Source: an uncultured Clostridia bacterium (GTDB lineage: Bacteria; Bacillota; Clostridia; Christensenellales; Borkfalkiaceae). Taken from it: DNA of 64,000 nucleotides. The first letter of the stretch is position 1. Every line of letters starts with the position of its first letter. The DNA is taken from the NCBI GenBank assembly GCA_944336975.1, contig CALVLH010000002.1, positions 62,001 to 126,000 on the forward strand, given 5' to 3'. Below are positions 1 to 64,000 of the stretch, piece by piece. The notes beneath the pieces are model-generated. The model was given only the letters and a program-made list of their open reading frames with translations, searched no databases and was not told the origin of the DNA. The translations under genes and the position numbers were made by a program.

Positions 1-1537
1 CGGCGTATACGTCGCTGTTGCCGTAACGCTTGGTGAATTTTTTTAAGATGAGTTTATCTGCGTTTTCCGGTTGCATAGGTTGCTCCACGCTCCTTCCCGC
101 CAGCGCGACCTCGAGAGCGAGGGCGTCCGCACGGATCTTTTTCTTTCTGAGGCGGATGTCCGCCCATCCCGCGATCATGTCGTGTCCCAGCTCGTAGACG
201 AACCACATTCCCAACGCGAGCAGGACGTAGACGAGGAAGAACAAAAACTGATACAGCGGATAAAAGGTGAATGTGAGATCGCCGAGGGAGAAACTCCACA
301 CGATGTTGCGCAGATCTTCCGCCCATCTGCCCAATTTATCGGCGATGAAGTCGCTGTTGATGAAGAAATAGTCCACCGAGGCATTATAGTTGGAGAACCA
401 TGCGTTCACGAACAGGATGAGCAGGAAATACGCGGCGAACCCGATGAGGGAATAGCGGAATTCCCTGCGCCCCGGGCGGGGAAACACGCCCAGCGCCACG
501 ATGAGCACGGGCATATAGAACGCCGCCATGTGGTTGCTCCAGAACGCCACCACGCCCGTGGAAAAGGCGGCGCCGTTGCTGTAATTTGGCATCGCCATGG
601 CGAGGAACGCTCCCAGGACGTTGATGAAATAGGTAAAATAGAACACCTTTTTCCAGCGGAAGAGCAGACACAGCGCGGTGACGTAGAGCGCCGTATGGCA
701 CAGGTGGAGCGGAAGCCCCGTGACGTCGGAAAAATCGGGCACGCGGTGCGCGCGAGAGAATACCGTCAGCACTTCGAGCGAATAGTACACGAGCACGAAC
801 ATCACCGTGTTCCTGTCCGCGTTGCGAAGGAGAAGATACGCCGCGACGGGAATGAGCACGGAGGCATAGAGAAACATCCTGTGCCAGAAGGTAAGGTCGA
901 GGATGACCATCGAGGACGGTCCCTCGCCGAAAAGCACTTCGAGCGTGAAATCGGGCATACTGCACGCCAGCATCGCGACGAGCCCGACCGCGAGCAGAAG
1001 ATATTTTTTCCAACCGCTGCGCACCGCTTCGCCGAAAGACGAGGCGCATTCGCGGAGCAACAGTCCCGAAAGAGCAAAGCCGACGCCCGTTTCCGCCGCC
1101 AGGAACGCGCCGCGCACCGTGAGCGAGGAGACCGCCTCCGGTCCGCCGACCGCGAGCAGCAAGTTCGCGAACATCGCCGCGTTGAAGAGGTAGATCTCTC
1201 CCCCGACCGCCGCCGCGAGGCGATCGAGCCATTTGGCACGGTAAAAGGGAAACAGCACAAGAAGGAAGAGCGCCGTCTCGGACAGCCAGACCTGCACCGC
1301 GCCGAGCGCGACGTAAGAGCGGTTGGGGAAACCCTCGGGAACGGATAACGCGGAACTGTTCATGATGTATTCGTTCCCGAACAGATAAAACCGCACGAAA
1401 AACGCCGCGAACAACGCAAGCGCCGCGACCTTGAAAAAGATCCCCTTCGCGCTCTTTTTATATTTGATGACCGCCGCCCCGGCGATCGCGGTGATCGCCG
1501 CCGCGCCCGCCATGACGGGATAATACCATACAGACAC
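1..1537 (-). CDS. Partial YwaF/TMEM164-like integral membrane protein
   Basis: The reading frame starts at a GTG (1537-1535) seven bases after a GGAGG ribosome site and stays open to the left edge, so the C-terminus is missing. About 512 codons are visible. Many hydrophobic segments alternate with short loops. Near residue 275 the motif LPLHLCHTAL resembles the conserved LPLxxC segment of the YwaF/TMEM164 membrane family (TIGR02206 type), whose biochemical role is unknown. Those proteins are normally 230-250 residues, so this one is much longer: it has an extra hydrophobic N-terminal half and a charged tail near the edge. Function is not assigned. The family match is inference from the motif and hydropathy. 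Confidence 0.7.
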   Translation of the reverse strand, partial: MSVWYYPVMAGAAAITAIAGAAVIKYKKSAKGIFFKVAALALFAAFFVRFYLFGNEYIMNSSALSVPEGFPNRSYVALGAVQVWLSETALFLLVLFPFYRAKWLDRLAAAVGGEIYLFNAAMFANLLLAVGGPEAVSSLTVRGAFLAAETGVGFALSGLLLRECASSFGEAVRSGWKKYLLLAVGLVAMLACSMPDFTLEVLFGEGPSSMVILDLTFWHRMFLYASVLIPVAAYLLLRNADRNTVMFVLVYYSLEVLTVFSRAHRVPDFSDVTGLPLHLCHTALYVTALCLLFRWKKVFYFTYFINVLGAFLAMAMPNYSNGAAFSTGVVAFWSNHMAAFYMPVLIVALGVFPRPGRREFRYSLIGFAAYFLLILFVNAWFSNYNASVDYFFINSDFIADKLGRWAEDLRNIVWSFSLGDLTFTFYPLYQFLFFLVYVLLALGMWFVYELGHDMIAGWADIRLRKKKIRADALALEVALAGRSVEQPMQPENADKLILKKFTKRYGNSDVYA

Positions 1538-1665
1538 TCCTGCACCTCCTCTGCTCTCTCAAAAGGAATAAAAAATATCGGAAAACGGAGAACCGTGCCT
1601 GCCCGACAGTGCGCCCGAAAGGCACCGCGGGGCGCGGCGTTCTCATCTTCCGATATGCGATAAAT

Positions 1666-2097
1666 TTAAGATAAAAACTGACTGCGGAAGGAAGTCCCCG
1701 TCCCGCAGGAAAAGACGACGCGCTCGCGGCGCGAAAAAAGGGCACGGCGGCGGATTCTCGCCCCGTCGCGCGATGTGCTCCCCGCTGTGCGCGGCGCGCT
1801 CACGAATACCGCACTGCGGCCGCCCGCCGAGAACGCCAAAAATGCCGCCGAAAGCCCGAACGCCATCTGCGACAGAAAATGTGCGTCGCCGAACAGAAAT
1901 TCGGGACGGCAAAAAGAAACCCCGCCGGGAAGCCCCATGCGCAGAGGGATCTGAACGGGAAGCCATTTCAGACACGCAAAACAGCTTGCCGCAAAGAGCA
2001 GGAACGCGATCCAGAGCGCAATGCCGAAAGACGCCCCGCCTGAAAGCGTCGCGCTCCTTCGTTTTGTTGTCTGCCCTTGCGGCGTGAGAAAAAACAT
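1666..2097 (-). CDS. Small membrane protein, possibly DUF1648-like or a remnant
   Basis: This is a 143-codon frame with two hydrophobic stretches. Between them, the segment KWLPVQIPLRMGLPGG recalls the LPxxIPxHxxxxG signature of DUF1648/SdpI-like membrane proteins. The last 50 residues are arginine-rich and low in information, which suggests a frameshifted or truncated end. A consensus promoter (2135-2163) reads into it, supporting expression. The ribosome site (GGGGCAAGC) is weak. It could be a real small membrane protein or the decayed front of a larger one. Confidence 0.4.
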   Translation of the reverse strand: MFFLTPQGQTTKRRSATLSGGASFGIALWIAFLLFAASCFACLKWLPVQIPLRMGLPGGVSFCRPEFLFGDAHFLSQMAFGLSAAFLAFSAGGRSAVFVSAPRTAGSTSRDGARIRRRALFSRRERVVFSCGTGTSFRSQFLS

Positions 2098-2134
2098 GCT
2101 TGCCCCGAATCCCGTTCAATGAATTTATGTCTTT

Positions 2135-2163
2135 ATTTTATCACAGGACGCGCCCGTTGTCAA
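2135..2163 (-). promoter_or_regulatory. Promoter of the 2097 ORF
   Basis: On the minus strand TTGACA (2163-2158) and TAAAAT (2140-2135) are separated by 17 bp. It drives the small membrane ORF and possibly the following membrane protein. Confidence 0.7.
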
Positions 2164-2312
2164 AAGCATTTTCCTAAAACGCACTTTCTTCGCCTAATTT
2201 TTTTCCGATTATCACAAAACGTTCGAATGACACAAAAAAATCCCGCGATCCGTGCGCGCCGTTCGCCGCGTTCTTTCTTTTTGAAAAAATCGCGCGCGCG
2301 CCCGTTTTCGGT

Positions 2313-2341
2313 TTGCTTTTCCCGAAGGGAAGTGGTATAGT
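2313..2341 (+). promoter_or_regulatory. Promoter of the AEC transporter gene
   Basis: TTGCTT (2313-2318) and TATAGT (2336-2341) are separated by 17 bp, giving a leader of about 95 bases before the ATG at 2442. Confidence 0.55.
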
Positions 2342-2360
2342 GTACGGGAAAAAATACGGC

Positions 2361-2390
2361 GCCGCGCGGAGACGTCCTCCTCGGCTTTTT
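2361..2390 (+). terminator. Terminator-like hairpin in the AEC leader
   Basis: GCCG/CGGC and GGAG/CTCC can pair around a short loop, directly followed by five T. It lies inside the 5' leader. A second GC-rich hairpin (CGCGCCC-ttcg-GGGCGCG) follows just before the start codon. The arrangement resembles a transcription attenuator, but no ligand-binding motif was recognised. Confidence 0.35.
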
Positions 2391-2441
2391 CGCGCAAATC
2401 TTTCGCCCGCGCGCCCTTCGGGGCGCGGCAAGAAGTACGTT

Positions 2442-3425
2442 ATGCTTCAGATCATCGAAAAAGTCTGCATCATCATGCTCGTGCTGTTCGCGTTCGCCAT
2501 CCCCGGCTTCGCCCTGCGCAAGAGCAATCTCGTCCGTCCCGAGAGTATGTATTCGCTCGCGAACATCCTGCTCTATCTCTGTCAGCCCATGCTCACCGTC
2601 AAGGCGTTCGCGATCGATCCCCTGCCGCCGACGGGCGAAGTTCTGCTCAATTTCCTCTATGTGTTCCTCCTCTCCCTCGCCGCCGTTATGCTCACCTTCG
2701 GCGCGAGCAAACTCGTCTTTCATTATATGAAAGCCCCCGAGGAACGCCGCGCGCGCGACGTGCTCGTTTTCATCGGCACGTTTTCCAACTGCGCGTTCGT
2801 CGGCATTCCCTTCATCGATATGTTTACGGGCGGCAACAGCGAGGCGATGATGTATATCATCGTGTTCACCGCCGCGTTCAACCTCATCCTCTGGACGCTC
2901 GGCGCCTACCTCATCACGCAGGATAAGAGCCAGATCTCCGTCAGAAAGGCGCTCCTCAATCCCTGTACGATCGGCGCGGCGGTCGGGCTTCTGCTCTTCT
3001 GCGTGCCGCAGATCAACATCTTCAATATGGACGCCGTCTCAGAATTGCAGCAGATCGTCGTCTACACGGGCAACATGACCGCGCCCCTTTCCATGATGAT
3101 CGTCGGCATCCGCATGGCGGAGCTTTCTCCCCGCACCCTCTTCTGCGACAAGCGCATCTACCTGTGCGCCTTCGTGCGGCTCGTGCTCTCCTTCGGGCTG
3201 ACCTATCTGCTCGTTCTGCCCTTCCGCCTCGCGGGGCTGTTCGCCGACTCCCCTTACGTCCTGCTCGCGCCCGTCATCGCCATGGCGATGCCCCCCGCTT
3301 CCAGCGTGGTCGCGTTTGCGGAAAAATACGAAGGGGAAAAGGAACTTGCCGCCGCCGCGTTCACCACAGGCACCCTGCTCTCCCTCTTCACGCTCCCCTT
3401 TGCGCTCTTGCTCGTGAGCATGTGA
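2442..3425 (+). CDS. AEC-family (auxin efflux carrier type) transporter
   Basis: The 327-residue product is almost entirely membrane-embedded, with about ten hydrophobic segments and only short loops. The N-terminal half (FAIPGFALRKSNLV, then an ANILLYLCQP segment) and the C-terminal half (VLLAPVIAMAMPPASSVVAFAEKY) match the two inverted repeats of the AEC/PIN-like carrier family, including the conserved proline-containing break in each half. Bacterial members export or exchange organic acids such as malate; the substrate here cannot be read from sequence. An upstream TTG would add 43 arginine-rich residues and was rejected in favour of ATG 2442. The gene is monocistronic between its own promoter and a strong terminator. 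Confidence 0.88.
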   Translation: MLQIIEKVCIIMLVLFAFAIPGFALRKSNLVRPESMYSLANILLYLCQPMLTVKAFAIDPLPPTGEVLLNFLYVFLLSLAAVMLTFGASKLVFHYMKAPEERRARDVLVFIGTFSNCAFVGIPFIDMFTGGNSEAMMYIIVFTAAFNLILWTLGAYLITQDKSQISVRKALLNPCTIGAAVGLLLFCVPQINIFNMDAVSELQQIVVYTGNMTAPLSMMIVGIRMAELSPRTLFCDKRIYLCAFVRLVLSFGLTYLLVLPFRLAGLFADSPYVLLAPVIAMAMPPASSVVAFAEKYEGEKELAAAAFTTGTLLSLFTLPFALLLVSM

Positions 3426-3475
3426 GGCGCTTGCCCGCTCCGAACAAGATACGGCAAACACGTCATACGACAAAC

Positions 3476-3514
3476 ACGGCGCCGCCGCGGAAGTTTTCCG
3501 CGGCGGCGCCGTTT
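3476..3514. terminator. Bidirectional terminator after the AEC gene and the aminotransferase
   Basis: A roughly 17-bp almost pure GC stem (ACGGCGCCGCCGCGGAA with its complement) is closed by a three-base loop and flanked by A-rich and T-rich bases. It sits between convergent genes. Confidence 0.85.
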
Positions 3515-3550
3515 GTCCTTTCCCAGAAATTTCCCGTTCCGACGTCCCTC

Positions 3551-4738
3551 TTATTTGACGAGCCCGTACGAGCGGGCAAGTTTTTCGAACGCGGGCAGGG
3601 CGCGCAGGATGGTATCCTTCGCCACGCAATAGGAGACGCGCACATATCCCTCTCCCCCGAAACTGTCGCCGGGGACGAGGAGAAGCTCGTATTTTTTCGC
3701 CCGTTCGCAGAACGCCGCCGCAGACGGTTCGGGCGAGCGCACGAACAGATAGAACGCCCCTTCCGGTTTCACGCAGTCGAAGCCGTATTTCTGCAACGCG
3801 CGATAGAGGATGTCGCGGTTTTCCGCATACACGGAGACGTCGCTCGTCTTTCCGAGGCACTTCGCCGCCACCCGCTGGAAGAGGGAGGGCGCGCAGACGA
3901 AGCCGAGATCGCGCCCCGCGCCGCAGACCGCCGCAAACAGCGTTTCCGCTTCTTCCGCCGCGGGACTGACCGCGATGTATCCGATGCGCTCCCCCGCCAG
4001 CGAGAGCGATTTGGAGAAGGAATAACAGACCACGCTGTTTTTATAATAATTCATCACATAGGGCACTTCCGCGCCGTAAGTGAGTTCGCGGTAAGGCTCG
4101 TCCGAGAGGAGCAGGACGGGCGAACCGTATTCCGCGCTCTTTTCTTCCAAAAGCGCCGCGAGCGCCGCGATCTCCCCTTCCCCGTACACCGCGCCCGTGG
4201 GATTGTTGGGCGAATTGAGGATGACCGCCTTCGTCTTTTTCCCGATCGCCCGCCCGATCGCGGGGACGTCGAGGTGGAAGTTCCCATCCGCGCGCACCGC
4301 CTTCACGACGCCGCCCGCCCCTTCGACGAATACCTTATATTCGGGGAAATAGGGCGCGATGACGACGACTTCGTCCCCCCGATCGAGCACGGCGTGCAGG
4401 GTGACGGTCAGAGACGCCGCCGCGCCCGCAGTCATGTAGACGAGCTCCGGGCGCATGGGCACGCCGAAACTCGTGCGGATATAAGCCGCGACCGCCTCGC
4501 GCACGTCGGGCGCGCCCGCCGCCGAGGTATAGCCGTGCAGTTCTTCCGCGGGCATTTCTCTTAGCAGCCGCTCGATCTCCTCCCGCACGCAGTCGGGCGC
4601 GGGCACGTTGGGATTGCCGAGGGAGAAATCGAACACGTTCTCCCGCCCGATCTCTTTCGCCCGCGCGTTGCCGTACTCGAAGATCTCGCGGATCGCCGAG
4701 CGTTCCTTGCCGAGTTTTACGCTTCTTTCGCGATACAT
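3551..4738 (-). CDS. Class I/II pyridoxal-phosphate aminotransferase
   Basis: A 395-residue fold-type I aminotransferase. NSPNNPTGAVY marks the substrate-loop asparagine, LLLSDEPYRELTY holds the aspartate that binds the pyridine nitrogen, and SFSKSLSLAGERIGY holds the Schiff-base lysine and the phosphate-binding arginine. It probably transfers an amino group between an amino acid and 2-oxoglutarate; the exact substrate is unclear. ATG 4738 is chosen because GGAGG lies just upstream; longer in-frame starts run into uvrA. It begins 11 bases after the uvrA stop, so it is the last gene of the uvrB-uvrA operon, an odd partner for repair genes. Confidence 0.92.
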   Translation of the reverse strand: MYRERSVKLGKERSAIREIFEYGNARAKEIGRENVFDFSLGNPNVPAPDCVREEIERLLREMPAEELHGYTSAAGAPDVREAVAAYIRTSFGVPMRPELVYMTAGAAASLTVTLHAVLDRGDEVVVIAPYFPEYKVFVEGAGGVVKAVRADGNFHLDVPAIGRAIGKKTKAVILNSPNNPTGAVYGEGEIAALAALLEEKSAEYGSPVLLLSDEPYRELTYGAEVPYVMNYYKNSVVCYSFSKSLSLAGERIGYIAVSPAAEEAETLFAAVCGAGRDLGFVCAPSLFQRVAAKCLGKTSDVSVYAENRDILYRALQKYGFDCVKPEGAFYLFVRSPEPSAAAFCERAKKYELLLVPGDSFGGEGYVRVSYCVAKDTILRALPAFEKLARSYGLVK

Positions 4739-4749
4739 ATCTGCCTCCG

Positions 4750-7563
4750 TCAAAGTACCTTTCTGAGGAACTGCCCCGTATAGCTCTCGGGATTCCCCGC
4801 GATCTGCTCGGGCGTGCCCGTGCAGAGGATCTCGCCGCCGCCGTCGCCCCCCTCCTTGCCGAGATCGATCACCCAGTCGGCGATCTTGACCACGTCGAGG
4901 TTGTGTTCGATGACGAGCACCGTATTCCCGCTCTCGCGCAGACGGAGCAGGATCTGCACGAGTTTGTCCACGTCGTAGCTGTGCAGTCCCGTCGTCGGCT
5001 CGTCGAGGATATAGAACGTCTTGCCCGTCGAGCGCTTGGAAAGCTCGGTCGCCAGCTTCACGCGCTGCGCTTCGCCCCCCGAAAGGGTGGTCGCGCTCTG
5101 CCCGAGGCGGATATACCCCAGCCCCACCTCGTTGAGGGTGCGCAGTTTGTTGTATATGGAGGGGATGCTGCGGAAGAACTCGCACGCCTCCTCCACCGTC
5201 ATTTCCAACACGTCGGAAATGGATTTGCCCTTATATTTGACGTCCAGCGTCTCGCGGTTATACCGCTTTCCGCCGCACACCTCGCAGGGGACGTACACGT
5301 CGGGCAGGAAGTGCATTTCGATCTTGATGATGCCGTCGCCCGTGCAGTTTTCGCACCTGCCGCCCGCGACGTTGAAGGAAAACCGCCCCGACTTGAACCC
5401 GTGCGCCTGCGCGTCGGGCGTCGCCGCGAACAGGTCGCGGATCATGGTGAACACGCCCGTATACGTCGCGGGGTTGGAGCGCGGCGTCCTGCCGATGGGC
5501 GACTGGTCGATGGCGATGACCTTGTCGAAATACTCCACCCCTTCCGCCTCGCCGCTCTTGCCGACGGGCAGATGCGAACCGTTGAGGCGGTTGGCAAGCA
5601 GGGGCAGGACGATCTCGTTGACGAGCGAGGATTTGCCCGACCCGCTCACCCCCGTGACCGCGGTGATAAGCCCGACGGGGATCTCCGCCGTGATGCCTTT
5701 CAGGTTGTTCTGACGGCAGTCGTGCACGCGGAACACGCGCCCGTCGGGCGCCTTGCGGACGGACGGCACGTCGATCTTCCTGCGCCCCGCAAGGAAATCG
5801 CCCGTGATGGACTTGGGTTCGTTCATGATGTCCTGCTGCGTGCCGCAGGCGACCACTTCGCCCCCGTGGATGCCCGCCTTGGGGCCGATGTCCACGATAT
5901 AATCGGCGGCGCGGATGGTATCCTCGTCGTGTTCGACCACGATCAGAGTATTCCCGAGATCGCGCAGTCCGCGCAGCGAGGCGAGCAGACGCTCGTTGTC
6001 GCGCTGGTGAAGCCCGATGCTCGGCTCGTCGAGGATATACAAAACGCCCGTGAGCGCGCTCCCGATCTGCGTGGCGAGGCGGATGCGCTGGCTCTCGCCG
6101 CCCGAAAGCGTGGTCGCGCTCCGCGCGAGCGTGAGATATTCCAGCCCCACGCCCGTGAGGAAGTTGATGCGGTTTCGGATCTCTTTGAGGATCCCGTCCG
6201 CGATCGCGTGCTGGGTGGGAGTGAGCGAAAGATGTTCGAGGAACTCATACAGCTTCCCCACGGGCATCTCGCACACCTCGGCGATATTCAGCCCGCCGAC
6301 CGTGACCGAGAGCGCTTCCTTTTTCAGCCGCTTCCCGTGGCAGACGGGACAGTCGCTCGTGCGCATATACCGCTCGATGTCGTATTTCACCCCGTCCGAG
6401 GAGGTCTGATTGTATCGCCTTTGCAGGTTGTTGACGAACCCTTCCCACGAGCCCTTATACGTCCCCTGATAGGAACGCGTGTTGTATTCGAGGTCGATCT
6501 TCTCCCCGTTGTTGCCGTACATGAGGAGATCGAACACCTCCTGCGGCAATTCGCGGACGGGCACGTCGAGGGGAAACCCGTAATGTTTGGCAAGCGCGCC
6601 CAGATACATCTGCGTGACGGTGGAAGAGTCCAGATTCCACCCGCTGATGCGGATGGCGCCTTCGCGCAGCGTCTTGGTGCGGTCGGGACAGATGAGATCG
6701 GCGTCCACCGCCTGACGGAAGCCCAGCCCCGTGCATTCGGGGCAGGCGCCGTACGGCGTGTTGAAGGAAAAGAGGCGCGGCTCGATCTCTTCCAGCGAGA
6801 GATTGCAGTCGGGGCAGGCGTATTTGGTGGAGTAGAGCGTCTCTTCCCCGCCGCAGTCGATGACGACCAGCCCGTCCGCGAGCTTCAATGCCGTTTCCAG
6901 GCTCTCCGAGAGCCGCTTGACGAACCCCTCTTTGACGACGAGGCGGTCCACGACCACGGAGATGTTGTGCTTGATATTCTTGTCGAGGCGGATCTCCTCC
7001 TGCAAGTCGTAGACGATGCCGTCGATCTTCACCCTGCCGAACCCGCTCTTGCGGAAGGAGGCGAGTTCTTTGGCATATTCCCCCTTCCTGCCGCGCACCA
7101 CGGGCGCGTTGACGAGGATCTTGCTACCCTCGGGGAGTTCGGCGACGCGGTCGGCGATCTCGTCCACCGTCTGACGGCGGATCTCCCGCCCGCACTTGGG
7201 ACAGTGCGGCACGCCCGCCCGCGCGAACAGCAGGCGGAGATAATCGTAGATCTCCGTCACCGTGCCCACCGTGGAGCGGGGGTTGTGCGAGGTGGTCTTC
7301 TGGTCGATGGAGATCGCGGGAGAAAGCCCGTCGATGAACTCCACGTCCGGTTTTTCCATCATGCCCAAAAACTGCCGCGCGTACGAGGAGAGGCTCTCCA
7401 TGTACCGCCGCTGTCCTTCTGCGAAGATGGTGTCGAAGGCGAGCGTGCTCTTGCCGCTGCCCGAAAGCCCCGTGAACACGGTGAGCGTGTTGCGGGGGAT
7501 GTGCACGTCGATATTCTTTAAGTTGTTTTCCTTTGCGCCCTTGACGTAAATCTCTTCTTTCAT
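4750..7563 (-). CDS. uvrA: Excinuclease ABC subunit A
   Basis: UvrA is the damage-sensing ATPase of nucleotide excision repair and loads UvrB onto lesions. The 937-residue protein is of normal length. It has two ABC modules: Walker A GLSGSGKSTLAFD near residue 32 and GVSGSGKSSLVNE near 640, and two TTLSGGESQRI/TTLSGGEAQRV signatures, each followed by an LDEPSIGLH or LDEPTTGLH Walker B. Zinc modules with CxxC pairs are present (CPKCGREI, CPDCNLSL with CPECTGLGF, CENCTGDG with CEVCGGKRY). It follows the broken NUDIX gene by 10 bases and is transcribed from the uvrB promoter, so it is probably under SOS control. Its own ribosome site is weak. Confidence 0.98.
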   Translation of the reverse strand: MKEEIYVKGAKENNLKNIDVHIPRNTLTVFTGLSGSGKSTLAFDTIFAEGQRRYMESLSSYARQFLGMMEKPDVEFIDGLSPAISIDQKTTSHNPRSTVGTVTEIYDYLRLLFARAGVPHCPKCGREIRRQTVDEIADRVAELPEGSKILVNAPVVRGRKGEYAKELASFRKSGFGRVKIDGIVYDLQEEIRLDKNIKHNISVVVDRLVVKEGFVKRLSESLETALKLADGLVVIDCGGEETLYSTKYACPDCNLSLEEIEPRLFSFNTPYGACPECTGLGFRQAVDADLICPDRTKTLREGAIRISGWNLDSSTVTQMYLGALAKHYGFPLDVPVRELPQEVFDLLMYGNNGEKIDLEYNTRSYQGTYKGSWEGFVNNLQRRYNQTSSDGVKYDIERYMRTSDCPVCHGKRLKKEALSVTVGGLNIAEVCEMPVGKLYEFLEHLSLTPTQHAIADGILKEIRNRINFLTGVGLEYLTLARSATTLSGGESQRIRLATQIGSALTGVLYILDEPSIGLHQRDNERLLASLRGLRDLGNTLIVVEHDEDTIRAADYIVDIGPKAGIHGGEVVACGTQQDIMNEPKSITGDFLAGRRKIDVPSVRKAPDGRVFRVHDCRQNNLKGITAEIPVGLITAVTGVSGSGKSSLVNEIVLPLLANRLNGSHLPVGKSGEAEGVEYFDKVIAIDQSPIGRTPRSNPATYTGVFTMIRDLFAATPDAQAHGFKSGRFSFNVAGGRCENCTGDGIIKIEMHFLPDVYVPCEVCGGKRYNRETLDVKYKGKSISDVLEMTVEEACEFFRSIPSIYNKLRTLNEVGLGYIRLGQSATTLSGGEAQRVKLATELSKRSTGKTFYILDEPTTGLHSYDVDKLVQILLRLRESGNTVLVIEHNLDVVKIADWVIDLGKEGGDGGGEILCTGTPEQIAGNPESYTGQFLRKVL

Positions 7564-7573
7564 CTCTATGCCT

Positions 7574-7962
7574 TTATTGGGGAAGGAGCGGATCGGCAGA
7601 CTCCTCGTCGTACCGCGCGAACAGCTCGCCCGCTTTTCCCGTGAAACACTCTAAGTATTCGTCCATGCCCGGGGATTTATCCCCCGAGGCGCGGTATTCG
7701 TCCAGCTTCATCCAGAACACGCGCCCTTCGCGCGTTCCGGACAACCACCGCAGAATACGGGGCGGACGATGTCCAGCCCCGTCTCTTCCTTTGCCTCGCG
7801 GACCGCCGCCTGCGCCGCGCTCTCGCCCGCTTCCAGATGTCCGCCGGGGAAGATGAGCCCGTCCCAGCCGCGCCCTTTCCGCTCCTGCACGACGACGCGG
7901 TCCGTCGCTTTGTCCAAAATCATCACCATGCAGGTGAGTTCGCATGCGACCTTTCTGCTCAT
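7574..7962 (-). pseudogene. Broken NUDIX hydrolase (8-oxo-dGTPase type)
   Basis: The start ATG (7962) overlaps the previous stop as TGATG. Frame one encodes an intact NUDIX box (GGHLEAGESAAQAAVREAKEETG), then ends at a TGA near 7708 after the residues FCGG. A different frame then continues with SGTREGRVFWMKLDEYRA and runs to 7574, which is the expected C-terminal part of this family (usually FSGxLxSSxEGxVFW). The segment expected between these parts, about 20 residues, is missing. The gene therefore carries an internal deletion with a frameshift at about 7745-7755. The family sanitises oxidised nucleotides, which suits its place between uvrB and uvrA. A sequencing or assembly error is the alternative. 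Confidence 0.72.
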
Positions 7963-9257
7963 CACGGCTCCTTCGCGCGGTACCAGTACAGATACGCCCG
8001 CCCGAAGCCGAGAGAACGGTAGAGCGAGATCGCCGCGACGTTGGAGGAGCGCACGGCGAGATATGCCTCCCTTGCGCCCGCGCGTTTCGCCTCCGCGAGC
8101 ACGCGCTCGCACACCGCCCTGCCGTATCCGCGGCGGCGGTATTCGGGATGCACGCGCAGATCGAACAGCCCGACCTTATCCCCTTCCCGCACGCCCATGC
8201 AGACGGCGACCGTCTTTTCCCCTTCGCGCAGGGCGACGTAGACGCACGAGCCGCCTACCCGCGAAAAGCCGCTCCGCACCGAATCGGCGTAGTCGGCGTC
8301 GGCGTTGTCGAGAAGATAAAAATCTTTCAGCCATTCCTCGCTGAGGGTATCGTATACCTGACAATTCTGCGTGCGGAAAAAGACGGGGATCTTGGCAAGC
8401 GTCATCACTTCGCAGTTCTTCACCACGCGGTATCCCCGCGCTTCCAGGAATTTGTCGAGCGGCAAGTCGGACGCCGTCAGGCGGAACACGCACGGCCTGT
8501 TTTCCGCGCGGTAACGCTCTTCGCACACGAACACCTTTTCCCCGAACCCCGTCGAAGAGGGCGCCATGGGCGCCACGGCGCGGTTGCGGTAGGAAGTCCC
8601 TTCGTCCATGCGCAGTTCCCAGCCGTCGTAGACCTCGCGGCGCCGCGCGGGACACGCCCGCGCGAAGAGCGTTTCCAGCTCTTCTTCCTGCAAGATGCGG
8701 CGCACGCGCTCGTCGATCTGCTTCCAGTTCGCGCCGCAGAAGGCGATCTCGCCCGCGCGGGCGCGGTTGCCCTTCGTCACGGCGAGCACCGCCCGCACGC
8801 CCAGCCGCTGCGCCGCGCGGCAGGTCTCGAACGTATCGTCCACCAGCACGGGGATGCCGTGTTCGGCGCAGTATCTGCCCTTGTCCGTGCATTCGGCGAC
8901 GATTTCGTCGAAGGGGATGCGCCGCTTTTCCAGCCAGTCGCGGCTCAGGTTGACGGGATTGCCGAACAGTTCTTTGGGGCGCGCCGTCAGGATGACGACG
9001 GTGTGCCCTTCTTCCCGCCAGCCTTCCAGCGCCTCGCGCGCATGAGGGCGCGCTTCCGCTTCCGTGAACGCGGAGATGCCGCCGTCGCGGACAAATTCCA
9101 CCACGTCGTCATACGTCCAGTCAAACACGTTCGCGAACTGATTGGCGTCGGGATCTTTGACGCGGAAGGAAAGCCCCTTGCGCGCGATATACCCGCTTCC
9201 CCGCCCCACGCGGTCCACGATGTTCAGCGTATCGTCGATGTCAACTGCGATCTTCAT
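7962..9257 (-). CDS. HAD phosphatase-GNAT acetyltransferase fusion protein
   Basis: A 431-residue multidomain protein. Residues 1-190 are HAD-like: DIDDTLN (nucleophile aspartate), ILTARP, then VDDTFETC (acidic motif), resembling the deoxynucleotidase/NLI-interacting phosphatase group. Around residues 210-300, a segment WELRMDEGTSYRNRAVAPM resembles the N-terminal half of tandem GNAT proteins. Residues 300-431 are a full GNAT domain, with VHPEYRRRGYGRAVCERVL as the acetyl-CoA loop and SNVAAISLYRSLGF at the end. It would couple a phosphatase to an N-acetyltransferase; substrates are unknown. It starts 7 bases after uvrB and overlaps the NUDIX gene, so it belongs to the damage-response operon. 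Confidence 0.85.
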   Translation of the reverse strand: MKIAVDIDDTLNIVDRVGRGSGYIARKGLSFRVKDPDANQFANVFDWTYDDVVEFVRDGGISAFTEAEARPHAREALEGWREEGHTVVILTARPKELFGNPVNLSRDWLEKRRIPFDEIVAECTDKGRYCAEHGIPVLVDDTFETCRAAQRLGVRAVLAVTKGNRARAGEIAFCGANWKQIDERVRRILQEEELETLFARACPARRREVYDGWELRMDEGTSYRNRAVAPMAPSSTGFGEKVFVCEERYRAENRPCVFRLTASDLPLDKFLEARGYRVVKNCEVMTLAKIPVFFRTQNCQVYDTLSEEWLKDFYLLDNADADYADSVRSGFSRVGGSCVYVALREGEKTVAVCMGVREGDKVGLFDLRVHPEYRRRGYGRAVCERVLAEAKRAGAREAYLAVRSSNVAAISLYRSLGFGRAYLYWYRAKEP

Positions 9258-9264
9258 CTTTCCC

Positions 9265-11229
9265 TCACTGTTTTCTCATTCGTTTTTTGAGTTCCGCGAT
9301 CGCCTCGCGCAGTTCGATCGCCTTTTCGAAATCAAGTTGCGCCGAAGCGATCTTCATCAGCGCTTTGAGCTTTTCGATCTCCTCGGGAATGTCTTTGAGC
9401 TTCACTTCGTCCGTCGGCTTGTTCTTCTTTGTGATATTGAGCGACGAGCGCACTTCCTTGACGATGGTCTTCGGCACGATGCCGTGCGCGCGGTTGTATT
9501 CGCTCTGCACGGCGCGGCGGCGGTCGGTCTCCCCGATCGCGCGCTCCATGCTCCCCGTCATCGTATCCGCGTACATGATCACCCGCCCTTCCGCGTTGCG
9601 CGCGGCGCGGCCGATCGTCTGCACGAGCGACGTCTCGCTGCGCAAAAAGCCCTCCTTGTCCGCGTCCAGAATGGCGACGAGTCTGACTTCGGGCAGGTCC
9701 AGCCCCTCGCGGAGCAGGTTGATGCCGCACAGCACGTCGAATTCCCCCGAACGCAGTCCGTTGACGATATCCACCCGTTCGAGCGCGTCGATGTCCGAGT
9801 GCATATACCGCACCTTCACGCCGTGCTCTTTGAGATAATCGGTCAGATTTTCCGCCATGCGCTTGGTGAGCGTGGTGACGAGCACCCTGCCGCCCGCCTT
9901 GACCACCGTGTTCACCTCGGAGAGCAGATCGTCGATCTGTCCCTTGGTCGGACGGACGGTGACGGGCGGATCGAGAAGCCCCGTCGGGCGGATGAGCTGT
10001 TCCACCACCTGCCCTGCCTGTTCCAGCTCGTACGGCGCGGGCGTGGCGGATACGCAGATCATCTGCGGCACCCGCTCGTCAAACTCCTCGAAGGTGAGCG
10101 GGCGGTTGTCGTATGCCGAACGCATACGGAACCCGTAGTTGACGAGATTGGTCTTGCGCGAGAGGTCGCCGTGGTACATGGCGCGGATCTGCGGGATAGT
10201 CATGTGGCTCTCGTCGATAAAGACGAGGAAGTTTTCGGGAAAATAGTCCAGAAGGGTGAACGAGGGCTGCCCGGGCGAACGCCCGTCGAAATAGCGGGAA
10301 TAGTTCTCCACGCCCGAACAGTATCCGATCTCGCGCATCATCTCGAGATCGTGCTCGGTGCGCTGGGAGAGCCGCTGCGCTTCGAGCAGCTTCCCCTCCT
10401 CTTCGAACGCCCTGACCTCCCCTTTGAGGTCCTCTTCGATCATGGACAGCGCCGCCTTCATGCGCTCGGAGCCGACCGCATAATGCGTCGCGGGGAAGAT
10501 GACCGCGTGCGAAAGCTGATTGACGACCTTGCCCGTCACCACGTCCTCCTCGCCGAGGCGGTCGATCTCGTCGCCGAAAAACTCCACGCGGATGGCGACT
10601 TCCGAATTGGAAGCGGGGAATACCTCCACGGTATCCCCGCGCACGCGGAAGGTGGAGCGCTTGAAATCGGTATCGTTGCGCGAGTACTGGATCTCCACGA
10701 GGCGACGGATGAGCTCGTCCCGCGACATCTCCTGCCCGGGCCGAAGGGATACGCCCAGGCGGAAGAACTCCTCGGGCGCGCCCAACCCGTAAATGCAGGA
10801 GACGGACGAAACGACGATGACGTCGTCCCGCTCGCCCAGAGAACAGGTCGCCGCGTTGCGCAGTTTGTCGATCTCGTCGTTCATGGACAGATCTTTTTCG
10901 ATGTAGGTATCCGTCTGCGGGATGTAGCTTTCCGGCTGATAGTAATCGTAATAGGAGACGAAATACTCCACGCGGTTTTCGGGGAAAAATTCGCGGAATT
11001 CGTTGCAGAGCTGCGCCGCGAGCGTCTTGTTGTGCGCGATGACGAGCGTGGGCCGCCCCACGTTCTTGATGACGTTCGCCATCGTGAACGTCTTGCCGCT
11101 GCCCGTCACGCCCACCAGCACCTGCGTGCGGATGCCGTCCAGCACGCCCTGCGTGAGTTTTTCGATCGCCTGCGGCTGATCGCCCGTCGGCGAAAAGGGC
11201 GCTTTCAGTTTGAATTCGTGATGTTCCAT
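9265..11229 (-). CDS. uvrB: Excinuclease ABC subunit B
   Basis: UvrB is the helicase-like core of nucleotide excision repair, verifying lesions handed over by UvrA and recruiting UvrC. The 654-residue product has the usual length. Visible motifs are Walker [14 protein letters not shown] (residues 39-51), the beta-hairpin region [27 protein letters not shown] (motif II), helicase motifs [13 protein letters not shown] and QTIGRAARN, and a C-terminal UVR coiled coil ([18 protein letters not shown]) that contacts UvrC. It is the first gene of the operon. A consensus promoter with an adjacent palindrome lies directly upstream, indicating LexA repression and induction by DNA damage. Confidence 0.98.
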
Positions 11230-11285
11230 ATCGCCCTCCTTTGCCCGCCTTCCGCGCCCGCAAGCGCGATCAAAGACATAGCAAA

Positions 11286-11309
11286 AAATACAAACAAACG
11301 TTTGTATTT
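11286..11309. promoter_or_regulatory. Palindromic operator, probable LexA (SOS) box
   Basis: A perfect inverted repeat with 10-base arms AAATACAAAC and GTTTGTATTT around a 4-base gap. It lies just downstream of the -10 box of the uvrB promoter, where a bound repressor would block transcription. The core CAAAC-N4-GTTTG is close to the Gram-positive LexA pattern CGAAC-N4-GTTCG. The position upstream of uvrB, a classic SOS gene, supports LexA, but the factor is inferred. Confidence 0.75.
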
Positions 11310-11338
11310 ATTGTATCAGAAAATCATTCGTTTGTCAA
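11310..11338 (-). promoter_or_regulatory. Promoter of the uvrB operon
   Basis: On the minus strand TTGACA (11338-11333) and TACAAT (11315-11310) are separated by 17 bp. The leader of about 75 bases contains the palindromic operator. Confidence 0.88.
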
Positions 11339-11341
11339 GGA

Positions 11342-11713
11342 TCAGCCGAAGATGGCTTTGAGGATCATGCCGATGAGAAAGGACAGCACCGCGCCCGCCG
11401 CGGCGACGCCGAGTTTGAAGTAGAGACCGCGTTTGCGTTGGGAGTCGGACCGCTTATAGGCGAGCCCCTGCGAATGCAGGTGGATGACGTACATCTTCTC
11501 CCCCTTGCGGTCGGAGAGGATGAGTTCGAAATAGTCGTCCAGCTCCAGCGCGCGGAGCACCTCTTCCAGCTTTTCCTCGTCGTAATTTGCCTTGGGCGGC
11601 AGAAGCGCGAGGATCTCCTCGGGAGAGACGAGAAACTGCTCTTTCCCGCCCGCGAGGGTAAAGACGGCGTTCATCACCTCGTCTTCCCGCTTGTTGAGCT
11701 TATCGTTGAGCAT
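11342..11713 (-). CDS. Tail-anchored small protein, paralogue of the next gene
   Basis: A 123-residue unknown protein. Residues 1-75 are mixed helical and charged (REDEVMNAVFTLA, then EEILALLP and EEKLEEVLRALELDDYFELI), compatible with a winged-helix-like fold. A short basic linker follows, and a single C-terminal membrane segment (GVAAAGAVLSFLIGMILKAIF) implies tail anchoring with the head in the cytoplasm. Length, helix pattern and tail match the gene at 11726-12097, so the two probably arose by tandem duplication. RBS GGGGAGGGGAG. No known function. Confidence 0.75.
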   Translation of the reverse strand: MLNDKLNKREDEVMNAVFTLAGGKEQFLVSPEEILALLPPKANYDEEKLEEVLRALELDDYFELILSDRKGEKMYVIHLHSQGLAYKRSDSQRKRGLYFKLGVAAAGAVLSFLIGMILKAIFG

Positions 11714-11725
11714 ACTCCCCTCCCC

Positions 11726-12097
11726 TTATAAAAGCGCCGAAATGAGCCATGCCGCCAGCGAGCCGGCAAACGCGCCGATGAACGCGCCCAGCGCGGTGAG
11801 CACCGCGATGTCGCGGCGACGGCGGAACCGGTCGCTCCGCGCTTCGTGCGCTTTTTCCGTGTACAGCCGCCCCTCGGGAAGCGGCGAAAGGCAGAATACC
11901 CCGTCCTCCGCATACTTGATGTCGACATAGCGGTGGTCGCTGAGATATTCGAGCATCTGGCGCACGCCTTCCGCGTCTGCCTTCATCCGCGCGGGGAAAC
12001 AGGACACGAGATCCTCTTCGTCCACGATCTTGTAGCTCCCCTCCCGACACAGATCGTTGATCTTGTCGAGCAGGATTGCGGTGCGTTTGTCCAGCAT
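11726..12097 (-). CDS. Tail-anchored small protein, paralogue of the previous gene
   Basis: A 123-residue unknown protein with an N-terminal helical head (LDKINDLCREGSYKIVDEEDL, then AEGVRQMLEYLSDHRYVDIKY), a basic stretch RSDRFRRRRD and a terminal membrane anchor (LGAFIGAFAGSLAAWLISALL). The head pattern, helix-helix-DDYFEL or DHRYVDI strand, is shared with the neighbour at 11342-11713, twelve bases downstream. The pair looks co-transcribed. A winged-helix head at the membrane could sense or recruit something, but this is speculation. Confidence 0.75.
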   Translation of the reverse strand: MLDKRTAILLDKINDLCREGSYKIVDEEDLVSCFPARMKADAEGVRQMLEYLSDHRYVDIKYAEDGVFCLSPLPEGRLYTEKAHEARSDRFRRRRDIAVLTALGAFIGAFAGSLAAWLISALL

Positions 12098-12201
12098 GAT
12101 CTTCCTCCCGACTTGCGCGTTCCGTATTCCCCTTGATTTTACTATTATTTGCCTGTTTTGTCAAGAAAATTCCGAAATCGCGCGCGGGCGGCGAAAAAGA
12201 A

Positions 12202-12226
12202 AAAAGAGCGGGCGCGCCGCTCTTTT
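12202..12226 (-). terminator. Terminator of the 13315-12236 gene
   Basis: A 10-bp stem AAAAGAGCGG/CCGCTCTTTT with a 5-base loop, running into further T on the minus strand. Confidence 0.85.
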
Positions 12227-12235
12227 CGGTCGTGA

Positions 12236-13315
12236 TCAACCCGCGAGAGCGCGGATCGGATTGCATTCGTAGAACACCGAGCACAGGGAACCCGAGCCGA
12301 ACAGATCGCTCAGGCGGTATTGCGCGGCGATCTGCGCGAGCTGCTCGCCGAACGTACCGTCCGCCGCCGCGGACACGGCGAAATCCAGCCCGCAGATAAA
12401 GGCGCCCATCACCGCGAACATGAAGATCGCGAAGATCGAGCCGTCGATCACGCGGATGACGCCCACGCTGTCCATTTCGCGCACGCCAAGCCCGATGAGC
12501 AGGTTCAGGAGCACGATGACGATCATCGCCACGATAAACACGCATAGCGCGACGATGCCGTAACCGAGCACGTTGCACAGCAATTCGTAAGGGATCTTCG
12601 CCGCAAACGAGGAGGTGATGGCGGCGCCGAAATTCGCGAGGAAAGGCACCTTGACCGCGGCGAGGATGGAGCCGCCGAACGCCACGAGGGTGAGCGCCAT
12701 CATGCAGACCACCCATACCGCCTTGACGAGCCCGAGCCGATACCCGCCCTTGACCGTCATCGTCAGCACCGCGACGAGGATGAAGTCGGGCAGATAAGGC
12801 TTCGCCGCCTCCCATACGACGGCGTCGCCGAGACTGTAAGTATAGACGAGGGAGAGCTGTCCGTCCGCGACCGAGGGCGCGCACCAATAGATGACGTTGA
12901 GCACGAGCCCGCCGAGCACGAGCAGGAACACGCCGAAGTTGAGCACGGTGTTGATCGCCCCGAACAGGCGGTCGAAAGCGCGGAAAAACCAATGCGCGCG
13001 CTTCTTTCTCGTGCGGAAAAAGGTGCGCACGATCGCGCCGACGATGAGCACGACGGCGATGCAAACAAGGATCCCGCCCGCCGTGACCGCGAAACGCGCC
13101 GTATCCGTAGACATCCAGCTCTCGGGAAGTTTGGAAAGCGCCAGCGTCGCGGCGAAGATGACGATGATCTGCACGCCTGCCCAGCTTGTGCGCGAGAAGC
13201 GCTTGATAAAACCGTACAAAAGCAGGAGCGCGGCGAGCACGCACGCGGCGACAATGGCGACGGTGGTGACGATCTCCCCCGTATCCGCCAATAAGTTCCG
13301 AGTCAATTCTCCCAT
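12236..13315 (-). CDS. Multi-pass membrane protein, possibly CvpA-like
   Basis: The 359-residue product contains about eight hydrophobic segments. The N-terminal third has a short basic cytoplasmic loop (FFRTRKKRAHWFFRAFDRLFGAINTVLN) between membrane helices; the phrase LFGAINTVLNFGVFL recalls the RxxGxxxGxxxG helix of CvpA-family proteins, so a distant CvpA relationship is possible. No catalytic motif is visible. The start ATG 13315 has AACGGAGAACACT upstream. A strong terminator follows the stop. The function is not known. Confidence 0.72.
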   Translation of the reverse strand: MGELTRNLLADTGEIVTTVAIVAACVLAALLLLYGFIKRFSRTSWAGVQIIVIFAATLALSKLPESWMSTDTARFAVTAGGILVCIAVVLIVGAIVRTFFRTRKKRAHWFFRAFDRLFGAINTVLNFGVFLLVLGGLVLNVIYWCAPSVADGQLSLVYTYSLGDAVVWEAAKPYLPDFILVAVLTMTVKGGYRLGLVKAVWVVCMMALTLVAFGGSILAAVKVPFLANFGAAITSSFAAKIPYELLCNVLGYGIVALCVFIVAMIVIVLLNLLIGLGVREMDSVGVIRVIDGSIFAIFMFAVMGAFICGLDFAVSAAADGTFGEQLAQIAAQYRLSDLFGSGSLCSVFYECNPIRALAG

Positions 13316-13372
13316 AGTGTTCTCCGTTTCCTTGATTTTCAGAATTGCGCGGGCAAACCCCGACGCCTTCGT

Positions 13373-14998
13373 TTACTTGTTGAAGTTATCTTTGAGCGAT
13401 ACGATCTCGGAAAGGCAGAGCTTCCCGTTCTCCGTACACTTTTTATAATATCCCGTGCGCATGAGCTGGAACGCCGTACCGTCCTCCGCTTCCGCGAGAT
13501 ACGGCTCCGCTTTCGCCGCGAACAGATGCTCGCTGTCGTAATTCATGCGCTCGGAGAAGTCCTGTCCCGCATATTCGGCGTCTTTGAGGAGATAGTCGTA
13601 TTTTTTGACGACGGCGTCCGCCGCCGTCTCCGCGTTCACCCAATGGATGACGCCCTTCGCCTTGATGCCGCTGTGGTCGTCGCCGCTGCGCGATTCGGGG
13701 AAATAGGTGCATTCCACCTGCGTGACGTTGCCGTTTTCGTCGGTGACCGCGCGGTCGCAACGCACGATGTACGCGTTTTTCAGCCGCACATACCCGCCGA
13801 TCTTCAAACGGTAATATTTGGGCGGAGGATCGAGCGCGAAATCGCTCTTCTCCACATACAGCGTCTTGCCGAAGAGGATCTTGCGCTTGCCCGCCTCCGG
13901 ATCCGTCTGGTTGACGTCGAAATCCACCTCTTCGCTGCCCTCGTAGTTGGTGATGACGAGTTTCAGCGGTTCCGCCACCGCCATCGCGCGGGGCGCGTGG
14001 GCGTTGAGATACTCGCGCACGCACGCTTCGAAATAGGAGATCTCGCATTCGGAGTTGGATTTGGCGACGCCGACGCGCTCGCAGAAATCCTTGATCGCGG
14101 GCACGGGCACGCCGCGGTTGCGCAGTCCCGCCAGCGTGGGCATCCTCGGATCGTCCCAGCCGTGGACGGAACCGTCCTCGACCAGCTTTTTCAGATACCG
14201 CTTGCTCATGACGAGATTGGTCAGATTCAGCCGCGCAAATTCGATCTGCCGCGGCTTGGGCGAAAAGCCCAGCGTGAGCCCTACCCAGTCGTAAAGCGGG
14301 CGGTGATCTTCAAATTCCAGCGTACAGAGGGAATGCGTCACCCCCTGCAAGTAATCGCAGATGGGATGCGCGAAGTCGTACATGGGATAGACGCACCACT
14401 TATCCCCCGTGCGGTGATGCGACGCGTGCAGGATGCGGTAGATGACGGGATCGCGCAGGTTGATGTTGGGCGACGCCATATCGATCTTGGCGCGGAGGCA
14501 CTTTTCCCCGTCCGCGTATTTCCCTTCCCGCATCTCTTCGAACAGGCGCAGGTTTTCCTCGACCGAACGGCCCCGATAAGGGCTCTCCTTGCCCGGCTCG
14601 GTGAGCGTGCCGCGCGTTTCGCGGATCTCGTCCGCGGAAAGGTCGCAAACGAACGCCTTCCCCTCGCGGATGAGCCGCACCGCATACTCGCAGATCACAT
14701 CGAAGAAATCGGAAGCGTACACTTCCTTTTCCCAACGATACCCCATCCAGCGGATGTCCGCGCGGATGGCTTCGACGAACTCCGTCTTTTCCTTGGAAGG
14801 GTTGGTGTCGTCGAAGAAGAGGTTGCACTTGCCGCCGTAACGCTCCGCCGTGCCGAAATTGACGTACATGCTCTTAGCGTGCCCGATGTGCAGATAGCCG
14901 TTGGGTTCGGGCGGGAAGCGCGTCTGAACGCACGTCACTTTCCCCGCTTCCAGCTCTTCGTTGATGATCTGTTCGATAAAGTTATTCGCTTCAACCAT
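13373..14998 (-). CDS. glnS: Glutamine--tRNA ligase
   Basis: GlnRS charges tRNA-Gln directly with glutamine. The 541-residue protein shows class I signatures: PPEPNGYLHIGHAKS (HIGH motif, residues 28-42) and a KMSKS-like LVMSKRYL near residue 260. The C-terminal half with two beta-barrels, including DPEAGKRKILFGKTLYVEKSDF and YKKCTENGKLCLSEIVSLKD, is the anticodon-binding region typical of GlnRS rather than GluRS. Most Firmicutes lack GlnRS and use GatCAB transamidation, so this gene marks a Clostridia lineage that acquired it. A TATAAT about 75 bases upstream suggests its own promoter. Confidence 0.97.
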   Translation of the reverse strand: MVEANNFIEQIINEELEAGKVTCVQTRFPPEPNGYLHIGHAKSMYVNFGTAERYGGKCNLFFDDTNPSKEKTEFVEAIRADIRWMGYRWEKEVYASDFFDVICEYAVRLIREGKAFVCDLSADEIRETRGTLTEPGKESPYRGRSVEENLRLFEEMREGKYADGEKCLRAKIDMASPNINLRDPVIYRILHASHHRTGDKWCVYPMYDFAHPICDYLQGVTHSLCTLEFEDHRPLYDWVGLTLGFSPKPRQIEFARLNLTNLVMSKRYLKKLVEDGSVHGWDDPRMPTLAGLRNRGVPVPAIKDFCERVGVAKSNSECEISYFEACVREYLNAHAPRAMAVAEPLKLVITNYEGSEEVDFDVNQTDPEAGKRKILFGKTLYVEKSDFALDPPPKYYRLKIGGYVRLKNAYIVRCDRAVTDENGNVTQVECTYFPESRSGDDHSGIKAKGVIHWVNAETAADAVVKKYDYLLKDAEYAGQDFSERMNYDSEHLFAAKAEPYLAEAEDGTAFQLMRTGYYKKCTENGKLCLSEIVSLKDNFNK

Positions 14999-15101
14999 TC
15001 GTGTTTATCTCCGTTTTGCGCCGTTTTATACGCGCATTCGCTGATTTCCCTGTTTTGCCTTTTCATTATAACATATTTTTTTATAAAATGATACCTTTTT
15101 C

Positions 15102-15131
15102 TTGTGTAAAATTCCCCCTTTATGCTATAAT
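15102..15131 (+). promoter_or_regulatory. Leaderless promoter of the PAP2 gene
   Basis: TATAAT (15126-15131) lies exactly six bases before ATG 15138, with TTGTGT 18 bp upstream. There is no Shine-Dalgarno sequence, so transcription probably starts at the start codon. Confidence 0.6.
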
Positions 15132-15137
15132 TTTCAC

Positions 15138-15989
15138 ATGGACATCGTCATCTTACAATTTTTTCAATCCATCCGCTGCGAATTCCTCACGGTCGTGTTC
15201 GGATTTTTCTCCTTCCTCGGCGACGGGCTTCCCTTTGTCGCCGCCGTCGGGATCGTCTACTGGTTCGCAGACAAGAAGACGGGCGAACAGCTCATGCTGA
15301 CCATGCTCACCTCCGTCGCGCTCAACAGCGCCCTCAAAAACGCCGTCGCGCGGCCGAGGCCGTACGTCGCGGGAGACGTATCCCTGCTGCGAGTGGATTC
15401 TTTCCTCTTCTCCACGGTCAACCTCGCCGATACGGCGTCTTTCCCGAGCGGACATTCGCAGGTGAGTTCTACCTTCGGTTTCGGCGTCGCCTGCCGCGCG
15501 AGGCGGACATGGGTATGGGTCTGCGCCGTCCTTTTTATCCTGCTCGTGATGTGTTCGCGGCTGTATTTCGGGGTGCATTACCCCACGGACGTGCTGGCGG
15601 GCTTCGCGCTCGGCACGGCGTTCGCGCTGTTCTGGGAACTCGTCTACCGCAAAGCGTACGGGGCGAGATATTTCATCCTCGCGGCGCTCGCTGTCCTCTT
15701 CCTGCTCCTCATTCCCGCCTTCCCTTCCGGTTCGCTCGTCCTTGCGGCGGGCGCGACCGCGGGCTGCGCCGTGTTCCTTCCCCTCGATCATGCGTTCATC
15801 CATGCGCCCATTCCCCGCTCGCCGCGGAAATTTTTCCGTCTGCTCGTCGGCGGCGTCCTGCTCGGCGGGCTGTTCGCGCTCTCCCGTCTCCTGCCCGACG
15901 GCTACGGATACGACCTTCTCGCCTATTTCTTGCTCACGGGCGCGGCGACGGCGGGCTGTCAGGCGCTCTTCCGCCTGTTCCGCATCTGA
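15138..15989 (+). CDS. PAP2-family phosphatase, membrane-bound
   Basis: A 283-residue membrane protein. The three phosphatase signatures are visible: KNAVARPRPY (residues 65-75), FPSGHSQ (around 105-111, catalytic histidine) and SRLYFGVHYPTDVLAG (around 135-150, second catalytic histidine). Such enzymes remove phosphate from lipid phosphates such as undecaprenyl pyrophosphate or phosphatidate at the outer face of the membrane. Five or so extra hydrophobic segments follow the catalytic core, longer than the minimal family. The in-frame TTG at 15102 lies in the -35 box, so ATG 15138 is the start. Confidence 0.92.
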   Translation: MDIVILQFFQSIRCEFLTVVFGFFSFLGDGLPFVAAVGIVYWFADKKTGEQLMLTMLTSVALNSALKNAVARPRPYVAGDVSLLRVDSFLFSTVNLADTASFPSGHSQVSSTFGFGVACRARRTWVWVCAVLFILLVMCSRLYFGVHYPTDVLAGFALGTAFALFWELVYRKAYGARYFILAALAVLFLLLIPAFPSGSLVLAAGATAGCAVFLPLDHAFIHAPIPRSPRKFFRLLVGGVLLGGLFALSRLLPDGYGYDLLAYFLLTGAATAGCQALFRLFRI

Positions 15990-16026
15990 TTTTTTCCGCT
16001 TTCTTCTCGCGCGGGCGCGCGAACGC

Positions 16027-16055
16027 TTGACGAAACGCCCGCAAAATGATAGGAT
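16027..16055 (+). promoter_or_regulatory. Promoter of glyQS
   Basis: TTGACG (16027-16032) and TAGGAT (16050-16055) with a 17-bp spacer. The queT promoter uses the same two hexamers. Confidence 0.65.
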
Positions 16056-16095
16056 AGGTGGGTAAAACTTTGAAAACACACAAGGAGCGAACGAT

Positions 16096-17469
16096 ATGTC
16101 GAAAAAGACGGTAACGATGGACAAGCTCGTCGCGCTGTGCAAGGCGCGCGGGATCATCTTTCCCGGAAGCGAGATCTACGGCGGTATGGGCAACACCTGG
16201 GATTACGGGCCCGTCGGCGTGGAGATCAAAAACAACATCAAACGCGCGTGGTGGAAACGCTTCGTGCAGGAGAGCGAAAACTCCTACGGCGTGGACGCGG
16301 CGATCCTGATGAATTCCCGCGTGTGGGAAGCGAGCGGGCATACCACTTCCTTCACCGATCCCAAAATGGACTGCAAGGAATGCAAGAGCCGCCACCGCGC
16401 GGACAACCTCATCGAGGCGCATTCCAAGGGCAGAGTCAATCCCGACACCATGACCAACGAGGAGATGGAGGCGTACATTCAGGAGCACCATGTCTGCTGT
16501 CCCGTGTGCGGAAAGTTCAACTGGACGAACATCCGCACCTTCAACCTCATGTTCGAGACCTCCCGCGGCGTGACGGACGAGAATCAGAACAGGATCTACC
16601 TTCGTCCCGAAACGGCGCAGGGCGAATTCGTCAACTTCCTCAACGTACAGCGCACGACGCGCGCGAAAGTCCCCTTCGGCATCGCGCAGATCGGCAAGGC
16701 GTTCCGCAACGAGATCACGCCCGGCAACTTCATCTTCCGCACCATCGAATTCGAGCAGATGGAACACCAGTGGTTCTGCAAGGAGGGCACGGACGGCGAA
16801 TATTACGCGCAGTTCAAACAGCGCGCGTGGGATTTCCTGCTCGATCTCGGCTTTAACCCCGAACATCTCCGCTTCAAGGACCACGACAAACTCGCGCATT
16901 ACGCCAAGGCGGCGTGCGACATCCAATACGATTTCCCCATGGGATGGTCGGAACTCAACGGCATCCACAACCGCACCGACTACGACCTCTCCCGCCATCA
17001 GGAATTTTCGGGCAAAAACCTCATGTACGTCACGCCCGAAGGGGAGAAATTCATTCCCTACGTCGTCGAATATTCCATCGGCGCAGACCGCCTGATGCTC
17101 GCCGTTCTCTCCGAGGCTTATGACGAAGAGACGCTGGAAAACGGCGAAGTGCGCAACGTCATGCATTTTCACCCCGCGATCGCGGCGTACAAAGCGGCGA
17201 TCCTGCCCCTGCAAAAAAATCTCGCGCCTCAGGCGAAAGAGCTGCACGACCGCCTTGCCAAGATGTTCATGGTCACCTATGACGAAGCGGGCTCCATCGG
17301 CAAACGTTACCGCCGCCAGGACGAGATCGGCACCCCCTTCTGCCTCACGGTGGACTTCCAGACGCTGGAAGACGGCACGGTCACCCTGCGCGACCGCGAC
17401 ACCATGGAACAGGTCCGCCTTTCGCCCGAACAGGTCATCTCCTATCTCGCGGAAAAGACCGCGTTCTGA
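16096..17469 (+). CDS. glyQS: Glycine--tRNA ligase, single-chain (alpha2) type
   Basis: A class II GlyRS of the homodimeric, eukaryote/archaea-like type, 457 residues. Motifs include GSEIYGGMGNTWDYGP at the N-terminus, a zinc knuckle (CKECKSRHRADN with CCPVCGKFNW), motif 2 FRNEITPGNFIFRTIEFEQMEH, and motif 3 YSIGADRLMLAVL. The C-terminal anticodon-binding domain ends with GTPFCLTVDFQTLEDGTVTLRDRDTMEQ. It attaches glycine to tRNA-Gly. RBS AAGGAGCGAACGAT. Own promoter and a strong terminator, monocistronic. No T-box is seen in the short leader. Confidence 0.98.
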   Translation: MSKKTVTMDKLVALCKARGIIFPGSEIYGGMGNTWDYGPVGVEIKNNIKRAWWKRFVQESENSYGVDAAILMNSRVWEASGHTTSFTDPKMDCKECKSRHRADNLIEAHSKGRVNPDTMTNEEMEAYIQEHHVCCPVCGKFNWTNIRTFNLMFETSRGVTDENQNRIYLRPETAQGEFVNFLNVQRTTRAKVPFGIAQIGKAFRNEITPGNFIFRTIEFEQMEHQWFCKEGTDGEYYAQFKQRAWDFLLDLGFNPEHLRFKDHDKLAHYAKAACDIQYDFPMGWSELNGIHNRTDYDLSRHQEFSGKNLMYVTPEGEKFIPYVVEYSIGADRLMLAVLSEAYDEETLENGEVRNVMHFHPAIAAYKAAILPLQKNLAPQAKELHDRLAKMFMVTYDEAGSIGKRYRRQDEIGTPFCLTVDFQTLEDGTVTLRDRDTMEQVRLSPEQVISYLAEKTAF

Positions 17470-17495
17470 CGCAAGCGATTTTTACAAAACGGAGT

Positions 17496-17529
17496 GCGCC
17501 GCGCACGGAAACCCGTGCGCGGCGCTTTT
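17496..17529 (+). terminator. Terminator of glyQS
   Basis: A 13-bp stem GCGCCGCGCACGG/CCGTGCGCGGCGC with a 4-base loop followed by TTTT. Confidence 0.9.
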
Positions 17530-17575
17530 CTTTGCCCCGATTTGTCATAAAAATATATGATTTTTTTGCAAACGA

Positions 17576-17605
17576 TTGACAATCCGCCCCTGCGGCAGGT
17601 ATAAT
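17576..17605 (+). promoter_or_regulatory. Promoter of the GT2 gene
   Basis: TTGACA (17576-17581), 18-bp spacer, TATAAT (17600-17605), 28 bases before the ATG, which has an AGAGG ribosome site. Confidence 0.85.
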
Positions 17606-17633
17606 TGAAGAAAGTATTTCCCAAGAGGACCGC

Positions 17634-18935
17634 ATGATCCGATCTGTCTTTATCGCATATTGCGTGATCGCCGCGATCTCGGTGATCCTATATATACCAA
17701 AACTCGTCCAGCTCTGTTACGCGTTCCGAAAGCCGCCCTACAAAAAGGCGACGCAAAAGCGCAGGATCTCGCTGGTCATTCCCGCACGCAACGAAAGCAA
17801 GGTGATCGGCGACCTGTTCGCCTCCATCCTCGCCCAGGACTATGACCGCGATTTCTTCACCGTGAACGTCATCGTGAAGGAAGCGAGCGATCCCACCGTC
17901 GAAATGGCGAAAAAGATCGGCGCGAACGTGTTCATCGTCCCCGAACAGACGTGCAAGGGCGCGGCGCTGGACGGATATTTCAAGCAGATCTCAAACGAGG
18001 AATTTGAAAGCTATACCTCGTTCGTCATCATCGACGCGGACGCCGTGCTCGAACCCGATTATGTGCGAGAACTCAACAACGCGCTCGAACACGATTACCA
18101 GATCTACCTTTCAAGAAAGCTCATCAAGAACTTCCTGGGCGAGAGAAGCTCGCGCACGGTGTTTTCCAACTGCTCCGCGCTCAACTATCCCATGCTGGAC
18201 GATCTGGGCAATACCTACCGCACCAAGAAGGGCATCCCCCTCAATATGTGCGGACAGGGCATGATGATCCGCAAAGACGTCATCCGCGAGATCGGCGGCT
18301 GGCCCTACCGCACCCTCACCGAGGACTACGAACTCAGGATGGACTGCATCCTCAAGGGGTTCACGTCCATGTATTACCCCTATGCGATCATCTACACGGA
18401 AGAGGTGCTGAAACATAAGGACAGCTATAACCGCCGCCTTCGCTGGGTAACGGGATTTTCGCAATGCGACAAGATCTATAAAAAGCGCATCCGCGAAAAA
18501 TTCCTCCGCGAACGCACCGCGGGACAGTTCGAATATCTCTTCTCGCTCTATCCCATCACCCTGTTCATCGTGACGACCATCGTCACCATGTGCGCGGGAT
18601 CCGCGCTCGCCATCTATTATGCTCTGCACGGCATCCCGCACGTCGCGCACGCGCTCATCATCCTCGTCGCCATCCCCTTCGGGGTGATGTATGTGCTCGA
18701 TTTCCTCTATTGCCTGCTCGCCATGCTCGCCTATTGGGACGCCTTCGGGAAACTCACGCGCAGGGAACGCGTGCTCACCCTTTTCGTCGCGCCCCTCTTC
18801 ATGCTCGAATACTTCCCCATCTTCATCCAGAGCCGCGTGTATGCGCGCACCAACCTGAAATGGGAACAGACGGCGCGCGTGGAATACGGTTCGCCCCGCG
18901 AAACGCAACAAAAGGACAAGGACGAACGCTCCTGA
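17634..18935 (+). CDS. Membrane glycosyltransferase, family 2
   Basis: A 433-residue processive-type GT2. One N-terminal membrane helix is followed by the catalytic domain: SLVIPARNESKVIGDL, FVIIDADAVLEPDY (metal/nucleotide-sugar binding DxD), RTLTEDYELRMDC (catalytic base) and YNRRLRWVTGF (Q/RxxRW-like). Two to three C-terminal membrane helices follow. It probably builds a surface polysaccharide or glycolipid from a nucleotide sugar at the inner face of the membrane; the sugar is unknown. Preceded by a consensus promoter and followed by a terminator, so it stands alone. Confidence 0.92.
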   Translation: MIRSVFIAYCVIAAISVILYIPKLVQLCYAFRKPPYKKATQKRRISLVIPARNESKVIGDLFASILAQDYDRDFFTVNVIVKEASDPTVEMAKKIGANVFIVPEQTCKGAALDGYFKQISNEEFESYTSFVIIDADAVLEPDYVRELNNALEHDYQIYLSRKLIKNFLGERSSRTVFSNCSALNYPMLDDLGNTYRTKKGIPLNMCGQGMMIRKDVIREIGGWPYRTLTEDYELRMDCILKGFTSMYYPYAIIYTEEVLKHKDSYNRRLRWVTGFSQCDKIYKKRIREKFLRERTAGQFEYLFSLYPITLFIVTTIVTMCAGSALAIYYALHGIPHVAHALIILVAIPFGVMYVLDFLYCLLAMLAYWDAFGKLTRRERVLTLFVAPLFMLEYFPIFIQSRVYARTNLKWEQTARVEYGSPRETQQKDKDERS

Positions 18936-19035
18936 CCTTTGCGCCCTTCCCGTTGCGGCGCGCCGCTTAGGATCGCCCGATCGGGACGGCTTTGCGCGGT
19001 CGCTTTCTTCATCTTCTCCGCCGAACGGCGAAACG

Positions 19036-19069
19036 GGCGGAGCCCCGCAGTTTTCTGCGGGGCTCCGCC
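19036..19069 (+). terminator. Terminator of the GT2 gene
   Basis: A 15-bp stem GGCGGAGCCCCGCAG and its complement with a TTTT loop, followed by a T-rich run. It lies between convergent genes. Confidence 0.85.
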
Positions 19070-19140
19070 TCGTTTTGTTTTGTTTATTTCCCCTTCGTTT
19101 TGTTCCGATTCCCTTCGGACGGCGCTCCGCGCGAAAACGG

Positions 19141-19989
19141 TCATTTATTCTCCGCGATCAGCCCGCGCATGAAGATCAGATCGGACAGCAGAGCGAGCTG
19201 TTCGGGAGAAAGCGTTTCTCCGCGCGCCTTTTCCTCCGCGCCCGCCGCGCGGACAAGCTCCGCCGCCTCTTCGCGCCCGATGCGAAAGGACTGCATGAGG
19301 TTGTTTTCCAAGGTCTTTCTGCGGTTGAGGAAGGCGCAACGCACCGTCTCGCGGTATGCCTTCTCGCTCTTCACCGCGATCCCTTCGCCCGTGAAATCGA
19401 TGCGCACGACGGCGGAATCGACGTTGGGGCGCGGATAAAAGAGATTGCGGGAGACCCGCTTGACGATCCTGCACGTCCCGCGCCGCGCGATCGCCGCCGT
19501 CACCGCGCCGTATTCGCTCGTCCCCGCCCGCGCACAGAAGCGCTCGGCGACCTCTTCCTGCACCATGACGGTCAGGCTGTCGCATTTCTTCGCCTCTTCC
19601 ACAAAGCGCATGACGACGGGAGTCGTCACATAATAGGGAAGATTTGCGACCACCGAATAATTGCCCAGCCCGCGTTCGAGGGCGGGAAGATCTACCTTCG
19701 CGAAATCGCGGAACACCACTTCCACGTTTTCCCTGCCCGCGAGCGTCTCCGCGAGCACGGGCTGCAATTTGACGTCGATCTCGAACGCGACCACGCGCTT
19801 CGCCGCCTCGGAAAGCGCGCGGGTGAGCGTGCCCGCGCCCGGGCCGATCTCCACGACCGTGCTCTCCTCCGTCACCCCCGCCGCCGCGACGATGGAGCGT
19901 AAAAGATTGGTATCGCTGATGAAGTTCTGCCCGAACTGCTTTTTGAAGGAAAAACCGTGACGGGCGAGGATGTCGCGCAACTCTTCCAT
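19141..19989 (-). CDS. ksgA: 16S rRNA dimethyladenosine transferase
   Basis: RsmA/KsgA dimethylates A1518 and A1519 in helix 45 of 16S rRNA during 30S maturation. The 282-residue protein carries the family N-terminus KKQFGQNFISDTNLL, SAM motif I EIGPGAGTLT (residues 46-55), motif IV NLPYYVTTPVV, and the C-terminal YPRPNVDSAVVRI and NRRKTLENNL blocks. ATG 19989 is chosen because AGAGG precedes it; the longer frame is not family-like. A terminator separates it from the metG-tatD-radical SAM operon, so it probably has its own promoter in the 80-base gap. Confidence 0.96.
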   Translation of the reverse strand: MEELRDILARHGFSFKKQFGQNFISDTNLLRSIVAAAGVTEESTVVEIGPGAGTLTRALSEAAKRVVAFEIDVKLQPVLAETLAGRENVEVVFRDFAKVDLPALERGLGNYSVVANLPYYVTTPVVMRFVEEAKKCDSLTVMVQEEVAERFCARAGTSEYGAVTAAIARRGTCRIVKRVSRNLFYPRPNVDSAVVRIDFTGEGIAVKSEKAYRETVRCAFLNRRKTLENNLMQSFRIGREEAAELVRAAGAEEKARGETLSPEQLALLSDLIFMRGLIAENK

Positions 19990-20068
19990 ACATTTCCTCT
20001 CATGCGGGAGCCTTTCCCGCACATACTGTTTTCGATAAGGCAAGCCTGCCTTTGACACAAAAGAACAA

Positions 20069-20099
20069 AAAAGCCGAAGGAGCATCTCTTTCGGCTTTT
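20069..20099 (-). terminator. Terminator of the metG-tatD-radical SAM operon
   Basis: A 10-bp stem AAAAGCCGAA/TTCGGCTTTT with an 11-base loop and a T run on the minus strand. Confidence 0.85.
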
Positions 20100-20118
20100 C
20101 GACTTTCCCTGCGGGCGG

Positions 20119-20715
20119 TCAGTCGATCATCTCGCGCACGCGCAAAGGGATGCCGATCTCGTCGGCGAGCGCGCGGCATTCCGCGATCTCCTCTTCGCCG
20201 ATGCAGTCCACCACCGAGAACCAGCAGTTCACGCCCGCTTCGCGGCAGGCGCGGGCAAAGAAGAGCAGCCCGTCGAACGCCATCGTCTTATATTGCGGGC
20301 GACACAGCTTTTCGTATCTGCGCGCATCGGGCGCGTTGAGCGAGATGTTCACGCCATCCATCATGCGCTTCAATTCGGGCGCGATGTCCCTGCCGTTGAT
20401 CATGCTCCCGTGTCCGTTGGTGTTCAGGCGCGTCTTTCCGCCCTTTCCGTGCACATAATCGCAGATCTTTTGCATCGCGTCCATGCGGTAGGTGGGTTCG
20501 CCGAAGCCGCAGAACACGATCTCCGAATAGGCGGTCGGATCGGGGATCTCCGCGATCACCTGCTCCGCCGTGGGCTCGCCGCCTTTGAGCCAGAGCTTGT
20601 GCCCGAAATAGTCCTCTTTCCCGTTGCGCACGCAGAAGGTGCAGGCGTTGGTGCAGCGGTTGGTGAGGTTGACATACAAATTGTTTCCGATCTGATAGGT
20701 ATAAGTATCTTTCAT
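20119..20715 (-). CDS. TatD-associated radical SAM protein
   Basis: A 198-residue radical SAM protein. LTNRCTNACTFCVRNG supplies the CxxxCxxC cysteines for the 4Fe-4S cluster, and FCGFGEPTYRMDAM is the GE/SAM motif. Length, sequence and position match the family annotated as TatD family-associated radical SAM protein (TIGR04038 type), common beside tatD in Clostridia and without a proven reaction. Its ATG overlaps the tatD stop (ATGA), so the two are translationally coupled. The reaction and substrate are unknown. Confidence 0.9.
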   Translation of the reverse strand: MKDTYTYQIGNNLYVNLTNRCTNACTFCVRNGKEDYFGHKLWLKGGEPTAEQVIAEIPDPTAYSEIVFCGFGEPTYRMDAMQKICDYVHGKGGKTRLNTNGHGSMINGRDIAPELKRMMDGVNISLNAPDARRYEKLCRPQYKTMAFDGLLFFARACREAGVNCWFSVVDCIGEEEIAECRALADEIGIPLRVREMID

Positions 20716-21473
20716 CTGAGTCTCCCGAACAGCGCGAAGGCGTTGTTCCATATCCTTTCTTTGAGCGTTTCTTCCCCTTCCCCCCTGATCTGCGCCAGCC
20801 GCGAAAGGATGACGGGGATGTTCGCGGGCGTGTTCTTCTCCCCGCGGAAGGGCGAGAGGTAGGGGCTGTCGGTCTCCGTGAGCAGACGGTCGGGCGGGCA
20901 ATGCGCCGCGCAGGCGACCGCCTTTTTCGCGTTGCGGAAGGTGATCACCCCGCCGAAAGAAAAGTACGCCCCCAGCGCCGCGAAGGAGTCCATCATTTCT
21001 TCCGAATGCGAATAACAGTGCATGAGGAAGCCGCCCGTGAGCAGCTCCTTCCGCTCGGTGAGCATGGCGAGCATATCCTCCGCGCAGTCGCGCGAGTGGA
21101 TCTGTACGGGCAGGCGGAGGCGGTGCGCCAGCTCGAGCTGTAACGAAAACGCCCTTTGCTGCGCCGCCTTATCGGTATCTGGATAGTGATAGTCCAGCCC
21201 GATCTCCCCGATCGCCACGCATTTTTCTTCCCGCGCCATCGCCTCGATCGCGCGGAGCGAGCGTTCGCCAAATCCCGCCGTCTCCGAAGGGTGTACGCCC
21301 GCCGCAAAATAGATCTCGGGGCAAACCCTCGCCGTCTCGCAATGAGAAGCGGAATGGGGAACGGTGTCGCCCGCAAGAATGATCCTTTTTACGCCCGCTT
21401 CCACGATCTTTCTGCGCTCCGCGACGACGTCGTATCCCTCGTCGGCGAAATGCGCGTGAACGTCCAGGTACAT
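20712..21473 (-). CDS. tatD: TatD-family metal-dependent DNase
   Basis: A 253-residue TIM-barrel hydrolase. MYLDVHAHF holds the first metal histidines, AIGEIGLDYHYP the metal glutamate, QIHSRDC and MHCYSH further histidine ligands, and TETDSPYLSP the final aspartate. TatD enzymes have 3'-5' exonuclease activity in vitro and are linked to DNA repair and tRNA quality control. ATG 21473 overlaps the metG stop as TGATG; the longer frame runs inside metG. Middle gene of metG-tatD-radical SAM, the Firmicutes arrangement. Confidence 0.95.
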   Translation of the reverse strand: MYLDVHAHFADEGYDVVAERRKIVEAGVKRIILAGDTVPHSASHCETARVCPEIYFAAGVHPSETAGFGERSLRAIEAMAREEKCVAIGEIGLDYHYPDTDKAAQQRAFSLQLELAHRLRLPVQIHSRDCAEDMLAMLTERKELLTGGFLMHCYSHSEEMMDSFAALGAYFSFGGVITFRNAKKAVACAAHCPPDRLLTETDSPYLSPFRGEKNTPANIPVILSRLAQIRGEGEETLKERIWNNAFALFGRLR

Positions 21474-23455
21474 CAACGTACTTCCGCGCCGCTCTCCATT
21501 GCCTTTTCGGGGGCGAGCAGGCTCAGATTGCCGTCTTTGTCCTCCGCGCAGAGAATCATGCCCTCGGAGAGCACGCCGCACAGCTTGACGGGCTTGAGAT
21601 TGGTGACGAGCACCACTTTCTTGCCGACCATCTCCTCGGGGGTATAGTACTTGGCGATGCCCGAAACGACCGAGCGCACCTCATCCCCCACTTTCACCGT
21701 CTCGTGAAGCAGTTTTTCCGACTTTTTCACCCGTTCGCAGGCGATGACTTCGCCGATTTTTATCTGCACGCGGGCAAAGTCGTCGATCGCGATGTATTCC
21801 TGTTGTACCGTCTCGGCCTTTTCTTCCACAGCGTTCTCCTTTGCGGGAGCATTCTCCCGTTCGTATTCGGCGCGCTGCGCCTCGCGGATCGCCTCCACCT
21901 TGGGCGCGATGTCCTTCCAGTCGTGACGGGCGAAGAGCGCTTCGTCGTCGTCCGCGACCTTCGTCCCGCTCGGATACTGCCCGAACGCCTCGCATCCGTC
22001 CAGCCCGCGCAGGGGCGCGTTGCAGTATTTCGCGATCTTCTCCGCCGTCTCGGGCAGGAAGGGGGCGAGCAGGCTCGCGCCGATCATGATGCTCTCGGTG
22101 AGGTTATACAGCACCGTCGCGAGGCGGTCGGACTTAGCTTCGTCCTTCGCGAGCGCCCAGGGCATGGTCTCGTCGATATACTTGTTCGCGCGGCGGAACA
22201 CCGTGAAGATCTCGTTGAGCGCATCCGCGATGCGGAACTCTTCCATGCGCGCTTCTACTTTCGCGCGCGCGCCCGTGGCCACCGCTTTGAGATCGCTGTC
22301 CGCCTCTTCCGCAACGCCCTTGTCCGCGACGACGCCGCCGAAATACTTGCGGCTCATCGCCAGCGTGCGGCGCACGAGGTTGCCCAACACGTTGGCGAGG
22401 TCGGAATTGTTGCGCTCGACGACCAGCTCCCAGGTGATCGTGCCGTCCCCTTCGTAGGGCATTTCGTGGAGCACGAAATAGCGCACCGCGTCCACGCCGA
22501 ACAGGGACGCAAGATCGTCCGCATAGATGACGTTCCCGCGCGACTTGCTCATCTTCTCGCCGCCCTGCAACAGCCAGGGATGCGCAAAGACGTGATCGGG
22601 CAGTTTTTCGCCCAACGCCATCAGGAAGATGGGCCAATAGATGGTATGGAAGCGCGCGATGTCCTTGCCGATGACGTGGAGCGTCTCCGCGTTCTTCCAG
22701 TATTTTTCGTACAGCTCCCCGCTCTTGCCGTCGGGATCGTAGCCGAGCCCCGTGATGTAGTTGGTGAGCGCGTCCAGCCAGACGTAGACGACGTGCTTTC
22801 CGTCGAAATCCACGGGAATGCCCCACTTGAAGGAGGTGCGGGACACGCACAGGTCCTGCAAGCCCTTTTTGAGGAAGTTGTTCATCATCTCGTTCTTGCG
22901 GGAGACGGGACGGATGAAGTCGGGATGGCTCTCGATGTGCTCGATGAGGCGGTCGGCATATTTGCCCATGCGGAAGAAATACGCCTCTTCCTTCGCCTTC
23001 TTCACCTCTCTGCCGCAATCGGGGCACTTGCCGTCGACGAGCTGGCTCTCCGTCCAGAAACTCTCGCAAGGCGTGCAGTACCAGCCCTCGTAATGTCCCT
23101 TATAGATGTCCCCCTGCTCGTAAAAGCGGCGGAAGATCTTCTGCACCGTCTTGCAGTGATCTTCGTCCGTCGTGCGGATGAATTTATCGTAGGACGTATC
23201 CACGAGATCCCAGACGGAACGGATGGTCTTTGCCACGCCGTCCACGAACTTCTGCGGCGTCGTGCCCGCCGCCTGCGCCTTTTCCTCGATCTTCTGACCG
23301 TGTTCGTCCGTGCCCGTCTGGAAACGGACGTCATAGCCCTGCAACCGCTTGAAACGGACGATCGCGTCCGTCAGGATCGCTTCGTAAGTATTCCCGATGT
23401 GCGGCTTGCCCGAGGTATAGGCGATCGCCGTCGTAACGTAATAATTCTTCTTCAT
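21473..23455 (-). CDS. metG: Methionine--tRNA ligase
   Basis: A 660-residue class I MetRS. The HIGH motif is SGKPHIGNTYEA near the N-terminus; a zinc knuckle is CTPCESFWTESQLVDGKC plus CGREV; KMSKS is GGEKMSKSRGNVI near residue 300. The C-terminal 110 residues form a tRNA-binding OB domain (FARVQIKIGEVIACERV, then NLKPVKLCGVLSEGMIL) that dimerises the enzyme. It charges both initiator and elongator tRNA-Met. First gene of the operon, with a consensus promoter 41 bases upstream and RBS GGAGAAAGCA. Confidence 0.98.
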   Translation of the reverse strand: MKKNYYVTTAIAYTSGKPHIGNTYEAILTDAIVRFKRLQGYDVRFQTGTDEHGQKIEEKAQAAGTTPQKFVDGVAKTIRSVWDLVDTSYDKFIRTTDEDHCKTVQKIFRRFYEQGDIYKGHYEGWYCTPCESFWTESQLVDGKCPDCGREVKKAKEEAYFFRMGKYADRLIEHIESHPDFIRPVSRKNEMMNNFLKKGLQDLCVSRTSFKWGIPVDFDGKHVVYVWLDALTNYITGLGYDPDGKSGELYEKYWKNAETLHVIGKDIARFHTIYWPIFLMALGEKLPDHVFAHPWLLQGGEKMSKSRGNVIYADDLASLFGVDAVRYFVLHEMPYEGDGTITWELVVERNNSDLANVLGNLVRRTLAMSRKYFGGVVADKGVAEEADSDLKAVATGARAKVEARMEEFRIADALNEIFTVFRRANKYIDETMPWALAKDEAKSDRLATVLYNLTESIMIGASLLAPFLPETAEKIAKYCNAPLRGLDGCEAFGQYPSGTKVADDDEALFARHDWKDIAPKVEAIREAQRAEYERENAPAKENAVEEKAETVQQEYIAIDDFARVQIKIGEVIACERVKKSEKLLHETVKVGDEVRSVVSGIAKYYTPEEMVGKKVVLVTNLKPVKLCGVLSEGMILCAEDKDGNLSLLAPEKAMESGAEVR

Positions 23456-23495
23456 TGCTTTCTCCGTGCGGCGCGCGCCGCTCTTGTTCCCGCTT

Positions 23496-23524
23496 ATTAT
23501 ACTTCTTTTCGGGAGAAATGTAAA
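23496..23524 (-). promoter_or_regulatory. Promoter of metG
   Basis: On the minus strand TTTACA (23524-23519), 17 bp, TATAAT (23501-23496). It overlaps the last codons of the GNAT gene. Confidence 0.8.
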
Positions 23525-24087
23525 TCGTTTCCGCCCTTCCGCGCAAAATACTCGCCGCGGAGAATGGCTTTTACGCAGATGTCGACGCGCTCGCCCGTGG
23601 ATAACAGCACAAACGGACCGCGGAACACCCCTTCCGCGCGCATCCCGCATTTTTCCGCGACTCTCCCCGAACCGAGGTTCCCGGCCGCATGGCTGATGGA
23701 TACGCGGTAGAAATTCTCCTCTTCGAACAGATAGCGCAGGACTTCCGTCACCGCTTCCGTCATCACCCCCTTGCCCCATTCGGCGCGGGAAAGGCAATAT
23801 CCCAGCTCCGCGACGCCGCAGCGCAGATCTTTCCGCACCACGCTCAGATCGCCGATCGCCTCGCCGCGTTCTTTGGATACGATCGCCCAGTGATAATCGG
23901 TCGGATCCTTCGCCGCCTCTTCCCAATCCGCCAAAAGCGCGCGGACGGTGCCGATCTCTTTATGCGGCTCCCAGGTGAGATATTTCGTCACGAGCGGATC
24001 CGCCGCCCAATTTGCGAACATCGCCTCCGCGTCCGCCCTGCGAAAAGGGCGCAGGATGAGCCGCGGCGTTTCCAATTTTTTGTCCAT
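23497..24087 (-). CDS. GNAT acetyltransferase, RimJ/RimL type
   Basis: A 196-residue acetyltransferase. ETPRLILRPFRRADAEAMF is the characteristic N-terminus, RAEWGKGVMTEAVTEVLRYLF is the acetyl-CoA pyrophosphate loop, and HAAGNLGSGRVAEKCGMRAEG the final helix and strand. Family members acetylate ribosomal-protein N-termini or small molecules, including some antibiotics. RBS AGGAGGAAAGT. Expression appears conditional: a leader peptide and a transcription terminator lie in the 140 bases upstream, an arrangement often used for antibiotic-responsive genes. A resistance role is inference from that regulation only. Confidence 0.92.
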   Translation of the reverse strand: MDKKLETPRLILRPFRRADAEAMFANWAADPLVTKYLTWEPHKEIGTVRALLADWEEAAKDPTDYHWAIVSKERGEAIGDLSVVRKDLRCGVAELGYCLSRAEWGKGVMTEAVTEVLRYLFEEENFYRVSISHAAGNLGSGRVAEKCGMRAEGVFRGPFVLLSTGERVDICVKAILRGEYFARKGGNDLHFSRKEV

Positions 24088-24108
24088 ACTTTCCTCCTTT
24101 CTCCGAAT

Positions 24109-24140
24109 AAAAAAAACGGCCCGCCGCAGGCGAGCCGTTT
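24109..24140 (-). terminator. Attenuator terminator in the GNAT leader
   Basis: Stem AAACGGC/GCCGTTT extended by CGCC/GGCG, with eight U on the minus-strand transcript. It lies between the leader peptide stop (24164) and the GNAT start (24087), so it must be overcome for GNAT expression. Confidence 0.85.
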
Positions 24141-24163
24141 GCTCTTTTCTTGCGCACGCCGAA

Positions 24164-24229
24164 TCACCGTATCTGCTTTGCGGATACGGGATACATGGCT
24201 TCGTTTGTGCGGCAAATCAGGATTTCCAT
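24164..24229 (-). CDS. Leader peptide (attenuator uORF), 21 residues
   Basis: ATG (24229) to TGA (24166-24164); the peptide begins MEILICRTNEAMYPV and ends SAKQIR. The ATG lies exactly six bases after the TATAAT box with no Shine-Dalgarno site, so it is probably translated from a leaderless 5' end. The last codons contain a hairpin CCGTATC/GATACGG, and the intrinsic terminator follows 24 bases after the stop. A ribosome stalled in the peptide would change this folding and allow readthrough into the GNAT gene. This is the classic layout of translation-sensing attenuation. Confidence 0.72.
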   Translation of the reverse strand: MEILICRTNEAMYPVSAKQIR

Positions 24230-24235
24230 ACTCTG

Positions 24236-24265
24236 ATTATAGCGCGGAAAGGCGACGGTTGTCAA
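24236..24265 (-). promoter_or_regulatory. Promoter of the leader peptide and GNAT gene
   Basis: On the minus strand TTGACA (24265-24260), 18 bp, TATAAT (24241-24236). Divergent from spmA. Confidence 0.85.
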
Positions 24266-24309
24266 CGGTTTTTCGTATATTCGCGCGCCCGCGTGCATAG
24301 ATAAGTAGC

Positions 24310-24855
24310 GTGAATGCGATCTTTTCGGCAATTTTTCTCCTGTCGGCGGTCCTTTTTCTCATTTTCGATCCCGACGGCTTTCTCCCCGCCCTGCTTTCGG
24401 GCGGGGAAAAGGCGGCGACGCTCTCCCTTTCCCTGCTCGCCGTCTACTGCGTATGGCTGGGCTTTTTCAAGGTCATGGAACAGAGCGGCGTTTCGGAAAA
24501 ACTTTCCCGAATTCTCGCCCCCGCGGCGGGAAAACTGCTGCGCACGCGCGACAAGGAGGGTATCTCCCTCGCCGTGTACAACCTCTCCGCCAATCTTTTG
24601 GGACTGCCCGGCGCGCCCACGCCCCTCGGCGTGAAGGCGACCGAGCGTTTCTGCGCGCGCGGCGAACGCTACGCCGCCTGCATGCTGTTCGTGCTCAACG
24701 CGACCAGCCTGCAACTGCTCCCCGCGACCGCGATCGCGCTCCGCGCCGCCGCGGGTTCCGCATCCCCCGCCGACATCTTTCTGCCCACCCTCCTTTGCAC
24801 CGCGCTCACTTCCCTGCTCGGCGCGCTTGGCGTGAGGTGCTTTGTCAGACGATGA
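24310..24855 (+). CDS. spmA: Spore maturation protein A
   Basis: A 181-residue membrane protein starting at GTG 24310. It has nucleoside-recognition-like (Gate) features: YCVWLGFFKVMEQSGVSEKLSRIL, then NLSANLLGLPGAPTPLGVKA, matching SpmA, and FVLNATSLQLLPATAIALRAAAG. SpmA and SpmB are needed for proper dehydration of the spore core in Bacillus and Clostridium. Its stop overlaps the spmB ATG (ATGA). No clear Shine-Dalgarno precedes the GTG; a weak TAGATA box lies six bases upstream, so this start could also be leaderless. Its presence implies a spore-forming ancestry. Confidence 0.9.
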   Translation: MNAIFSAIFLLSAVLFLIFDPDGFLPALLSGGEKAATLSLSLLAVYCVWLGFFKVMEQSGVSEKLSRILAPAAGKLLRTRDKEGISLAVYNLSANLLGLPGAPTPLGVKATERFCARGERYAACMLFVLNATSLQLLPATAIALRAAAGSASPADIFLPTLLCTALTSLLGALGVRCFVRR

Positions 24856-25364
24856 ATTTTCTCTCCCTCCTCTTGCCCCTGCTCTTCGTCGGGGTGTTCA
24901 GCTATGCGCTTTTCCGAAGGGTGAAGCTGTACGACTGCTTTGCGGAGGGCGTGCGCGGGGCGATCCCGCTCGTCGTCTCCCTCTTCCCCTATCTCGCCGC
25001 CATCCTCATTTTAAGCGAACTGTTTTCGCGAAGCGGCCTATCCTCCGCGCTCAGCGCTTTCCTTTCCCCCGCCTTCCGCGCGCTCGGCATTCCCGAAGAG
25101 ATCGCCCCGCTCGTGCTCGTGAAGCCCTTTTCGGGAAGCGGCTCCACCGCGCTTTTGAGCGAACTGCTCGCCTCGTACGGCGCGGACAGCTATGTCGGAA
25201 GATGCGCCTGCGTGTGTTACGGATCTTCGGAGACGGTGTTCTACATCTCGGCGGTCTATTTCGCTTCCGTGAAGGATAAAAAGCTCTTTCTGCCCGTCGT
25301 CATCGCGCTTGTCGCCAACTTCGTCGGCGTGATCGCGGGGTGCTTTTTTTGCCGATTTTTGTGA
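24852..25364 (+). CDS. spmB: Spore maturation protein B
   Basis: A 170-residue membrane protein with four to five hydrophobic segments. LYDCFAEGVRGAIPLVVSLFPYL, VLVKPFSGSGSTALLSELL and RCACVCYGSSETVFYISAVYF are characteristic SpmB blocks of the Gate/nucleoside-recognition superfamily. It acts with SpmA in the forespore membrane during core dehydration. Translationally coupled to spmA by a four-base overlap. Confidence 0.93.
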   Translation: MNFLSLLLPLLFVGVFSYALFRRVKLYDCFAEGVRGAIPLVVSLFPYLAAILILSELFSRSGLSSALSAFLSPAFRALGIPEEIAPLVLVKPFSGSGSTALLSELLASYGADSYVGRCACVCYGSSETVFYISAVYFASVKDKKLFLPVVIALVANFVGVIAGCFFCRFL

Positions 25365-25468
25365 ATTTGTGAGAAAATATAGGATTTTTTTGTGAAAATG
25401 AAAAATTTTTTCACGGTTTGAACAATTTCTCAAAAATCAGACCCGCAAAAAATTTTTCGGAAAAATAT

Positions 25469-25497
25469 TTTACTTTTTTTTCGGAGGGTGCTATCAT
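25469..25497 (+). promoter_or_regulatory. Promoter of the candidate small RNA
   Basis: TTTACT (25469-25474), 17 bp, TATCAT (25492-25497), in an AT-rich intergenic tract that is unusual for this window. Confidence 0.5.
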
Positions 25498-25502
25498 ATA
25501 GG

Positions 25503-25614
25503 CACAATCAAGCGAGCGGGAAACCGCAAGCGAGATTTTAATCGGCTCATCATTTTCCCCCTTATCATATAGTAAAACCCCTCGGAACGCGAGTTTCGGG
25601 GGGTTTTACTTTTG
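25503..25614 (+). ncRNA. Candidate small RNA upstream of the TIR gene
   Basis: The 400-base gap between spmB and the TIR gene holds a promoter-like pair, about 70 bases of structured non-coding sequence, and an intrinsic terminator. Within it, GCGG-GAAA-CCGC makes a GNRA-type hairpin flanked by two copies of CAAGCGAG, and GAGC/GCTC can close an outer helix. No frame with a ribosome site is present. I could not match it to a known RNA family. A long-leader fragment or the end of the spmB transcript are alternatives. Confidence 0.45.
25574..25607 (+). terminator. Terminator of the candidate small RNA
   Basis: AAAACCCC/GGGGTTTT extended by CGgAAC/GTTtCG-like inner pairs with a GCGA-type loop. 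Confidence 0.8.
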
Positions 25615-25644
25615 TCTTCGGCGCATTCCGATGAATTTTACCCA

Positions 25645-25673
25645 TTGACAATTTCCGCCCCATCTGCTATACT
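25645..25673 (+). promoter_or_regulatory. Promoter of the TIR-NTPase-HD gene
   Basis: TTGACA (25645-25650), 17 bp, TATACT (25668-25673). The leader is about 85 bases. Confidence 0.82.
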
Positions 25674-25684
25674 TTATTTAATAA

Positions 25685-25716
25685 GAAAACGCGCCCGATA
25701 TGCTTCAAGGCGGTGC
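25685..25716 (+). terminator. Possible attenuator hairpin in the TIR gene leader
   Basis: AAAACGCGC can pair with GCGCGcTTTT (one bulge) across a 14-base loop, followed directly by six T. It lies between promoter and start codon, so it could cut basal expression. The stem is short and no antiterminator was identified. Confidence 0.35.
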
Positions 25717-25764
25717 GCGCTTTTTTCCTGCCTTCCGAAACTTTTATGCACAGGAGATGAGATT

Positions 25765-28700
25765 ATGTCGACCGATATTCCCCTTATCGAAAAGACGTTC
25801 GATCTGTTTATCGCTTATCACGGCACGAACGACGAGAACGGTTCCATGCAGGCCGCAAAAGAGATCTATCGTCTCCTGCAAGGAAAGATCGAGTGTTTTT
25901 TCAACCCCGTCACCAACCCGGGCGGGGCGTTCGGACAGACTCCCGTCTTTGCGAGTCATTCGCGGCTGTTCCTGCTCGTCGCAAACGATTCCATTCCCCT
26001 CAACGACCGCAGGGAAGTGGCGAGCCCGGGGCTGTATAACGAGATCGAAGCGTTTTACGGAAGCCGTTTCCATTCCAAGGACTGGCACGGAAAGGCGCGC
26101 GTTTTCGGCTACGACGGTCTCACCGCACAAAAAGCGGATCGCTTCCACGTCATCTTCAACATGGCGGAGCATTTCTGCACGCAGGATGTGGGCAGGGACG
26201 CCGCGCTGAAAAAACTGTTCAAATGGCTTTCCGACTCCCTGTCTTTGCCCGCGGAGATCTTCGGCTGTCCGTCAAACGCGGGCGCCGAAGCGAAGCTCCC
26301 CGCCGCGGACGACGGGTGCTGTTCGCCCGAAGAAGCGCTGAGCTTTTCGGCAAACTTTTTCCACCGCGGCGCGACCGCGCTCAAAACGGCGAGCGCAACC
26401 GCCGTCGAACGGGAACTGGAACGCTTTTCCCGCCTGTACCGTTCGATCACCGAGATCTCCCTGCTCGCAAACCCCAAACATCTTCCCGTGGAGGAAAACG
26501 TCGGAAAACAGCTTTGCGGCATCATCCTCGAAGAATGCCGCAAGGAAAACTCGCGCGACGTGATGAAGATAAAAGGGCCCATCGGTTCCTATAAAAACCG
26601 TCTCCTGCAATACATCTATCTGCTGATCCAGAAGACGCAACCGGACATCCTGCCTTTTTATATTGACGTTTCCATGTACGAAAAATTTTACGAGGACCAG
26701 AAAAACAGCCGCTATGACTCGGTCGAAGCGGCTGTCCGAGACAATTTTTCGTTGCTTAAAAAGCTGATCGTCTCCAATCCCGATAAGATCCCCCTGCTTT
26801 TTCTGGACGGCATCCGCGATTTTTCGTCGGGCAAGAATTCTCTCTATTCCCTCATCAACGGCGCCCTCGAAGGACTTTGCTATAAGCGGGTGGTCAGCCT
26901 CGACACCGATTTCACCGTCAATCCCAAAAACAAGATCAAGATGCACCCTTTGGCGCCTTCTAGGTTTACCTATTTCGTGCGCATCCGCTCCTTGCAACTG
27001 TATCGGAAGGAAGAGAGCATAGAATTCATCAAAAACTGCATCTCCCTTTTCCGCATCCCCGTCGTCGGCAACGTCACGCCCGAAGCGATCTACGACCGAC
27101 TCATCCAGCTCGATCTCATCTCTCTCGACGCCTATTGGATCGTCAAGCTGCTCACCCTTTTGCTCAACCACATCCTCAACGAGGAGATGACGGTCGCCGA
27201 CCTTTATCGGGCGTTCTGCGAACAGACGCTCGACTCCCCCTCTCAGCTCGATTCAGCCGCCGAACTTGCCTACGAATACGAATTCGGCACGCTTCCCTTT
27301 GACGAAAACAATTTCTTCTTCGACGTGCGCTGGAAGCTCATGCGCAAACACCGCAGCATTCTGGAATTCCTTATCGCAAAGCATTATGTCAACCGCTTTG
27401 CGGCGCTGTCCGCGCGGGGAGAATACAACGAAGAACAGCGCATCGCCCTTTCCTTCTTCGATATGGTCCTGCCCAAGCGCGTGACCCGCTTTGTGGTAAA
27501 GATGCTCAACGATACCGACGACTACGAGGAAAAAGTGCTTTATCTGGCTAAGCAGTATTTCCCGAATATGTCGCTGTTCGGAAAAAGCGAACTCACTTTC
27601 TGGATGGGACGGCTGAAAAACCGCGCCCGCCGCGAAGAATGCGTCGCCCTGCTCCGCCGTTATTATGACGATCAGAAAGCGGTTTACCGCCAGGCAAAGA
27701 CGGCGGCGGACAAGACGCAGATGGCCGTGCGGCAGGAAGCGTTTCTCCTGCGCGGGATCAGCGTGAGCCTGATCTACGGCGGAGACAAAAAGGTCCTGCA
27801 CGAATATCTCGATTCTCTGCTCGAAGACAAGACCGCAAACTCCATCAACCGCGGGTTCCATCTCGAATATTACGGCGACAAGCTTTACATCCCCAACCGC
27901 TCCGCGCTCGATTTCGAAGACGACGTGACGAAGGGCGAGATCACCTGCAATACGCTGTGTCTTTCTCTGGACAAGCGCCGCTGCTCCTTCCGTTTCAATC
28001 CCGTCTCCATGCTCGAACTCATGACGCTGTGCAGCCTGTTGCAGGCGCGCATGGAGCGTTACGACACAAACGGCGTTTTTCGCGTGGAGCCCTATCTCGA
28101 CAAGTGCGCGGGATATTTGGACTGGATGCTCGGCCGTCGCGAGATCGCCGATTTTCCCAAAGTCAAAGAATATTTCCGCTGGATGAAGACGCAGTTGGAA
28201 GCCTTTTCCGCAAGCGCCGCAAAAGGAGCCTATCACGGCATGAGCGCGCTCTATAACCGTTACAGCAAGGCAAACGAAGTTCCCCGCACGGGATGGGTGA
28301 ACCGCAAGATCCCGCACCCCGAAAACATCGTCGAACATATGTATAACTGCTGGCTGATGGGGCTGTTCTTTCTCCCCGACCGCTACGACGGCTATCCCGA
28401 TTACGACAAAAACGCCGTTTTGCAGATGCTCCTCCTCCACGACCTCGGCGAACGGGAAACGGGAGACATCCCGCGCCCCGAAAAACTGAAAAACAAAGAA
28501 TATTACGACGCCTGGGAAGACAGCGTCATGCGCTCCATTTTCCTGCACGGCTCCTATCCCGGCGCACCCGATCTCACGGAGTGCTATCGGTGTTGGGACG
28601 AGTGGTTCCGACAGGATTCCGTCAACGGAAAGGTGGCGAAGGACATCGACAACATTCAGGCGATCTACCAGATGTGCCGCTACTATCTGGAACATCGCGA

Positions 28701-28842
28701 TCTCATCGACACGGAAGATTATTATCAATGGCTTTTACAGGTCGACGACGTGGAGACGAACATCGGTCACAACATCTGCCGCAACGTTATCTTGCAGAAC
28801 GAAGAATTCCGCGACATTCTGCCTGAAGAACTTCTGAAATAA
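25765..28842 (+). CDS. TIR / P-loop NTPase / HD-hydrolase protein, candidate defense effector
   Basis: A 1025-residue three-part protein. Residues about 10-150 are TIR-like: FDLFIAYHGTND opens the first strand, SHSRLFLLVAND follows, and YNEIEAF (E93/E95) sits where TIR NADases carry the catalytic glutamate. Residues about 270-560 resemble a STAND-type ATPase with a variant Walker A KGPIGSYKNRLLQY (271-278) and Walker B KIPLLFLDGIRDF (D348). A helical region follows. Residues about 850-970 are an HD hydrolase of the YfbR/5'-deoxynucleotidase kind: VEHMYNCW (H858), LLHDLGERETGDI (H892, D893) and KDIDNIQ (D960/D962), spaced as in YfbR. This is known anti-phage vocabulary (sensor NTPase, NADase, dNTP hydrolase) in an unfamiliar combination. 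RBS AGGAGATGAGATT; a NUDIX gene follows after 12 bases. Defense function is inference. Confidence 0.8.
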   Translation: MSTDIPLIEKTFDLFIAYHGTNDENGSMQAAKEIYRLLQGKIECFFNPVTNPGGAFGQTPVFASHSRLFLLVANDSIPLNDRREVASPGLYNEIEAFYGSRFHSKDWHGKARVFGYDGLTAQKADRFHVIFNMAEHFCTQDVGRDAALKKLFKWLSDSLSLPAEIFGCPSNAGAEAKLPAADDGCCSPEEALSFSANFFHRGATALKTASATAVERELERFSRLYRSITEISLLANPKHLPVEENVGKQLCGIILEECRKENSRDVMKIKGPIGSYKNRLLQYIYLLIQKTQPDILPFYIDVSMYEKFYEDQKNSRYDSVEAAVRDNFSLLKKLIVSNPDKIPLLFLDGIRDFSSGKNSLYSLINGALEGLCYKRVVSLDTDFTVNPKNKIKMHPLAPSRFTYFVRIRSLQLYRKEESIEFIKNCISLFRIPVVGNVTPEAIYDRLIQLDLISLDAYWIVKLLTLLLNHILNEEMTVADLYRAFCEQTLDSPSQLDSAAELAYEYEFGTLPFDENNFFFDVRWKLMRKHRSILEFLIAKHYVNRFAALSARGEYNEEQRIALSFFDMVLPKRVTRFVVKMLNDTDDYEEKVLYLAKQYFPNMSLFGKSELTFWMGRLKNRARREECVALLRRYYDDQKAVYRQAKTAADKTQMAVRQEAFLLRGISVSLIYGGDKKVLHEYLDSLLEDKTANSINRGFHLEYYGDKLYIPNRSALDFEDDVTKGEITCNTLCLSLDKRRCSFRFNPVSMLELMTLCSLLQARMERYDTNGVFRVEPYLDKCAGYLDWMLGRREIADFPKVKEYFRWMKTQLEAFSASAAKGAYHGMSALYNRYSKANEVPRTGWVNRKIPHPENIVEHMYNCWLMGLFFLPDRYDGYPDYDKNAVLQMLLLHDLGERETGDIPRPEKLKNKEYYDAWEDSVMRSIFLHGSYPGAPDLTECYRCWDEWFRQDSVNGKVAKDIDNIQAIYQMCRYYLEHRDLIDTEDYYQWLLQVDDVETNIGHNICRNVILQNEEFRDILPEELLK

Positions 28843-28854
28843 GGAGGACGGACC

Positions 28855-29361
28855 ATGACGGATGAATTTTGGGATCTGTTTGACGAATCCCGCCGCCCCG
28901 CGGGGAGGACGCACCGCCGCGGCGACCGCATTCCCGAGGGACTTTATCACCTGGTCGTGCACGCCTGGATCGCCGCGCCGACGGGGAGACTGCTCTTCTC
29001 CCGCCGACAGGCGGGAAGACCGGACGAAGGGCTGTGGGAGCGCACGGGCGGTTCCGCCCTTGCGGGCGAGACGTCGCTCGAAGCGGCGAAACGCGAGACG
29101 GAAGAAGAACTCGGCATTTCTCTCGCAGACGCGCGCGTCCTCTTTTTCGGCAGCCGCAAACGCGAGGAATACCGCGATTTTTACGACTCCTGGATCTTTG
29201 TCCTGCCGGAAGAGCGCGCCCCCGTTCTCGATCCCGTCGAAGTGGCGGACGCCGCGTGGATGAGCGCGAAAGAGCTGGACGCCCTCGCGGCGGAAGGCAA
29301 GATCGTGACGAGCTCGCTCTATTACCGCGAGATCCTCGCCTTCCTCGCCCGCTCTCTCTGA
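28855..29361 (+). CDS. NUDIX hydrolase, isopentenyl-diphosphate isomerase-like (YfcD type)
   Basis: A 168-residue NUDIX protein. FWDLFDESRRPAGRTHRRGD and EGLYHLVVHAWI are typical of the YfcD/IDI-like subgroup, and the NUDIX box is GGSALAGETSLEAAKRETEEELG (about residues 62-84). It hydrolyses a nucleoside diphosphate derivative or related pyrophosphate; the substrate is not readable. RBS AAGGAGGACGGACC. It lies 12 bases after the TIR-NTPase-HD gene and shares its terminator, so the two form an operon. It might process ADP-ribose-type or nucleotide products of its partner, but this NUDIX subgroup is also common on its own. Confidence 0.92.
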   Translation: MTDEFWDLFDESRRPAGRTHRRGDRIPEGLYHLVVHAWIAAPTGRLLFSRRQAGRPDEGLWERTGGSALAGETSLEAAKRETEEELGISLADARVLFFGSRKREEYRDFYDSWIFVLPEERAPVLDPVEVADAAWMSAKELDALAAEGKIVTSSLYYREILAFLARSL

Positions 29362-29367
29362 ACGGAC

Positions 29368-29409
29368 AAAGGCGGGGCGCCCGACAAACTGTCGGGCGCC
29401 CCGCCTTTT
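29368..29409 (+). terminator. Terminator of the TIR-NUDIX operon
   Basis: An 18-bp stem AAAGGCGGGGCGCCCGAC with its complement, a 5-base loop and TTTT. It also faces the opposing rsmI gene. Confidence 0.92.
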
Positions 29410-29505
29410 CTGTTTTCTGAAATGTTCCCCTGTCTTGTCTGTTTCCTTAAAAATTTTCCCTGCGGGATCCGCGTTTTTCCGCAAGGTCCCTACCTTTTCC
29501 AAAGT

Positions 29506-30309
29506 TCAAAGGTCGACCGAGAAGGGATATAACTGACTCTTGGGCACGCCGCGGTCGCGGGCGGCGCGTTTCAGCGCTTCCTTTTTGTCCAGCCCCTGCG
29601 CCATGTAATGCAGGATATGCTCCCGCTCGGACAGCGCGTTGAGGGCGCTTTCCGTCTCCGCCGCCCCTTCGACGAGCAGGACGTATTCGCCCCGCTTTTC
29701 CCCCGACAGCCCTTCCGAGAGCAGGAACTGCCTGCTCTCCTCGTGGATCTTGGTGATCTCGCGCACGGCGCACGCCCTGCGCTCCCCGAATACCCCGTAC
29801 ATGGCGGCGACGTCCTTCTCCACGTCCTGCGGCGCGCTGTGAAAGATCAGCGTCTCGCGAGCGGTGCGGTAACGTTCCAGGAGCCCCCGCTTCTCCCCCG
29901 CCTTGTTGGGCAGAAACCCGATGAAAGTAAATCTGTCCGCAGGCAGCGCGGAGAGCACCAACGCGCACACGAACGCGCACGCGCCCGGGAGGACCGTATA
30001 CGCTTCTCCCGCCTCGCGCAGGACGCGACAGACCTCGTTGCCGGGATCGGACACGACGGGCATGCCCGCGTCCGAGACGACCGCGATCTTCTTGCCCTCG
30101 CGGGAAAGGGCGATCATCCTTTCCGCCGCTTCCCGCTCGTTGAACTTATGGCAGGCGTAAAGCGGCTTTCTGATCTCGTACGCGTTAAGCAATTTCAAAG
30201 TATGGCGGGTATCCTCGCAGAACACGGCGTCCGCCTCTCTGAGCGTTTCGAGGGCGCGGAGGGTGATGTCCTTCAGATTTCCGATGGGCGTTGCGACAAA
30301 ACTGATCAT
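29506..30309 (-). CDS. rsmI: 16S rRNA (cytidine1402-2'-O)-methyltransferase
   Basis: RsmI methylates the ribose of C1402 in the decoding centre of 16S rRNA. The 267-residue protein begins ISFVATPIGNLKDITLRALE and has EDTRHTLKLL, VVSDAGMPVVSDPG (SAM/tetrapyrrole methylase fold) and FIGFLPNKAGEKRGLL, all diagnostic for RsmI. Its ATG overlaps the trmN6 stop by four bases, so the two are coupled. The trmN6-rsmI order is conserved in Firmicutes (yabB-yabC region). Confidence 0.97.
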   Translation of the reverse strand: MISFVATPIGNLKDITLRALETLREADAVFCEDTRHTLKLLNAYEIRKPLYACHKFNEREAAERMIALSREGKKIAVVSDAGMPVVSDPGNEVCRVLREAGEAYTVLPGACAFVCALVLSALPADRFTFIGFLPNKAGEKRGLLERYRTARETLIFHSAPQDVEKDVAAMYGVFGERRACAVREITKIHEESRQFLLSEGLSGEKRGEYVLLVEGAAETESALNALSEREHILHYMAQGLDKKEALKRAARDRGVPKSQLYPFSVDL

Positions 30310-31064
30310 ACGTTCTCCTCGGCGGGCGCGGCGGGGACGTCGTACCCGTCCCCTTTCTTGCCCGCGGCATAGCGCCGAACGGGCGTTTTTGCCGTTTGCG
30401 GCGCGGCGTTGACGTGCGTGGGAAGCACGTCCATGCCCGGTTTCCCGCCTTTGACGGCGGCGACGAGCGCGAGATAGGGTTTATCCCCTTCCTTGCCCGC
30501 GACGAGCTGCAATTTCTTGGGTTCGAGGCGATGCGCGGCGAGCGCGCACAGCACCTCGGAGAGTCGGTCGGCGCGGTGGACGAGCGCGAATCTTCCGCCG
30601 AATTTGAGGCATTTCGCCGCCGCCGCGCACAGTTCTTCCAGCGTGAGGGCGAGCTCCTTGCGGCAGAGCGCCTTCCCGGGATCGGCGTTTTCGAATCCGC
30701 CCCGCTCGTAAGGGGGATTGCACAGGATGAGCGAGAACGCCTCGGTATATTTTGCGGGGATGTCCTGCAACCGCACGTTTTCCACCGAGAATATATCCTG
30801 CAATCGGTTGAGTTCGACGGTGCGGCGGCTCATGTCCGCAAGGGCGGGCTGCATCTCGAAGAGCGTCACCGATTTTACGCCGGTGTTTTCCGCAAAAAAA
30901 TGCAGTCCCACGACGCCGCTCCCCGAGCAGAAATCGGCGACCGTCTCCCCGCGCTTCGCCCGCAAAAAGCGCGCCAAAAGCACCGAATCGGAGGTGAAAC
31001 GGTAATAATCGCTGTCCTGTATGATCGAATATTCCCCGATAAGCAGGGATTCCACTACCTCCAC
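30306..31064 (-). CDS. tRNA1(Val) adenine37-N6-methyltransferase-like protein
   Basis: A 252-residue Rossmann methyltransferase of the TrmN6/YfiC group (Bacillus YabB). DFCSGSGVVGLHFF is SAM motif I, VTLFEMQPALADMSRRTV motif II, and ILCNPPYERGG the NPPY catalytic motif that marks N6-adenine methylation. The GTG at 31064 is chosen because AAAAGGAG lies seven bases upstream; the longer frame crosses the ferredoxin terminator. The proline/alanine/basic C-terminal tail is lineage-specific. Coupled to rsmI. Confidence 0.9.
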   Translation of the reverse strand: MEVVESLLIGEYSIIQDSDYYRFTSDSVLLARFLRAKRGETVADFCSGSGVVGLHFFAENTGVKSVTLFEMQPALADMSRRTVELNRLQDIFSVENVRLQDIPAKYTEAFSLILCNPPYERGGFENADPGKALCRKELALTLEELCAAAAKCLKFGGRFALVHRADRLSEVLCALAAHRLEPKKLQLVAGKEGDKPYLALVAAVKGGKPGMDVLPTHVNAAPQTAKTPVRRYAAGKKGDGYDVPAAPAEENV

Positions 31065-31094
31065 GAACAAACTCCTTTTGAGCGGAGAAAGCAA

Positions 31095-31118
31095 AGAGCA
31101 CGGACGAATCCGTGCTCT
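31095..31118 (-). terminator. Terminator of the ferredoxin gene
   Basis: A 10-bp stem AGAGCACGGA with its complement and a TTCG tetraloop, followed by a T-rich run on the minus strand. Confidence 0.82.
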
Positions 31119-31133
31119 CACGCTTTTTCTCGC

Positions 31134-31304
31134 TTATTCAGCCGTGATCGCTCCCGTAGGGCATCCGTCTTCGCAAGCGCCGCAGTCGATGCACGCGTCG
31201 GGATCGACGACATACGTCGTATCGCCGGGTGCGATCGCGCCGACAGGGCAGGTATCCGCGCATGCGCCGCAGGAGATGCAGGCATCGGTGATCTTATGTG
31301 CCAT
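31134..31304 (-). CDS. 2[4Fe-4S] ferredoxin
   Basis: A 56-residue clostridial-type ferredoxin. Two CxxCxxCxxxCP motifs are complete: CISCGACADTCPVGAI and CIDCGACEDGCPTGAI, each binding one 4Fe-4S cluster. It is a soluble low-potential electron carrier for anaerobic metabolism. RBS TTGGAGGTACACCAGA before ATG 31304; a consensus promoter and a UUCG-loop terminator make it monocistronic, as expected for an abundant ferredoxin. It occupies the place where Bacillus has yabA. Confidence 0.97.
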   Translation of the reverse strand: MAHKITDACISCGACADTCPVGAIAPGDTTYVVDPDACIDCGACEDGCPTGAITAE

Positions 31305-31336
31305 TCTGGTGTACCTCCAATCAAAATCTTAACCGT

Positions 31337-31365
31337 ATTATATCACAATTTTCCCAAATAGTAAA
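31337..31365 (-). promoter_or_regulatory. Promoter of the ferredoxin gene
   Basis: On the minus strand TTTACT (31365-31360), 17 bp, TATAAT (31342-31337). Confidence 0.85.
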
Positions 31366-31385
31366 GGGGTAAAACCGCGCTATTT

Positions 31386-32261
31386 TCAATTATCGTCCAA
31401 AATTTTCTTCATTTCGGGATCGGCGGGAGCCGTCTCCTCTTTTTCCTTACCGCCCTTGCGGAAGGAAACGGCGTCGAGCGGGAAATCGCGGTAATAGAGC
31501 GCGCCGTCTTTCTCGATCTTGACTCGCACTTCCATTTTGAGCATATTCGTGGAGACCACGTTCCCCTGCCCTTCGGGCGTGCCCACCGTCGAGCCGATCT
31601 TGGGCATCTTCTTGAACGCCTCGGCGTAATATTCGTTCTCGTATTCGAGACAGCACATCAGCCTGCCGCACAGCCCGCTGATCTTGCCGGGATTGAGGGA
31701 AAGTCCCTGGTTTTTCGCCATCTTGATGCTGACCTTCTTGAAATCCGGCATCGCCCCCGCGCAGCAGCAGTCCCTGCCGCAGGGCGCGATCCCGCCGAGC
31801 ATCTTGGTCTCGTCGCGGATGCCCACCTGCCGCAGTTCGATGCGGATGTGGAACACCGCCGCGAGATCTTTGACCAGATCGCGGAAGTCCACGCGGTCGG
31901 GCGCGGTGAAATAAAAGATGACCTTGCTCCCGTCGAAGGTAAATTCGCAGTCGATGAGCTTCATGTCGAGATTGCGCTTGGCGATCTTTTCCTTGCAGAG
32001 GCGGATCGCCTGCGGGCGCTTCTCCTCGTTGCGGGCGACGGTCGCCTCGTCTTTTTCCGTCGCCGCGCGAAGCACTGGTTTGAGCGGAGAGACGATCGAC
32101 GCGTCTGGCACCTCTCTTTCGGGATCGACGACGGTCGCATATTCCACGCCGCGCGACGTCTCCACGATCACCCCCTGCCCCTTCTTGTATTGGTTTCCGT
32201 CCGTGCGGAAATAGTAGCTCTTGCAGCCCTTTTTAAATTTTATTACGATAACCTTTGCCAT
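31386..32261 (-). CDS. ricT: PSP1-domain protein RicT (YaaT)
   Basis: A 291-residue PSP1 protein. GRDCCCAGAMPDF and SGLCGRLMCCLEYENEYY carry the conserved cysteines; in Bacillus RicT with RicA and RicF binds 4Fe-4S clusters and governs RNase Y specificity, sporulation and competence. N-terminal FKKGCKSYYFRTDGNQYKKGQ is typical. ATG 32261 follows GGAAGGAGAGGAAAA. It overlaps the 3' end of holB by 19 bases, reproducing the holB-yaaT pair of Firmicutes. The membrane and iron-sulfur role is from the family, not seen directly. Confidence 0.95.
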   Translation of the reverse strand: MAKVIVIKFKKGCKSYYFRTDGNQYKKGQGVIVETSRGVEYATVVDPEREVPDASIVSPLKPVLRAATEKDEATVARNEEKRPQAIRLCKEKIAKRNLDMKLIDCEFTFDGSKVIFYFTAPDRVDFRDLVKDLAAVFHIRIELRQVGIRDETKMLGGIAPCGRDCCCAGAMPDFKKVSIKMAKNQGLSLNPGKISGLCGRLMCCLEYENEYYAEAFKKMPKIGSTVGTPEGQGNVVSTNMLKMEVRVKIEKDGALYYRDFPLDAVSFRKGGKEKEETAPADPEMKKILDDN

Positions 32262-33181
32262 TTTTTCCTCTCCTTCCTGATATGAAGCGCGAGCACTTCC
32301 GCGCATTGCTGGAAGTTCGCGTTGAATTTTAATTGCCGTTCCGCTTCCGTCACCCGTTCAAGCGCGGACAGGAGCGCCCCGATGGGATACTCCTCCGCCA
32401 GTTCGCGCAATTCTTCGTCCCCCGAAGCGGCGAGATCTCCCCGTCCTTCGCGTTGCAGGAGCATATCGCGCAAGAGCAGGCGCACCGCCGCGAAAAAGCT
32501 CTGCTTATCCCGCTTGTCGTCGAGAAGACGGCAGACGCGTTCGGGCTCCTCGGAAGCGAGGAACTCCCGCGCCAGGCGAAATTCCTCGCCGCCCCCTTCA
32601 AGCAGGGCTTCCGCCGCCGAAAACACGCCGCCCGAAGCCGCCGCGCACGCGCGCACGTCCCTCCCGGGATATTTGCGCAAAAGCGCCCCGCAGACCGCAC
32701 CCTCTTCGAAGGGCGGCTCTTCCAGCTTTTTCACGCGGGAGAGCACGGTGGGAAGGACGGAAAACTCCGCCGTCGCGCCGAGGAGAAAATGTACCCCCGC
32801 GGGCGGCTCTTCCAGCACTTTGAGCAGTTTGTTCTGCACGAGCGCGGATGCGTTGTGGAAGTTATCCAGCACGAACAGCTTTTTATCCCCTTCCACGGGG
32901 CGCAACAGGCTCTCATCCACGATGCGTGCGCCGTCGTCCGCCGTCAGTTTCCCGCCCGCCGCGGGCAGATACAGACAGTCGGAATAATGTTCCGCGCCGA
33001 TCAGTTCCGCCTCCCGCGATGCGTCCTCCGCCCCGAAAAACGCCTTCGCACACTCCCTGAGCAGATCGCGGAGATACGTCCCGTCGGGAAACAGGACGAG
33101 ATACGCGTGCGACTGCCGCCCCGAACGTGCGTCGGAAGCGATCGCGCGGTATGCTTTTGTCGAACGCAGAAGCTCTCGCAT
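32243..33181 (-). CDS. holB: DNA polymerase III delta' subunit-like protein
   Basis: A 312-residue clamp-loader AAA+ homologue. SHAYLVLFPDGTYLRDLL replaces the Walker A region with a degenerate loop, as is usual for the non-catalytic delta' subunit, and KLFVLDNFHNASALVQNKLLKVLEEPPAGVHFLLGA is the conserved core, with LPTVLSRVKKLEEPP as sensor region. It is an essential part of the clamp loader that places beta clamps on DNA. It starts directly after the decarboxylase stop (TGAATG) and overlaps ricT. The canonical zinc knuckle is not apparent. Confidence 0.9.
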   Translation of the reverse strand: MRELLRSTKAYRAIASDARSGRQSHAYLVLFPDGTYLRDLLRECAKAFFGAEDASREAELIGAEHYSDCLYLPAAGGKLTADDGARIVDESLLRPVEGDKKLFVLDNFHNASALVQNKLLKVLEEPPAGVHFLLGATAEFSVLPTVLSRVKKLEEPPFEEGAVCGALLRKYPGRDVRACAAASGGVFSAAEALLEGGGEEFRLAREFLASEEPERVCRLLDDKRDKQSFFAAVRLLLRDMLLQREGRGDLAASGDEELRELAEEYPIGALLSALERVTEAERQLKFNANFQQCAEVLALHIRKERKKWQRLS

Positions 33182-34408
33182 TCATTCCTCCGAATAGACG
33201 AGTATTTTCCCCTCTTTCAGCCCGAACGCGCTCTTTGCGCGGGCGAGCCGCTTCGCCTTTTCCGCGCTCACCCTTTCTCCCTGCCGCAACAGCGGGATAC
33301 AGGGCGGGAAGATGCCGCACTCGCGCGCGCACACCATTCCCACCGCGGACAAAGGCTCTCTAAATTCTATTTTCTCCCCGATCGCCGCGAACGAGCAGGC
33401 GAAATCCCGCACTTCTCCGTGCGGAAGGCGGGAGAGAAGTTTTTCCAGTTTTTTCAGTTCTCCCGCCTTGGTGCAGGGAGAGAGATAGAACATCAGATAA
33501 TTCCCGTCGTTGAATTCGGGATACACGCCGTGCGCTTGCAGATACGCCTGCGCCATGTCCGAATATTCCCCGAACGGGAGGACGATCTTGCTCCAATCGC
33601 CGTTTCCATACGCCCCGACGCGCCCTTTCAGCGCCGCCGCCGCGCGTTCGATCGCCTCGTTGCGCGGATACTTGATCGCGTATTCCACGCTCGCCATGAT
33701 CGGATAGGACGGCGACGTGGTGCGGAACACGCTCACCCCTTCGCCGAGCGCTTCCGACCAGCCCGCATGCGCGGAGACGACTGCGCCCTGCGTGAGCGCG
33801 GGGAGAGATTTGTGCGCTCCGTCTACCCACAGGTCGGCGTACCGCCCCGCATGCAGGGGCGTGAAATGCAGATGCGCCCCGTGTGCGCCGTCGATCGCGA
33901 ACGGCTTGCCCGCCGCCCGGCAAAGGCGGGAGATCGCCGCGAGATCGGGGATATTTCCGTAATAATCGGGAGAAGTGAGAAGGAGCGCGTCCGCCTTTGC
34001 GAGCGCTTTTTCCGCCGCTTCCGCCGTCGGTTGCTGCGGGATCGCGTCCCGCGTCTGCGTCTCCACGTCCACCCGTTCCAGCCCGAGCAGGCGGCAGCCG
34101 TTTTTCACGCTGACGTGCGATTCGGGCGGACACGCCACCCGCTTCACGCCCCGCGTTTTCAGGGCGTACAGCACGGAAAGCACGCCGCAGGTGCTCCCGT
34201 CCGTGAGGAGAAAGCTCTTTTCCGCGCCCAGGATACGGGCGATGTCCTCTTCCGCGCGGGCGATGACGCCGTGCGGATCGGCGAGATTGTCCGAATAATC
34301 CAGCTCGGTGATGTCCTGCCCGCTCCTCTTATGCCCCGGCGTATGAAAGGAAATGTGCCGCTTCTGCGCGCGGAGCATCTTCAGAATGTGGCAATCGCGC
34401 GCCTTCAC
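33182..34408 (-). CDS. Orn/Lys/Arg decarboxylase-family PLP enzyme
   Basis: A 408-residue fold-type I PLP enzyme of the YaaO group. HISFHTPGHKRS at the N-terminus, FLLTDGSTCGVLS, DGAHGAHLHF and VDGAHKSLPALTQGA (Schiff-base lysine in AHKSL) are diagnostic. Members decarboxylate basic amino acids, giving polyamines such as cadaverine or agmatine; which substrate is used is unclear. It begins at GTG 34408, overlapping the previous stop as GTGA, and is followed without a gap by holB, the same neighbour as in Bacillus. The usual tmk and yaaQ genes are absent here. Confidence 0.9.
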   Translation of the reverse strand: MKARDCHILKMLRAQKRHISFHTPGHKRSGQDITELDYSDNLADPHGVIARAEEDIARILGAEKSFLLTDGSTCGVLSVLYALKTRGVKRVACPPESHVSVKNGCRLLGLERVDVETQTRDAIPQQPTAEAAEKALAKADALLLTSPDYYGNIPDLAAISRLCRAAGKPFAIDGAHGAHLHFTPLHAGRYADLWVDGAHKSLPALTQGAVVSAHAGWSEALGEGVSVFRTTSPSYPIMASVEYAIKYPRNEAIERAAAALKGRVGAYGNGDWSKIVLPFGEYSDMAQAYLQAHGVYPEFNDGNYLMFYLSPCTKAGELKKLEKLLSRLPHGEVRDFACSFAAIGEKIEFREPLSAVGMVCARECGIFPPCIPLLRQGERVSAEKAKRLARAKSAFGLKEGKILVYSEE

Positions 34409-35343
34409 GCCTGCGTTCCCTCGTACGTTTTGACCAGATATGCGAGGAAGGAGACGTCGTCGTAGAGAATATCCCCTTCCGCGTCGTAGTTCTCGAAGAT
34501 CACGAGACTGAGCGTCTCCGAGCTTTTGACCGTCTTGCCGTCCTTTTCGACGTCGTAATAGAACAAATCGCTCAAACCGCGCATCTGCGCCCCGCCTACG
34601 CGGAAAGCGCACGCCTTGTCCGCGCCGTCTTCGCCCGCGCCTTCGATCACCGTGTGCGAGATAACGCCGCGCGCAAGCGCGTCGTTTACCGTGAGAAGAT
34701 CGTCGCGCAGTTTCAGAAGGCGCTGTTTCTCCTGCTCGATGCCCGCGAGTTTGCTCGCTTCCGTGCGGAAGCGCTTATCGTCCGAATTGCGCTCGCGGAA
34801 CGCCCGCGCCGCCGCCTCTTCGTCCAACTCGCCCGTCTGCCACTCCCCGCCGAAAAAGGCGTCGAGATAGCTCTCTGCGTCGGCGAGAAATTTCTGCGTA
34901 TCCAAAACGCTTTCCGAATACGCCTCGATATAGGTCTTCAGCGCGGAAGCGGTGACGAGTTCCTCCTCGCCCGTCTCTTCGTTCTCGCCGTAGACCTCGT
35001 AATCGGAGAGGAACATCATGTCGCCCTGCCCCGCCATGCGGCGCGCCGCGTACATGGTGCTCCCGTAAGTGCTGTTTCCGAACGATTCCACCGTCACGGT
35101 GAGGATCTCGTAGGAAAACGTCTTTTTCTCCTGCAATTTGTCGCCCAGTCCGGCATAGTCGGAACCGTAGGAAAGATCGGTGTACCCGAACACCTCGAAC
35201 GTCTGAGCGAGCGTGGGACGGGTGGCGAGCGACGTGAACAATACGGAAAGGACAAGGACCGCCGCGAGCACGGCGCCGATCATTTTGAGCCAATCGTATG
35301 AGAGGAGGTTGGAAAGTCTTTCCTTGGTAATGCGTGCGTCCAA
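34405..35343 (-). CDS. Membrane-anchored extracytoplasmic protein of unknown function
   Basis: A 312-residue protein beginning at TTG 35343 with RBS AAAGGAGACCTT. A short cytoplasmic N-terminus is followed by one membrane helix (MIGAVLAAVLVLSVLF), and the remaining 280 residues form a soluble domain rich in acidic residues, with a central helical segment (about 170-230). The stretch FEVFGYTDLSYGSDY after the helix is common in membrane-anchored clostridial proteins of unknown role. It is first in a run with the decarboxylase, holB and ricT, and its stop overlaps the decarboxylase start. I cannot assign a function. Confidence 0.8.
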   Translation of the reverse strand: MDARITKERLSNLLSYDWLKMIGAVLAAVLVLSVLFTSLATRPTLAQTFEVFGYTDLSYGSDYAGLGDKLQEKKTFSYEILTVTVESFGNSTYGSTMYAARRMAGQGDMMFLSDYEVYGENEETGEEELVTASALKTYIEAYSESVLDTQKFLADAESYLDAFFGGEWQTGELDEEAAARAFRERNSDDKRFRTEASKLAGIEQEKQRLLKLRDDLLTVNDALARGVISHTVIEGAGEDGADKACAFRVGGAQMRGLSDLFYYDVEKDGKTVKSSETLSLVIFENYDAEGDILYDDVSFLAYLVKTYEGTQA

Positions 35344-35362
35344 AAGGTCTCCTTTGAAAGGC

Positions 35363-35389
35363 GGGCACGGGCGTTCTGCGCCCGTGCCC
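35363..35389 (-). terminator. Hairpin between lysS and the next gene
   Basis: An 11-bp GC stem GGGCACGGGCG/CGCCCGTGCCC with a 5-base loop; the T run on the minus strand is short, so termination may be partial. Confidence 0.5.
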
Positions 35390-35399
35390 CGATTTCAAC

Positions 35400-36902
35400 T
35401 TATTTTTTAGGTTTCATGGTCGGGAACAGCAGAACGTCGCGGATGTTGGAATTGTCCGTCAGCAGCATGACGAGACGGTCAAGCCCGAACCCGAGCCCGC
35501 CCGTAGGCGGAAGTCCGTATTCCAGCGCGTTGATGAAGTCCTCGTCCACCTCGGCGGTGCCGCCCTGTGCGCGTTTTGCCTCCACCTGTTTCAACATTCT
35601 CTGTTTCTGATCGATGGGATCGTTCAGCTCGGAAAAGGCGTTGCCCATTTCCACGCCGTTGATGAAATATTCGAACCGCTCGGTGATCGCGGGGTCGTCC
35701 GCCTTGCGCTTGGCGAGCGGCGAGATCTCCACGGGATAATCGTAGATGAACGTGGGCTGGATGAGCTGTTTCTCCACATACGCGTCGAAGAACTCCGCGA
35801 GAATATGCCCCTTGGTCGTCTTGCCCTCTTCGAGCTCCACGCCCTTCTCTGCGGCGATCTTTCTCGCCTCTTCGTCGGAGCCGATCGCGCCGAAATCCAC
35901 GCCCGAATATTTCTTCACCGCTTCGGTCATGGTCATGCGCTCCCAGTGCGACATATCGATCGTCCTGCCCTGATAGGGGATCTGCAACGTGCCGCAGACC
36001 TTTTCCGTGATGTGCTTGTACATCCCCTCGATGAAATCCATCATGTACTTATAGTCGACGTAAGCGTGATACATCTCGATGGACGTGAATTCGGGGTTAT
36101 GCGACGCGTCCATGCCCTCGTTGCGGAAGATGCGCCCCACTTCGTAGACCTTTTCGAACCCGCCCACGATGAGGCGTTTTAAGTACAGTTCCGTTTCGAT
36201 GCGCAGGTACATATCCAGATCGAGCGCGTTCAAATGCGTCTTGAACGGACGCGCGTCCGCGCCGATCTCCAGCGTGAGCAGAGTGGGCGTGTCCACTTCG
36301 ATATATCCGTGTCCGTCCAGATACGCGCGGATCTCTTTCAAAATCTGTGCGCGGCGGAAAAACGTCTCGCGCACGTCCTGATTCATGATGAGATCGAGAT
36401 GGCGCAGGCGGTATTTCATGTCCGTATTCACCAGCCCGTTGTACTTTTCGGGCAGGGGCAGGAGGGACTTGGTGAGCATTTCGAGATGCGTCGCGTGGAC
36501 GGAGATCTCTCCCGTCTGCGTACGGAACACGGTGCCGCGCACGCCGACGATGTCGCCGATGTCGAAATCCTTTTTATAGGCGGTATAGACGTCCTCGCCC
36601 ACATCCTGACGGGTGATGTAGATCTGCAACTGTCCGTTGCGGTCGGAGATGTGCGAGAAAGACGCCTTGCCCATGATGCGGCGGGACATGAGCCTGCCCG
36701 CAACGGACACCTCTTTTCCCTCCCACGCCGCAAACTCGCCCTTGACGAGCGCGGAATCGGCGGTCACTTCGTAACGCGTCTTTTCATAGGGGTTATTCCC
36801 CTCGGCGATCAGCTTCGCCAGCTTGTCGCGGCGGATCTGCGCCTGCTCGGCGAGCTTCTCTTCCGCCTGTTCCTGCGTGATGTTCTGCGTGTTTTCTTCC
36901 AT
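35400..36902 (-). CDS. lysS: Lysine--tRNA ligase, class II
   Basis: A 500-residue LysRS. The N-terminal OB domain (SVAGRLMSRRIMGKASFSHI) binds the anticodon, and the catalytic part shows motif 2 FRNEGMDASHNPEFTSIEMYHAY and motif 3 GGLGFGLDRLVMLLT. It charges tRNA-Lys. The ATG follows greA by 10 bases, giving the greA-lysS operon seen in Firmicutes. The stop is followed by a GC-rich hairpin. Confidence 0.98.
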   Translation of the reverse strand: MEENTQNITQEQAEEKLAEQAQIRRDKLAKLIAEGNNPYEKTRYEVTADSALVKGEFAAWEGKEVSVAGRLMSRRIMGKASFSHISDRNGQLQIYITRQDVGEDVYTAYKKDFDIGDIVGVRGTVFRTQTGEISVHATHLEMLTKSLLPLPEKYNGLVNTDMKYRLRHLDLIMNQDVRETFFRRAQILKEIRAYLDGHGYIEVDTPTLLTLEIGADARPFKTHLNALDLDMYLRIETELYLKRLIVGGFEKVYEVGRIFRNEGMDASHNPEFTSIEMYHAYVDYKYMMDFIEGMYKHITEKVCGTLQIPYQGRTIDMSHWERMTMTEAVKKYSGVDFGAIGSDEEARKIAAEKGVELEEGKTTKGHILAEFFDAYVEKQLIQPTFIYDYPVEISPLAKRKADDPAITERFEYFINGVEMGNAFSELNDPIDQKQRMLKQVEAKRAQGGTAEVDEDFINALEYGLPPTGGLGFGLDRLVMLLTDNSNIRDVLLFPTMKPKK

Positions 36903-36912
36903 AATGCCTCGG

Positions 36913-37380
36913 TTATACGATTTTCAGGATCTTCAGCTTATACGCTCCGTCGGGAGCCGCCACGGTGACCACGTCCCCTTTCTTGTGTTTGAGGAGCGCC
37001 GCGCCGACGGGCGATTCGTTGGAGATGATGTTCTCCATCGCGTTGACTTCCGTCGTGCCCATGATGGTATAGGTCGCCTCTTCTTCCAGCTCGTCGTCGT
37101 AGACGGTGACCGTCGAGCCGATGTGGACGACGGACGTGTCTTCGTTCTCCTCGATGATGACCGCGTTCTTCACCTTATAGTCCAGTTCGGCGATCTCGCC
37201 TTCGTTGGCGGACTGCTCGTTTCTCGCCGCATCGTATTCGGCATTCTCGGACAGATCGCCGTGGCTCCTCGCCTCCGCGATGCGCTCGACGATCTCTGCG
37301 CGTTTGGTCGTCTGAAGATATTTCAGGCGCTCGACGGCTTCTTCATACCCCTTTTGCGTCATGTAAAACTGATCTGCCAT
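36913..37380 (-). CDS. greA: Transcription elongation factor GreA
   Basis: A 155-residue GreA that rescues backtracked RNA polymerase by stimulating transcript cleavage. The N-terminal coiled coil contains the loop acidic motif (GDLSENAEYDAARNEQ, with the D-x-x-E-N-A-E-Y signature), and the C-terminal FKBP-like domain shows YTIMGTTEVNAMENIISNESPVGAALL. RBS AGAGGT. First gene of the operon with lysS, with its own promoter at 37478-37506. Confidence 0.97.
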   Translation of the reverse strand: MADQFYMTQKGYEEAVERLKYLQTTKRAEIVERIAEARSHGDLSENAEYDAARNEQSANEGEIAELDYKVKNAVIIEENEDTSVVHIGSTVTVYDDELEEEATYTIMGTTEVNAMENIISNESPVGAALLKHKKGDVVTVAAPDGAYKLKILKIV

Positions 37381-37433
37381 ATTTTTACCTCTGACTTGCG
37401 TTTTTCGCGCATTTATTACAATAAGACGACCGT

Positions 37434-37460
37434 GATTTCCCTTGCTTCGGAAATCACGGC
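37434..37460 (-). promoter_or_regulatory. Stable hairpin in the greA leader
   Basis: An 11-bp stem CCGTGATTTCC/GGAAATCACGG sits near the 5' end of the greA-lysS transcript, without a U tract. It could stabilise the mRNA or regulate it. Confidence 0.5.
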
Positions 37461-37477
37461 GCGTCTTCTATTGTTTC

Positions 37478-37506
37478 ATTATACTGCCTTGCGGAGAATT
37501 TGTCAA
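37478..37506 (-). promoter_or_regulatory. Promoter of greA-lysS
   Basis: On the minus strand TTGACA (37506-37501), 17 bp, TATAAT (37483-37478), a perfect consensus. Confidence 0.92.
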
Positions 37507-37531
37507 CCCCTTTTCCGTCCGCGCGGCATTT

Positions 37532-38701
37532 TTACGCTTTGCTTTTGAGATACTTCTCGATACGATCCATCGCCTCGGAAAGCTGAGCCATGCTCGTCGC
37601 ATACGAACAGCGGATGTGATCGGCGCCGCATTGCCCGAACGCACTGCCCGGCACGACCGCGACGCGCTGCTGCATCAGAAGCCCGTTCGCAAATTCCTCT
37701 CCGCTCATCCCCGTCCGCTTTACCGACGGGAACACGTAGAATGCGCCGCGCGGCTCGAAGCAGTCCAGCCCCATGTCGTTGAAGGCGCGCACGAGAAACC
37801 TGCGCCGTTTGTCGTATTCCGCCCGCATCTCCTCCACCGCGGCGAATCCGTCCGAAAATCCCTCGGCGAGCGCGGCGACGGCGGCGTGCTGTCCCATGCG
37901 CGGCGCGCACAGGATGGAATACTGATGGATCTTGAGCATCGCCTTGTCGATCTCCTCGGGCGCGCAGACGAATCCCACGCGCCAGCCCGTCATGGCGAAC
38001 GCCTTGGAAAAGCCGTTCAAAAGGACGGTGCGCTCGCGCATATTCCCGAGCGACGCGATCGAGCAATGCCGCCGCCCGTAGGTGAGTTCGGCATAGATCT
38101 CGTCCGAGATGACGAGAAGATCGTGCTTTTCGATGACGGGGACGATCGCTTCCAACTCCTCTCTCGTCATGATCCCGCCCGTCGGGTTGTTGGGATAGGC
38201 GAGGATGATCGCTTTGGTGCGCGGCGTGACGCATTTTTCGATCATTTCGGGCGTGAGGATGAACCCGTTTTCCGCGCTGCAATGCACGCTGACGGGCACG
38301 CCTCCGCACAGTTGGATGATGGGCGCGTAGGAGACATACGCGGGATCGGGCACGAGGATCTCGTCCCCCGTCTCGCAGACGGCGCGAAGCACGAGGTCGA
38401 TGCCCTCGCTCGCCCCCACCGTGACGATGACGCGTTCGGCGGGATAATCGACGTCGAATCTCTGGCGAAGGTATGCGGAGATGTTCTCGCGCAGTTCGGG
38501 AAGCCCGCGGTTGCCCGTATATTGCGTGTAGCCGCGCTGTAACGAGCGGATAGCGGCGTTGCGCACCTCCCAGGGCGTGACGAAATCGGGCTCGCCCACG
38601 CCCAGCGAGATCGCGTCGGGCATGGTCTGCACGATGTCGAAATATTTTCTGATGCCGCTCGGCTTGAGATCGCGCGCGCGGTCGTTGAGGAAACTTCTCA
38701 T
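37532..38701 (-). CDS. Class I/II aminotransferase (aspartate-type)
   Basis: A 389-residue PLP aminotransferase. LGVGEPDFVTPWEV, YPNNPTGGIM, VISDEIYAELTY and NGFSKAFAMTGWRVGF (PLP lysine in SKAFAMTGWR) define subgroup I-gamma. It exchanges amino groups between aspartate, alanine or aromatic amino acids and 2-oxo acids. Its start overlaps the Lrp-family gene by four bases (ATGA), a common regulator-aminotransferase pair, so its expression probably follows amino acid supply. Confidence 0.93.
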   Translation of the reverse strand: MRSFLNDRARDLKPSGIRKYFDIVQTMPDAISLGVGEPDFVTPWEVRNAAIRSLQRGYTQYTGNRGLPELRENISAYLRQRFDVDYPAERVIVTVGASEGIDLVLRAVCETGDEILVPDPAYVSYAPIIQLCGGVPVSVHCSAENGFILTPEMIEKCVTPRTKAIILAYPNNPTGGIMTREELEAIVPVIEKHDLLVISDEIYAELTYGRRHCSIASLGNMRERTVLLNGFSKAFAMTGWRVGFVCAPEEIDKAMLKIHQYSILCAPRMGQHAAVAALAEGFSDGFAAVEEMRAEYDKRRRFLVRAFNDMGLDCFEPRGAFYVFPSVKRTGMSGEEFANGLLMQQRVAVVPGSAFGQCGADHIRCSYATSMAQLSEAMDRIEKYLKSKA

Positions 38702-39189
38702 GGCTGAACGGAGAGCCTCCGCACCTCGTCGCTGTTCTTGGTCGCCGCGCCCTCGATCTTATATTTTTTGAGGATGAAATGCGTCGCCGTGGAAAGCACG
38801 CAGTCGAAGGTGGAAATGCGCTCGGAGACGAAGCGGGAGATGCTTTTGAGCGATTTTCCCTCGATGATGACCGCGAGGTCGTACGCGCCGCTCATGAGAT
38901 AGAGGTTTTTGACCTCGGGATAGCCCGCGATCTCCTCCGCGACGCGGTCGAAGCCGAAGCCCTTCTGCGGCGTGACTTTGACCTCGATGAGCGCTTCGAC
39001 CATCTCGTCGTCCTCTGTTTCCAGGTTGACGATGGCGGTGTATTTGACGATGATCCCGCGCGCTTCCATCGCGCGGATCGCCTTTTCGATCGTCTCTTCC
39101 GTTTCGCCGAGCATGACGGCGATCTTCTTCGCGGGATAGCGGCAGTCCTCGTTCAGAATGCCGAGGATGTCCTTTTCAAGTTTCTCCAT
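38698..39189 (-). CDS. Lrp/AsnC-family transcriptional regulator
   Basis: A 163-residue regulator. Residues 1-55 are the winged helix (LEKDILGILNEDCRYPAKKIAVMLG), residues 60-145 the RAM ligand-binding domain (GIIVKYTAIVNLETED, then GAYDLAVIIEGKSLKSISRFV). It probably senses an amino acid and controls its own operon, with the aminotransferase translated by overlap. RBS GGAGGGAAGGGAT. The tail of about 15 residues is unique. Confidence 0.92.
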   Translation of the reverse strand: MEKLEKDILGILNEDCRYPAKKIAVMLGETEETIEKAIRAMEARGIIVKYTAIVNLETEDDEMVEALIEVKVTPQKGFGFDRVAEEIAGYPEVKNLYLMSGAYDLAVIIEGKSLKSISRFVSERISTFDCVLSTATHFILKKYKIEGAATKNSDEVRRLSVQP

Positions 39190-39253
39190 ATCCCTTCCCT
39201 CCGTATTTTTATTCTTCTATTTTAACTTAATTGCGCGACAAAGTCAATAATAT

Positions 39254-39281
39254 TTGCTTTTTTGCGCGATTTTTGTATAAT
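39254..39281 (+). promoter_or_regulatory. Leaderless promoter of the 39288 gene
   Basis: TTGCTT (39254-39259), 16 bp, TATAAT (39276-39281), six bases, then ATG 39288. No Shine-Dalgarno sequence is present. Confidence 0.65.
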
Positions 39282-39287
39282 GGTAGT

Positions 39288-39545
39288 ATGTTTAAGATCT
39301 GGGCAAAAGTACTCAAAGAAGATCACATCGTCGCGCAGACCGTTTACCGCGGCGAAGAGAAGTTTTCCTATTCGCAGTTTTTCCGCTATCTGACGGACAT
39401 CTGCACCGAGCTGGACATCCCTACCCCCGTACTGCTCAAAACGCATCTTTTCAATTACGCAAAGTTCAACCACGTCAATTTCCTCCCCCGCGATTTTATG
39501 GAAGAAACGGATTTCGACAAACTCGTGTTGGAAAATATTTTCTGA
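39288..39545 (+). CDS. Small conserved-looking soluble protein
   Basis: An 85-residue soluble protein, beginning MFKIWAKVLKEDHI, with HVNFLPRDFMEETDFDKLVLE towards the end. It contains a likely beta strand pair and helices (YSQFFRYLTDICTELDIPTP) and no membrane segment. The start is fixed by the promoter, as TATAAT ends six bases before the ATG. I do not recognise the family. It is followed after 18 bases by another small gene. Confidence 0.75.
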   Translation: MFKIWAKVLKEDHIVAQTVYRGEEKFSYSQFFRYLTDICTELDIPTPVLLKTHLFNYAKFNHVNFLPRDFMEETDFDKLVLENIF

Positions 39546-39563
39546 ACTGCGCATACTGGGAGC

Positions 39564-39773
39564 ATGAAACTCACCACGCTCATCTGCTGCGCTTATCTCA
39601 TCGCCTTCGGTATCGGCGCCTGCGTCTATGCCCTCACGGGCTTTTCCCCGCTCGCCTTCGTCTGCTTCGGCAATGCGCTCGCCGAACGCGCCCTCCTTTC
39701 CCTGACGGGCGTCGCCGCGGGATGGCTCGCCTTCTGGCTGATCGCCTTCCGCCCCCACGCCGCTTTAAGCTAA
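39564..39773 (+). CDS. Small two-helix membrane protein
   Basis: A 69-residue, strongly hydrophobic protein with two predicted membrane helices (LICCAYLIAFGIGACVYAL and SLTGVAAGWLAFWLIAF) and very few charges. A promoter-like pair TTGGAA-18 bp-CATACT ends six bases before the ATG, so this may also be leaderless; GGGAG one base from the ATG is too close to be a ribosome site. Function unknown. Confidence 0.6.
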   Translation: MKLTTLICCAYLIAFGIGACVYALTGFSPLAFVCFGNALAERALLSLTGVAAGWLAFWLIAFRPHAALS

Positions 39774-39818
39774 ACGGAAAAAATCCGCGCCGCGACGCGC
39801 TTTTTGGCGCGTTTTAGC

Positions 39819-39847
39819 TTGACGGGCGACGCGGAAAGTGATAGGAT
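39819..39847 (+). promoter_or_regulatory. Promoter of queT
   Basis: TTGACG (39819-39824), 17 bp, TAGGAT (39842-39847). The riboswitch begins at the predicted transcript start. Confidence 0.65.
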
Positions 39848-39854
39848 AAAACGC

Positions 39855-39898
39855 ACGGAAGGTTTTCGGAGAACACTTCCGAATAAAAAAACCGAGGT
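39855..39898 (+). promoter_or_regulatory. preQ1-I riboswitch upstream of queT
   Basis: The stem GGAAG/CTTCC encloses a 14-base loop and is followed by the A-rich tail AATAAAAAAACCGAGG. TCGG in the loop can pair with CCGA in the tail, and the AGAACAC segment before the closing strand matches the ligand-binding cytosine region of preQ1-I riboswitches. The tail carries the ribosome site (GAGGTAA), so preQ1 binding would block translation. The downstream queuosine-precursor transporter gene supports it. Confidence 0.8.
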
Positions 39899-39907
39899 AA
39901 ACTGAAT

Positions 39908-40501
39908 ATGAAGGACTTTTTCACCGCCAAACGGCTGTGCCGCGCGGGCATCATCGCCGCGCTGTACGTCGCGCTCAACTATGCGTTCGGCCCCATCGCG
40001 TACGTCGGATTCTTGCAGATCCGCCCCGCGGAAGCGCTGTGCATCCTGCCGCTCTTCTTTCCCGAAGCGGTCCCCGCGCTCTATATCGGCTGTATGCTGA
40101 GCAACGTCGCGTCCCTGTTCTGGATCTATGACGTGTTCGTCGGCTCTCTCGCCACCCTCGTCGCCGCGATCGGCACCTGGGGCATGGGCAAGCTCATCCG
40201 CAACGAGATCGCAAAAGTTGCGCTCGGCGGGCTTTTCCCCGTCGTCGTCAACGCCCTCGTCATCCCCGTCGTCATCGTCATCCTGTGCGGCTCGGTGGAC
40301 TACGGCACCGTCGCGGCTTCCTATTGGATCAACGCCGCTTCCCTCGCCGTCACCGAAGCGATCTGGGTGTTTGCGTTGGGCGTTCCCCTTTATCTGTTCG
40401 TGCGCCGTATGCGCGAGAGAAACGTTCCCGCCTTTTCGGACGGAAAGAATTTCCGCCGCGCTCCCGCAGCTTCCGAACCGTCCGAACTGCCGAAATCTTA
40501 A
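39908..40501 (+). CDS. queT: Queuosine precursor transporter QueT
   Basis: A 197-residue ECF transporter S-component with about five membrane helices. GIIAALYVALNYAFGPIAYVG at the N-terminus, QIRPAEALCILPLFFPEAVPALYIGC and ANAAS-like mid segments are QueT signatures. It imports preQ0/preQ1 together with an energising ECF module for queuosine modification of tRNA. Control by the preQ1 riboswitch fits this role. The charged C-terminal tail (about 30 residues) is variable. Confidence 0.95.
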   Translation: MKDFFTAKRLCRAGIIAALYVALNYAFGPIAYVGFLQIRPAEALCILPLFFPEAVPALYIGCMLSNVASLFWIYDVFVGSLATLVAAIGTWGMGKLIRNEIAKVALGGLFPVVVNALVIPVVIVILCGSVDYGTVAASYWINAASLAVTEAIWVFALGVPLYLFVRRMRERNVPAFSDGKNFRRAPAASEPSELPKS

Positions 40502-40522
40502 CAAAGCGCCTTTTGAAACAGC

Positions 40523-40555
40523 GCCCGCCCGTTCTCCGAAACGGGCGGGCTTTTT
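40523..40555 (+). terminator. Terminator of queT
   Basis: An 11-bp stem GCCCGCCCGTT/AACGGGCGGGC with a 6-base loop and TTTTT. Confidence 0.92.
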
Positions 40556-40742
40556 CGCCGCCTGACCGCGCCCTCGGACGCGCCACCTTGCGGAATGGAA
40601 GGCCGTTCGCGGTCTTCCTTGCCTTTCCCCCGACCGTGCCCGCACGCACTCCTGTCCCCGAAGGATATGCCCGCCATGCCCGAGCCTTCTGCCCGAAAGC
40701 ACCCATGTCCGCGCGTTCCGTCTCGAAGCCCCATGCCCGAAA

Positions 40743-40788
40743 CAAAAGGAGCGGTGAGGCGACCATGGTCGCCTCACCGCTCCTTTTG
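40743..40788. terminator. 46-bp perfect palindrome, bidirectional terminator
   Basis: CAAAAGGAGCGGTGAGGCGACC is followed directly by its exact complement, with ATGG-like centre and no loop. The flanks give A/T runs in both directions. It lies in the 375-base gap between convergent queT and the HAD gene. The rest of that gap (40556-40742) is GC-rich with short repeats of TTCGGGCA on the minus strand and shows no convincing gene. Confidence 0.8.
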
Positions 40789-40876
40789 CGTTTTTTCAAA
40801 ACTGCCCTCACGCGCCGCTCTTGGGAAAACTTCCCGCCGCCGTCCCTTCGGGGCGCGGCTCATGCAGTTTCCCGTT

Positions 40877-41593
40877 TCATTCTCCGCCGAGCAAGGGGAT
40901 GAGCTCGGTCAGGAGGGCGATCTCCCCCGCAAGCGGAATGTGTCCGGGGCGAGCCGCCCCTCTGCGATTGAACCACACGCAATCCATGCCCGCCGCCGCG
41001 GCGCCCGCCGCGTCGCTGGAAAGCGAATCGCCCACCATCAGGCATTCGGAAACATCCCCGCCGATCGCGCGGAGCATTTTATCGAAAAAGGCGCGCGTCG
41101 GCTTGATCGCTCCCATCTCCTCCGAGATGTACAACCCCGAAAGGAAGGGCAGAAATGCCGAAAGGCGGCTCCTCTGCATGGCGGAAAGCCCGTTGGTCGC
41201 GACGAACACGCGGTATTTTCTCGAAAGGGCGCGCACCGTCTCTTCCGCCCCTTCGACGGGCGACGAGGGAGCGCTCAGTTCGCGCATGAACGCCTCCTGC
41301 GCCGCCGCCCGTCTGCCGTTGAGCCCGATCTTTTGCTCCACGAAATCGAACAGCGAACGGACGTGATCGAGATACATCCCGTGATACCCCGCCTGCACTG
41401 CGGGCAGGTGCACGTCGTTCAGCCCCAGATCGTTCCAGTTCTTTGCCGAATACGCCCAGCACGTCTCCACTTCTTCCGCGCCCGCGCACACGCCCGCCTC
41501 GCGGAATGCCGCCAAAAAGGCGCGGCGCTCGTCCGCGTCGAAGTCGATGAGCGTATGATCGGCGTCAAATACGATGTTGCGGTATTGCTTCAT
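40877..41593 (-). CDS. HAD-family phosphatase (YjjG-like nucleotidase)
   Basis: A 238-residue HAD hydrolase. VFDADHTLIDFDADER (nucleophile and general acid aspartates), VATNGLS (motif II), MGAIKPTRAFF (motif III lysine) and MVGDSLSSDAAGA (motif IV) are all present, with an inserted helical cap typical of the YjjG pyrimidine nucleotidase group. Members remove phosphate from nucleotides or damaged analogues. It starts one base after the small gene at 41595-41798 and belongs to the hydrolase operon. Confidence 0.92.
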   Translation of the reverse strand: MKQYRNIVFDADHTLIDFDADERRAFLAAFREAGVCAGAEEVETCWAYSAKNWNDLGLNDVHLPAVQAGYHGMYLDHVRSLFDFVEQKIGLNGRRAAAQEAFMRELSAPSSPVEGAEETVRALSRKYRVFVATNGLSAMQRSRLSAFLPFLSGLYISEEMGAIKPTRAFFDKMLRAIGGDVSECLMVGDSLSSDAAGAAAAGMDCVWFNRRGAARPGHIPLAGEIALLTELIPLLGGE

Positions 41594-41594
41594 G

Positions 41595-41798
41595 TCACCA
41601 ATCCTGTTTTTTCAGCGTCTTGTCCTTGACGTCGTCGTAATATTCAAAGTATTTCCTCTTCCACTCGGCGAAGGAGACGGGTTTTTCCTGCCCCGACGTC
41701 GCTTCGAGATATTCCCTCAGTTCCTCGGGCGTGAAATCCCCCTCGTCCACCTCCCCGTCGAAGGACGAAAACAATTTCATGAGATCGTATTCGGACAT
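41595..41798 (-). CDS. Small acidic protein of unknown function
   Basis: A 67-residue acidic protein, MSEYDLMKLFSSFDGEVDEG at the start and SFAEWKRKYFEYYDDVKDK near the end, with two predicted helices. Its first 22 bases overlap the alpha/beta hydrolase gene, and its stop is next to the HAD start, so it is translated within one operon. The family is unknown to me. Because both overlaps are tight and the sequence is not repetitive, it looks like a true gene. Confidence 0.7.
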   Translation of the reverse strand: MSEYDLMKLFSSFDGEVDEGDFTPEELREYLEATSGQEKPVSFAEWKRKYFEYYDDVKDKTLKKQDW

Positions 41799-42862
41799 AT
41801 TCCCCTCCCCGCGCTTTCAAAGAATGCGTCCAACTCGTCGAACAGCGCGTCGTCCGTCTCGGAAAGCGCGATCCGCTCCTCCCTTCCGATGGGCGCGTAA
41901 AATTCCTCTTCCGCGCGCTTGTTGACGAACATCCCGTAAGTGTCCGTCGCCGCGTGGAAGCGGGTATCCTGCACGCGGTTGCGCTCACAGCCCCTTTCGC
42001 TCAGCCAGCCGTTAAGATGCGTTCTTCCGGGCAACAGGCGGAAGCGCACCCGCGCCCCCTCTCCTTCCAGCGCGGCGCGGCGGGCATATACGGACGCCCC
42101 GTCCGCGCGGATGACCTCGTCGTATTCGGAATGCAGGATATAAAATCGGGTGTCCTTTGCCTTGCGGATCCCCTTTTCCGCGGTGCGGTACATCCCCGTG
42201 CCGAAGCGCAAAAACTGCATGAGCCGCAACGGGGGATAGACGAAACGCGCGAAGTCCACCGACGCGCTCGCCGTGCTCTCGAAGAGCATACGGCAGGGAT
42301 CGTTGAATCCCGAAAGGCTGACGACGCCGCGCACCCGCGGGTGCGGCGCGAGACAGAACACCGCGCAGACGGCATAGCCGCCCCAGCTGTGCCCGTACAG
42401 ATAAAAATCCAACCCCGAAAACGACGGTTCTTTCTCCGCATACGAAAGCACGCGGTCGAGATCGATCGCCGATTGCGGCAACCCCCTCTGCGTGTTCCCC
42501 GAAGAATTTCCGCTCCCGACCGCGTCGTAGAGCAGGACGGCGTACCCGCGCGAAAGAAAGGCGCGCGCGGTGCCGAAATACCCCTCCCCGCGGTCGCGGA
42601 TCCCGTGCGACAGGATGACCAGCCCCTTTTCCCGTTCCGCCCGCATGAGATAGGCGGCGAGCCGCTTCTTCCTGCCGTAGGGGATGAATCTCCGCTCGAC
42701 GGATATTTCGGGAACGTCGGAAAAGAGCACGGTGCGGGAATGGGTGTGGTCCGCGCGATGATACAGCAGGCGGAACACGATCCCGACCGTGAGCATACAT
42801 ACGAGAAAATACAAAACGACGGGCACCGCGATCGCGATCGCCGTCCATAGCAAGATCTTCAC
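41777..42862 (-). CDS. Membrane-anchored alpha/beta hydrolase
   Basis: A 361-residue protein with one N-terminal membrane helix (ILLWTAIAIAVPVVLYFLV) and a large alpha/beta hydrolase domain on the outer side. LVILSHGIRDRGEGYFGTARAF is the oxyanion and lid start, YGHSWGGYA carries the nucleophile serine, HSEYDEVI the likely catalytic acid and RTHLNGW the histidine. Substrates may be esters or peptides; none can be named. GTG 42862 is preceded by AAAAGGAGGGGAC. It is the first gene before the small acidic protein and the HAD phosphatase. Confidence 0.9.
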   Translation of the reverse strand: MKILLWTAIAIAVPVVLYFLVCMLTVGIVFRLLYHRADHTHSRTVLFSDVPEISVERRFIPYGRKKRLAAYLMRAEREKGLVILSHGIRDRGEGYFGTARAFLSRGYAVLLYDAVGSGNSSGNTQRGLPQSAIDLDRVLSYAEKEPSFSGLDFYLYGHSWGGYAVCAVFCLAPHPRVRGVVSLSGFNDPCRMLFESTASASVDFARFVYPPLRLMQFLRFGTGMYRTAEKGIRKAKDTRFYILHSEYDEVIRADGASVYARRAALEGEGARVRFRLLPGRTHLNGWLSERGCERNRVQDTRFHAATDTYGMFVNKRAEEEFYAPIGREERIALSETDDALFDELDAFFESAGRGICPNTIS

Positions 42863-42986
42863 GTCCCCTCCTTTTCGCCCGCGGACGAGCACCGCTCCTT
42901 GCCTTGCGGCAACGGACGATTTTTTGTTTCACTCTTTACAATTTGTCCTGCGCCGATTCCCGTGAAACTGCGCTTTGCGCCCCTCG

Positions 42987-43172
42987 TTTTCCACAGCGCT
43001 CCCCGCCCTTTGCTTCCGGAATCCCGCAAACTATCCACAAAAAATGTGCGGTATGTCGATAACCCGCCGCTTTTTTTGTCGGATTTCGTCTGAATATATG
43101 CGGATTTTTCGTATAATCGAAAAAGTTATCCACAAACGTGTGGAAAAACGCTGTGGATAACCGTGTGGACAA
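42987..43172. promoter_or_regulatory. DnaA-box cluster (possible origin or DnaA-regulatory locus)
   Basis: Seven near-consensus DnaA boxes in 186 bp: TTTTCCACA 42987, CTATCCACA 43031, TGTCGATAA 43054, TTATCCACA 43126, TGTGGAAAA 43139, TGTGGATAA 43152 and TGTGGACAA 43164. The last four are spaced 12-13 bp apart and two are perfect. Between the two groups lies a relatively AT-rich stretch (43063-43125). This fills the 336-base gap between the DUF4250 gene and the hydrolase. It resembles an oriC, but dnaA is not here and most genes on both sides point the same way, so a DnaA titration or regulatory site is also likely. Confidence 0.75.
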
Positions 43173-43198
43173 CTTTTCTGTTTTATGAGCGCCGCCGT

Positions 43199-43375
43199 TC
43201 AGCAGAAGCGGCGGGCAGTCTCGTCGTAGCGGTATCCGAGCCGTGCGAGCCGCGTTTCGATCTCGTCGCGATCCCACTCCATGTCGTCGCACAGCTCGTC
43301 CAGCGTGACGCCGCCGTCGCGCAGTTTCATGTTGACCAGGCTGAGAAGCATCGCGCCGTCCTGAGGCAGTTGCAT
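43199..43375 (-). CDS. DUF4250 protein
   Basis: A 58-residue protein. MLLSLVNMKLRDGGVTLDEL and IETRLARLGYRYDE match the small DUF4250 family, widespread in Clostridia, probably a helix-turn-helix-like fold of unknown function. RBS GGAGGGGATC, 10 bases after the cytidylate-kinase-like gene, so it is the second gene of that operon. Confidence 0.9.
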   Translation of the reverse strand: MQLPQDGAMLLSLVNMKLRDGGVTLDELCDDMEWDRDEIETRLARLGYRYDETARRFC

Positions 43376-43385
43376 GATCCCCTCC

Positions 43386-44003
43386 TTATCCGCGCTCGAA
43401 CCAGCGCACCGCGTATTCCGCGACCGCGAACGTGAGCTGTTTGATGTTCCAGCCCGTCGTGTTGACGATGAGATGATAGTTCCCGCGGTCGCCCCACTTC
43501 GCGTCCGTGATCATCTCGCGCAGTTTGGCGCGGTTTTTATCGATGGAGCGGATCTTGCGCGCCATCTGTTTGTCGGTGAGATGTTCGTCCTTGTCCGCGC
43601 GTTCGCGGCAACGCTGCAATTTGGACGCGGCGTCCGCGCACACGAAGATGTTGAGCGGGGAATATTCGCGCAGGATGACGTCCGCGTTTCTGCCGACGAT
43701 CACGCAGTCGCGCCCCGCCTTCGCGATGCTCTCGATCACCTTGCGCTGTTCGAGCAGTAAGCCCGTATGTGCGCTCTGCACGGCATAATATGCCGAAAAG
43801 GAATGCTTGAACGTGAGCGGAATGGTGTGCCAGGCAAAATGCCCGAGCTCCTGCTCGACGTACGTCTCGTTGAGCCCGCAGTTTTTGGCGATCTCGGTGA
43901 CGATCTCGCGATCGTAATAGTCGAACCCGAGCACGTCCGAAAGGCGCTTGCCGAGTTCCCTGCCGCCGCTTCCGAATTCGCGGCTGATGGTGATGATCTT
44001 CAT
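43386..44003 (-). CDS. Cytidylate kinase-like protein
   Basis: A 205-residue P-loop kinase of the cytidylate-kinase-like (AAA_26) family. ITISREFGSGGRELGKRLSD is the nucleotide-binding loop, VGRNADVIL follows, and a lid-like RERADKDEHLTDKQMARKIRSIDK segment is present. This family is common in Clostridia beside the true Cmk, and its substrate is not settled. It has a consensus promoter (44034-44062) and precedes the DUF4250 gene. Confidence 0.92.
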   Translation of the reverse strand: MKIITISREFGSGGRELGKRLSDVLGFDYYDREIVTEIAKNCGLNETYVEQELGHFAWHTIPLTFKHSFSAYYAVQSAHTGLLLEQRKVIESIAKAGRDCVIVGRNADVILREYSPLNIFVCADAASKLQRCRERADKDEHLTDKQMARKIRSIDKNRAKLREMITDAKWGDRGNYHLIVNTTGWNIKQLTFAVAEYAVRWFERG

Positions 44004-44033
44004 TCCCCCGCCTCCGTGTTGCGATTATGAGAT

Positions 44034-44062
44034 ATTATAGTACAAAGCGGGCGCGATGTCAA
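44034..44062 (-). promoter_or_regulatory. Promoter of the cytidylate-kinase-like operon
   Basis: On the minus strand TTGACA (44062-44057), 17 bp, TATAAT (44039-44034). The remaining bases to 44320 hold only the opposite promoter. Confidence 0.9.
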
Positions 44063-44253
44063 GACCGCCTGCCGATTTTTCGCGCGATTTTCGCCGTTCC
44101 GCTCCTCCGCGCCGACGGGAAATACGCCCGTTTTTCTGTCCGCCTTGCTGTTTTTTTGCGCGTTTTTGCCCTTGTTTTGCGATTTTTCTCGCCTTTTCCT
44201 CCTTGAATGGCGTATTTTTCCGCCTCTGCCAGAATCCCACCTGCGTTTTTTCC

Positions 44254-44283
44254 TTGCGCGGACGCATAATTCTCTGTTATCCT
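44254..44283 (+). promoter_or_regulatory. Promoter of the NlpC/P60 lipoprotein gene
   Basis: TTGCGC (44254-44259), 18 bp, TATCCT (44278-44283); moderate match. The ATG is preceded by AAAAGGACGG. Confidence 0.45.
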
Positions 44284-44320
44284 GTGATCGTGAAACGATA
44301 AAAAAGGACGGTAAACTACC

Positions 44321-45157
44321 ATGAAAAAACTTGTAATATTGGCGGCTTCCGCTTTTCTGCTATCTTCCGCATTGCTTTTTTCCGCGTGCGGCCCCGCGGA
44401 GGACGCGGGAGCGCTTCCCGACGCGGGCGAGGAAGATCTTCTCCCCGACCTGCCCGAAGAAACGCCCGAACGCCCCGAGGACGAGGAGCAGGAAACGCCC
44501 GAAGAACCCGAGAAAGAGATCCGCGCACAGTATATCTACGTCAACTACAACGGGCTCAACGTGCGGGCGGGCGCAGGTACCGGCTACACCTCGCTCGGGA
44601 CGGTGGAAAGCGACATCCTGCTCAAATATGTAGGCAGGACGGGGAATTGGTACGAAACGGTGTTCAAAAACCGCACCGCATACATCAGCGCGAACGAAAT
44701 ATACACCTCCGTCACCCTGCTCGACAAGGGGGAAACGGACGTGGAAAACGTCATCGAACAGGGACTGCGCATGATGGGCGTACCCTACGTCTACGGCGCG
44801 GTGCGCCTGCACGACGGCAAGGGGAATTTCATCAAGGGCTTCACCATCAAGCAATTCGACTGCTCTTCTCTTATGCAATACATCTTTTATCAGGGCGCGG
44901 GCGTCCTGCTCAACACGACGACGCGCACGCAGGTCGTGCAGGGCAGAGAAGTGCCCCGCACGGAGATCCGCCGCGGCGACCTGCTCTTCTTCACCAACGC
45001 TTCCCGCTATCACAATACGGGCGTGGAGCGCATCGGGCACGTCGCCCTCTATCTCGGAAACAACTATATTCTGCACACCGCGTCCGATTACGCGAAGGTG
45101 GAACAGATCTCCGCGAAGCGTTGGAGCTATTTCGTCAGCGCGCGCAGGATGCTCTGA
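44321..45157 (+). CDS. Lipoprotein with SH3 and NlpC/P60 hydrolase domains
   Basis: A 278-residue lipoprotein. The signal ends in LLFSAC (lipobox, cysteine near residue 23). An acidic proline-rich linker follows (about residues 25-68), then a bacterial SH3 domain (YVNYNGLNVRAGAGTGYTSLG, about 70-135) and an NlpC/P60 peptidase domain (about 145-278) with FDCSSLMQYIFY (catalytic cysteine), GHVALYLG (histidine) and a later polar residue. It probably cleaves cell wall peptide stems at the outer face of the membrane. Confidence 0.95.
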   Translation: MKKLVILAASAFLLSSALLFSACGPAEDAGALPDAGEEDLLPDLPEETPERPEDEEQETPEEPEKEIRAQYIYVNYNGLNVRAGAGTGYTSLGTVESDILLKYVGRTGNWYETVFKNRTAYISANEIYTSVTLLDKGETDVENVIEQGLRMMGVPYVYGAVRLHDGKGNFIKGFTIKQFDCSSLMQYIFYQGAGVLLNTTTRTQVVQGREVPRTEIRRGDLLFFTNASRYHNTGVERIGHVALYLGNNYILHTASDYAKVEQISAKRWSYFVSARRML

Positions 45158-45163
45158 TTTTCC

Positions 45164-45192
45164 TTGCGCCGCGCGGGAAAACGTGATATAAT
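45164..45192 (+). promoter_or_regulatory. Leaderless promoter of the PHP phosphatase gene
   Basis: TTGCGC (45164-45169), 17 bp, TATAAT (45187-45192), six bases, ATG 45199. No ribosome site. Confidence 0.75.
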
Positions 45193-45198
45193 GCGGCT

Positions 45199-46035
45199 AT
45201 GATACTCACAGACGTACACGTTCATACCGCTTTTTCCGCCGACGGAGAGAGCACGCTCGAAGAAACCGTCGCCGCCGCCCGCGCAAAGGGACTGCGCGTG
45301 CTCGGCGTATCCGAACACTTCGATTACGATTATCTCGCCGCGGGCGTGCTCGCCGAGGGCAAGCCCATCCCCTATACGGACGCGGAAGCGTACTTTTCCC
45401 GTATCCGCCGCCTGCAGGCGCGGGAAGCGGAACGCGGCGAACTGCGCCTTCTCGCGGGCGGGGAATACGGGTTCGCTCCCCTGGCGCAGTGTTTTGACCT
45501 GTATGAAGAACTCAACCGCACGCATCGCCCCGATTTCGTGGTCAACAGCGTGCATACCTGCGACGGATACGATTGCTATTTCGGCGAATATTTTGCGGGC
45601 AAGAGCAAGCGCGACGCCTATCTCGCCTATCTGGACCGCGTGCGCGAGAGCTTGGACGCGCCCTATCGTTACGACATCGTGGGACACATCGGCTATGTCG
45701 CGCGCAACGCGCCCTATCCCGATCCCGTCCTGCGCTATGAGGAATTTGCCGACGTCATCGACGACATCCTCAAAACGGTGATCGTGCGGCGCAAGATCTT
45801 GGAAGTGAACACCTCTTCCCGCACGGCGGGAACGCCCTTCCTCCCCGGCGCGGACATCCTGACGCGCTATTTCGAACTGGGCGGCAGGGAGATCTCTTTT
45901 GCCTCCGACGCGCACCGCGCGGACGCGCTCGCTCGCGGGCGGGAGACGGCGGTCGCCGCGCTCCGCACGATCGGCTTTACCTGTCTGAGCGTGCCCGACG
46001 GAGAAGAACGTTTTTTCGTTTCCCTGGAAGAATAA
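45199..46035 (+). CDS. PHP-domain phosphatase (histidinol-phosphatase type)
   Basis: A 278-residue PHP protein. TDVHVHTAFSADGESTLEE (metal histidines), GVSEHFDYDY, GGEYGF, VNSVHTCDGYDCYFGEYF, DIVGHIGYVARN and ASDAHRADALARGRE supply the trinuclear metal ligands of the HisK-type family. It would dephosphorylate histidinol phosphate or a similar monoester; there are no other his genes here, so the pathway is uncertain. The ATG is six bases after TATAAT, without Shine-Dalgarno sequence, so the mRNA is probably leaderless. Confidence 0.9.
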   Translation: MILTDVHVHTAFSADGESTLEETVAAARAKGLRVLGVSEHFDYDYLAAGVLAEGKPIPYTDAEAYFSRIRRLQAREAERGELRLLAGGEYGFAPLAQCFDLYEELNRTHRPDFVVNSVHTCDGYDCYFGEYFAGKSKRDAYLAYLDRVRESLDAPYRYDIVGHIGYVARNAPYPDPVLRYEEFADVIDDILKTVIVRRKILEVNTSSRTAGTPFLPGADILTRYFELGGREISFASDAHRADALARGRETAVAALRTIGFTCLSVPDGEERFFVSLEE

Positions 46036-46041
46036 AAACGC

Positions 46042-46073
46042 GCCGCCCCGTCCGTTCGGACGGGGCGGCTTTT
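46042..46073 (+). terminator. Terminator of the PHP gene
   Basis: A 12-bp stem GCCGCCCCGTCC/GGACGGGGCGGC with GTTC loop and TTTT. Confidence 0.92.
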
Positions 46074-46115
46074 CGTTCGGATCGCTTCAAAACGAGACCG
46101 TTTCCCCTCGCTTCG

Positions 46116-46149
46116 AAAACGCGCCCGCGGCTTGCCGCGGGCGCGTTTT
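46116..46149 (-). terminator. Terminator of the plsC-Imm5 operon
   Basis: A 15-bp stem AAAACGCGCCCGCGG with its complement, CTTG loop; TTTT on the minus strand. It begins at the stop codon of the Imm5-like gene. Confidence 0.88.
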
Positions 46150-46676
46150 CAGACGATGAATTTTGCCCAGATCTCCCCCGCGCGGTCGCGCGAAGCAAAT
46201 TTGTTCAGGCGCGCGACGTATTCCTCCGTGCGGGCGGCGATCGCAGTTCCCCCTTCTTCCGCGCCGAAGCGAAGCGCAAGCGCGGTCAGTTCATAGACGG
46301 GAAGCCCCATGGCATGGCGCACCGTATGCACGACCGAACAGCCCTGTCCTACCGCGTGACACAGCGCGGCGTCCGCCGCGTTTCCGCATTCCCGCGCAAG
46401 CGCGTGACAGGCGAGGATCTCCCGCCGCGCCGACGGCATGGTGATCTCTCCCGCCGCCCAGGTCCGGGCCGCGAAAACGGCGCGGAACGGCTCGTCCCCG
46501 CACGGGGCGAGCGAGCGCGCGATCTCCTCCGCGAACGAGAGCGCCCACAGCGTAATCGTGCGGCAGTCTGCGTCCTCGAGCCGAAGCGCGAGCGGGAGCA
46601 GACATTCGTCCTGCGGGGAAAAGAGGATGCGATTGCCCCGTTTCAGGCGCGCCTGCGCGCTTACGGGCAGTCTCAT
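46149..46676 (-). CDS. Imm5-like putative immunity protein
   Basis: A 175-residue helical protein. TITLWALSFAEEIARSL, RAVFAARTWAAGEITMPSARR, ACHALARECGNAADAA and GQGCSVVHTVRHAMGLP resemble the helical repeats of proteins annotated as putative immunity protein (Imm5 family) from polymorphic toxin systems. No toxin gene lies nearby. The ATG overlaps the plsC stop (ATGA), so it is translated with the acyltransferase; this suggests a housekeeping use rather than a mobile immunity cassette. Confidence 0.75.
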   Translation of the reverse strand: MRLPVSAQARLKRGNRILFSPQDECLLPLALRLEDADCRTITLWALSFAEEIARSLAPCGDEPFRAVFAARTWAAGEITMPSARREILACHALARECGNAADAALCHAVGQGCSVVHTVRHAMGLPVYELTALALRFGAEEGGTAIAARTEEYVARLNKFASRDRAGEIWAKFIV

Positions 46677-47485
46677 CCCTTTTCCTTTGCGGCCCGAACG
46701 CACTCTTCGTAGACGAGCGGCTTTGCGTACGCCTTCTCATATACCTCTTTCCACGCTCTTTCCGCCTCCGATTTCATCTTGGCGATCCGCGCCTCGCGCG
46801 GGAGCGTCTCGTCGGGATAGATCGCGGGGCAGATGTTGATGCGGAGCCTGCGGATCATCCCCCGTTTCGTCTTGCGGAAGGTGCAAAAGACGGGGACGAC
46901 GGGCACGCCGAACTTGACCGCATGGTAGAACGCGCCCTCCTTCATGGGACGCGGCTTCTGATACGCCACCCACATCGCCTGTTCCGCGTAAAAATTGACG
47001 ATTTTTCCCTCTTTGAACAACTTGTCCATATACCGCCAGAGATTGCGCGTCGCCGATAGATTGGGGCTGAGGGGAAGCAGCTTGCCGTGGCGCAAAAACG
47101 CGCCCCCGATCCCCGTCTTGTTGTTCCAGGGCGCAACGGTATGCCAGGTGCGGAAATGCCCCGTCGCCTGACGGATGAACAGCGTGTCGAGATAGGAAAA
47201 ATGGTTGCACACGCTGATCGCGCCCTTCCCCTTGAGGGGTTTGAGATTTTCCTTTCCCGTTACGCGCGCCCCGTATCCCAAGCGGATATACAGCGGGCCG
47301 AGCACGCGGAGCGCGCCGCACAAAAGCGCCGTCACCGCGCGATGGAAGGCGTTCTGCTCATATCTGAACGTTGCGTCGGGGATGCTCCAATTATGCCCGA
47401 ACGGAATATAATCGTAATCGAACCTGCGATGGCGTTCCAGCGTGCGCTGAATGCCCTCGCGCTTTTGTAAAACGGAACTCTTCAC
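46673..47485 (-). CDS. Lysophospholipid acyltransferase (PlsC type)
   Basis: A 270-residue acyltransferase. CNHFSYLDTLFIRQA carries the NHxxxxD catalytic motif, FYAEQAMW the glycerol-binding position, and FGVPVVPVFCTF the later conserved block. It would transfer an acyl chain to a lysophospholipid in membrane lipid synthesis. GTG 47485 follows AAAAGGAGAGAAAAC. There is one hydrophobic helix (VTALLCGALRVLGPLYIRL) before the catalytic domain. It heads the operon with the Imm5-like gene. Confidence 0.92.
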   Translation of the reverse strand: MKSSVLQKREGIQRTLERHRRFDYDYIPFGHNWSIPDATFRYEQNAFHRAVTALLCGALRVLGPLYIRLGYGARVTGKENLKPLKGKGAISVCNHFSYLDTLFIRQATGHFRTWHTVAPWNNKTGIGGAFLRHGKLLPLSPNLSATRNLWRYMDKLFKEGKIVNFYAEQAMWVAYQKPRPMKEGAFYHAVKFGVPVVPVFCTFRKTKRGMIRRLRINICPAIYPDETLPREARIAKMKSEAERAWKEVYEKAYAKPLVYEECVRAAKEKG

Positions 47486-47504
47486 GTTTTCTCTCCTTTT
47501 TTTT

Positions 47505-47533
47505 ATTGTATCTTTTTTTCGGAAAGATGTCAA
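47505..47533 (-). promoter_or_regulatory. Promoter of the plsC-type gene
   Basis: On the minus strand TTGACA (47533-47528), 17 bp, TACAAT (47510-47505), 20 bases before the GTG. Confidence 0.88.
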
Positions 47534-47542
47534 GCGGTAAAC

Positions 47543-47580
47543 AGAGGGGCGGGAAGCGCCTGCCGCGCTTCCCGCCCTCT
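47543..47580 (-). terminator. Terminator of the ssb-like gene
   Basis: A 16-bp GC stem AGAGGG(G)CGGGAAGCGC with its complement; the T run on the minus strand is short (TGTTT). Confidence 0.7.
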
Positions 47581-47595
47581 CGCGCACATGTGCGC

Positions 47596-48294
47596 TCAGC
47601 TGTTTTCGTAATGCCCTTCTCCCCCCGACGGCATGGCGTAGAGGTCGAACTCTCCGTCCAGATCGAAATCCTCTTCCGAGTCGAACGCCGCGAGTTTGGA
47701 AACGGATACCTCGTACGCGGTCATGGTGACCGCTTCCGTCTCCGACAGTCGCTTCTGATATTCGCGGCTCTGGATCCTGCCCGAGAGCGCCACGCGGTCG
47801 CCCACGCGCAGGTTCTGCACGAAGCGCGCGTTCCTGCCCCACGCGATGCAGGGGATGTAATCGGACTTGTTGTACGCGCGGTTGACGGCGATGAGCAGAT
47901 CGGCGATCTCGCGGTTGAAGGGCGTCGTGCGGTAGACGGGCGGCTTGCAGATATAGCCCGAGAGCACGATGCTGTTGGGATTGCGCGCGGGAGCCTCTTC
48001 GACGAGTTCGCGCACGAATACGGTGAGCATGAGCCGCGAACGCCCGTTTTCCAACTTGTTGTAGCTGCGGAACTGCCCCAGCGCACTGATGCGGCTGCCT
48101 TTTTTGAGGTCGTTGCCGCGGATGAGCCGCTCGGATATGGTGACGGGAAGGACGTCCGCCTGTCCCGAAAGGCGCATGACCTTGACGAACAGCTCGTAAA
48201 ACCCCTCCCCGTAGATCTCGTGCGAGAAGGTCGCGTCGGAGACGATCTCCCCCGTCACGCACACTTTGTTGTTCTTTTCCGCATTGTTGTTCAT
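47596..48294 (-). CDS. Double-OB-fold single-strand DNA-binding protein
   Basis: A 232-residue protein with two OB-like halves: NNKVCVTGEIVSDATFSHEI-type start (residues 9-100) and NSIVLSGYICKPPVYRTTPF (about 105-205), the latter close to the SSB core with WGRNARFVQNLRVGDRVALSGR. The C-terminal tail is acidic (EEDFDLDGEFDL). Clostridial proteins of this type are annotated as SSB, but a real SSB ends in the DDDIPF tip, which is absent here (it ends GGEGHYENS). It probably binds single-stranded nucleic acid. RBS CGGAGGTACTCT. Monocistronic. Confidence 0.82.
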   Translation of the reverse strand: MNNNAEKNNKVCVTGEIVSDATFSHEIYGEGFYELFVKVMRLSGQADVLPVTISERLIRGNDLKKGSRISALGQFRSYNKLENGRSRLMLTVFVRELVEEAPARNPNSIVLSGYICKPPVYRTTPFNREIADLLIAVNRAYNKSDYIPCIAWGRNARFVQNLRVGDRVALSGRIQSREYQKRLSETEAVTMTAYEVSVSKLAAFDSEEDFDLDGEFDLYAMPSGGEGHYENS

Positions 48295-48315
48295 AGAGTA
48301 CCTCCGATGAGTATT

Positions 48316-49101
48316 TCAGCCGATCTCTCCGGCGGCGCCTTGGGCAAACTGCCGCCCCGCGGGATCGATCGTATAGTTTTCCCTGTAAATCAGCTCTCCC
48401 ACGGGTACAAATTCATACCCCCGCGCGCGGAGCGTGTCGAGGACGATGGGGAGCGCTTCCGCCGTATGCAACCCGTTGTTGTGACAGAGGATGATCGAAC
48501 CGCTCTTCGCGCTGTCCACGATGCGCGAAGCGATGTCGGAAGCGGACAAATCCTTCCAGTCGAGGGAATCCACGTCCCATTGGATCGTGTAAAGCCCCAT
48601 CGCCTGCGCCGTATCCACGAGCAGATCGTCGTAATCGCCGTACGGCGCGCGGAACAGTTCCACCTCTTTGCCCGTGACCGCCTCGATCGCCTGCGCGGAC
48701 GAGCCCAGCTCGGCGCGGATCTCCGCTTCGCTTTGGCGCGACATATACGAATGCGTCGCGCTGTGCGTGCCGATCTCGTGCCCCGCTTCGTCGATCTTTT
48801 TCACGTATTCGGGATACTTTTCCGTCCAGAACTGCACCATGAAAAAGGTCGCCTTCACGCCCGCGGATGCGAGATTTTGCAAAATGGCGTCCGTATGTTC
48901 CGTGCCCCACGCGCAGTCGAAGGAAATGGCGACCTTCTTGTCCTCCCGCTCTACCGAATAGATGGGCAGCGAGCGCTTTCCCGCGCTCATGTAGACTTCC
49001 GCCGCGCCCGTCGCATACGCCGCGCCTCCCGCGGCGAACAAAAACGCCGCCGCGCCGAATACCGCCGCCGCGCGTTTCAGGCGAATCGTGATAAACCGCA
49101 T
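48316..49101 (-). CDS. Polysaccharide deacetylase, PdaB-like
   Basis: A 261-residue secreted or membrane-anchored enzyme with an N-terminal hydrophobic signal (AAAVFGAAAFLFAAGGAAYA). The NodB domain shows AISFDCAWGTEHTDAIL (first aspartate), GTHSATHSYMS (metal histidines), FRAPYGDYDD and ILCHNNGLHTAEALP. Sporulation deacetylases of this type act on cortex peptidoglycan or are needed for spore stability, which fits spmAB. ATG 49101 is reached after AGGTGTTGCG. The start is preferred over upstream in-frame options that lie in the terminator region. Confidence 0.92.
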   Translation of the reverse strand: MRFITIRLKRAAAVFGAAAFLFAAGGAAYATGAAEVYMSAGKRSLPIYSVEREDKKVAISFDCAWGTEHTDAILQNLASAGVKATFFMVQFWTEKYPEYVKKIDEAGHEIGTHSATHSYMSRQSEAEIRAELGSSAQAIEAVTGKEVELFRAPYGDYDDLLVDTAQAMGLYTIQWDVDSLDWKDLSASDIASRIVDSAKSGSIILCHNNGLHTAEALPIVLDTLRARGYEFVPVGELIYRENYTIDPAGRQFAQGAAGEIG

Positions 49102-49226
49102 CGCAACACCTATATGATAAAATATTTTCCGTCGGGGATTTTGGGGGATTTTGCAAGATAAAGCGCTTTTGCGTCGTATCGCTCTCGCGTCCCTTCCCTC
49201 TCCCGCGTTCTTATTGTATGAAAAAA

Positions 49227-49257
49227 AAGCGGGGATAGAACCTCCCCGCTTATTTTT
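49227..49257. terminator. Bidirectional hairpin in the deacetylase-comFC gap
   Basis: AAGCGGGG/CCCCGCTT with a 9-base loop and A/T runs on both sides. Confidence 0.75.
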
Positions 49258-49354
49258 TGCCGCTTCTCTCATCGGGCGGCAATGCGTTTTTTTCTCTGCC
49301 TGTTCCGCGCCCTTCCGCGCCCGATCTTTCTCGCGACCCTCTGCCCGAAGCGCG

Positions 49355-49389
49355 AAAAAGCCGCGCGGCTGTTCGCCGCGCGGCTTTTT
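49355..49389. terminator. Terminator after the comFC-like gene
   Basis: A 15-bp stem AAAAAGCCGCGCGGC/GCCGCGCGGCTTTTT with a 5-base loop. The remainder of the 49102-49446 gap holds an 8-base inverted repeat GGTATGAT/ATCATACC and no clear gene. Confidence 0.9.
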
Positions 49390-49446
49390 CTGTATTTAAC
49401 AGAGGTATGATGAAGGGGGAGTATGAGCGATGCTTCTTTGCTATTA

Positions 49447-50205
49447 TCATACCCCGCTTTGCCGTTCGCTAAACGCGGGCGGCAAAGTTTTTTGCGGAAC
49501 GCTCGTCGCCGTCAGGAAATACACCTTCGTCGCGCCCGCGCGGCGGAGCGCCGCGGCGAGTTCTGAGGCGGTGCTTCCCGTCGTCATTGTGTCGTCCGCG
49601 ACGAGGACAATCTTCCCTGCAACCGTCTTCTTTTTCGCGCGGAAACAGCCCTTGAGATTGCGCTCGCGTTCGGCGCGGGAGAGCGTCTTCTGCGCCGCCG
49701 TTTCCCGCGTCTTGTCGGCGCAGACCGCATACGGCTTTCCCGACCTCCGCGCGATCTCCTCCGCGAGCAGACGGGACTGATCGTAACCGCGCTTGCGGCG
49801 GGCGGAAGCGGTCATGGGGACGGACGTGACGAGATCGCAATCGGAAAATTCCCGCGCCGCAAGGGGTGCCATGAGATCGGCAAGCGTGCGGAAGAGATAC
49901 TTCTCCCCCGTCTTGAAGCGCACGACCAGCCGCGCGCCCTCCCCTTCGTGATCCATCGCCGACCGCATCTTGTCCGCGGCGGGAAGAGAACGGCGGCACT
50001 CCATGCACACGCCCGCCTCGGCGACCGACCTGCCGCAGCGCGGACAGATCTCCCCGCGGTGCAGGGGCAGCGCTTCCGCGCACGCGCGGCACAGCCGTTC
50101 GTTCCCGAACACCTCTCTGCCGCAGACGTCGCAGGTATAGTTATGCGTATCCTCGTATCGGCGCATTGCCGCGCGGATACGCTCAAACAAAGGGATGTTT
50201 TTCAT
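49447..50205 (-). CDS. ComF-family phosphoribosyltransferase-like protein
   Basis: A 252-residue ComFC homologue. Two N-terminal zinc knuckles (CDVCGREVFGNERLCRAC and CPRCGRSVAEAGVCMEC) lead into a phosphoribosyltransferase-like domain with VTSVPMTASARRKRGYDQS and VLVADDTMTTGSTASELAAAL (PRPP loop). ComFC helps DNA uptake in competent bacteria, but the enzymatic role is not proven. ATG 50205 overlaps the degenerate antiporter gene by about 20 bases. Confidence 0.92.
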   Translation of the reverse strand: MKNIPLFERIRAAMRRYEDTHNYTCDVCGREVFGNERLCRACAEALPLHRGEICPRCGRSVAEAGVCMECRRSLPAADKMRSAMDHEGEGARLVVRFKTGEKYLFRTLADLMAPLAAREFSDCDLVTSVPMTASARRKRGYDQSRLLAEEIARRSGKPYAVCADKTRETAAQKTLSRAERERNLKGCFRAKKKTVAGKIVLVADDTMTTGSTASELAAALRRAGATKVYFLTATSVPQKTLPPAFSERQSGV

Positions 50206-51112
50206 GATCCGACTCCCGCATCGCTCCCTGTGCGGGAGCAAGAAGGCGTTTTCCGCCCCATTCGATCGCCGCCGCGCCGAGCGGCGCGGTGAGGAGGATG
50301 GACGCGACCGCGACGGAAAGCACCGTTTCCCCGCCGCGAGCGGGATCCCGCCGATCGCCGCCTGCACCGTCGCCTTGGGCAGATAGGCGAGCACGCAGAA
50401 GGCGCGTTCCTTCGCCGTGAACTTCGTCCCGACCGTGCTGAGCAGTACGCCGAGCGAGCGGACGAAGAGCGAACAAAAGAGGAGCAGCGCGCTCATGCCC
50501 GAGACCGTTCCACAAGGCGCTCAGCGTCCCCGCCGCCACGCCGCAGAGGACGGAGACGGGGAGCAGCCACAGCGAAGCGAGGGAGAACCCGCCCCCTTTC
50601 GCCGCGGAGAGAAAGATGCCGAACATGAGTACGACGAAGATGTCGTCCGCGCTCGCGCCCGCCGTGAGTGTCTGCGGGACGGCGCGTTCTGCCCCGAGCC
50701 CGCGCTCGCTCAGCGAGAGCATCCGCGGCACGACCACCGCGGGCGAGACCGCCGCGAGCACGCTGCCCAGAAGAAACGCCTCCGTCCCGTCCAGCGGGAA
50801 AAGAAGAGGCGCGATCAGCCCCACCGCGCACATCTCGGCGAGCGCGGGGAGAAAACAGAGCAGCACCGCCGCGCTCCCGCTCTTTTTCAGCTCGGAAAAG
50901 CGCGTGGAAAGCTCCGCCCGCAACAGAATGACGACGAGCGCGGCGCGGCGGATCTCGGAAGAGATCGCAAGCAGAGCCTCGTCGAGAACGCCCGTCGCGC
51001 CGAACAGTAGCCCGAGCGCGAGGTACGCGATGAGCGCGGGGACGCGCAACCGCTCGCACAGCGTACCGACCGCGATCCCGCTCAGCGGGATCAGAAACAG
51101 CGATAAAATCAC
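50183..51112 (-). pseudogene. Decayed cation:proton antiporter gene
   Basis: The start is GTG 51112 after GGAGGGGTT. The first 200 residues (LSLFLIPLSGIAVGTLCERL, EAFLLGSVLAAVSPAVVVPRML, TAGASADDIFVVLMFG) match the N-terminal half of NhaP/YvgP-type antiporters. At about 50500 the homology moves to another frame: RSLGVLLSTVGTKFTAKERAFCVLAYLPKATVQAA. At about 50345 it returns to the first frame with GETVLSVAVASILLTAPLGA. Between the first two parts about 80-90 residues of the family are missing. The frame stays open to 50183, but the middle is out of frame, so the product would not work. Confidence 0.75.
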
Positions 51113-51137
51113 AACCCCTCCTTCGCGGACCGGAACG

Positions 51138-51185
51138 AAAAAAGCCGATGAGTCCGCACGACAAAAACACGCAGACGTCATCAGC
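51138..51185 (-). terminator. Terminator after the acidic zinc-ribbon gene
   Basis: A long imperfect stem (GCTGATGACGTCTGCG pairing with TGCGGACTCATCGGC, with wobbles) followed by six T on the minus strand. Confidence 0.75.
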
Positions 51186-51276
51186 CCTTCGGCGGTTCCG
51201 GATCGCTCCGCGGGAGAACATCATTCCCGTTGATTTGCTTGTCGTTCATGCGCCGCCGCATGCGGCGCGGAGAGGA

Positions 51277-51765
51277 TCAGAAATCGTCGTCCTCGTCCTT
51301 TTTCTCGTCGTCGTCATCCTCGTCGTCGTCCGAGAGGTTATAGATCTCATCCCCCGTGACGTATTCGAGGTCTTCTTCCTCGTCCTCGCCCTGGTATTCC
51401 TCGTCCGCTTCCTCTTCTTCGTCGAAGTCTTCGTCGAATGCCTCGTCGATCCCGCCGTCGCCGAGATCTACGTCCGTATCGTCGTCGAGATAGTTGCGCC
51501 ACTCGTCGTCCTGTTCGGGATCGGGCTCCTCTTCCTCGTATTCCATCTTTTTCTTGCACTCTTCGCACATCTTCTCGCCGGAGAGCATCATATTTTCGCC
51601 GCAGATCGGGCAGAGCTCGGTGAGCTGTTCGCTCTCTTCTTCCTCGATCTCGTCGGCATCCGTAGGGATCCCCTTCATCTCTTTCAGGCAGATGTCGCAG
51701 TACTCCTGCTTTTCCGCGTCGATGTAATTGAGCTCGCAACGCGGGCATTTCATATAACGCACCAT
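51277..51765 (-). CDS. Acidic zinc-ribbon protein
   Basis: A 162-residue protein. The N-terminal 75 residues form two zinc knuckles: CPRCELNYIDAEKQEYCDIC and CPICGENMMLSGEKMCEEC. The rest is a highly acidic, disordered tail of Asp/Glu runs. Such short acidic zinc-ribbon proteins are often found in Clostridia; no function is known. RBS GGAGGAGGAGAAA before 51765. Whether it binds RNA polymerase or nucleic acid is not visible. Confidence 0.82.
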   Translation of the reverse strand: MVRYMKCPRCELNYIDAEKQEYCDICLKEMKGIPTDADEIEEEESEQLTELCPICGENMMLSGEKMCEECKKKMEYEEEEPDPEQDDEWRNYLDDDTDVDLGDGGIDEAFDEDFDEEEEADEEYQGEDEEEDLEYVTGDEIYNLSDDDEDDDDEKKDEDDDF

Positions 51766-51908
51766 TTTCTCCTCCTCCTGCGCGGCTCCCCGCCTTCTTC
51801 GGTTACTAAATTATATTAGTATTTATTTTTTTTGTAAACTGTTTTTTTATGCGTTTTTCCAAAAATTCCGTTTCCGCTGAATTTTTTTCGCTTTTTTTCT
51901 GCAAAAGA

Positions 51909-51939
51909 AAAACACCGACGGGAAAAGCCGGTGTTTTTT
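51909..51939 (-). terminator. Terminator of the large lipoprotein gene
   Basis: AAAACACCG/CGGTGTTTT stem with T runs on the minus strand. Confidence 0.82.
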
Positions 51940-51951
51940 CGTCTTATTTTG

Positions 51952-54201
51952 TTACTCTTCGTCGGAAGGCTTGTCTTCGGAAACCCCTTCCTCCGCGCCC
52001 TCTTCGGAACCCGTCTCTCCCGCTTCTTCGGGAAGATCTCCGACGATGGGCTCGGGCAGAGTCTCCGCCTCTCCGTCTTCGTCCGTCGCATAGACGTCCA
52101 CGCTCTTGTCGTCCGTCGTATCGACGACCATCTTGGGACGGGCGGGCGCCTGCGCCGCCTTGCGCTTCTTCGCGCGGACGACGAACACGGGCACGAGCAC
52201 CGCCGCCGCGACCACGACCGCGATGCCGACGCCGATCAGCCACCATGCCCAAGCGGGCAGCCCTTCGTCCGTCTCTTCCGCCGTATAGTGCGCGAGCGCC
52301 GTCGTCCAATAATTATCGTATGCCTCTTCGTCCGCGTCGTTCCTTTCGCCGATCATGCCGTAGAAATAGCTGCGGACGTTATAGGAAACGCCGTTCTCGT
52401 CCTTGAATTCGTCCGTTTCCGCCGCGACGAATTCGTCGAACGTCTTCTGCTCTTCTTCGCTGTAAAGATAGGTCTCTTTCTTGCCCGCGTCGATCGCTTC
52501 CTGAATGTTATCGCGGAAATAACTCTCTTTCCCCGTATAGAAATAGCTCTTGATCGCAAGAGAGAGGGATTCCTGCTCGTCCGAAAGCTCGGTGATATAA
52601 TCGGTCACCGCTTCGTACTTGTCGTTGAGCGCCTCGATCTCGGCGTTGTCGAGCAGATTCCCGTCCGCGTCGCACAGGGGCGCGACGGAGACGTAATTAT
52701 ACGACGTCGAACCGACCGCCTCCGCGTCCGCGAAGAAGAGGTACCCGCCGATGACCTCGTAAGGATACCAGCTGCTCGCGTGCTGGATGTCGTACACCTT
52801 GACGGAACGGTATGCGTCCACGCCGTCGCCGTATTCCTTGTAGTCGTCCTCCGTCCCGTTGTAGACGGCGCGTTCCACCGAAAGCCCGCTTCCGTTGGAA
52901 CGGTTGAAATAGACGTAATCGTACGTTTCGTCCGACGTGTTGTCGAGGAACATCAGCGTCGTGGAAGACGCGTTCTTCGCGATGCGCAGGGTGGTCGCCA
53001 CGCCGTTCGCGCCGACGTCCGCGCGGTAGATGGACGAGCCGCTCACATACAGATAATGATGACCGCCGTTCCCGTCGAGATAGAAGATCGCGGAAGCGGA
53101 CGCATACGTCGTGTTCTGCGCGACGACGTCGGAATTGCCCGACGCGTTGCCGCCGACGGAATCCCAGCCTGCCGCCGAGACCTTATCCGCCGCGAGATAG
53201 TACAGCCAGCCGCCTTCGCCCTGCGTCTCCGTCGAAGTCACTTCCGAACGGGTGTAGTAGATCCCGCCGTTCGTGTAGGAGATGAGCGAATAGGTATAGC
53301 CGTTGGGCGTGAGCGCCGCCGTGTCCGAATGCGTGAACTGCGTGCTGATGCTGTTCTTGCCGATCCCGTCGAGCACGATCTCGCCCAGGTTGACATAGGG
53401 CGCTTCGCCGTCGTTCTTTTCCAGATACGCCTCGTCGTAAACGTATTCGTAAGGCGCTTCCGTCGCCGACGCGCTCACGCGGTAGATCTGATTGTATCCC
53501 TGCTGATAGGGATTCTCCGTGTCGATCCCCTCAACGACGGGCATCGTGTAATAGACCACGGGATCCGTCTTGTCGGAGGAATTGAACGCGTATGCGGACA
53601 TGCTCTTCACGAGCAGGGTGTCCGCCTTGGTCTGCGTGTTGTACGAGTGAAGATCGGAGCCCTCGACGTAAAGGACATAGACGACGCCGTCGTCTTCCAC
53701 AAAGCGGTAAACGGTGCTGTTGTCCTCGACGCGGAAATACACCTTGGAGACGTCCGAGCCGTCCAGCTTCGCGCTCATGAAGTCGAGATAGGAATTCTCC
53801 ACTTCGCCCGAGGTGTTCTTCACGTTGGTCGGGCTCGCGTAATAGACGCGGTCGCCGTAAATGAAGATGCCCGACGTATAATCCGCCGCGACCATGAGGG
53901 AAGGAACGATCGTCTGCGCTTCGCCGTATTCGCCCGCCGCGACGTCTTCTTTGGCGATGCGCATCAGCGCGCCCTTGACGACGTTGCCGTAGGTGTTGTC
54001 CGAAGTGTACGTCTCCACGCCGTTGATGAAATAGTAATAATTCCCCTTCTCCACGACGAACCCGCCGTTGGAAGAGACTTCGCCCGAAGTATCCCCCGCA
54101 GGCGGAGTGAACGTCGCCCCGCACGCCGACAACGCGAGCGCGCTCAGCGACATCGCCGCCGCGACCAATATGATCATGAGTTTTTTGCAAAACCTGCGCA
54201 T
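51952..54201 (-). CDS. Large surface lipoprotein with C-terminal membrane helix
   Basis: A 749-residue protein. The N-terminal signal ends in LALSACG (lipobox, cysteine near residue 27). Residues about 40-560 are repeated beta-rich blocks with phrases such as GNYYYFINGVETYT, GDRVYYASPT and GGIYYTRSEV, resembling a DUF5050-type beta-propeller. Residues about 560-660 are helical and charged. A single membrane helix (AWWLIGVGIAVVVAAAVLVP, about 665-690) follows, and then a basic stop and a long acidic tail. It is therefore anchored by lipid and by helix, with the tail in the cytoplasm. Function unknown; possibly cell envelope sensing. Consensus promoter, own terminator. Confidence 0.85.
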   Translation of the reverse strand: MRRFCKKLMIILVAAAMSLSALALSACGATFTPPAGDTSGEVSSNGGFVVEKGNYYYFINGVETYTSDNTYGNVVKGALMRIAKEDVAAGEYGEAQTIVPSLMVAADYTSGIFIYGDRVYYASPTNVKNTSGEVENSYLDFMSAKLDGSDVSKVYFRVEDNSTVYRFVEDDGVVYVLYVEGSDLHSYNTQTKADTLLVKSMSAYAFNSSDKTDPVVYYTMPVVEGIDTENPYQQGYNQIYRVSASATEAPYEYVYDEAYLEKNDGEAPYVNLGEIVLDGIGKNSISTQFTHSDTAALTPNGYTYSLISYTNGGIYYTRSEVTSTETQGEGGWLYYLAADKVSAAGWDSVGGNASGNSDVVAQNTTYASASAIFYLDGNGGHHYLYVSGSSIYRADVGANGVATTLRIAKNASSTTLMFLDNTSDETYDYVYFNRSNGSGLSVERAVYNGTEDDYKEYGDGVDAYRSVKVYDIQHASSWYPYEVIGGYLFFADAEAVGSTSYNYVSVAPLCDADGNLLDNAEIEALNDKYEAVTDYITELSDEQESLSLAIKSYFYTGKESYFRDNIQEAIDAGKKETYLYSEEEQKTFDEFVAAETDEFKDENGVSYNVRSYFYGMIGERNDADEEAYDNYWTTALAHYTAEETDEGLPAWAWWLIGVGIAVVVAAAVLVPVFVVRAKKRKAAQAPARPKMVVDTTDDKSVDVYATDEDGEAETLPEPIVGDLPEEAGETGSEEGAEEGVSEDKPSDEE

Positions 54202-54254
54202 AAAACAACTCCTTGTAACCGACCGAAAACGATGGTTCTAACGATACGTTTTTT

Positions 54255-54283
54255 ATTATATACTAAATCGAACTTTAAAGCAA
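54255..54283 (-). promoter_or_regulatory. Promoter of the large lipoprotein gene
   Basis: On the minus strand TTGCTT (54283-54278), 17 bp, TATAAT (54260-54255). The ATG has AAGGAG upstream. Confidence 0.82.
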
Positions 54284-54344
54284 TCAAAAACTCCCTTCAC
54301 TTTGACATTTCACGCAATTTTTTTCTCTGAAAGGCAGGTTTTTT

Positions 54345-54635
54345 ATGGAAAAATTCGGTATATTCGAGCTTTTGGACGCACTTTCCGCCCTCTTCCCGCA
54401 GGAAGCGGGCGAGCCCTTCTCCGACGGGGCGCAGGCAAACTCCGGAGCGACCGAGGACGCGGCCGACCGCGCCCCGTCGCCCGATCCCGCGTTCGCTCCG
54501 CCCGATTACGGAGCCTCCCCCGACTCCGCCGCGGCCAAACCCGCCCCCGAGCAGGATAACACCGCGCTCGGCTCCCTTCTCGCACGGCACGAGACGCTTT
54601 CGCGCAGGATCTCGGAGAAAAAACCGCCCCGCTGA
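54345..54635 (+). CDS. Small protein of unknown function
   Basis: A 96-residue protein. N-terminal EKFGIFELLDALSALFPQ and C-terminal ALGSLLARHETLSRRISEKK look like amphipathic helices joined by a proline/alanine/aspartate-rich linker. RBS GAAAGGCAGG. TTGACA at 54303 lies upstream without a clear -10 box. The helical ends suggest protein binding. It is a lone rightward gene among leftward genes. Confidence is moderate because the linker is low in complexity. Confidence 0.6.
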   Translation: MEKFGIFELLDALSALFPQEAGEPFSDGAQANSGATEDAADRAPSPDPAFAPPDYGASPDSAAAKPAPEQDNTALGSLLARHETLSRRISEKKPPR

Positions 54636-54759
54636 TCTTGCGGCGCGGAGCGCGTCGGTCTTCTTTCGCGCCCTTTTGCCCCTTTGTCTGCGCGGAGCGC
54701 GGCAAAAAACGTACCCGCCCCGCGTATGCTTTCGCAAGGGACGGCGAACGAAAAAGAAA

Positions 54760-54789
54760 AAAGCCGATCGCTTGTTCGCGATCGGCTTT
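54760..54789 (-). terminator. Terminator of rplM-rpsI
   Basis: A 12-bp stem AAAGCCGATCGC/GCGATCGGCTTT with TTGTTC loop and a T run on the minus strand. Confidence 0.92.
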
Positions 54790-54807
54790 CGGATTTTTGC
54801 GATAAAA

Positions 54808-55221
54808 TTATCTCTTGGAGAACTGAGGAGCTCTGCGCGCCTTCTTGAGACCGTACTTCTTTCTCTCCTTGACGCGGGGATCTCTCGTGAGGAAGCCCGC
54901 CTTCTTGAGGGTAGGTCTGCATTCGGGTTCGGATTGAAGCAGCGCGCGCGCGATGCCCAGACGGATCGCACCCGCCTGACCGGTATAACCGCCGCCCACG
55001 ACGTTGACAAACACGTCGTACTTGCCTTCGCTTTCCAGCGCGACGAGCGGCTGCTTGACGATGTACTGCATCGTTCCCTGCGGGAAATAATCCTCGAGCG
55101 CTCTGTCGTTGATCACGATCGCGCCCGTGCCGGAAGGAATGAGACGAACACGCGCAATAGCCTTCTTTCTTCTGCCCGTTCCCCAGAACTGCAATTTCTT
55201 TTTCAAATTAGCCTTTGCCAT
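54808..55221 (-). CDS. rpsI: 30S ribosomal protein S9
   Basis: A 137-residue S9. [21 protein letters not shown] is the N-terminal signature, [22 protein letters not shown] the core, and the basic tail [20 protein letters not shown]-like end ([17 protein letters not shown]) reaches the P-site tRNA, with the expected SKR terminus. 17 bases after rplM, as in most bacteria. Confidence 0.99.
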
Positions 55222-55238
55222 CTTCTCAATACCTCACC

Positions 55239-55670
55239 TTAAAATAATTTCAGCGCTTCGGGTTTCTGCGCCGCGTGGTTGTGCTCCGCTCCCTTGTATA
55301 CTCTCAGCTTCTTGATCATCTGTCTGCCGAGGGAGTTCTTGGGAAGCATCCCCTTGACCGCTTCGTACACCGCGAGATCGCTCTTTTCCTCCATCATGCG
55401 CTTGTAGGAGATCTCCTTCAAACCGCCGATGTATCCGGTATGATAACGATAGTATTTGTCTTCCAACTTCTTGCCCGTGAGAACCGCCTTGTCGCTGTTC
55501 ACCACGATCACGAAATCGCCCGTGTCCGCATTGGGGGTAAAAGTAGGCTTATTTTTTCCGCGCAAAATCGCCGCGACCTTGGAAGCGAGTCTTCCGAGAG
55601 GAACTCCCGCCGCGTCTACGACATACCACTTTCTCTCAACCGTCTGAGCGTTTGCCATATAGGTCTTCAT
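55239..55670 (-). CDS. rplM: 50S ribosomal protein L13
   Basis: A 143-residue L13. [42 protein letters not shown] and [19 protein letters not shown] are diagnostic. ATG 55670 is used rather than the GTG three codons earlier, because that GTG overlaps the AAGGAG ribosome site. First gene of the L13-S9 operon; the 5' leader of about 80 bases could hold an L13-type autoregulatory structure, but I could not prove it. Confidence 0.98.
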
Positions 55671-55756
55671 ATTAGCCACTCCTTATTTTCTTGCTTGAAT
55701 GCTGTATTTTTCCGTTTTTTGCCTCAAAAAGGGCTCTTTTTTTTGAATGCTTCTTC

Positions 55757-55785
55757 ATTATAGGCTATCTAAAAACTTCCGTCAA
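55757..55785 (-). promoter_or_regulatory. Promoter of rplM-rpsI
   Basis: On the minus strand TTGACG (55785-55780), 17 bp, TATAAT (55762-55757). Upstream, the 55790-55896 gap is AT-rich with no gene. Confidence 0.9.
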
Positions 55786-55896
55786 GCTGTTTTGCGTTGC
55801 GTTTTTAAGATTTTTTCGGAAAAAATAAAAATTTTTTCGCATCCCCCCGCGCGGATCGCCGCGCGCTTCAAAATGGTATATGACGGACGAAATCGT

Positions 55897-56505
55897 TCAG
55901 ATTCCCGCCTTGTTCCCGTCTTTCGCCTTTCCCTTCGCGCGGCTCAGTTCCCCGCCGAGCGTTCTGATCACGCGCGCGGGGTTGCCCGCCGCCACGCAGT
56001 CGGAGGGAATATCCTTCACCACCACGCTCCCGCCGCCGATGACGACGTTGTCCCCGATCGTCACGCCCGGCATCACCTTCACGCCGCCGCCGATCCACAC
56101 GTCGTCGCCCACCGTGATGGGACGCGCGTATTCGAGATATGCCTCGCGCGACGCCGCGTCCATGGGATGATTGACGGTATAAAACCCGCACTGCGGCGCG
56201 ATAAAGACGTGGTCGCCGAAGCGGATGGGCGCGCAGTCGAGGAACACGCAATCGTAATTGACGAAAAATCCGTCGCCCGCAAAGATATTGTAGCCGTAAT
56301 CGCAGCGGAAGTTGCTCTCGACGTAGGGATCCTTCCCCAACGCGCCGAACAGCCCGCGCAGGATCTTCTCCCGCTTTTTCGCCCGCTTTCTCGGCGTGCG
56401 ATTATACTCGTCGCACGCGTCCAGCGCCCGCGCGTGTTCGGCGGCGATCTCCTTGTCGAGATAACAGTACAGCATCCCCTGTTTCATCTTTTCCTTTTCC
56501 GTCAC
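55897..56505 (-). CDS. Maltose/galactoside O-acetyltransferase-like protein
   Basis: A 202-residue left-handed beta-helix acetyltransferase of the Maa/LacA group. The N-terminal helical Mac domain ([22 protein letters not shown]) is followed by hexapeptide repeats, with [38 protein letters not shown] (catalytic histidine in VNHP) and [20 protein letters not shown]. It uses acetyl-CoA to acetylate a sugar or related compound. GTG 56505 follows AAAGGAGGAAGGCATC. It sits 63 bases after alaS. Confidence 0.93.
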
Positions 56506-56568
56506 GATGCCTTCCTCCTTTCGCCTCATATTCGAACGGCGCCGCTTGTCCGCGGCGCCGCATCTTTT

Positions 56569-58380
56569 TTATTCGAGGACCGCCTTGATCCTTCTCACGC
56601 CCGCCGAAGAGCTCTGCTCCTTGACGATGCGGAAATGCCCCAGAACGCCCGTATGCTCCACGTGAGGCCCGCCGCACATCTCCTTGGAAAACTCCCCGAT
56701 GGAGTACGTCTTGACCACGTCGCCGTATTTGCTGTCGAACACGCCCACGAACTGCCCGTCGCGCGCTTCCTGCAAGCTCATTTCGCGATAGACCACGGGG
56801 AGATCTTCGGCGATCTTCTCGTTGACGAGCGCCTCCACCGCGCGGATCTCCTCTTCCGTGAGCGGGCGGGGGAAGTTGAAGTCGAAGCGCATCCGCTCGT
56901 CGGTGATGTTGGAGCCCTTCTGATTGATGTCGGAAGAGCAGACCGCTTTGAGCGCCGCGTTGAGCAGGTGCGTCGCCGTGTGGTACTTGACCGCCATGTC
57001 CGAATGGCTTTCCAGCCCGCCCTTGAACTCACCCGCGTGCACGGTCGCCTTGCTCTTTTCCTGATGTTCTTTAAACGCCGCGTCGAAGCCGTCCTTGTCC
57101 ACGCCGTAGCCCTGCTCCGCCGCCAGCTCTTCGGTCAGTTCGAGCGGGAACCCGTAAGTATCGTACAGCCGGAACGCCTGCTTGCCGCCGATGACCGTCT
57201 CGGGGACGTAATCGGGATTGCTCTGCGTCATGAACGCGTTCTTGCGCGCGATCCCGTTCACGCACTTGTCGAATTCCTTCATGCCCTGCGCGAGCGTCGT
57301 CTCGAAACGGGAGGCTTCCTTTCTGATCTCGTCGAGGATATACTCCTCCTTCTCTTTGAGCAGGGGATACGCCTCGTCGTACACTTCGCCAATGAAGATC
57401 TTCGCCGCTCCGCACATGACTTCGGAAGGGACGCCCAGCTTTCTGCAATAGCGGATGGCGCGGCGCATGAGCCTGCGCAGGATGTATCCCGCGCCCGTGT
57501 TGGAGGGCAGGATGCCGTTCACGTCGCCGATGAGCATGACCGTCGTGCGCGTATGGTCGGCGATGATGCGCATCGCCTTGCGCGCCTCCGCGTCCTCGTC
57601 GTACTTCTTGCCCGATTCCCCTTCCAGATAGGCGATGACGCCGCTGAACAGGTCGGTCTTGTACCCGTCGTCCAGCCCGTTGAGGAAGAGCAGCATACGG
57701 TCGAGCCCGAAGCCCGTGTCCACGTTCTTGTTCTCGAGGGGAACGTATCTGTTCCCTTCCAGCTTCTGATACTGCATATACACGTCGTTGCCGATCTCGA
57801 CGTAATCTTCGGGGAAACGCCCCTCTTTTCCGTCGATGGGATAGAACCACTCGTTGTCGGGTCCGCAGGGCGTGCCTACCGTGCCTTCCAGTTCCCACCA
57901 GTTATCCGATTTGGGAAGATAGAACACGTGCCCGGGCTTGATGCCCAATCCTTTCAGAAAACCTGCGGTCTCCTCGTCGCGGGGCGCGCTCTCGTTGCCC
58001 TCGAACACCGTGGAGCAGATGAGATCTTTATCCAGCCCGAACACCTCGGTGAGCAGTTCGAACGTCCACGCCGTCTTTTCCTTTTTGAAGTAATCGCCCA
58101 GCGACCAGTTGCCCATCATCTCGAAGAAGGTGAAGTGGGAGGCGTCGCCCACCGATTCGATGTCCACCGTGCGCACGCAGCCCTGCACGTTGCACAGGCG
58201 GGTGCCTGCGGGATGCTTCTTGCCCAGAAGATAGGGCATGAGCGGCTGCATCCCCGCGACGTTGAACATGACGCCCGTCGTGCCGTCGCCGATGAGGGAG
58301 ACCGCGCCGATGTCGGTGTGTCCCTTCCCCTCATAAAATCTGATCCATTTATTTCTCAGTTCCTTGGAAGTAATGACCAT
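56569..58380 (-). CDS. alaS: Alanine--tRNA ligase, short form without C-Ala domain
   Basis: A 603-residue AlaRS. The catalytic domain shows MFNVAGMQPLMPYLLGKKHP, MMGNWSLGDYF, and class II motif 3 NTGAGYILRRLMRRAI; the editing domain shows HTATHLLNAALKAV (HxxxH) and MCGGPHVEHTG, so mischarge correction is kept. The protein ends at GVRRIKAVLE, exactly where the editing domain ends, so the DHHA1/C-Ala domain of standard (about 870-residue) enzymes is missing. No frameshift is seen near the end. The enzyme should charge tRNA-Ala, perhaps as a monomer. Own promoter. Confidence 0.95.
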   Translation of the reverse strand: MVITSKELRNKWIRFYEGKGHTDIGAVSLIGDGTTGVMFNVAGMQPLMPYLLGKKHPAGTRLCNVQGCVRTVDIESVGDASHFTFFEMMGNWSLGDYFKKEKTAWTFELLTEVFGLDKDLICSTVFEGNESAPRDEETAGFLKGLGIKPGHVFYLPKSDNWWELEGTVGTPCGPDNEWFYPIDGKEGRFPEDYVEIGNDVYMQYQKLEGNRYVPLENKNVDTGFGLDRMLLFLNGLDDGYKTDLFSGVIAYLEGESGKKYDEDAEARKAMRIIADHTRTTVMLIGDVNGILPSNTGAGYILRRLMRRAIRYCRKLGVPSEVMCGAAKIFIGEVYDEAYPLLKEKEEYILDEIRKEASRFETTLAQGMKEFDKCVNGIARKNAFMTQSNPDYVPETVIGGKQAFRLYDTYGFPLELTEELAAEQGYGVDKDGFDAAFKEHQEKSKATVHAGEFKGGLESHSDMAVKYHTATHLLNAALKAVCSSDINQKGSNITDERMRFDFNFPRPLTEEEIRAVEALVNEKIAEDLPVVYREMSLQEARDGQFVGVFDSKYGDVVKTYSIGEFSKEMCGGPHVEHTGVLGHFRIVKEQSSSAGVRRIKAVLE

Positions 58381-58409
58381 AAATTTCCTCTCCCGAAAAA
58401 TTCCACATC

Positions 58410-58438
58410 ATTGTAATGCGTTGCCCCGCGTTTGTCAA
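58410..58438 (-). promoter_or_regulatory. Promoter of alaS
   Basis: On the minus strand TTGACA (58438-58433), 17 bp, TACAAT (58415-58410). No T-box is present. Confidence 0.88.
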
Positions 58439-58445
58439 ACGCTTT

Positions 58446-59826
<1,381 letters not shown>

Positions 59827-59840
<14 letters not shown>

Positions 59841-60507
59841 CTCTGTTCTCCTCGCGTTCTGTTTCCGCGCCGCGCGCGGCGATCTTTTCCAGCCTTTCTT
59901 CCAGTTCGTAAATGCGCTCGCGCAGGGCGCACAGCTCCTTGACGACGGGGTCTTCCTTTTCGGGGATGAGGTCGGGTTCGGGGCGCGCCCCGTTGACGCG
60001 CACCACCCTGCCGGGAACGCCCACGACGGTCGCGAACGGCGGGACCTCTTTGAGCACCACCGCCCCCGCGCCGATGCGCGCGCCTTCGCCCACCGTGAAG
60101 CCGCCCAGCACCTTCGCGCCCGAAGAGATGGTCACATTCTTTCGGATGGTCGGGTGCCGCTTCCCGCTTTCCTTGCCCGTGCCGCCCAGCGTGACGCCCT
60201 GATAGATGACCACGCCCTCTTCCACTTCCGCGGTCTCGCCGATGACGACGCCCGCGCCGTGGTCGATGAACACCCCGGGCGCGATCTTCGCGGCAGGATG
60301 GATCTCGATGCCCGTCAGGAATTTGGCGAACTGCGACGCCATGCGGGCGAACAGTTTGAGGTGCATTTTATACAGCCTGTTCGCGAAACGGTGCCACGAA
60401 AGCGCGTGCACGCCCGAATAGGTCAGCCAGATCTCGAATTTGTTGCGCGCGGCGGGATCGTTCTTCTTCGCCGCGGCGATGTCTTTGCGCAATCTCGAAA
60501 AAAACAT
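59827..60507 (-). CDS. cysE: Serine O-acetyltransferase
   Basis: A 226-residue enzyme that makes O-acetylserine from serine and acetyl-CoA, the first step of cysteine synthesis. The hexapeptide-repeat domain holds EIHPAAKIAPGVFIDHGAGVVIGETAE (catalytic histidine), VTLGGTGKESGKRHPTI, and GARIGAGAVVLKEVPPFATVVGVPGR. A charged coiled-coil tail (about 35 residues) follows. ATG 60507 follows GGGAGGAAGAT. It is directly downstream of a Cys-specific T-box, so its synthesis rises when tRNA-Cys is uncharged. Confidence 0.96.
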
Positions 60508-60537
60508 ATCTTCCTCCCTGCGGGCGCTCCCCGCAAT

Positions 60538-60778
60538 AAAAAAGGACGCCCTTATCATTATATAAAGGCATCCTTGACGCGGTTCCACTTTACTTCGGGC
60601 ATAGCGCCCCTCTTTTCCCCTGTAACGGGAGGCTCCCGCGGACATTGCTCCGGCCTCATGGCGAGAGAAACGCACTTTCCCCCTGCCGCCTGCGGGAAAC
60701 TTTCAGCCTTCGGTCTCCCTCTCTTTCGCCGCGGCATACGGGGTACTCTTTTCCCCTCTCGGCATCTCTGATTTTATT
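60538..60778 (-). promoter_or_regulatory. Cysteine T-box riboswitch of cysE-cysS
   Basis: On the minus strand the leader holds AGTA (S-turn) followed by a TGC triplet in the specifier region (GTATGCCGC), and the T-box sequence AAAGTGGAACCGCG (near 60590-60577), then a terminator AAGGATGCC...GGGCGTCCTT with TTTTTT. TGC is a cysteine codon, matching cysE and cysS. Uncharged tRNA-Cys should pair with the specifier and the T-box bulge and prevent termination. Confidence 0.93.
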
Positions 60779-60784
60779 GTCGCT

Positions 60785-60814
60785 ATTGTATCACGCCGCC
60801 CCGCGGCAAGTCAA
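60785..60814 (-). promoter_or_regulatory. Promoter of the T-box leader
   Basis: On the minus strand TTGACT (60814-60809), 18 bp, TACAAT (60790-60785). It overlaps the end of the upstream gene. Confidence 0.85.
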
Positions 60815-61443
60815 GCGATTTTCTCCCGTGCGATGGGAAGATTGGTGACGGAATATTCCGCAAGGCACTTGTCGCGCATGACGGGATTGAAGATCTGCCG
60901 TTCGAGCAGATACCCCACCACCACGTCGCGCACGTTGTCCTCGGCGAGCGTGAAGCCGCACACCGCGAGCAGGTTGTTCGCGTCCGCCACCGTCATGCGG
61001 CAGACGAGCGCCAGCGCGAGCACCGTGTTCTTTTCGGGATACAGCTTTCCCTTTACGATCCCCTTCCACGCCTCGGGCATCACGGTGAGCTTTTCCCCCG
61101 CGCTTTCCGCCGTTTCGCCGCAACGGGCAAGCGCCGCGGGCAGCAGTTTGGCGAACGTCTCCTTGTTGAAGAGATCGTGCATCCGCTCGCGGAACCCGGG
61201 ATAGGAATAACTGAACGTGAACGTCGTGTCCGCCAGCTCCCCTTTGAGGCGGGCGAGCAGGGCGGCGGGATCGCTCTGATAACACAGGCGCATCGCGGAC
61301 GATTCCCGCCTGACGATGTTGCCGTCCGCCCCCACCGATACCATCACGGGGGGCTTGTATCCGTCCAGCGCGCTCAGCCGCACATAGTCGGAGTAACGCG
61401 CGCAAAAATATTCGTCCAATGCTCTGATGTATTCTTCCGTCAT
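60811..61443 (-). CDS. Unknown protein with C-terminal HTH-like domain
   Basis: A 210-residue soluble protein. Residues about 135-200 (LYPEKNTVLALALVCRMTVADANNLLAVCGF, then DVVVGYLLERQIFN) have the pattern of helical domains found in clostridial XRE-like or sigma-associated proteins, in which a P(S/E)(R/K)(D/N)TVLALA start leads a degenerate helix-turn-helix. The N-terminal part has mixed helices and strands. It probably takes part in regulation. I do not recognise the full-length family. Confidence 0.75.
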   Translation of the reverse strand: MTEEYIRALDEYFCARYSDYVRLSALDGYKPPVMVSVGADGNIVRRESSAMRLCYQSDPAALLARLKGELADTTFTFSYSYPGFRERMHDLFNKETFAKLLPAALARCGETAESAGEKLTVMPEAWKGIVKGKLYPEKNTVLALALVCRMTVADANNLLAVCGFTLAEDNVRDVVVGYLLERQIFNPVMRDKCLAEYSVTNLPIAREKIA

Positions 61444-61565
61444 GCGATTATTTTACCATTCTCCGCGAAAAAACGCAAGCGTTCCGCGCCCCGTGCGCAA
61501 AATTCCTGCATGGCGGCGATTTTGTGCTTTTTTTTCGGAAAATGCAAATTATTATGTGAATTTAC

Positions 61566-61594
61566 TTGCAATTCCTTGCAAAATATGTTAGAAT
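61566..61594 (+). promoter_or_regulatory. Promoter and direct-repeat operator of the DeoR gene
   Basis: TTGCAA (61566-61571), 17 bp, TAGAAT (61589-61594). CTTGCAA occurs at 61565 and again at 61575, one helical turn apart, covering the -35 box, consistent with binding of a regulator, perhaps the encoded DeoR protein itself. Confidence 0.6.
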
Positions 61595-61622
61595 TTTACA
61601 CAGAAAAGAAAGGAGCGGACAA

Positions 61623-62381
61623 ATGAAACGGGATAGAATCGAAGAGATCGCAGATCTTTTGGACAAACGCGGCAAGCTCACCCTGGAACAGTTGGAGACC
61701 TTTTTCCCCCACGTTTCCCAGATGACGCTGCGCCGCGACCTGTTGCAGCTCGAACAGCTCGGCAGGATCATCCGCGTGCGGGGCGGAGCGATGTCGGTCA
61801 AAGAAGTGCAGAAAGTTTCGGGCGAACCTTACGCGAAAAAATCGGCGATCCATACGGACGAAAAGATCCGCATCGCCCAGAAGGCGGCGGGGCTCATCGA
61901 CGAAGGGTGTTCGCTCTTCGTGGACGGGGGCACGACGGCGATGTATCTCGCCAAGGAGATCCCCGACATCTCCATCAACGTATTCACCAACGGGCTCGCG
62001 GTCGCGATCGAGCTTGCGCAGAAAAAAAACCTCAACGTCACGGTGCTCGGCGGTCAGGTGATGAAGGACAACCTCTCCACTGCATCCCCCGTCGCCAAGA
62101 TGTATTTCTCGGATACCAATTTCGAGCTTGCGATCATCTCCGCTTCGGCGTTCACGCCCGAAAACGGGTTCTCCTGCGGTTCACAGGTGGAAGCGGACCT
62201 GCTCAAACTCGTCCGCCAGAAGGCGAAATCCCTTTACATGATGCTCGACAGCTCCAAGATCGGCAAGATCATGCCCTATACCTTCGCCCACGTCGAGGAC
62301 ATCGACGTGCTCATCACGGACGAAAACTTCCCCGCGGAGCTCAAAGAAAAATTTACGCAGAAAGACATCGTCGTCATGTGA
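61623..62381 (+). CDS. DeoR-family transcriptional regulator
   Basis: A 252-residue repressor. Residues 1-55 form the DeoR winged helix (RDRIEEIADLLDKRGKLTLEQLE and SQMTLRRDLLQLEQLGRIIRV), the rest the sugar-phosphate-isomerase-like sensor with LFVDGGTTAMYLAKEIP (phosphate loop), FTNGLAVAIELAQ and TVLGGQV. It probably responds to a phosphorylated sugar. RBS GAAAGGAGCGGACAA. No sugar operon is adjacent. A strong terminator follows. Confidence 0.95.
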   Translation: MKRDRIEEIADLLDKRGKLTLEQLETFFPHVSQMTLRRDLLQLEQLGRIIRVRGGAMSVKEVQKVSGEPYAKKSAIHTDEKIRIAQKAAGLIDEGCSLFVDGGTTAMYLAKEIPDISINVFTNGLAVAIELAQKKNLNVTVLGGQVMKDNLSTASPVAKMYFSDTNFELAIISASAFTPENGFSCGSQVEADLLKLVRQKAKSLYMMLDSSKIGKIMPYTFAHVEDIDVLITDENFPAELKEKFTQKDIVVM

Positions 62382-62395
62382 CGAAAAAAGAACGG

Positions 62396-62429
62396 GCGCC
62401 CGCCGCGCACAACGCGGCGGGCGCTTTTT
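62396..62429 (+). terminator. Terminator of the DeoR gene
   Basis: A 12-bp stem GCGCCCGCCGCG/CGCGGCGGGCGC with 5-base loop and TTTTT. Confidence 0.92.
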
Positions 62430-62493
62430 GCGCGCGTTTTCGCCCGCAGGTCAGTTTTTTTGACGTTTTGTGCCGATTTTTTTCGGGAACGTA

Positions 62494-62522
62494 TGGACAG
62501 ATCGGGAACTCGGTGTTATAAT
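62494..62522 (+). promoter_or_regulatory. Promoter of the pyrophosphatase gene
   Basis: TGGACA (62494-62499), 17 bp, TATAAT (62517-62522). The 68-base leader is GC-rich and can fold (CCGCC-gcaa-GGCGG inside ACGGA/TCCGT). Confidence 0.82.
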
Positions 62523-62590
62523 GCAACCGACGGAACCCCTCCGCCGCAAGGCGGTCCGCTCCGTCCGTATCACGGATCCGGAGGTGTTGC

Positions 62591-64000
62591 ATGAATCAAT
62601 GGATTATGCTTCTCGTGCTGTTCGCCGCGCTTTTCGCCCTCGCGTACGCGGCGCTCAATTTTGTCCTCGTGCGAAAGCTCAAAGGGGGCAACGAACGCAT
62701 GCAGGAGATCGCGGCAGCGATCCGCGAAGGCGCGAACGCCTTCCTGCGCTATGAATACAAGATCGTCGCGATCATCGGCGTCGCCATCGCCGCGGTGCTC
62801 GGCGTCGTCGTTTCCTGGGAGACGATGATCGCCTTCCTTATCGGCGCACTCATGAGTTCGCTCGCGGGGCTCGTCGGCATGAAGATCGCGACGTATGCGA
62901 ACGTCCGCGTCGCCAACGCCGCGAACGAGACGCGCAACACGGGCAAAACGCTCAAAGTCGCCTTCCGCGGCGGCAGCGTCATGGGACTGTGCGTGGCGGG
63001 CTTCGCCCTTCTGGGCGTGCTCATCGTCTACCTCGTGTTCGGGCTTTGGGAAGGGATGCTCTCGCTGGACGAGGCGGGCAGGCTCGCTTCCAACGTCAAT
63101 CCGATCACGGGGCAGAGCTATTCCCTCTCGCTCATCCTCTCGGGCTATGCGCTCGGGTGCAGCGTCATCGCGATGTTCAACCGCGTGGGCGGGGGCATCT
63201 ACACGAAAGCGGCGGATATGGGCGCCGACCTCGTCGGAAAGACGGAAGCGCACATCCCCGAGGACGATCCGCGCAACCCCGCGACCATCGCGGATAACGT
63301 GGGCGATAACGTGGGCGACGTGGCAGGGCTCGGCTCCGACCTTTTGGAAAGCTATGTCGGCGCCATCCTCTCCTGCGCTATCCTCGCGATCGAGATCTTC
63401 TCGCACAACGCGTTCGCCTCTTCCACGCTCTACCTGAAAATGGTGACTTTCCCCATCCTGTTCGCGGCGATCGGTCTGTTCGGCTGTATCCTTGGCATCA
63501 CCTTCCCCCTCGTCAAGAGAAAACTCTCGGACGATCCCCATCTCGAGCTCAACCTCGCGACCTGGATCTCGGCGGGCGTTGCCGTCGTCGTCGGATTCGT
63601 GCTGTGCTGGTTCCTCTTCGAAGGCGAAGCGGACGATCAGCTCACCCTCGCGGGCTTTGCGATCGGGCGCGTTTCCCCCTGGGTAGCCGCCGCGATCGGC
63701 ATCGTCGCGGGTATCGTCATCGGCGCGATCTCCGAGTACTATACGAGTTACGACCATAAGCCCACCCGCGCGATCGCGCAGGCGAGCAAAGAAGGGAGCG
63801 CGCTTACCGTCACGCAGGGCATGGCGACGGGCATGATCTCCTGTATGCTCCCCGTCGTGGTGCTCGGCGTCGCCATCTACCTGTGCTTCGCCGTGGGCGG
63901 GATGTACGGCGTGGGCTGCGGCGCGATGGGGATGCTCTCCTTCGTCGCGGCGACCGTGTCCGTGGATACCTACGGCCCCATCAGCGACAACGCGGGCGGC
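62591..64000 (+). CDS. hppA: Membrane-bound ion-translocating pyrophosphatase (partial)
   Basis: The first 470 residues of a membrane pyrophosphatase, cut by the right edge. GGGIYTKAADMGADLVGKTE and PEDDPRNPATIADNVGDNVG form the substrate-binding acidic motifs that bind Mg-pyrophosphate, and ATVSVDTYGPISDNAGG is the second acidic motif. It uses pyrophosphate hydrolysis to pump H+ or Na+. Whether it is K+-dependent or Na+-pumping cannot be told, because the deciding residues lie beyond the edge. RBS GGAGGTGTTGC. Such pumps save energy in anaerobic fermenters. Confidence 0.97.
   Translation, partial: MNQWIMLLVLFAALFALAYAALNFVLVRKLKGGNERMQEIAAAIREGANAFLRYEYKIVAIIGVAIAAVLGVVVSWETMIAFLIGALMSSLAGLVGMKIATYANVRVANAANETRNTGKTLKVAFRGGSVMGLCVAGFALLGVLIVYLVFGLWEGMLSLDEAGRLASNVNPITGQSYSLSLILSGYALGCSVIAMFNRVGGGIYTKAADMGADLVGKTEAHIPEDDPRNPATIADNVGDNVGDVAGLGSDLLESYVGAILSCAILAIEIFSHNAFASSTLYLKMVTFPILFAAIGLFGCILGITFPLVKRKLSDDPHLELNLATWISAGVAVVVGFVLCWFLFEGEADDQLTLAGFAIGRVSPWVAAAIGIVAGIVIGAISEYYTSYDHKPTRAIAQASKEGSALTVTQGMATGMISCMLPVVVLGVAIYLCFAVGGMYGVGCGAMGMLSFVAATVSVDTYGPISDNAGG

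Follow-up and report, generated by a model that had tools for sequence, protein, structure and literature searches.

A rare TIR-like, P-loop NTPase and HD hydrolase fusion from gut Clostridia that looks like a mobile defence protein

What would a TIR-like domain and an HD hydrolase do at opposite ends of one NTPase? The question is raised by a 1025-aa protein encoded in the window, the 64,000-nucleotide stretch of an uncultured Clostridia bacterium analysed here. The ORF is intact, running on the + strand from an ATG at 25765 to a TAA at 28842, and a NUDIX ORF, its ATG preceded by AAGGAGG, begins 12 bp downstream. This layout, coordinates included, reproduces that of a preliminary description, which had also given the 1025-aa gene its own promoter and both genes a common terminator; a sigma-70-like site and a terminator-like hairpin after the NUDIX ORF agree with these proposals by consensus only. 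Sigma-70-like sites of that grade number 7 in the stretch versus 1.4 in shuffles, and terminator-like sites as a class number 8 versus 6.4, which is no enrichment. The NUDIX gene is probably cotranscribed with the 1025-aa gene. The features of the locus are:

25571-25610, + strand: terminator-like hairpin 5' of the gene (18 pairs; consensus only)
25645-25673, + strand: sigma-70-like promoter, TTGACA-17-TATACT (11/12 consensus matches; consensus only)
25765-28842, + strand: TIR-like/NTPase/helical/HD protein (1025-aa ORF, Pfam and family alignment)
25765-26259, + strand: TIR-like domain, residues 1-165 (hhalign to the N-terminus of L004; E93 codon at 26041-26043)
26527-27054, + strand: P-loop NTPase, residues about 255-430 (Walker A at 26572-26598, Walker B at 26794-26811)
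27055-28209, + strand: all-helical middle, residues 431-815 (AlphaFold secondary structure; conserved INRGFHLEYYGD block)
28210-28824, + strand: HD_3 hydrolase of the HDDC2/YfbR type, residues 816-1020 (Pfam; H858, H892, D893, E896, D962)
28855-29361, + strand: NUDIX hydrolase ORF, 168 aa (Pfam NUDIX, E 4e-16; PADLOC PDC-S07, E 7.9e-11)
29368-29408, + strand: terminator-like hairpin 3' of the NUDIX ORF (19 pairs; consensus only)

Domains of the 1025-aa protein

The assignment of the C-terminal HD domain is certain. Pfam HD_3 matches residues 838-977 at E 4.8e-23 (82.3 bits against a cut-off of 22.5), HDDC2 matches the 1025-aa protein at E 4.7e-15, and among PDB chains the family profile matches HDDC2 best (4dmb, E 5.4e-20); the YfbR-like profile gives 22.2 bits, under its cut-off of 25.9. 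Like HDDC2, YfbR, YGL101W and DatZ, the domain falls in the HD_3 subfamily with RTGW, H, HD, E and D motifs, whereas the enzymes it matches have chains of about 175-215 aa and the window HD ends an NTPase of roughly 1000 aa. Residues R841, W844, H858, H892, D893, E896 and D901 are kept in all 12 members of the family described below. D962, aligned with the active-site Asp of HDDC2 (Ala in PDB chain 4l1j), is Asp in nine of the 12; the three TIR_2 members have Asn there and may for that reason have no HD catalysis. The predicted activity is that of a dNMP or dNTP phosphohydrolase; dNMPs are the substrates of YfbR and HDDC2, and dNTPs those of DatZ. AlphaFold gave a pLDDT below 50 over most of residues 824-950, and the HD fold was not modelled.

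At the opposite end, residues 1-165 appear TIR-like, an assignment made via homologues only. The profile of the window TIR subtype aligned with the N-terminus of L004 at E 7.9e-9 (hhalign), and this N-terminus lies above the Pfam TIR_2 cut-off (28.3 versus 28.0 bits). Against L032, itself under the TIR_2 cut-off, the same profile reached E 4e-11; against a set of four TIR_2-type domains it gave E 0.003 but a probability of 10.5. A mixed TIR profile matched the tir-1 NADase (E 3.7e-4). E93, the first Glu of YNEIEAF, occupies the catalytic position and is kept in 10/10 aligned TIR domains, and in 7/7 of a close set, the divergent G032 N-terminus being left out of both alignments; NAD+ hydrolysis would be the activity of such a domain. 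On the 1025-aa protein, Pfam returned neither a TIR nor an NTPase match up to E 10, and when the window TIR subtype alone was run against the PDB, no TIR came up; the sole matches were Rictor chains, with E values of 0.12 and above. The full-length AlphaFold model has a pLDDT mostly below 50 across TIR residues 37-151, with the TIR not modelled, and a run on residues 1-165 alone (2 sequences) gave 37.6.

Related TIR domains in the same bacterial family are fused to IF-2B, DUF5919 and TPR partners, and in L031 a related TIR has a methyltransferase-like partner below cut-off. A methyltransferase protein (L028:6467-7852) was read by eye as carrying a TIR; Pfam gives only the methyltransferase there.

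The middle of the protein carries Walker A (GPIGSYKN, with G274 and K277) and Walker B (LLFLDG, with D348) motifs. G274 and K277 are invariant in 12/12 members, and D348 is nearly so, with Glu in L029. The top Foldseek match was the STAND protein 6mfv (E 1.6e-4, TM-scores 0.13/0.18, from a weak AlphaFold model with a mean pLDDT of 56.6), followed by ORC/Cdc6 AAA+ chains, with Apaf-1 also listed; a profile of the NTPase-helical core had no sequence match in the PDB up to E 10. The middle is thus an NTPase with a variant P-loop; that it is STAND-like is weakly suggested, the model being of low confidence. As in STAND proteins (6mfv, Apaf-1), a P-loop NTPase precedes a helical region in this low-confidence model, but the residue after the Walker A Lys is Asn (KN) and not the customary Ser or Thr, and the chain ends in an enzyme domain where STAND proteins usually carry repeats. 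Pfam HD_3, the Walker residues and, via homologues, the TIR thus bear out the earlier proposal that all three modules lie in a single chain.

A small accessory family with an exchanged N-terminus

The family comprises 12 members, the 1025-aa protein and 11 others found. The NTPase, the helical region and the HD domain, the last with a Pfam HD_3 match, are present in 12/12, while the N-terminus varies between TIR subtypes, a winged-helix-like domain, an unassigned helical region, or none. HD is the constant end of the protein and TIR the exchanged end. Identity to the window HD is 30-50%; for TIR-type N-termini it is 13-38%. Three distant members combine TIR_2 (E 2.5e-20, 8.8e-19 and 3.4e-21) and HD_3 (E 4.5e-19, 4.9e-24 and 1.1e-20) in one chain. 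One N-terminus resembles the DNA-binding Trans_reg_C (E 0.022, below cut-off), and G607 consists of NTPase and HD without an N-terminal domain, a membrane-type ORF lying 12 bp upstream of it. The N-terminus of G032 looks TIR-like by eye and has no Pfam match. Measured by path length, the closest relatives of the window core are L011 and L009, which come from named MAGs missing from the results of the family scan.

Carriers of the core are rare: 10 of the 398 genomes of the taxonomic family, its own genome included, and its own genome alone in draws from the class (391 genomes) and the phylum (398 genomes). At the window site, the gene is absent in 15/15 comparable relatives (20 regions hand-picked from 40 other genomes). 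The gene is accessory, and because carriers are rare and relatives lack it at this site, it was probably acquired laterally. The same figures rule out a core housekeeping gene, in line with the preliminary description, for which a core gene in all relatives would have spoken against the proposal. The membrane gene usually found at the site has a 34% homologue on contig C8 of the window's own genome; we considered that it was replaced, or that it was lost and the insertion followed.

For Pfam, 19 neighbours were chosen (10 + 9) around carrier loci and TIR relatives, plus four cluster genes. Among the neighbours scanned, Pfam places recombinase, integrase or TIR genes near 4 of 12 loci (G010, G586, G055 and G585), a raw count. 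Surroundings at the window, G032, G607 and G539 were judged by eye to be housekeeping; this label, like the gene names spmA, trmN6 and metG, is our presumption. A DUF4062 match below cut-off was seen in G585. At G661, a TIR-NTPase-HD gene stands in a five-gene tubulin cluster, read by eye as containing vWA where Pfam gives Tubulin_2.

Plasmids and phages gave partial matches only (the canonical-TIR member was searched in plasmids only), and viral contigs no match, in scans whose reach was limited by seeding with 2-6 short peptide patterns. We did not count the Streptomyces plasmid matches among the full relatives, since the HD ORFs annotated on those plasmids have 193 aa. Both matches reach beyond the HD ORF on its upstream side, one starting about 126 residues before it, within an unannotated stretch, and the other about 84 residues before it, within a helix-turn-helix gene.

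The NUDIX gene and known systems

The NUDIX box is intact by eye. A match to PDC-S07, a NUDIX-type candidate model, is not enough on its own to establish a function in defence. The preliminary description had made the NUDIX hydrolase a functional partner; this was not upheld, nor is it a conserved one. The fetched flanks of all other carrier loci hold no homologue of it at E 1e-8. Across the genus, 17 of 103 genomes, its own included, carry a NUDIX of this kind, and the relatives in the others do not adjoin a gene of the TIR-NTPase-HD type. At L029, a different NUDIX-like ORF was seen by eye 7.7 kb off. Most likely, the NUDIX gene is a passenger or local helper and not a core part.

No family of PADLOC-DB 2.0.0 matches the 1025-aa protein at E up to 1, and the TIR-NTPase-HD architecture was not found in the open-licence PMC literature, so the earlier view that no system of such build has been described held in both searches. 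The PADLOC models for ThsB, SAVED_TIR and Aga-TIR match up to 3/12 members, the 1025-aa protein not among them, and one of the 12 matches LmuA (E 1.2e-4). Thoeris ThsB, SAVED-TIR and Aga-TIR share with the family a TIR with a conserved Glu; unlike in those systems, the family TIR is fused to NTPase and HD. In an untargeted scan of the neighbours, none was a ThsA, SAVED, cyclase or Argonaute gene. As for a Clover-type context, the gene downstream is NUDIX by Pfam; inspection by eye suggests that the remaining neighbours are spmB and rsmI.

HD dGTPases act in immunity, as described for Clover and SpdGTPase in the passages of PMC12265719 used here. There, the HD enzyme is an anti-phage effector acting on deoxynucleotides, whereas the same role is only proposed for the window HD; Clover CloA is a dGTPase with a paired nucleotidyltransferase gene (CloB), whereas the window HD belongs to HD_3 and is joined to a switch within one chain. 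In animal TRADD-N proteins, themselves of an immune type, a C-terminal HD has been called a potential enzymatic effector (PMC8195603); these proteins are eukaryotic, and the passage concerned in that source contains no TIR-NTPase-HD chain. We file the 1025-aa protein with STAND/TIR-type immune proteins as a variant build.

Effector or sensor: possible roles of the constant HD domain

An anti-phage role of the 1025-aa protein is plausible. Our tentative reading is an accessory STAND-like switch, with a constant NTPase-helical-HD deoxynucleotidase and an exchangeable N-terminus, in which HD is the effector against phage. An infection cue would meet the helical part; the NTPase would then switch and the protein assemble, as suggested by STAND relatives; HD would hydrolyse deoxynucleotides (dNMPs or dNTPs) and thereby starve phage replication. 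TIR, if present, would add NAD+ cleavage. The stronger version, a modular immune family in which one such switch drives two nucleotide-destroying sites, TIR on NAD+ and the constant HD on deoxynucleotides, the N-terminal end being exchangeable, seems to us quite doubtful.

The roles of the two ends might also be reversed: HD would sense a nucleotide altered by infection, such as dNMPs from degraded DNA, the NTPase would switch, and the N-terminal module would be the output, TIR cleaving NAD+ and the winged-helix version altering transcription. STAND proteins usually place their output at the N-terminus and their sensor at the C-terminus, and it is the N-terminus that is swapped here, one variant weakly resembling Trans_reg_C. 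The three TIR_2 members, with Asn for the metal-ligand Asp and the other HD motif residues kept, look as if HD binding were retained and catalysis lost. Nine of 12 members, however, have the full H/HD/D set expected of an active enzyme, and G607 lacks an N-terminal output domain, for which its upstream membrane-type ORF could substitute; we regard a sensor role as doubtful. That HD is the effector and TIR only an assembly or adaptor module, possibly pairing with other cellular TIR proteins and having no NADase activity, is unlikely: the joining of related TIRs to several unrelated partners is as expected of an interaction module, and the window TIR is divergent enough to escape Pfam and, by subtype, PDB searches, but the invariant catalytic-position Glu and the tir-1 NADase match argue against it.

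A role outside defence, in regulated nucleotide salvage or in signalling in gut Clostridia, would suit the HDDC2/YfbR relatives, which are housekeeping dNMP phosphatases, and the four loci amid housekeeping genes. Rare carriage, the site absences, domain swapping and some nearby recombinases are unlike salvage genes, and make this improbable. Least probable by far is a two-gene system with the NUDIX hydrolase processing nucleotides freed by TIR and HD. The 12-bp gap, the common terminator-like hairpin and the PDC-S07 match fit it, and both genes are jointly absent in the 15 comparable relatives and so may have arrived together; against it stand the flanks of the other carriers and a difference in G+C (54.3% versus 64.9%, compared as overall G+C only, some of the comparison ORFs being out of frame or spurious).

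In sum, this rare gut-bacterial protein looks like a mobile defence protein, of a build new to the searches made; in the putative switch protein an HD hydrolase stays fixed at one end and the module at the opposite end is exchanged. Small and clear, the family has invariant residues that suit simple point mutants, and it directly poses the question of HD as effector or as sensor. If the two-site version were true, NAD+ loss and deoxynucleotide loss, the strategies of separate systems, would be joined under one switch, giving single-gene cassettes with double metabolite depletion or, elsewhere in the family, with outputs in transcription or at the membrane.

Gene unit and genomic setting

The TIR-like/NTPase/HD gene (hereafter TIR-HD) and a NUDIX ORF lie together in the window with the following features.

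25765-28842, + strand: intact ORF, TIR-like/NTPase/HD protein, 1025 aa
28855-29361, + strand: NUDIX ORF, 168 aa, starting 12 bp after the 1025-aa ORF
25645-25673: sigma-70-like site, 11/12 matches, consensus match only
25571-25610 and 29368-29408: long hairpins, consensus matches only

By consensus, the sigma-70-like site and both hairpins would mark the two ORFs as a separate unit. The source genome (a 1.72-Mb assembly of 29 contigs) carries a single copy of the TIR-HD gene, whose G+C content of 54.3% is the lowest among the stretches compared (NUDIX, 64.9%). As the preliminary description had it, the surroundings are housekeeping genes, judged by eye, and so are those of the family genes in genomes G032, G607 and G539. 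The rsmI-like gene was found in all 41 genus genomes searched. Among 20 site regions fetched, 15 contain both the spmB-like and rsmI-like genes (the remaining five end early or are different), and both TIR-HD and NUDIX are absent between these genes in all 15. In 14 of these regions, the equivalent of interval 25365-29505 is occupied by a membrane protein (479-534 aa), with similarity judged by eye; the copy at locus L094 matches Pfam Wzy_C, O-antigen ligase, and contig C8 of the source genome encodes a 34% homologue.

Of 103 genus genomes, 17 (the source genome among them) carry NUDIX relatives, none of which adjoins a TIR-HD gene in the flanks that were fetched, and the flanks of other TIR-HD loci hold no homologue of the window NUDIX at E 1e-8. 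The proposed linked partnership was therefore rejected as a conserved feature: the two genes are adjacent here, yet no such NUDIX appears in the flanking sequence of other carrier loci. It may have come in together with TIR-HD at this site. The window NUDIX matches the PADLOC candidate model PDC-S07 (E 7.9e-11). At locus L029, a different NUDIX-like ORF was seen by eye 7.7 kb away.

A chosen subset of neighbour genes, put to Pfam, included a serine recombinase and an IS200 transposase near G010 and a phage-integrase-like gene near G586. TIR genes lie near both G055 and G585, accompanied by a recombinase in the former and by a macro-domain gene in the latter. Two species, G661 (L158:1399-15755) and G657 (L159:2719-17484), share a conserved series of five genes or more that opens with the TIR-NTPase-HD gene. 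Its other genes encode a membrane protein, a protein judged vWA-like by eye and a 1242-aa Tubulin_2 protein, and there is one more ORF; identity over the five genes is 53-63%. The immediately upstream genes differ, but a single match farther off, at 7-8 kb upstream, suggests that the two share a chromosomal neighbourhood, so the linkage may reflect common descent. Close tubulin relatives were found in these two of 103 genus genomes and distant ones in four more; G539 carries TIR-HD without the tubulin cluster.

Domains of the 1025-residue protein

The C-terminus matches Pfam HD_3 (E 4.8e-23) and, in the PDB, HDDC2 (E 4.7e-15), then 1xx7 (oxetanocin-like), YGL101W and DatZ (E 1.6e-6). When the family HD profile was compared with HDDC2 chains, the Asp replaced by Ala in 4l1j aligned with D962, which points to H858, H892, D893 and D962 as the metal-ligand set. 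R841, W844, H858, H892, D893, E896, D901 and D960 are invariant in all 12 members. Position 962 is Asp in nine and Asn in the three strong TIR_2 members (HD domains of L028-L030), which retain the remaining motif residues.

The NTPase carries Walker A GPIGSYKN and Walker B LLFLDG, and the residues between it and the HD domain are predicted to be helical. An AlphaFold model built from four sequences had a mean pLDDT of 56.6, with block means of 57-88 across residues 281-350. The Walker A block (271-280) averaged 54, and values fell below 50 over the TIR and most of the HD. Foldseek with this low-pLDDT model ranked the STAND protein 6mfv top (E 1.6e-4; TM-scores 0.13/0.18), the only match counted under 0.001, followed mostly by ORC/Cdc6 chains, with Apaf-1 sixth. 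The suggested fold check gave a candidate STAND resemblance for the NTPase part, from a weak model, and a reliable model of neither TIR nor HD.

For the N-terminus, Pfam gave no direct TIR match and AlphaFold no reliable model. The profile of this subtype matches the N-terminus of locus L004 (E 7.9e-9), whose Pfam TIR_2 score of 28.3 bits exceeds the cut-off of 28.0; searched against the PDB, a mixed TIR profile reached the NADase tir-1 (E 3.7e-4), and all 10 aligned TIR domains keep E93. Against a TIR assignment, the subtype matched a set of four TIR_2-type domains at E 0.003 with a probability of only 10.5, and no PDB TIR was recovered when its profile was used by itself. Through its homologues, the N-terminus appears TIR-like; of the three domains first described, HD and NTPase motifs were recovered directly and TIR through homologues only.

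A profile of TIR domains like this one matches 17 of 201 genomes of the taxonomic family, TIR-HD carriers included. Resembling domains are fused elsewhere to IF-2B, DUF5919 or TPR (L031, L032, L139-L150), and at L031 to a methyltransferase-like partner, below cut-off.

Distribution and N-terminal variation

An initial whole-protein scan matched 8 of 151 genomes of the taxonomic family, four via TIR or HD alone. The NTPase-helical core was found in 10 of 398, own included; this scarcity, with the absence from the 15 comparable regions, argues against a core metabolic gene in all relatives. Class (391) and phylum (398) draws returned the source genome only, and in the family of L011 (150 genomes) nothing matched beyond the genome of L011 itself. 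A named-genome scan yielded three loci; L010, whose contig is as long as that of G586, was counted together with it, giving 12 distinct proteins.

N-termini of the 12 family members
Window TIR subtype: window, G010, G586, G585
TIR_2-grade: G055
TIR-like, by eye: G032
Strong TIR_2 (Pfam): G661 (E 2.5e-20), G539 (E 8.8e-19), G657 (E 3.4e-21)
Winged-helix-like: L011 (Trans_reg_C, E 0.022, below cut-off)
Helical, no family assigned: L009
No N-terminal domain: G607

By path length in the core tree, where branching near the window protein is unsettled, that protein lies nearest L011 and L009, both with non-TIR N-termini, but its TIR is most similar to those of G010 and G585 (38% each). From this we infer probable domain shuffling within the family. 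A 243-aa ORF lies 12 bp upstream of the G607 gene (L027:8337-12035); its N-terminus is of membrane type, Pfam leaves it unmatched, and it may substitute for the absent module. On two Streptomyces plasmids (L117, L118), the match to the L028 protein covers an HD ORF plus 84-126 residues upstream, within a helix-turn-helix regulator gene in one of them; the middle region and HD may here have a relative in split form.

Predicted function

PADLOC gave no match for the window protein; its TIR models each match up to three of the 12 members, and LmuA matches one (E 1.2e-4). The earlier statement that no such architecture had been described holds for PADLOC and for the parts of the open-licence PMC literature covered, which contained no TIR-NTPase-HD protein. 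The nearest ideas in the portions consulted are the HD dGTPase of Clover (PMC12265719) and the C-terminal HD domains mentioned for animal TRADD-N proteins (PMC8195603).

The strongest rival to an enzymatic HD end, though rather unlikely, is that the HD would sense nucleotides and the N-terminus would be the output, which fits the STAND domain order and the Asn at position 962 in three members. We consider it improbable that the TIR acts as an adaptor only, and give equally little weight to a non-defence role. Our tentative preference is for a STAND-like switch protein, in which the HD would be the constant, predicted enzymatic end and the TIR an optional second effector.
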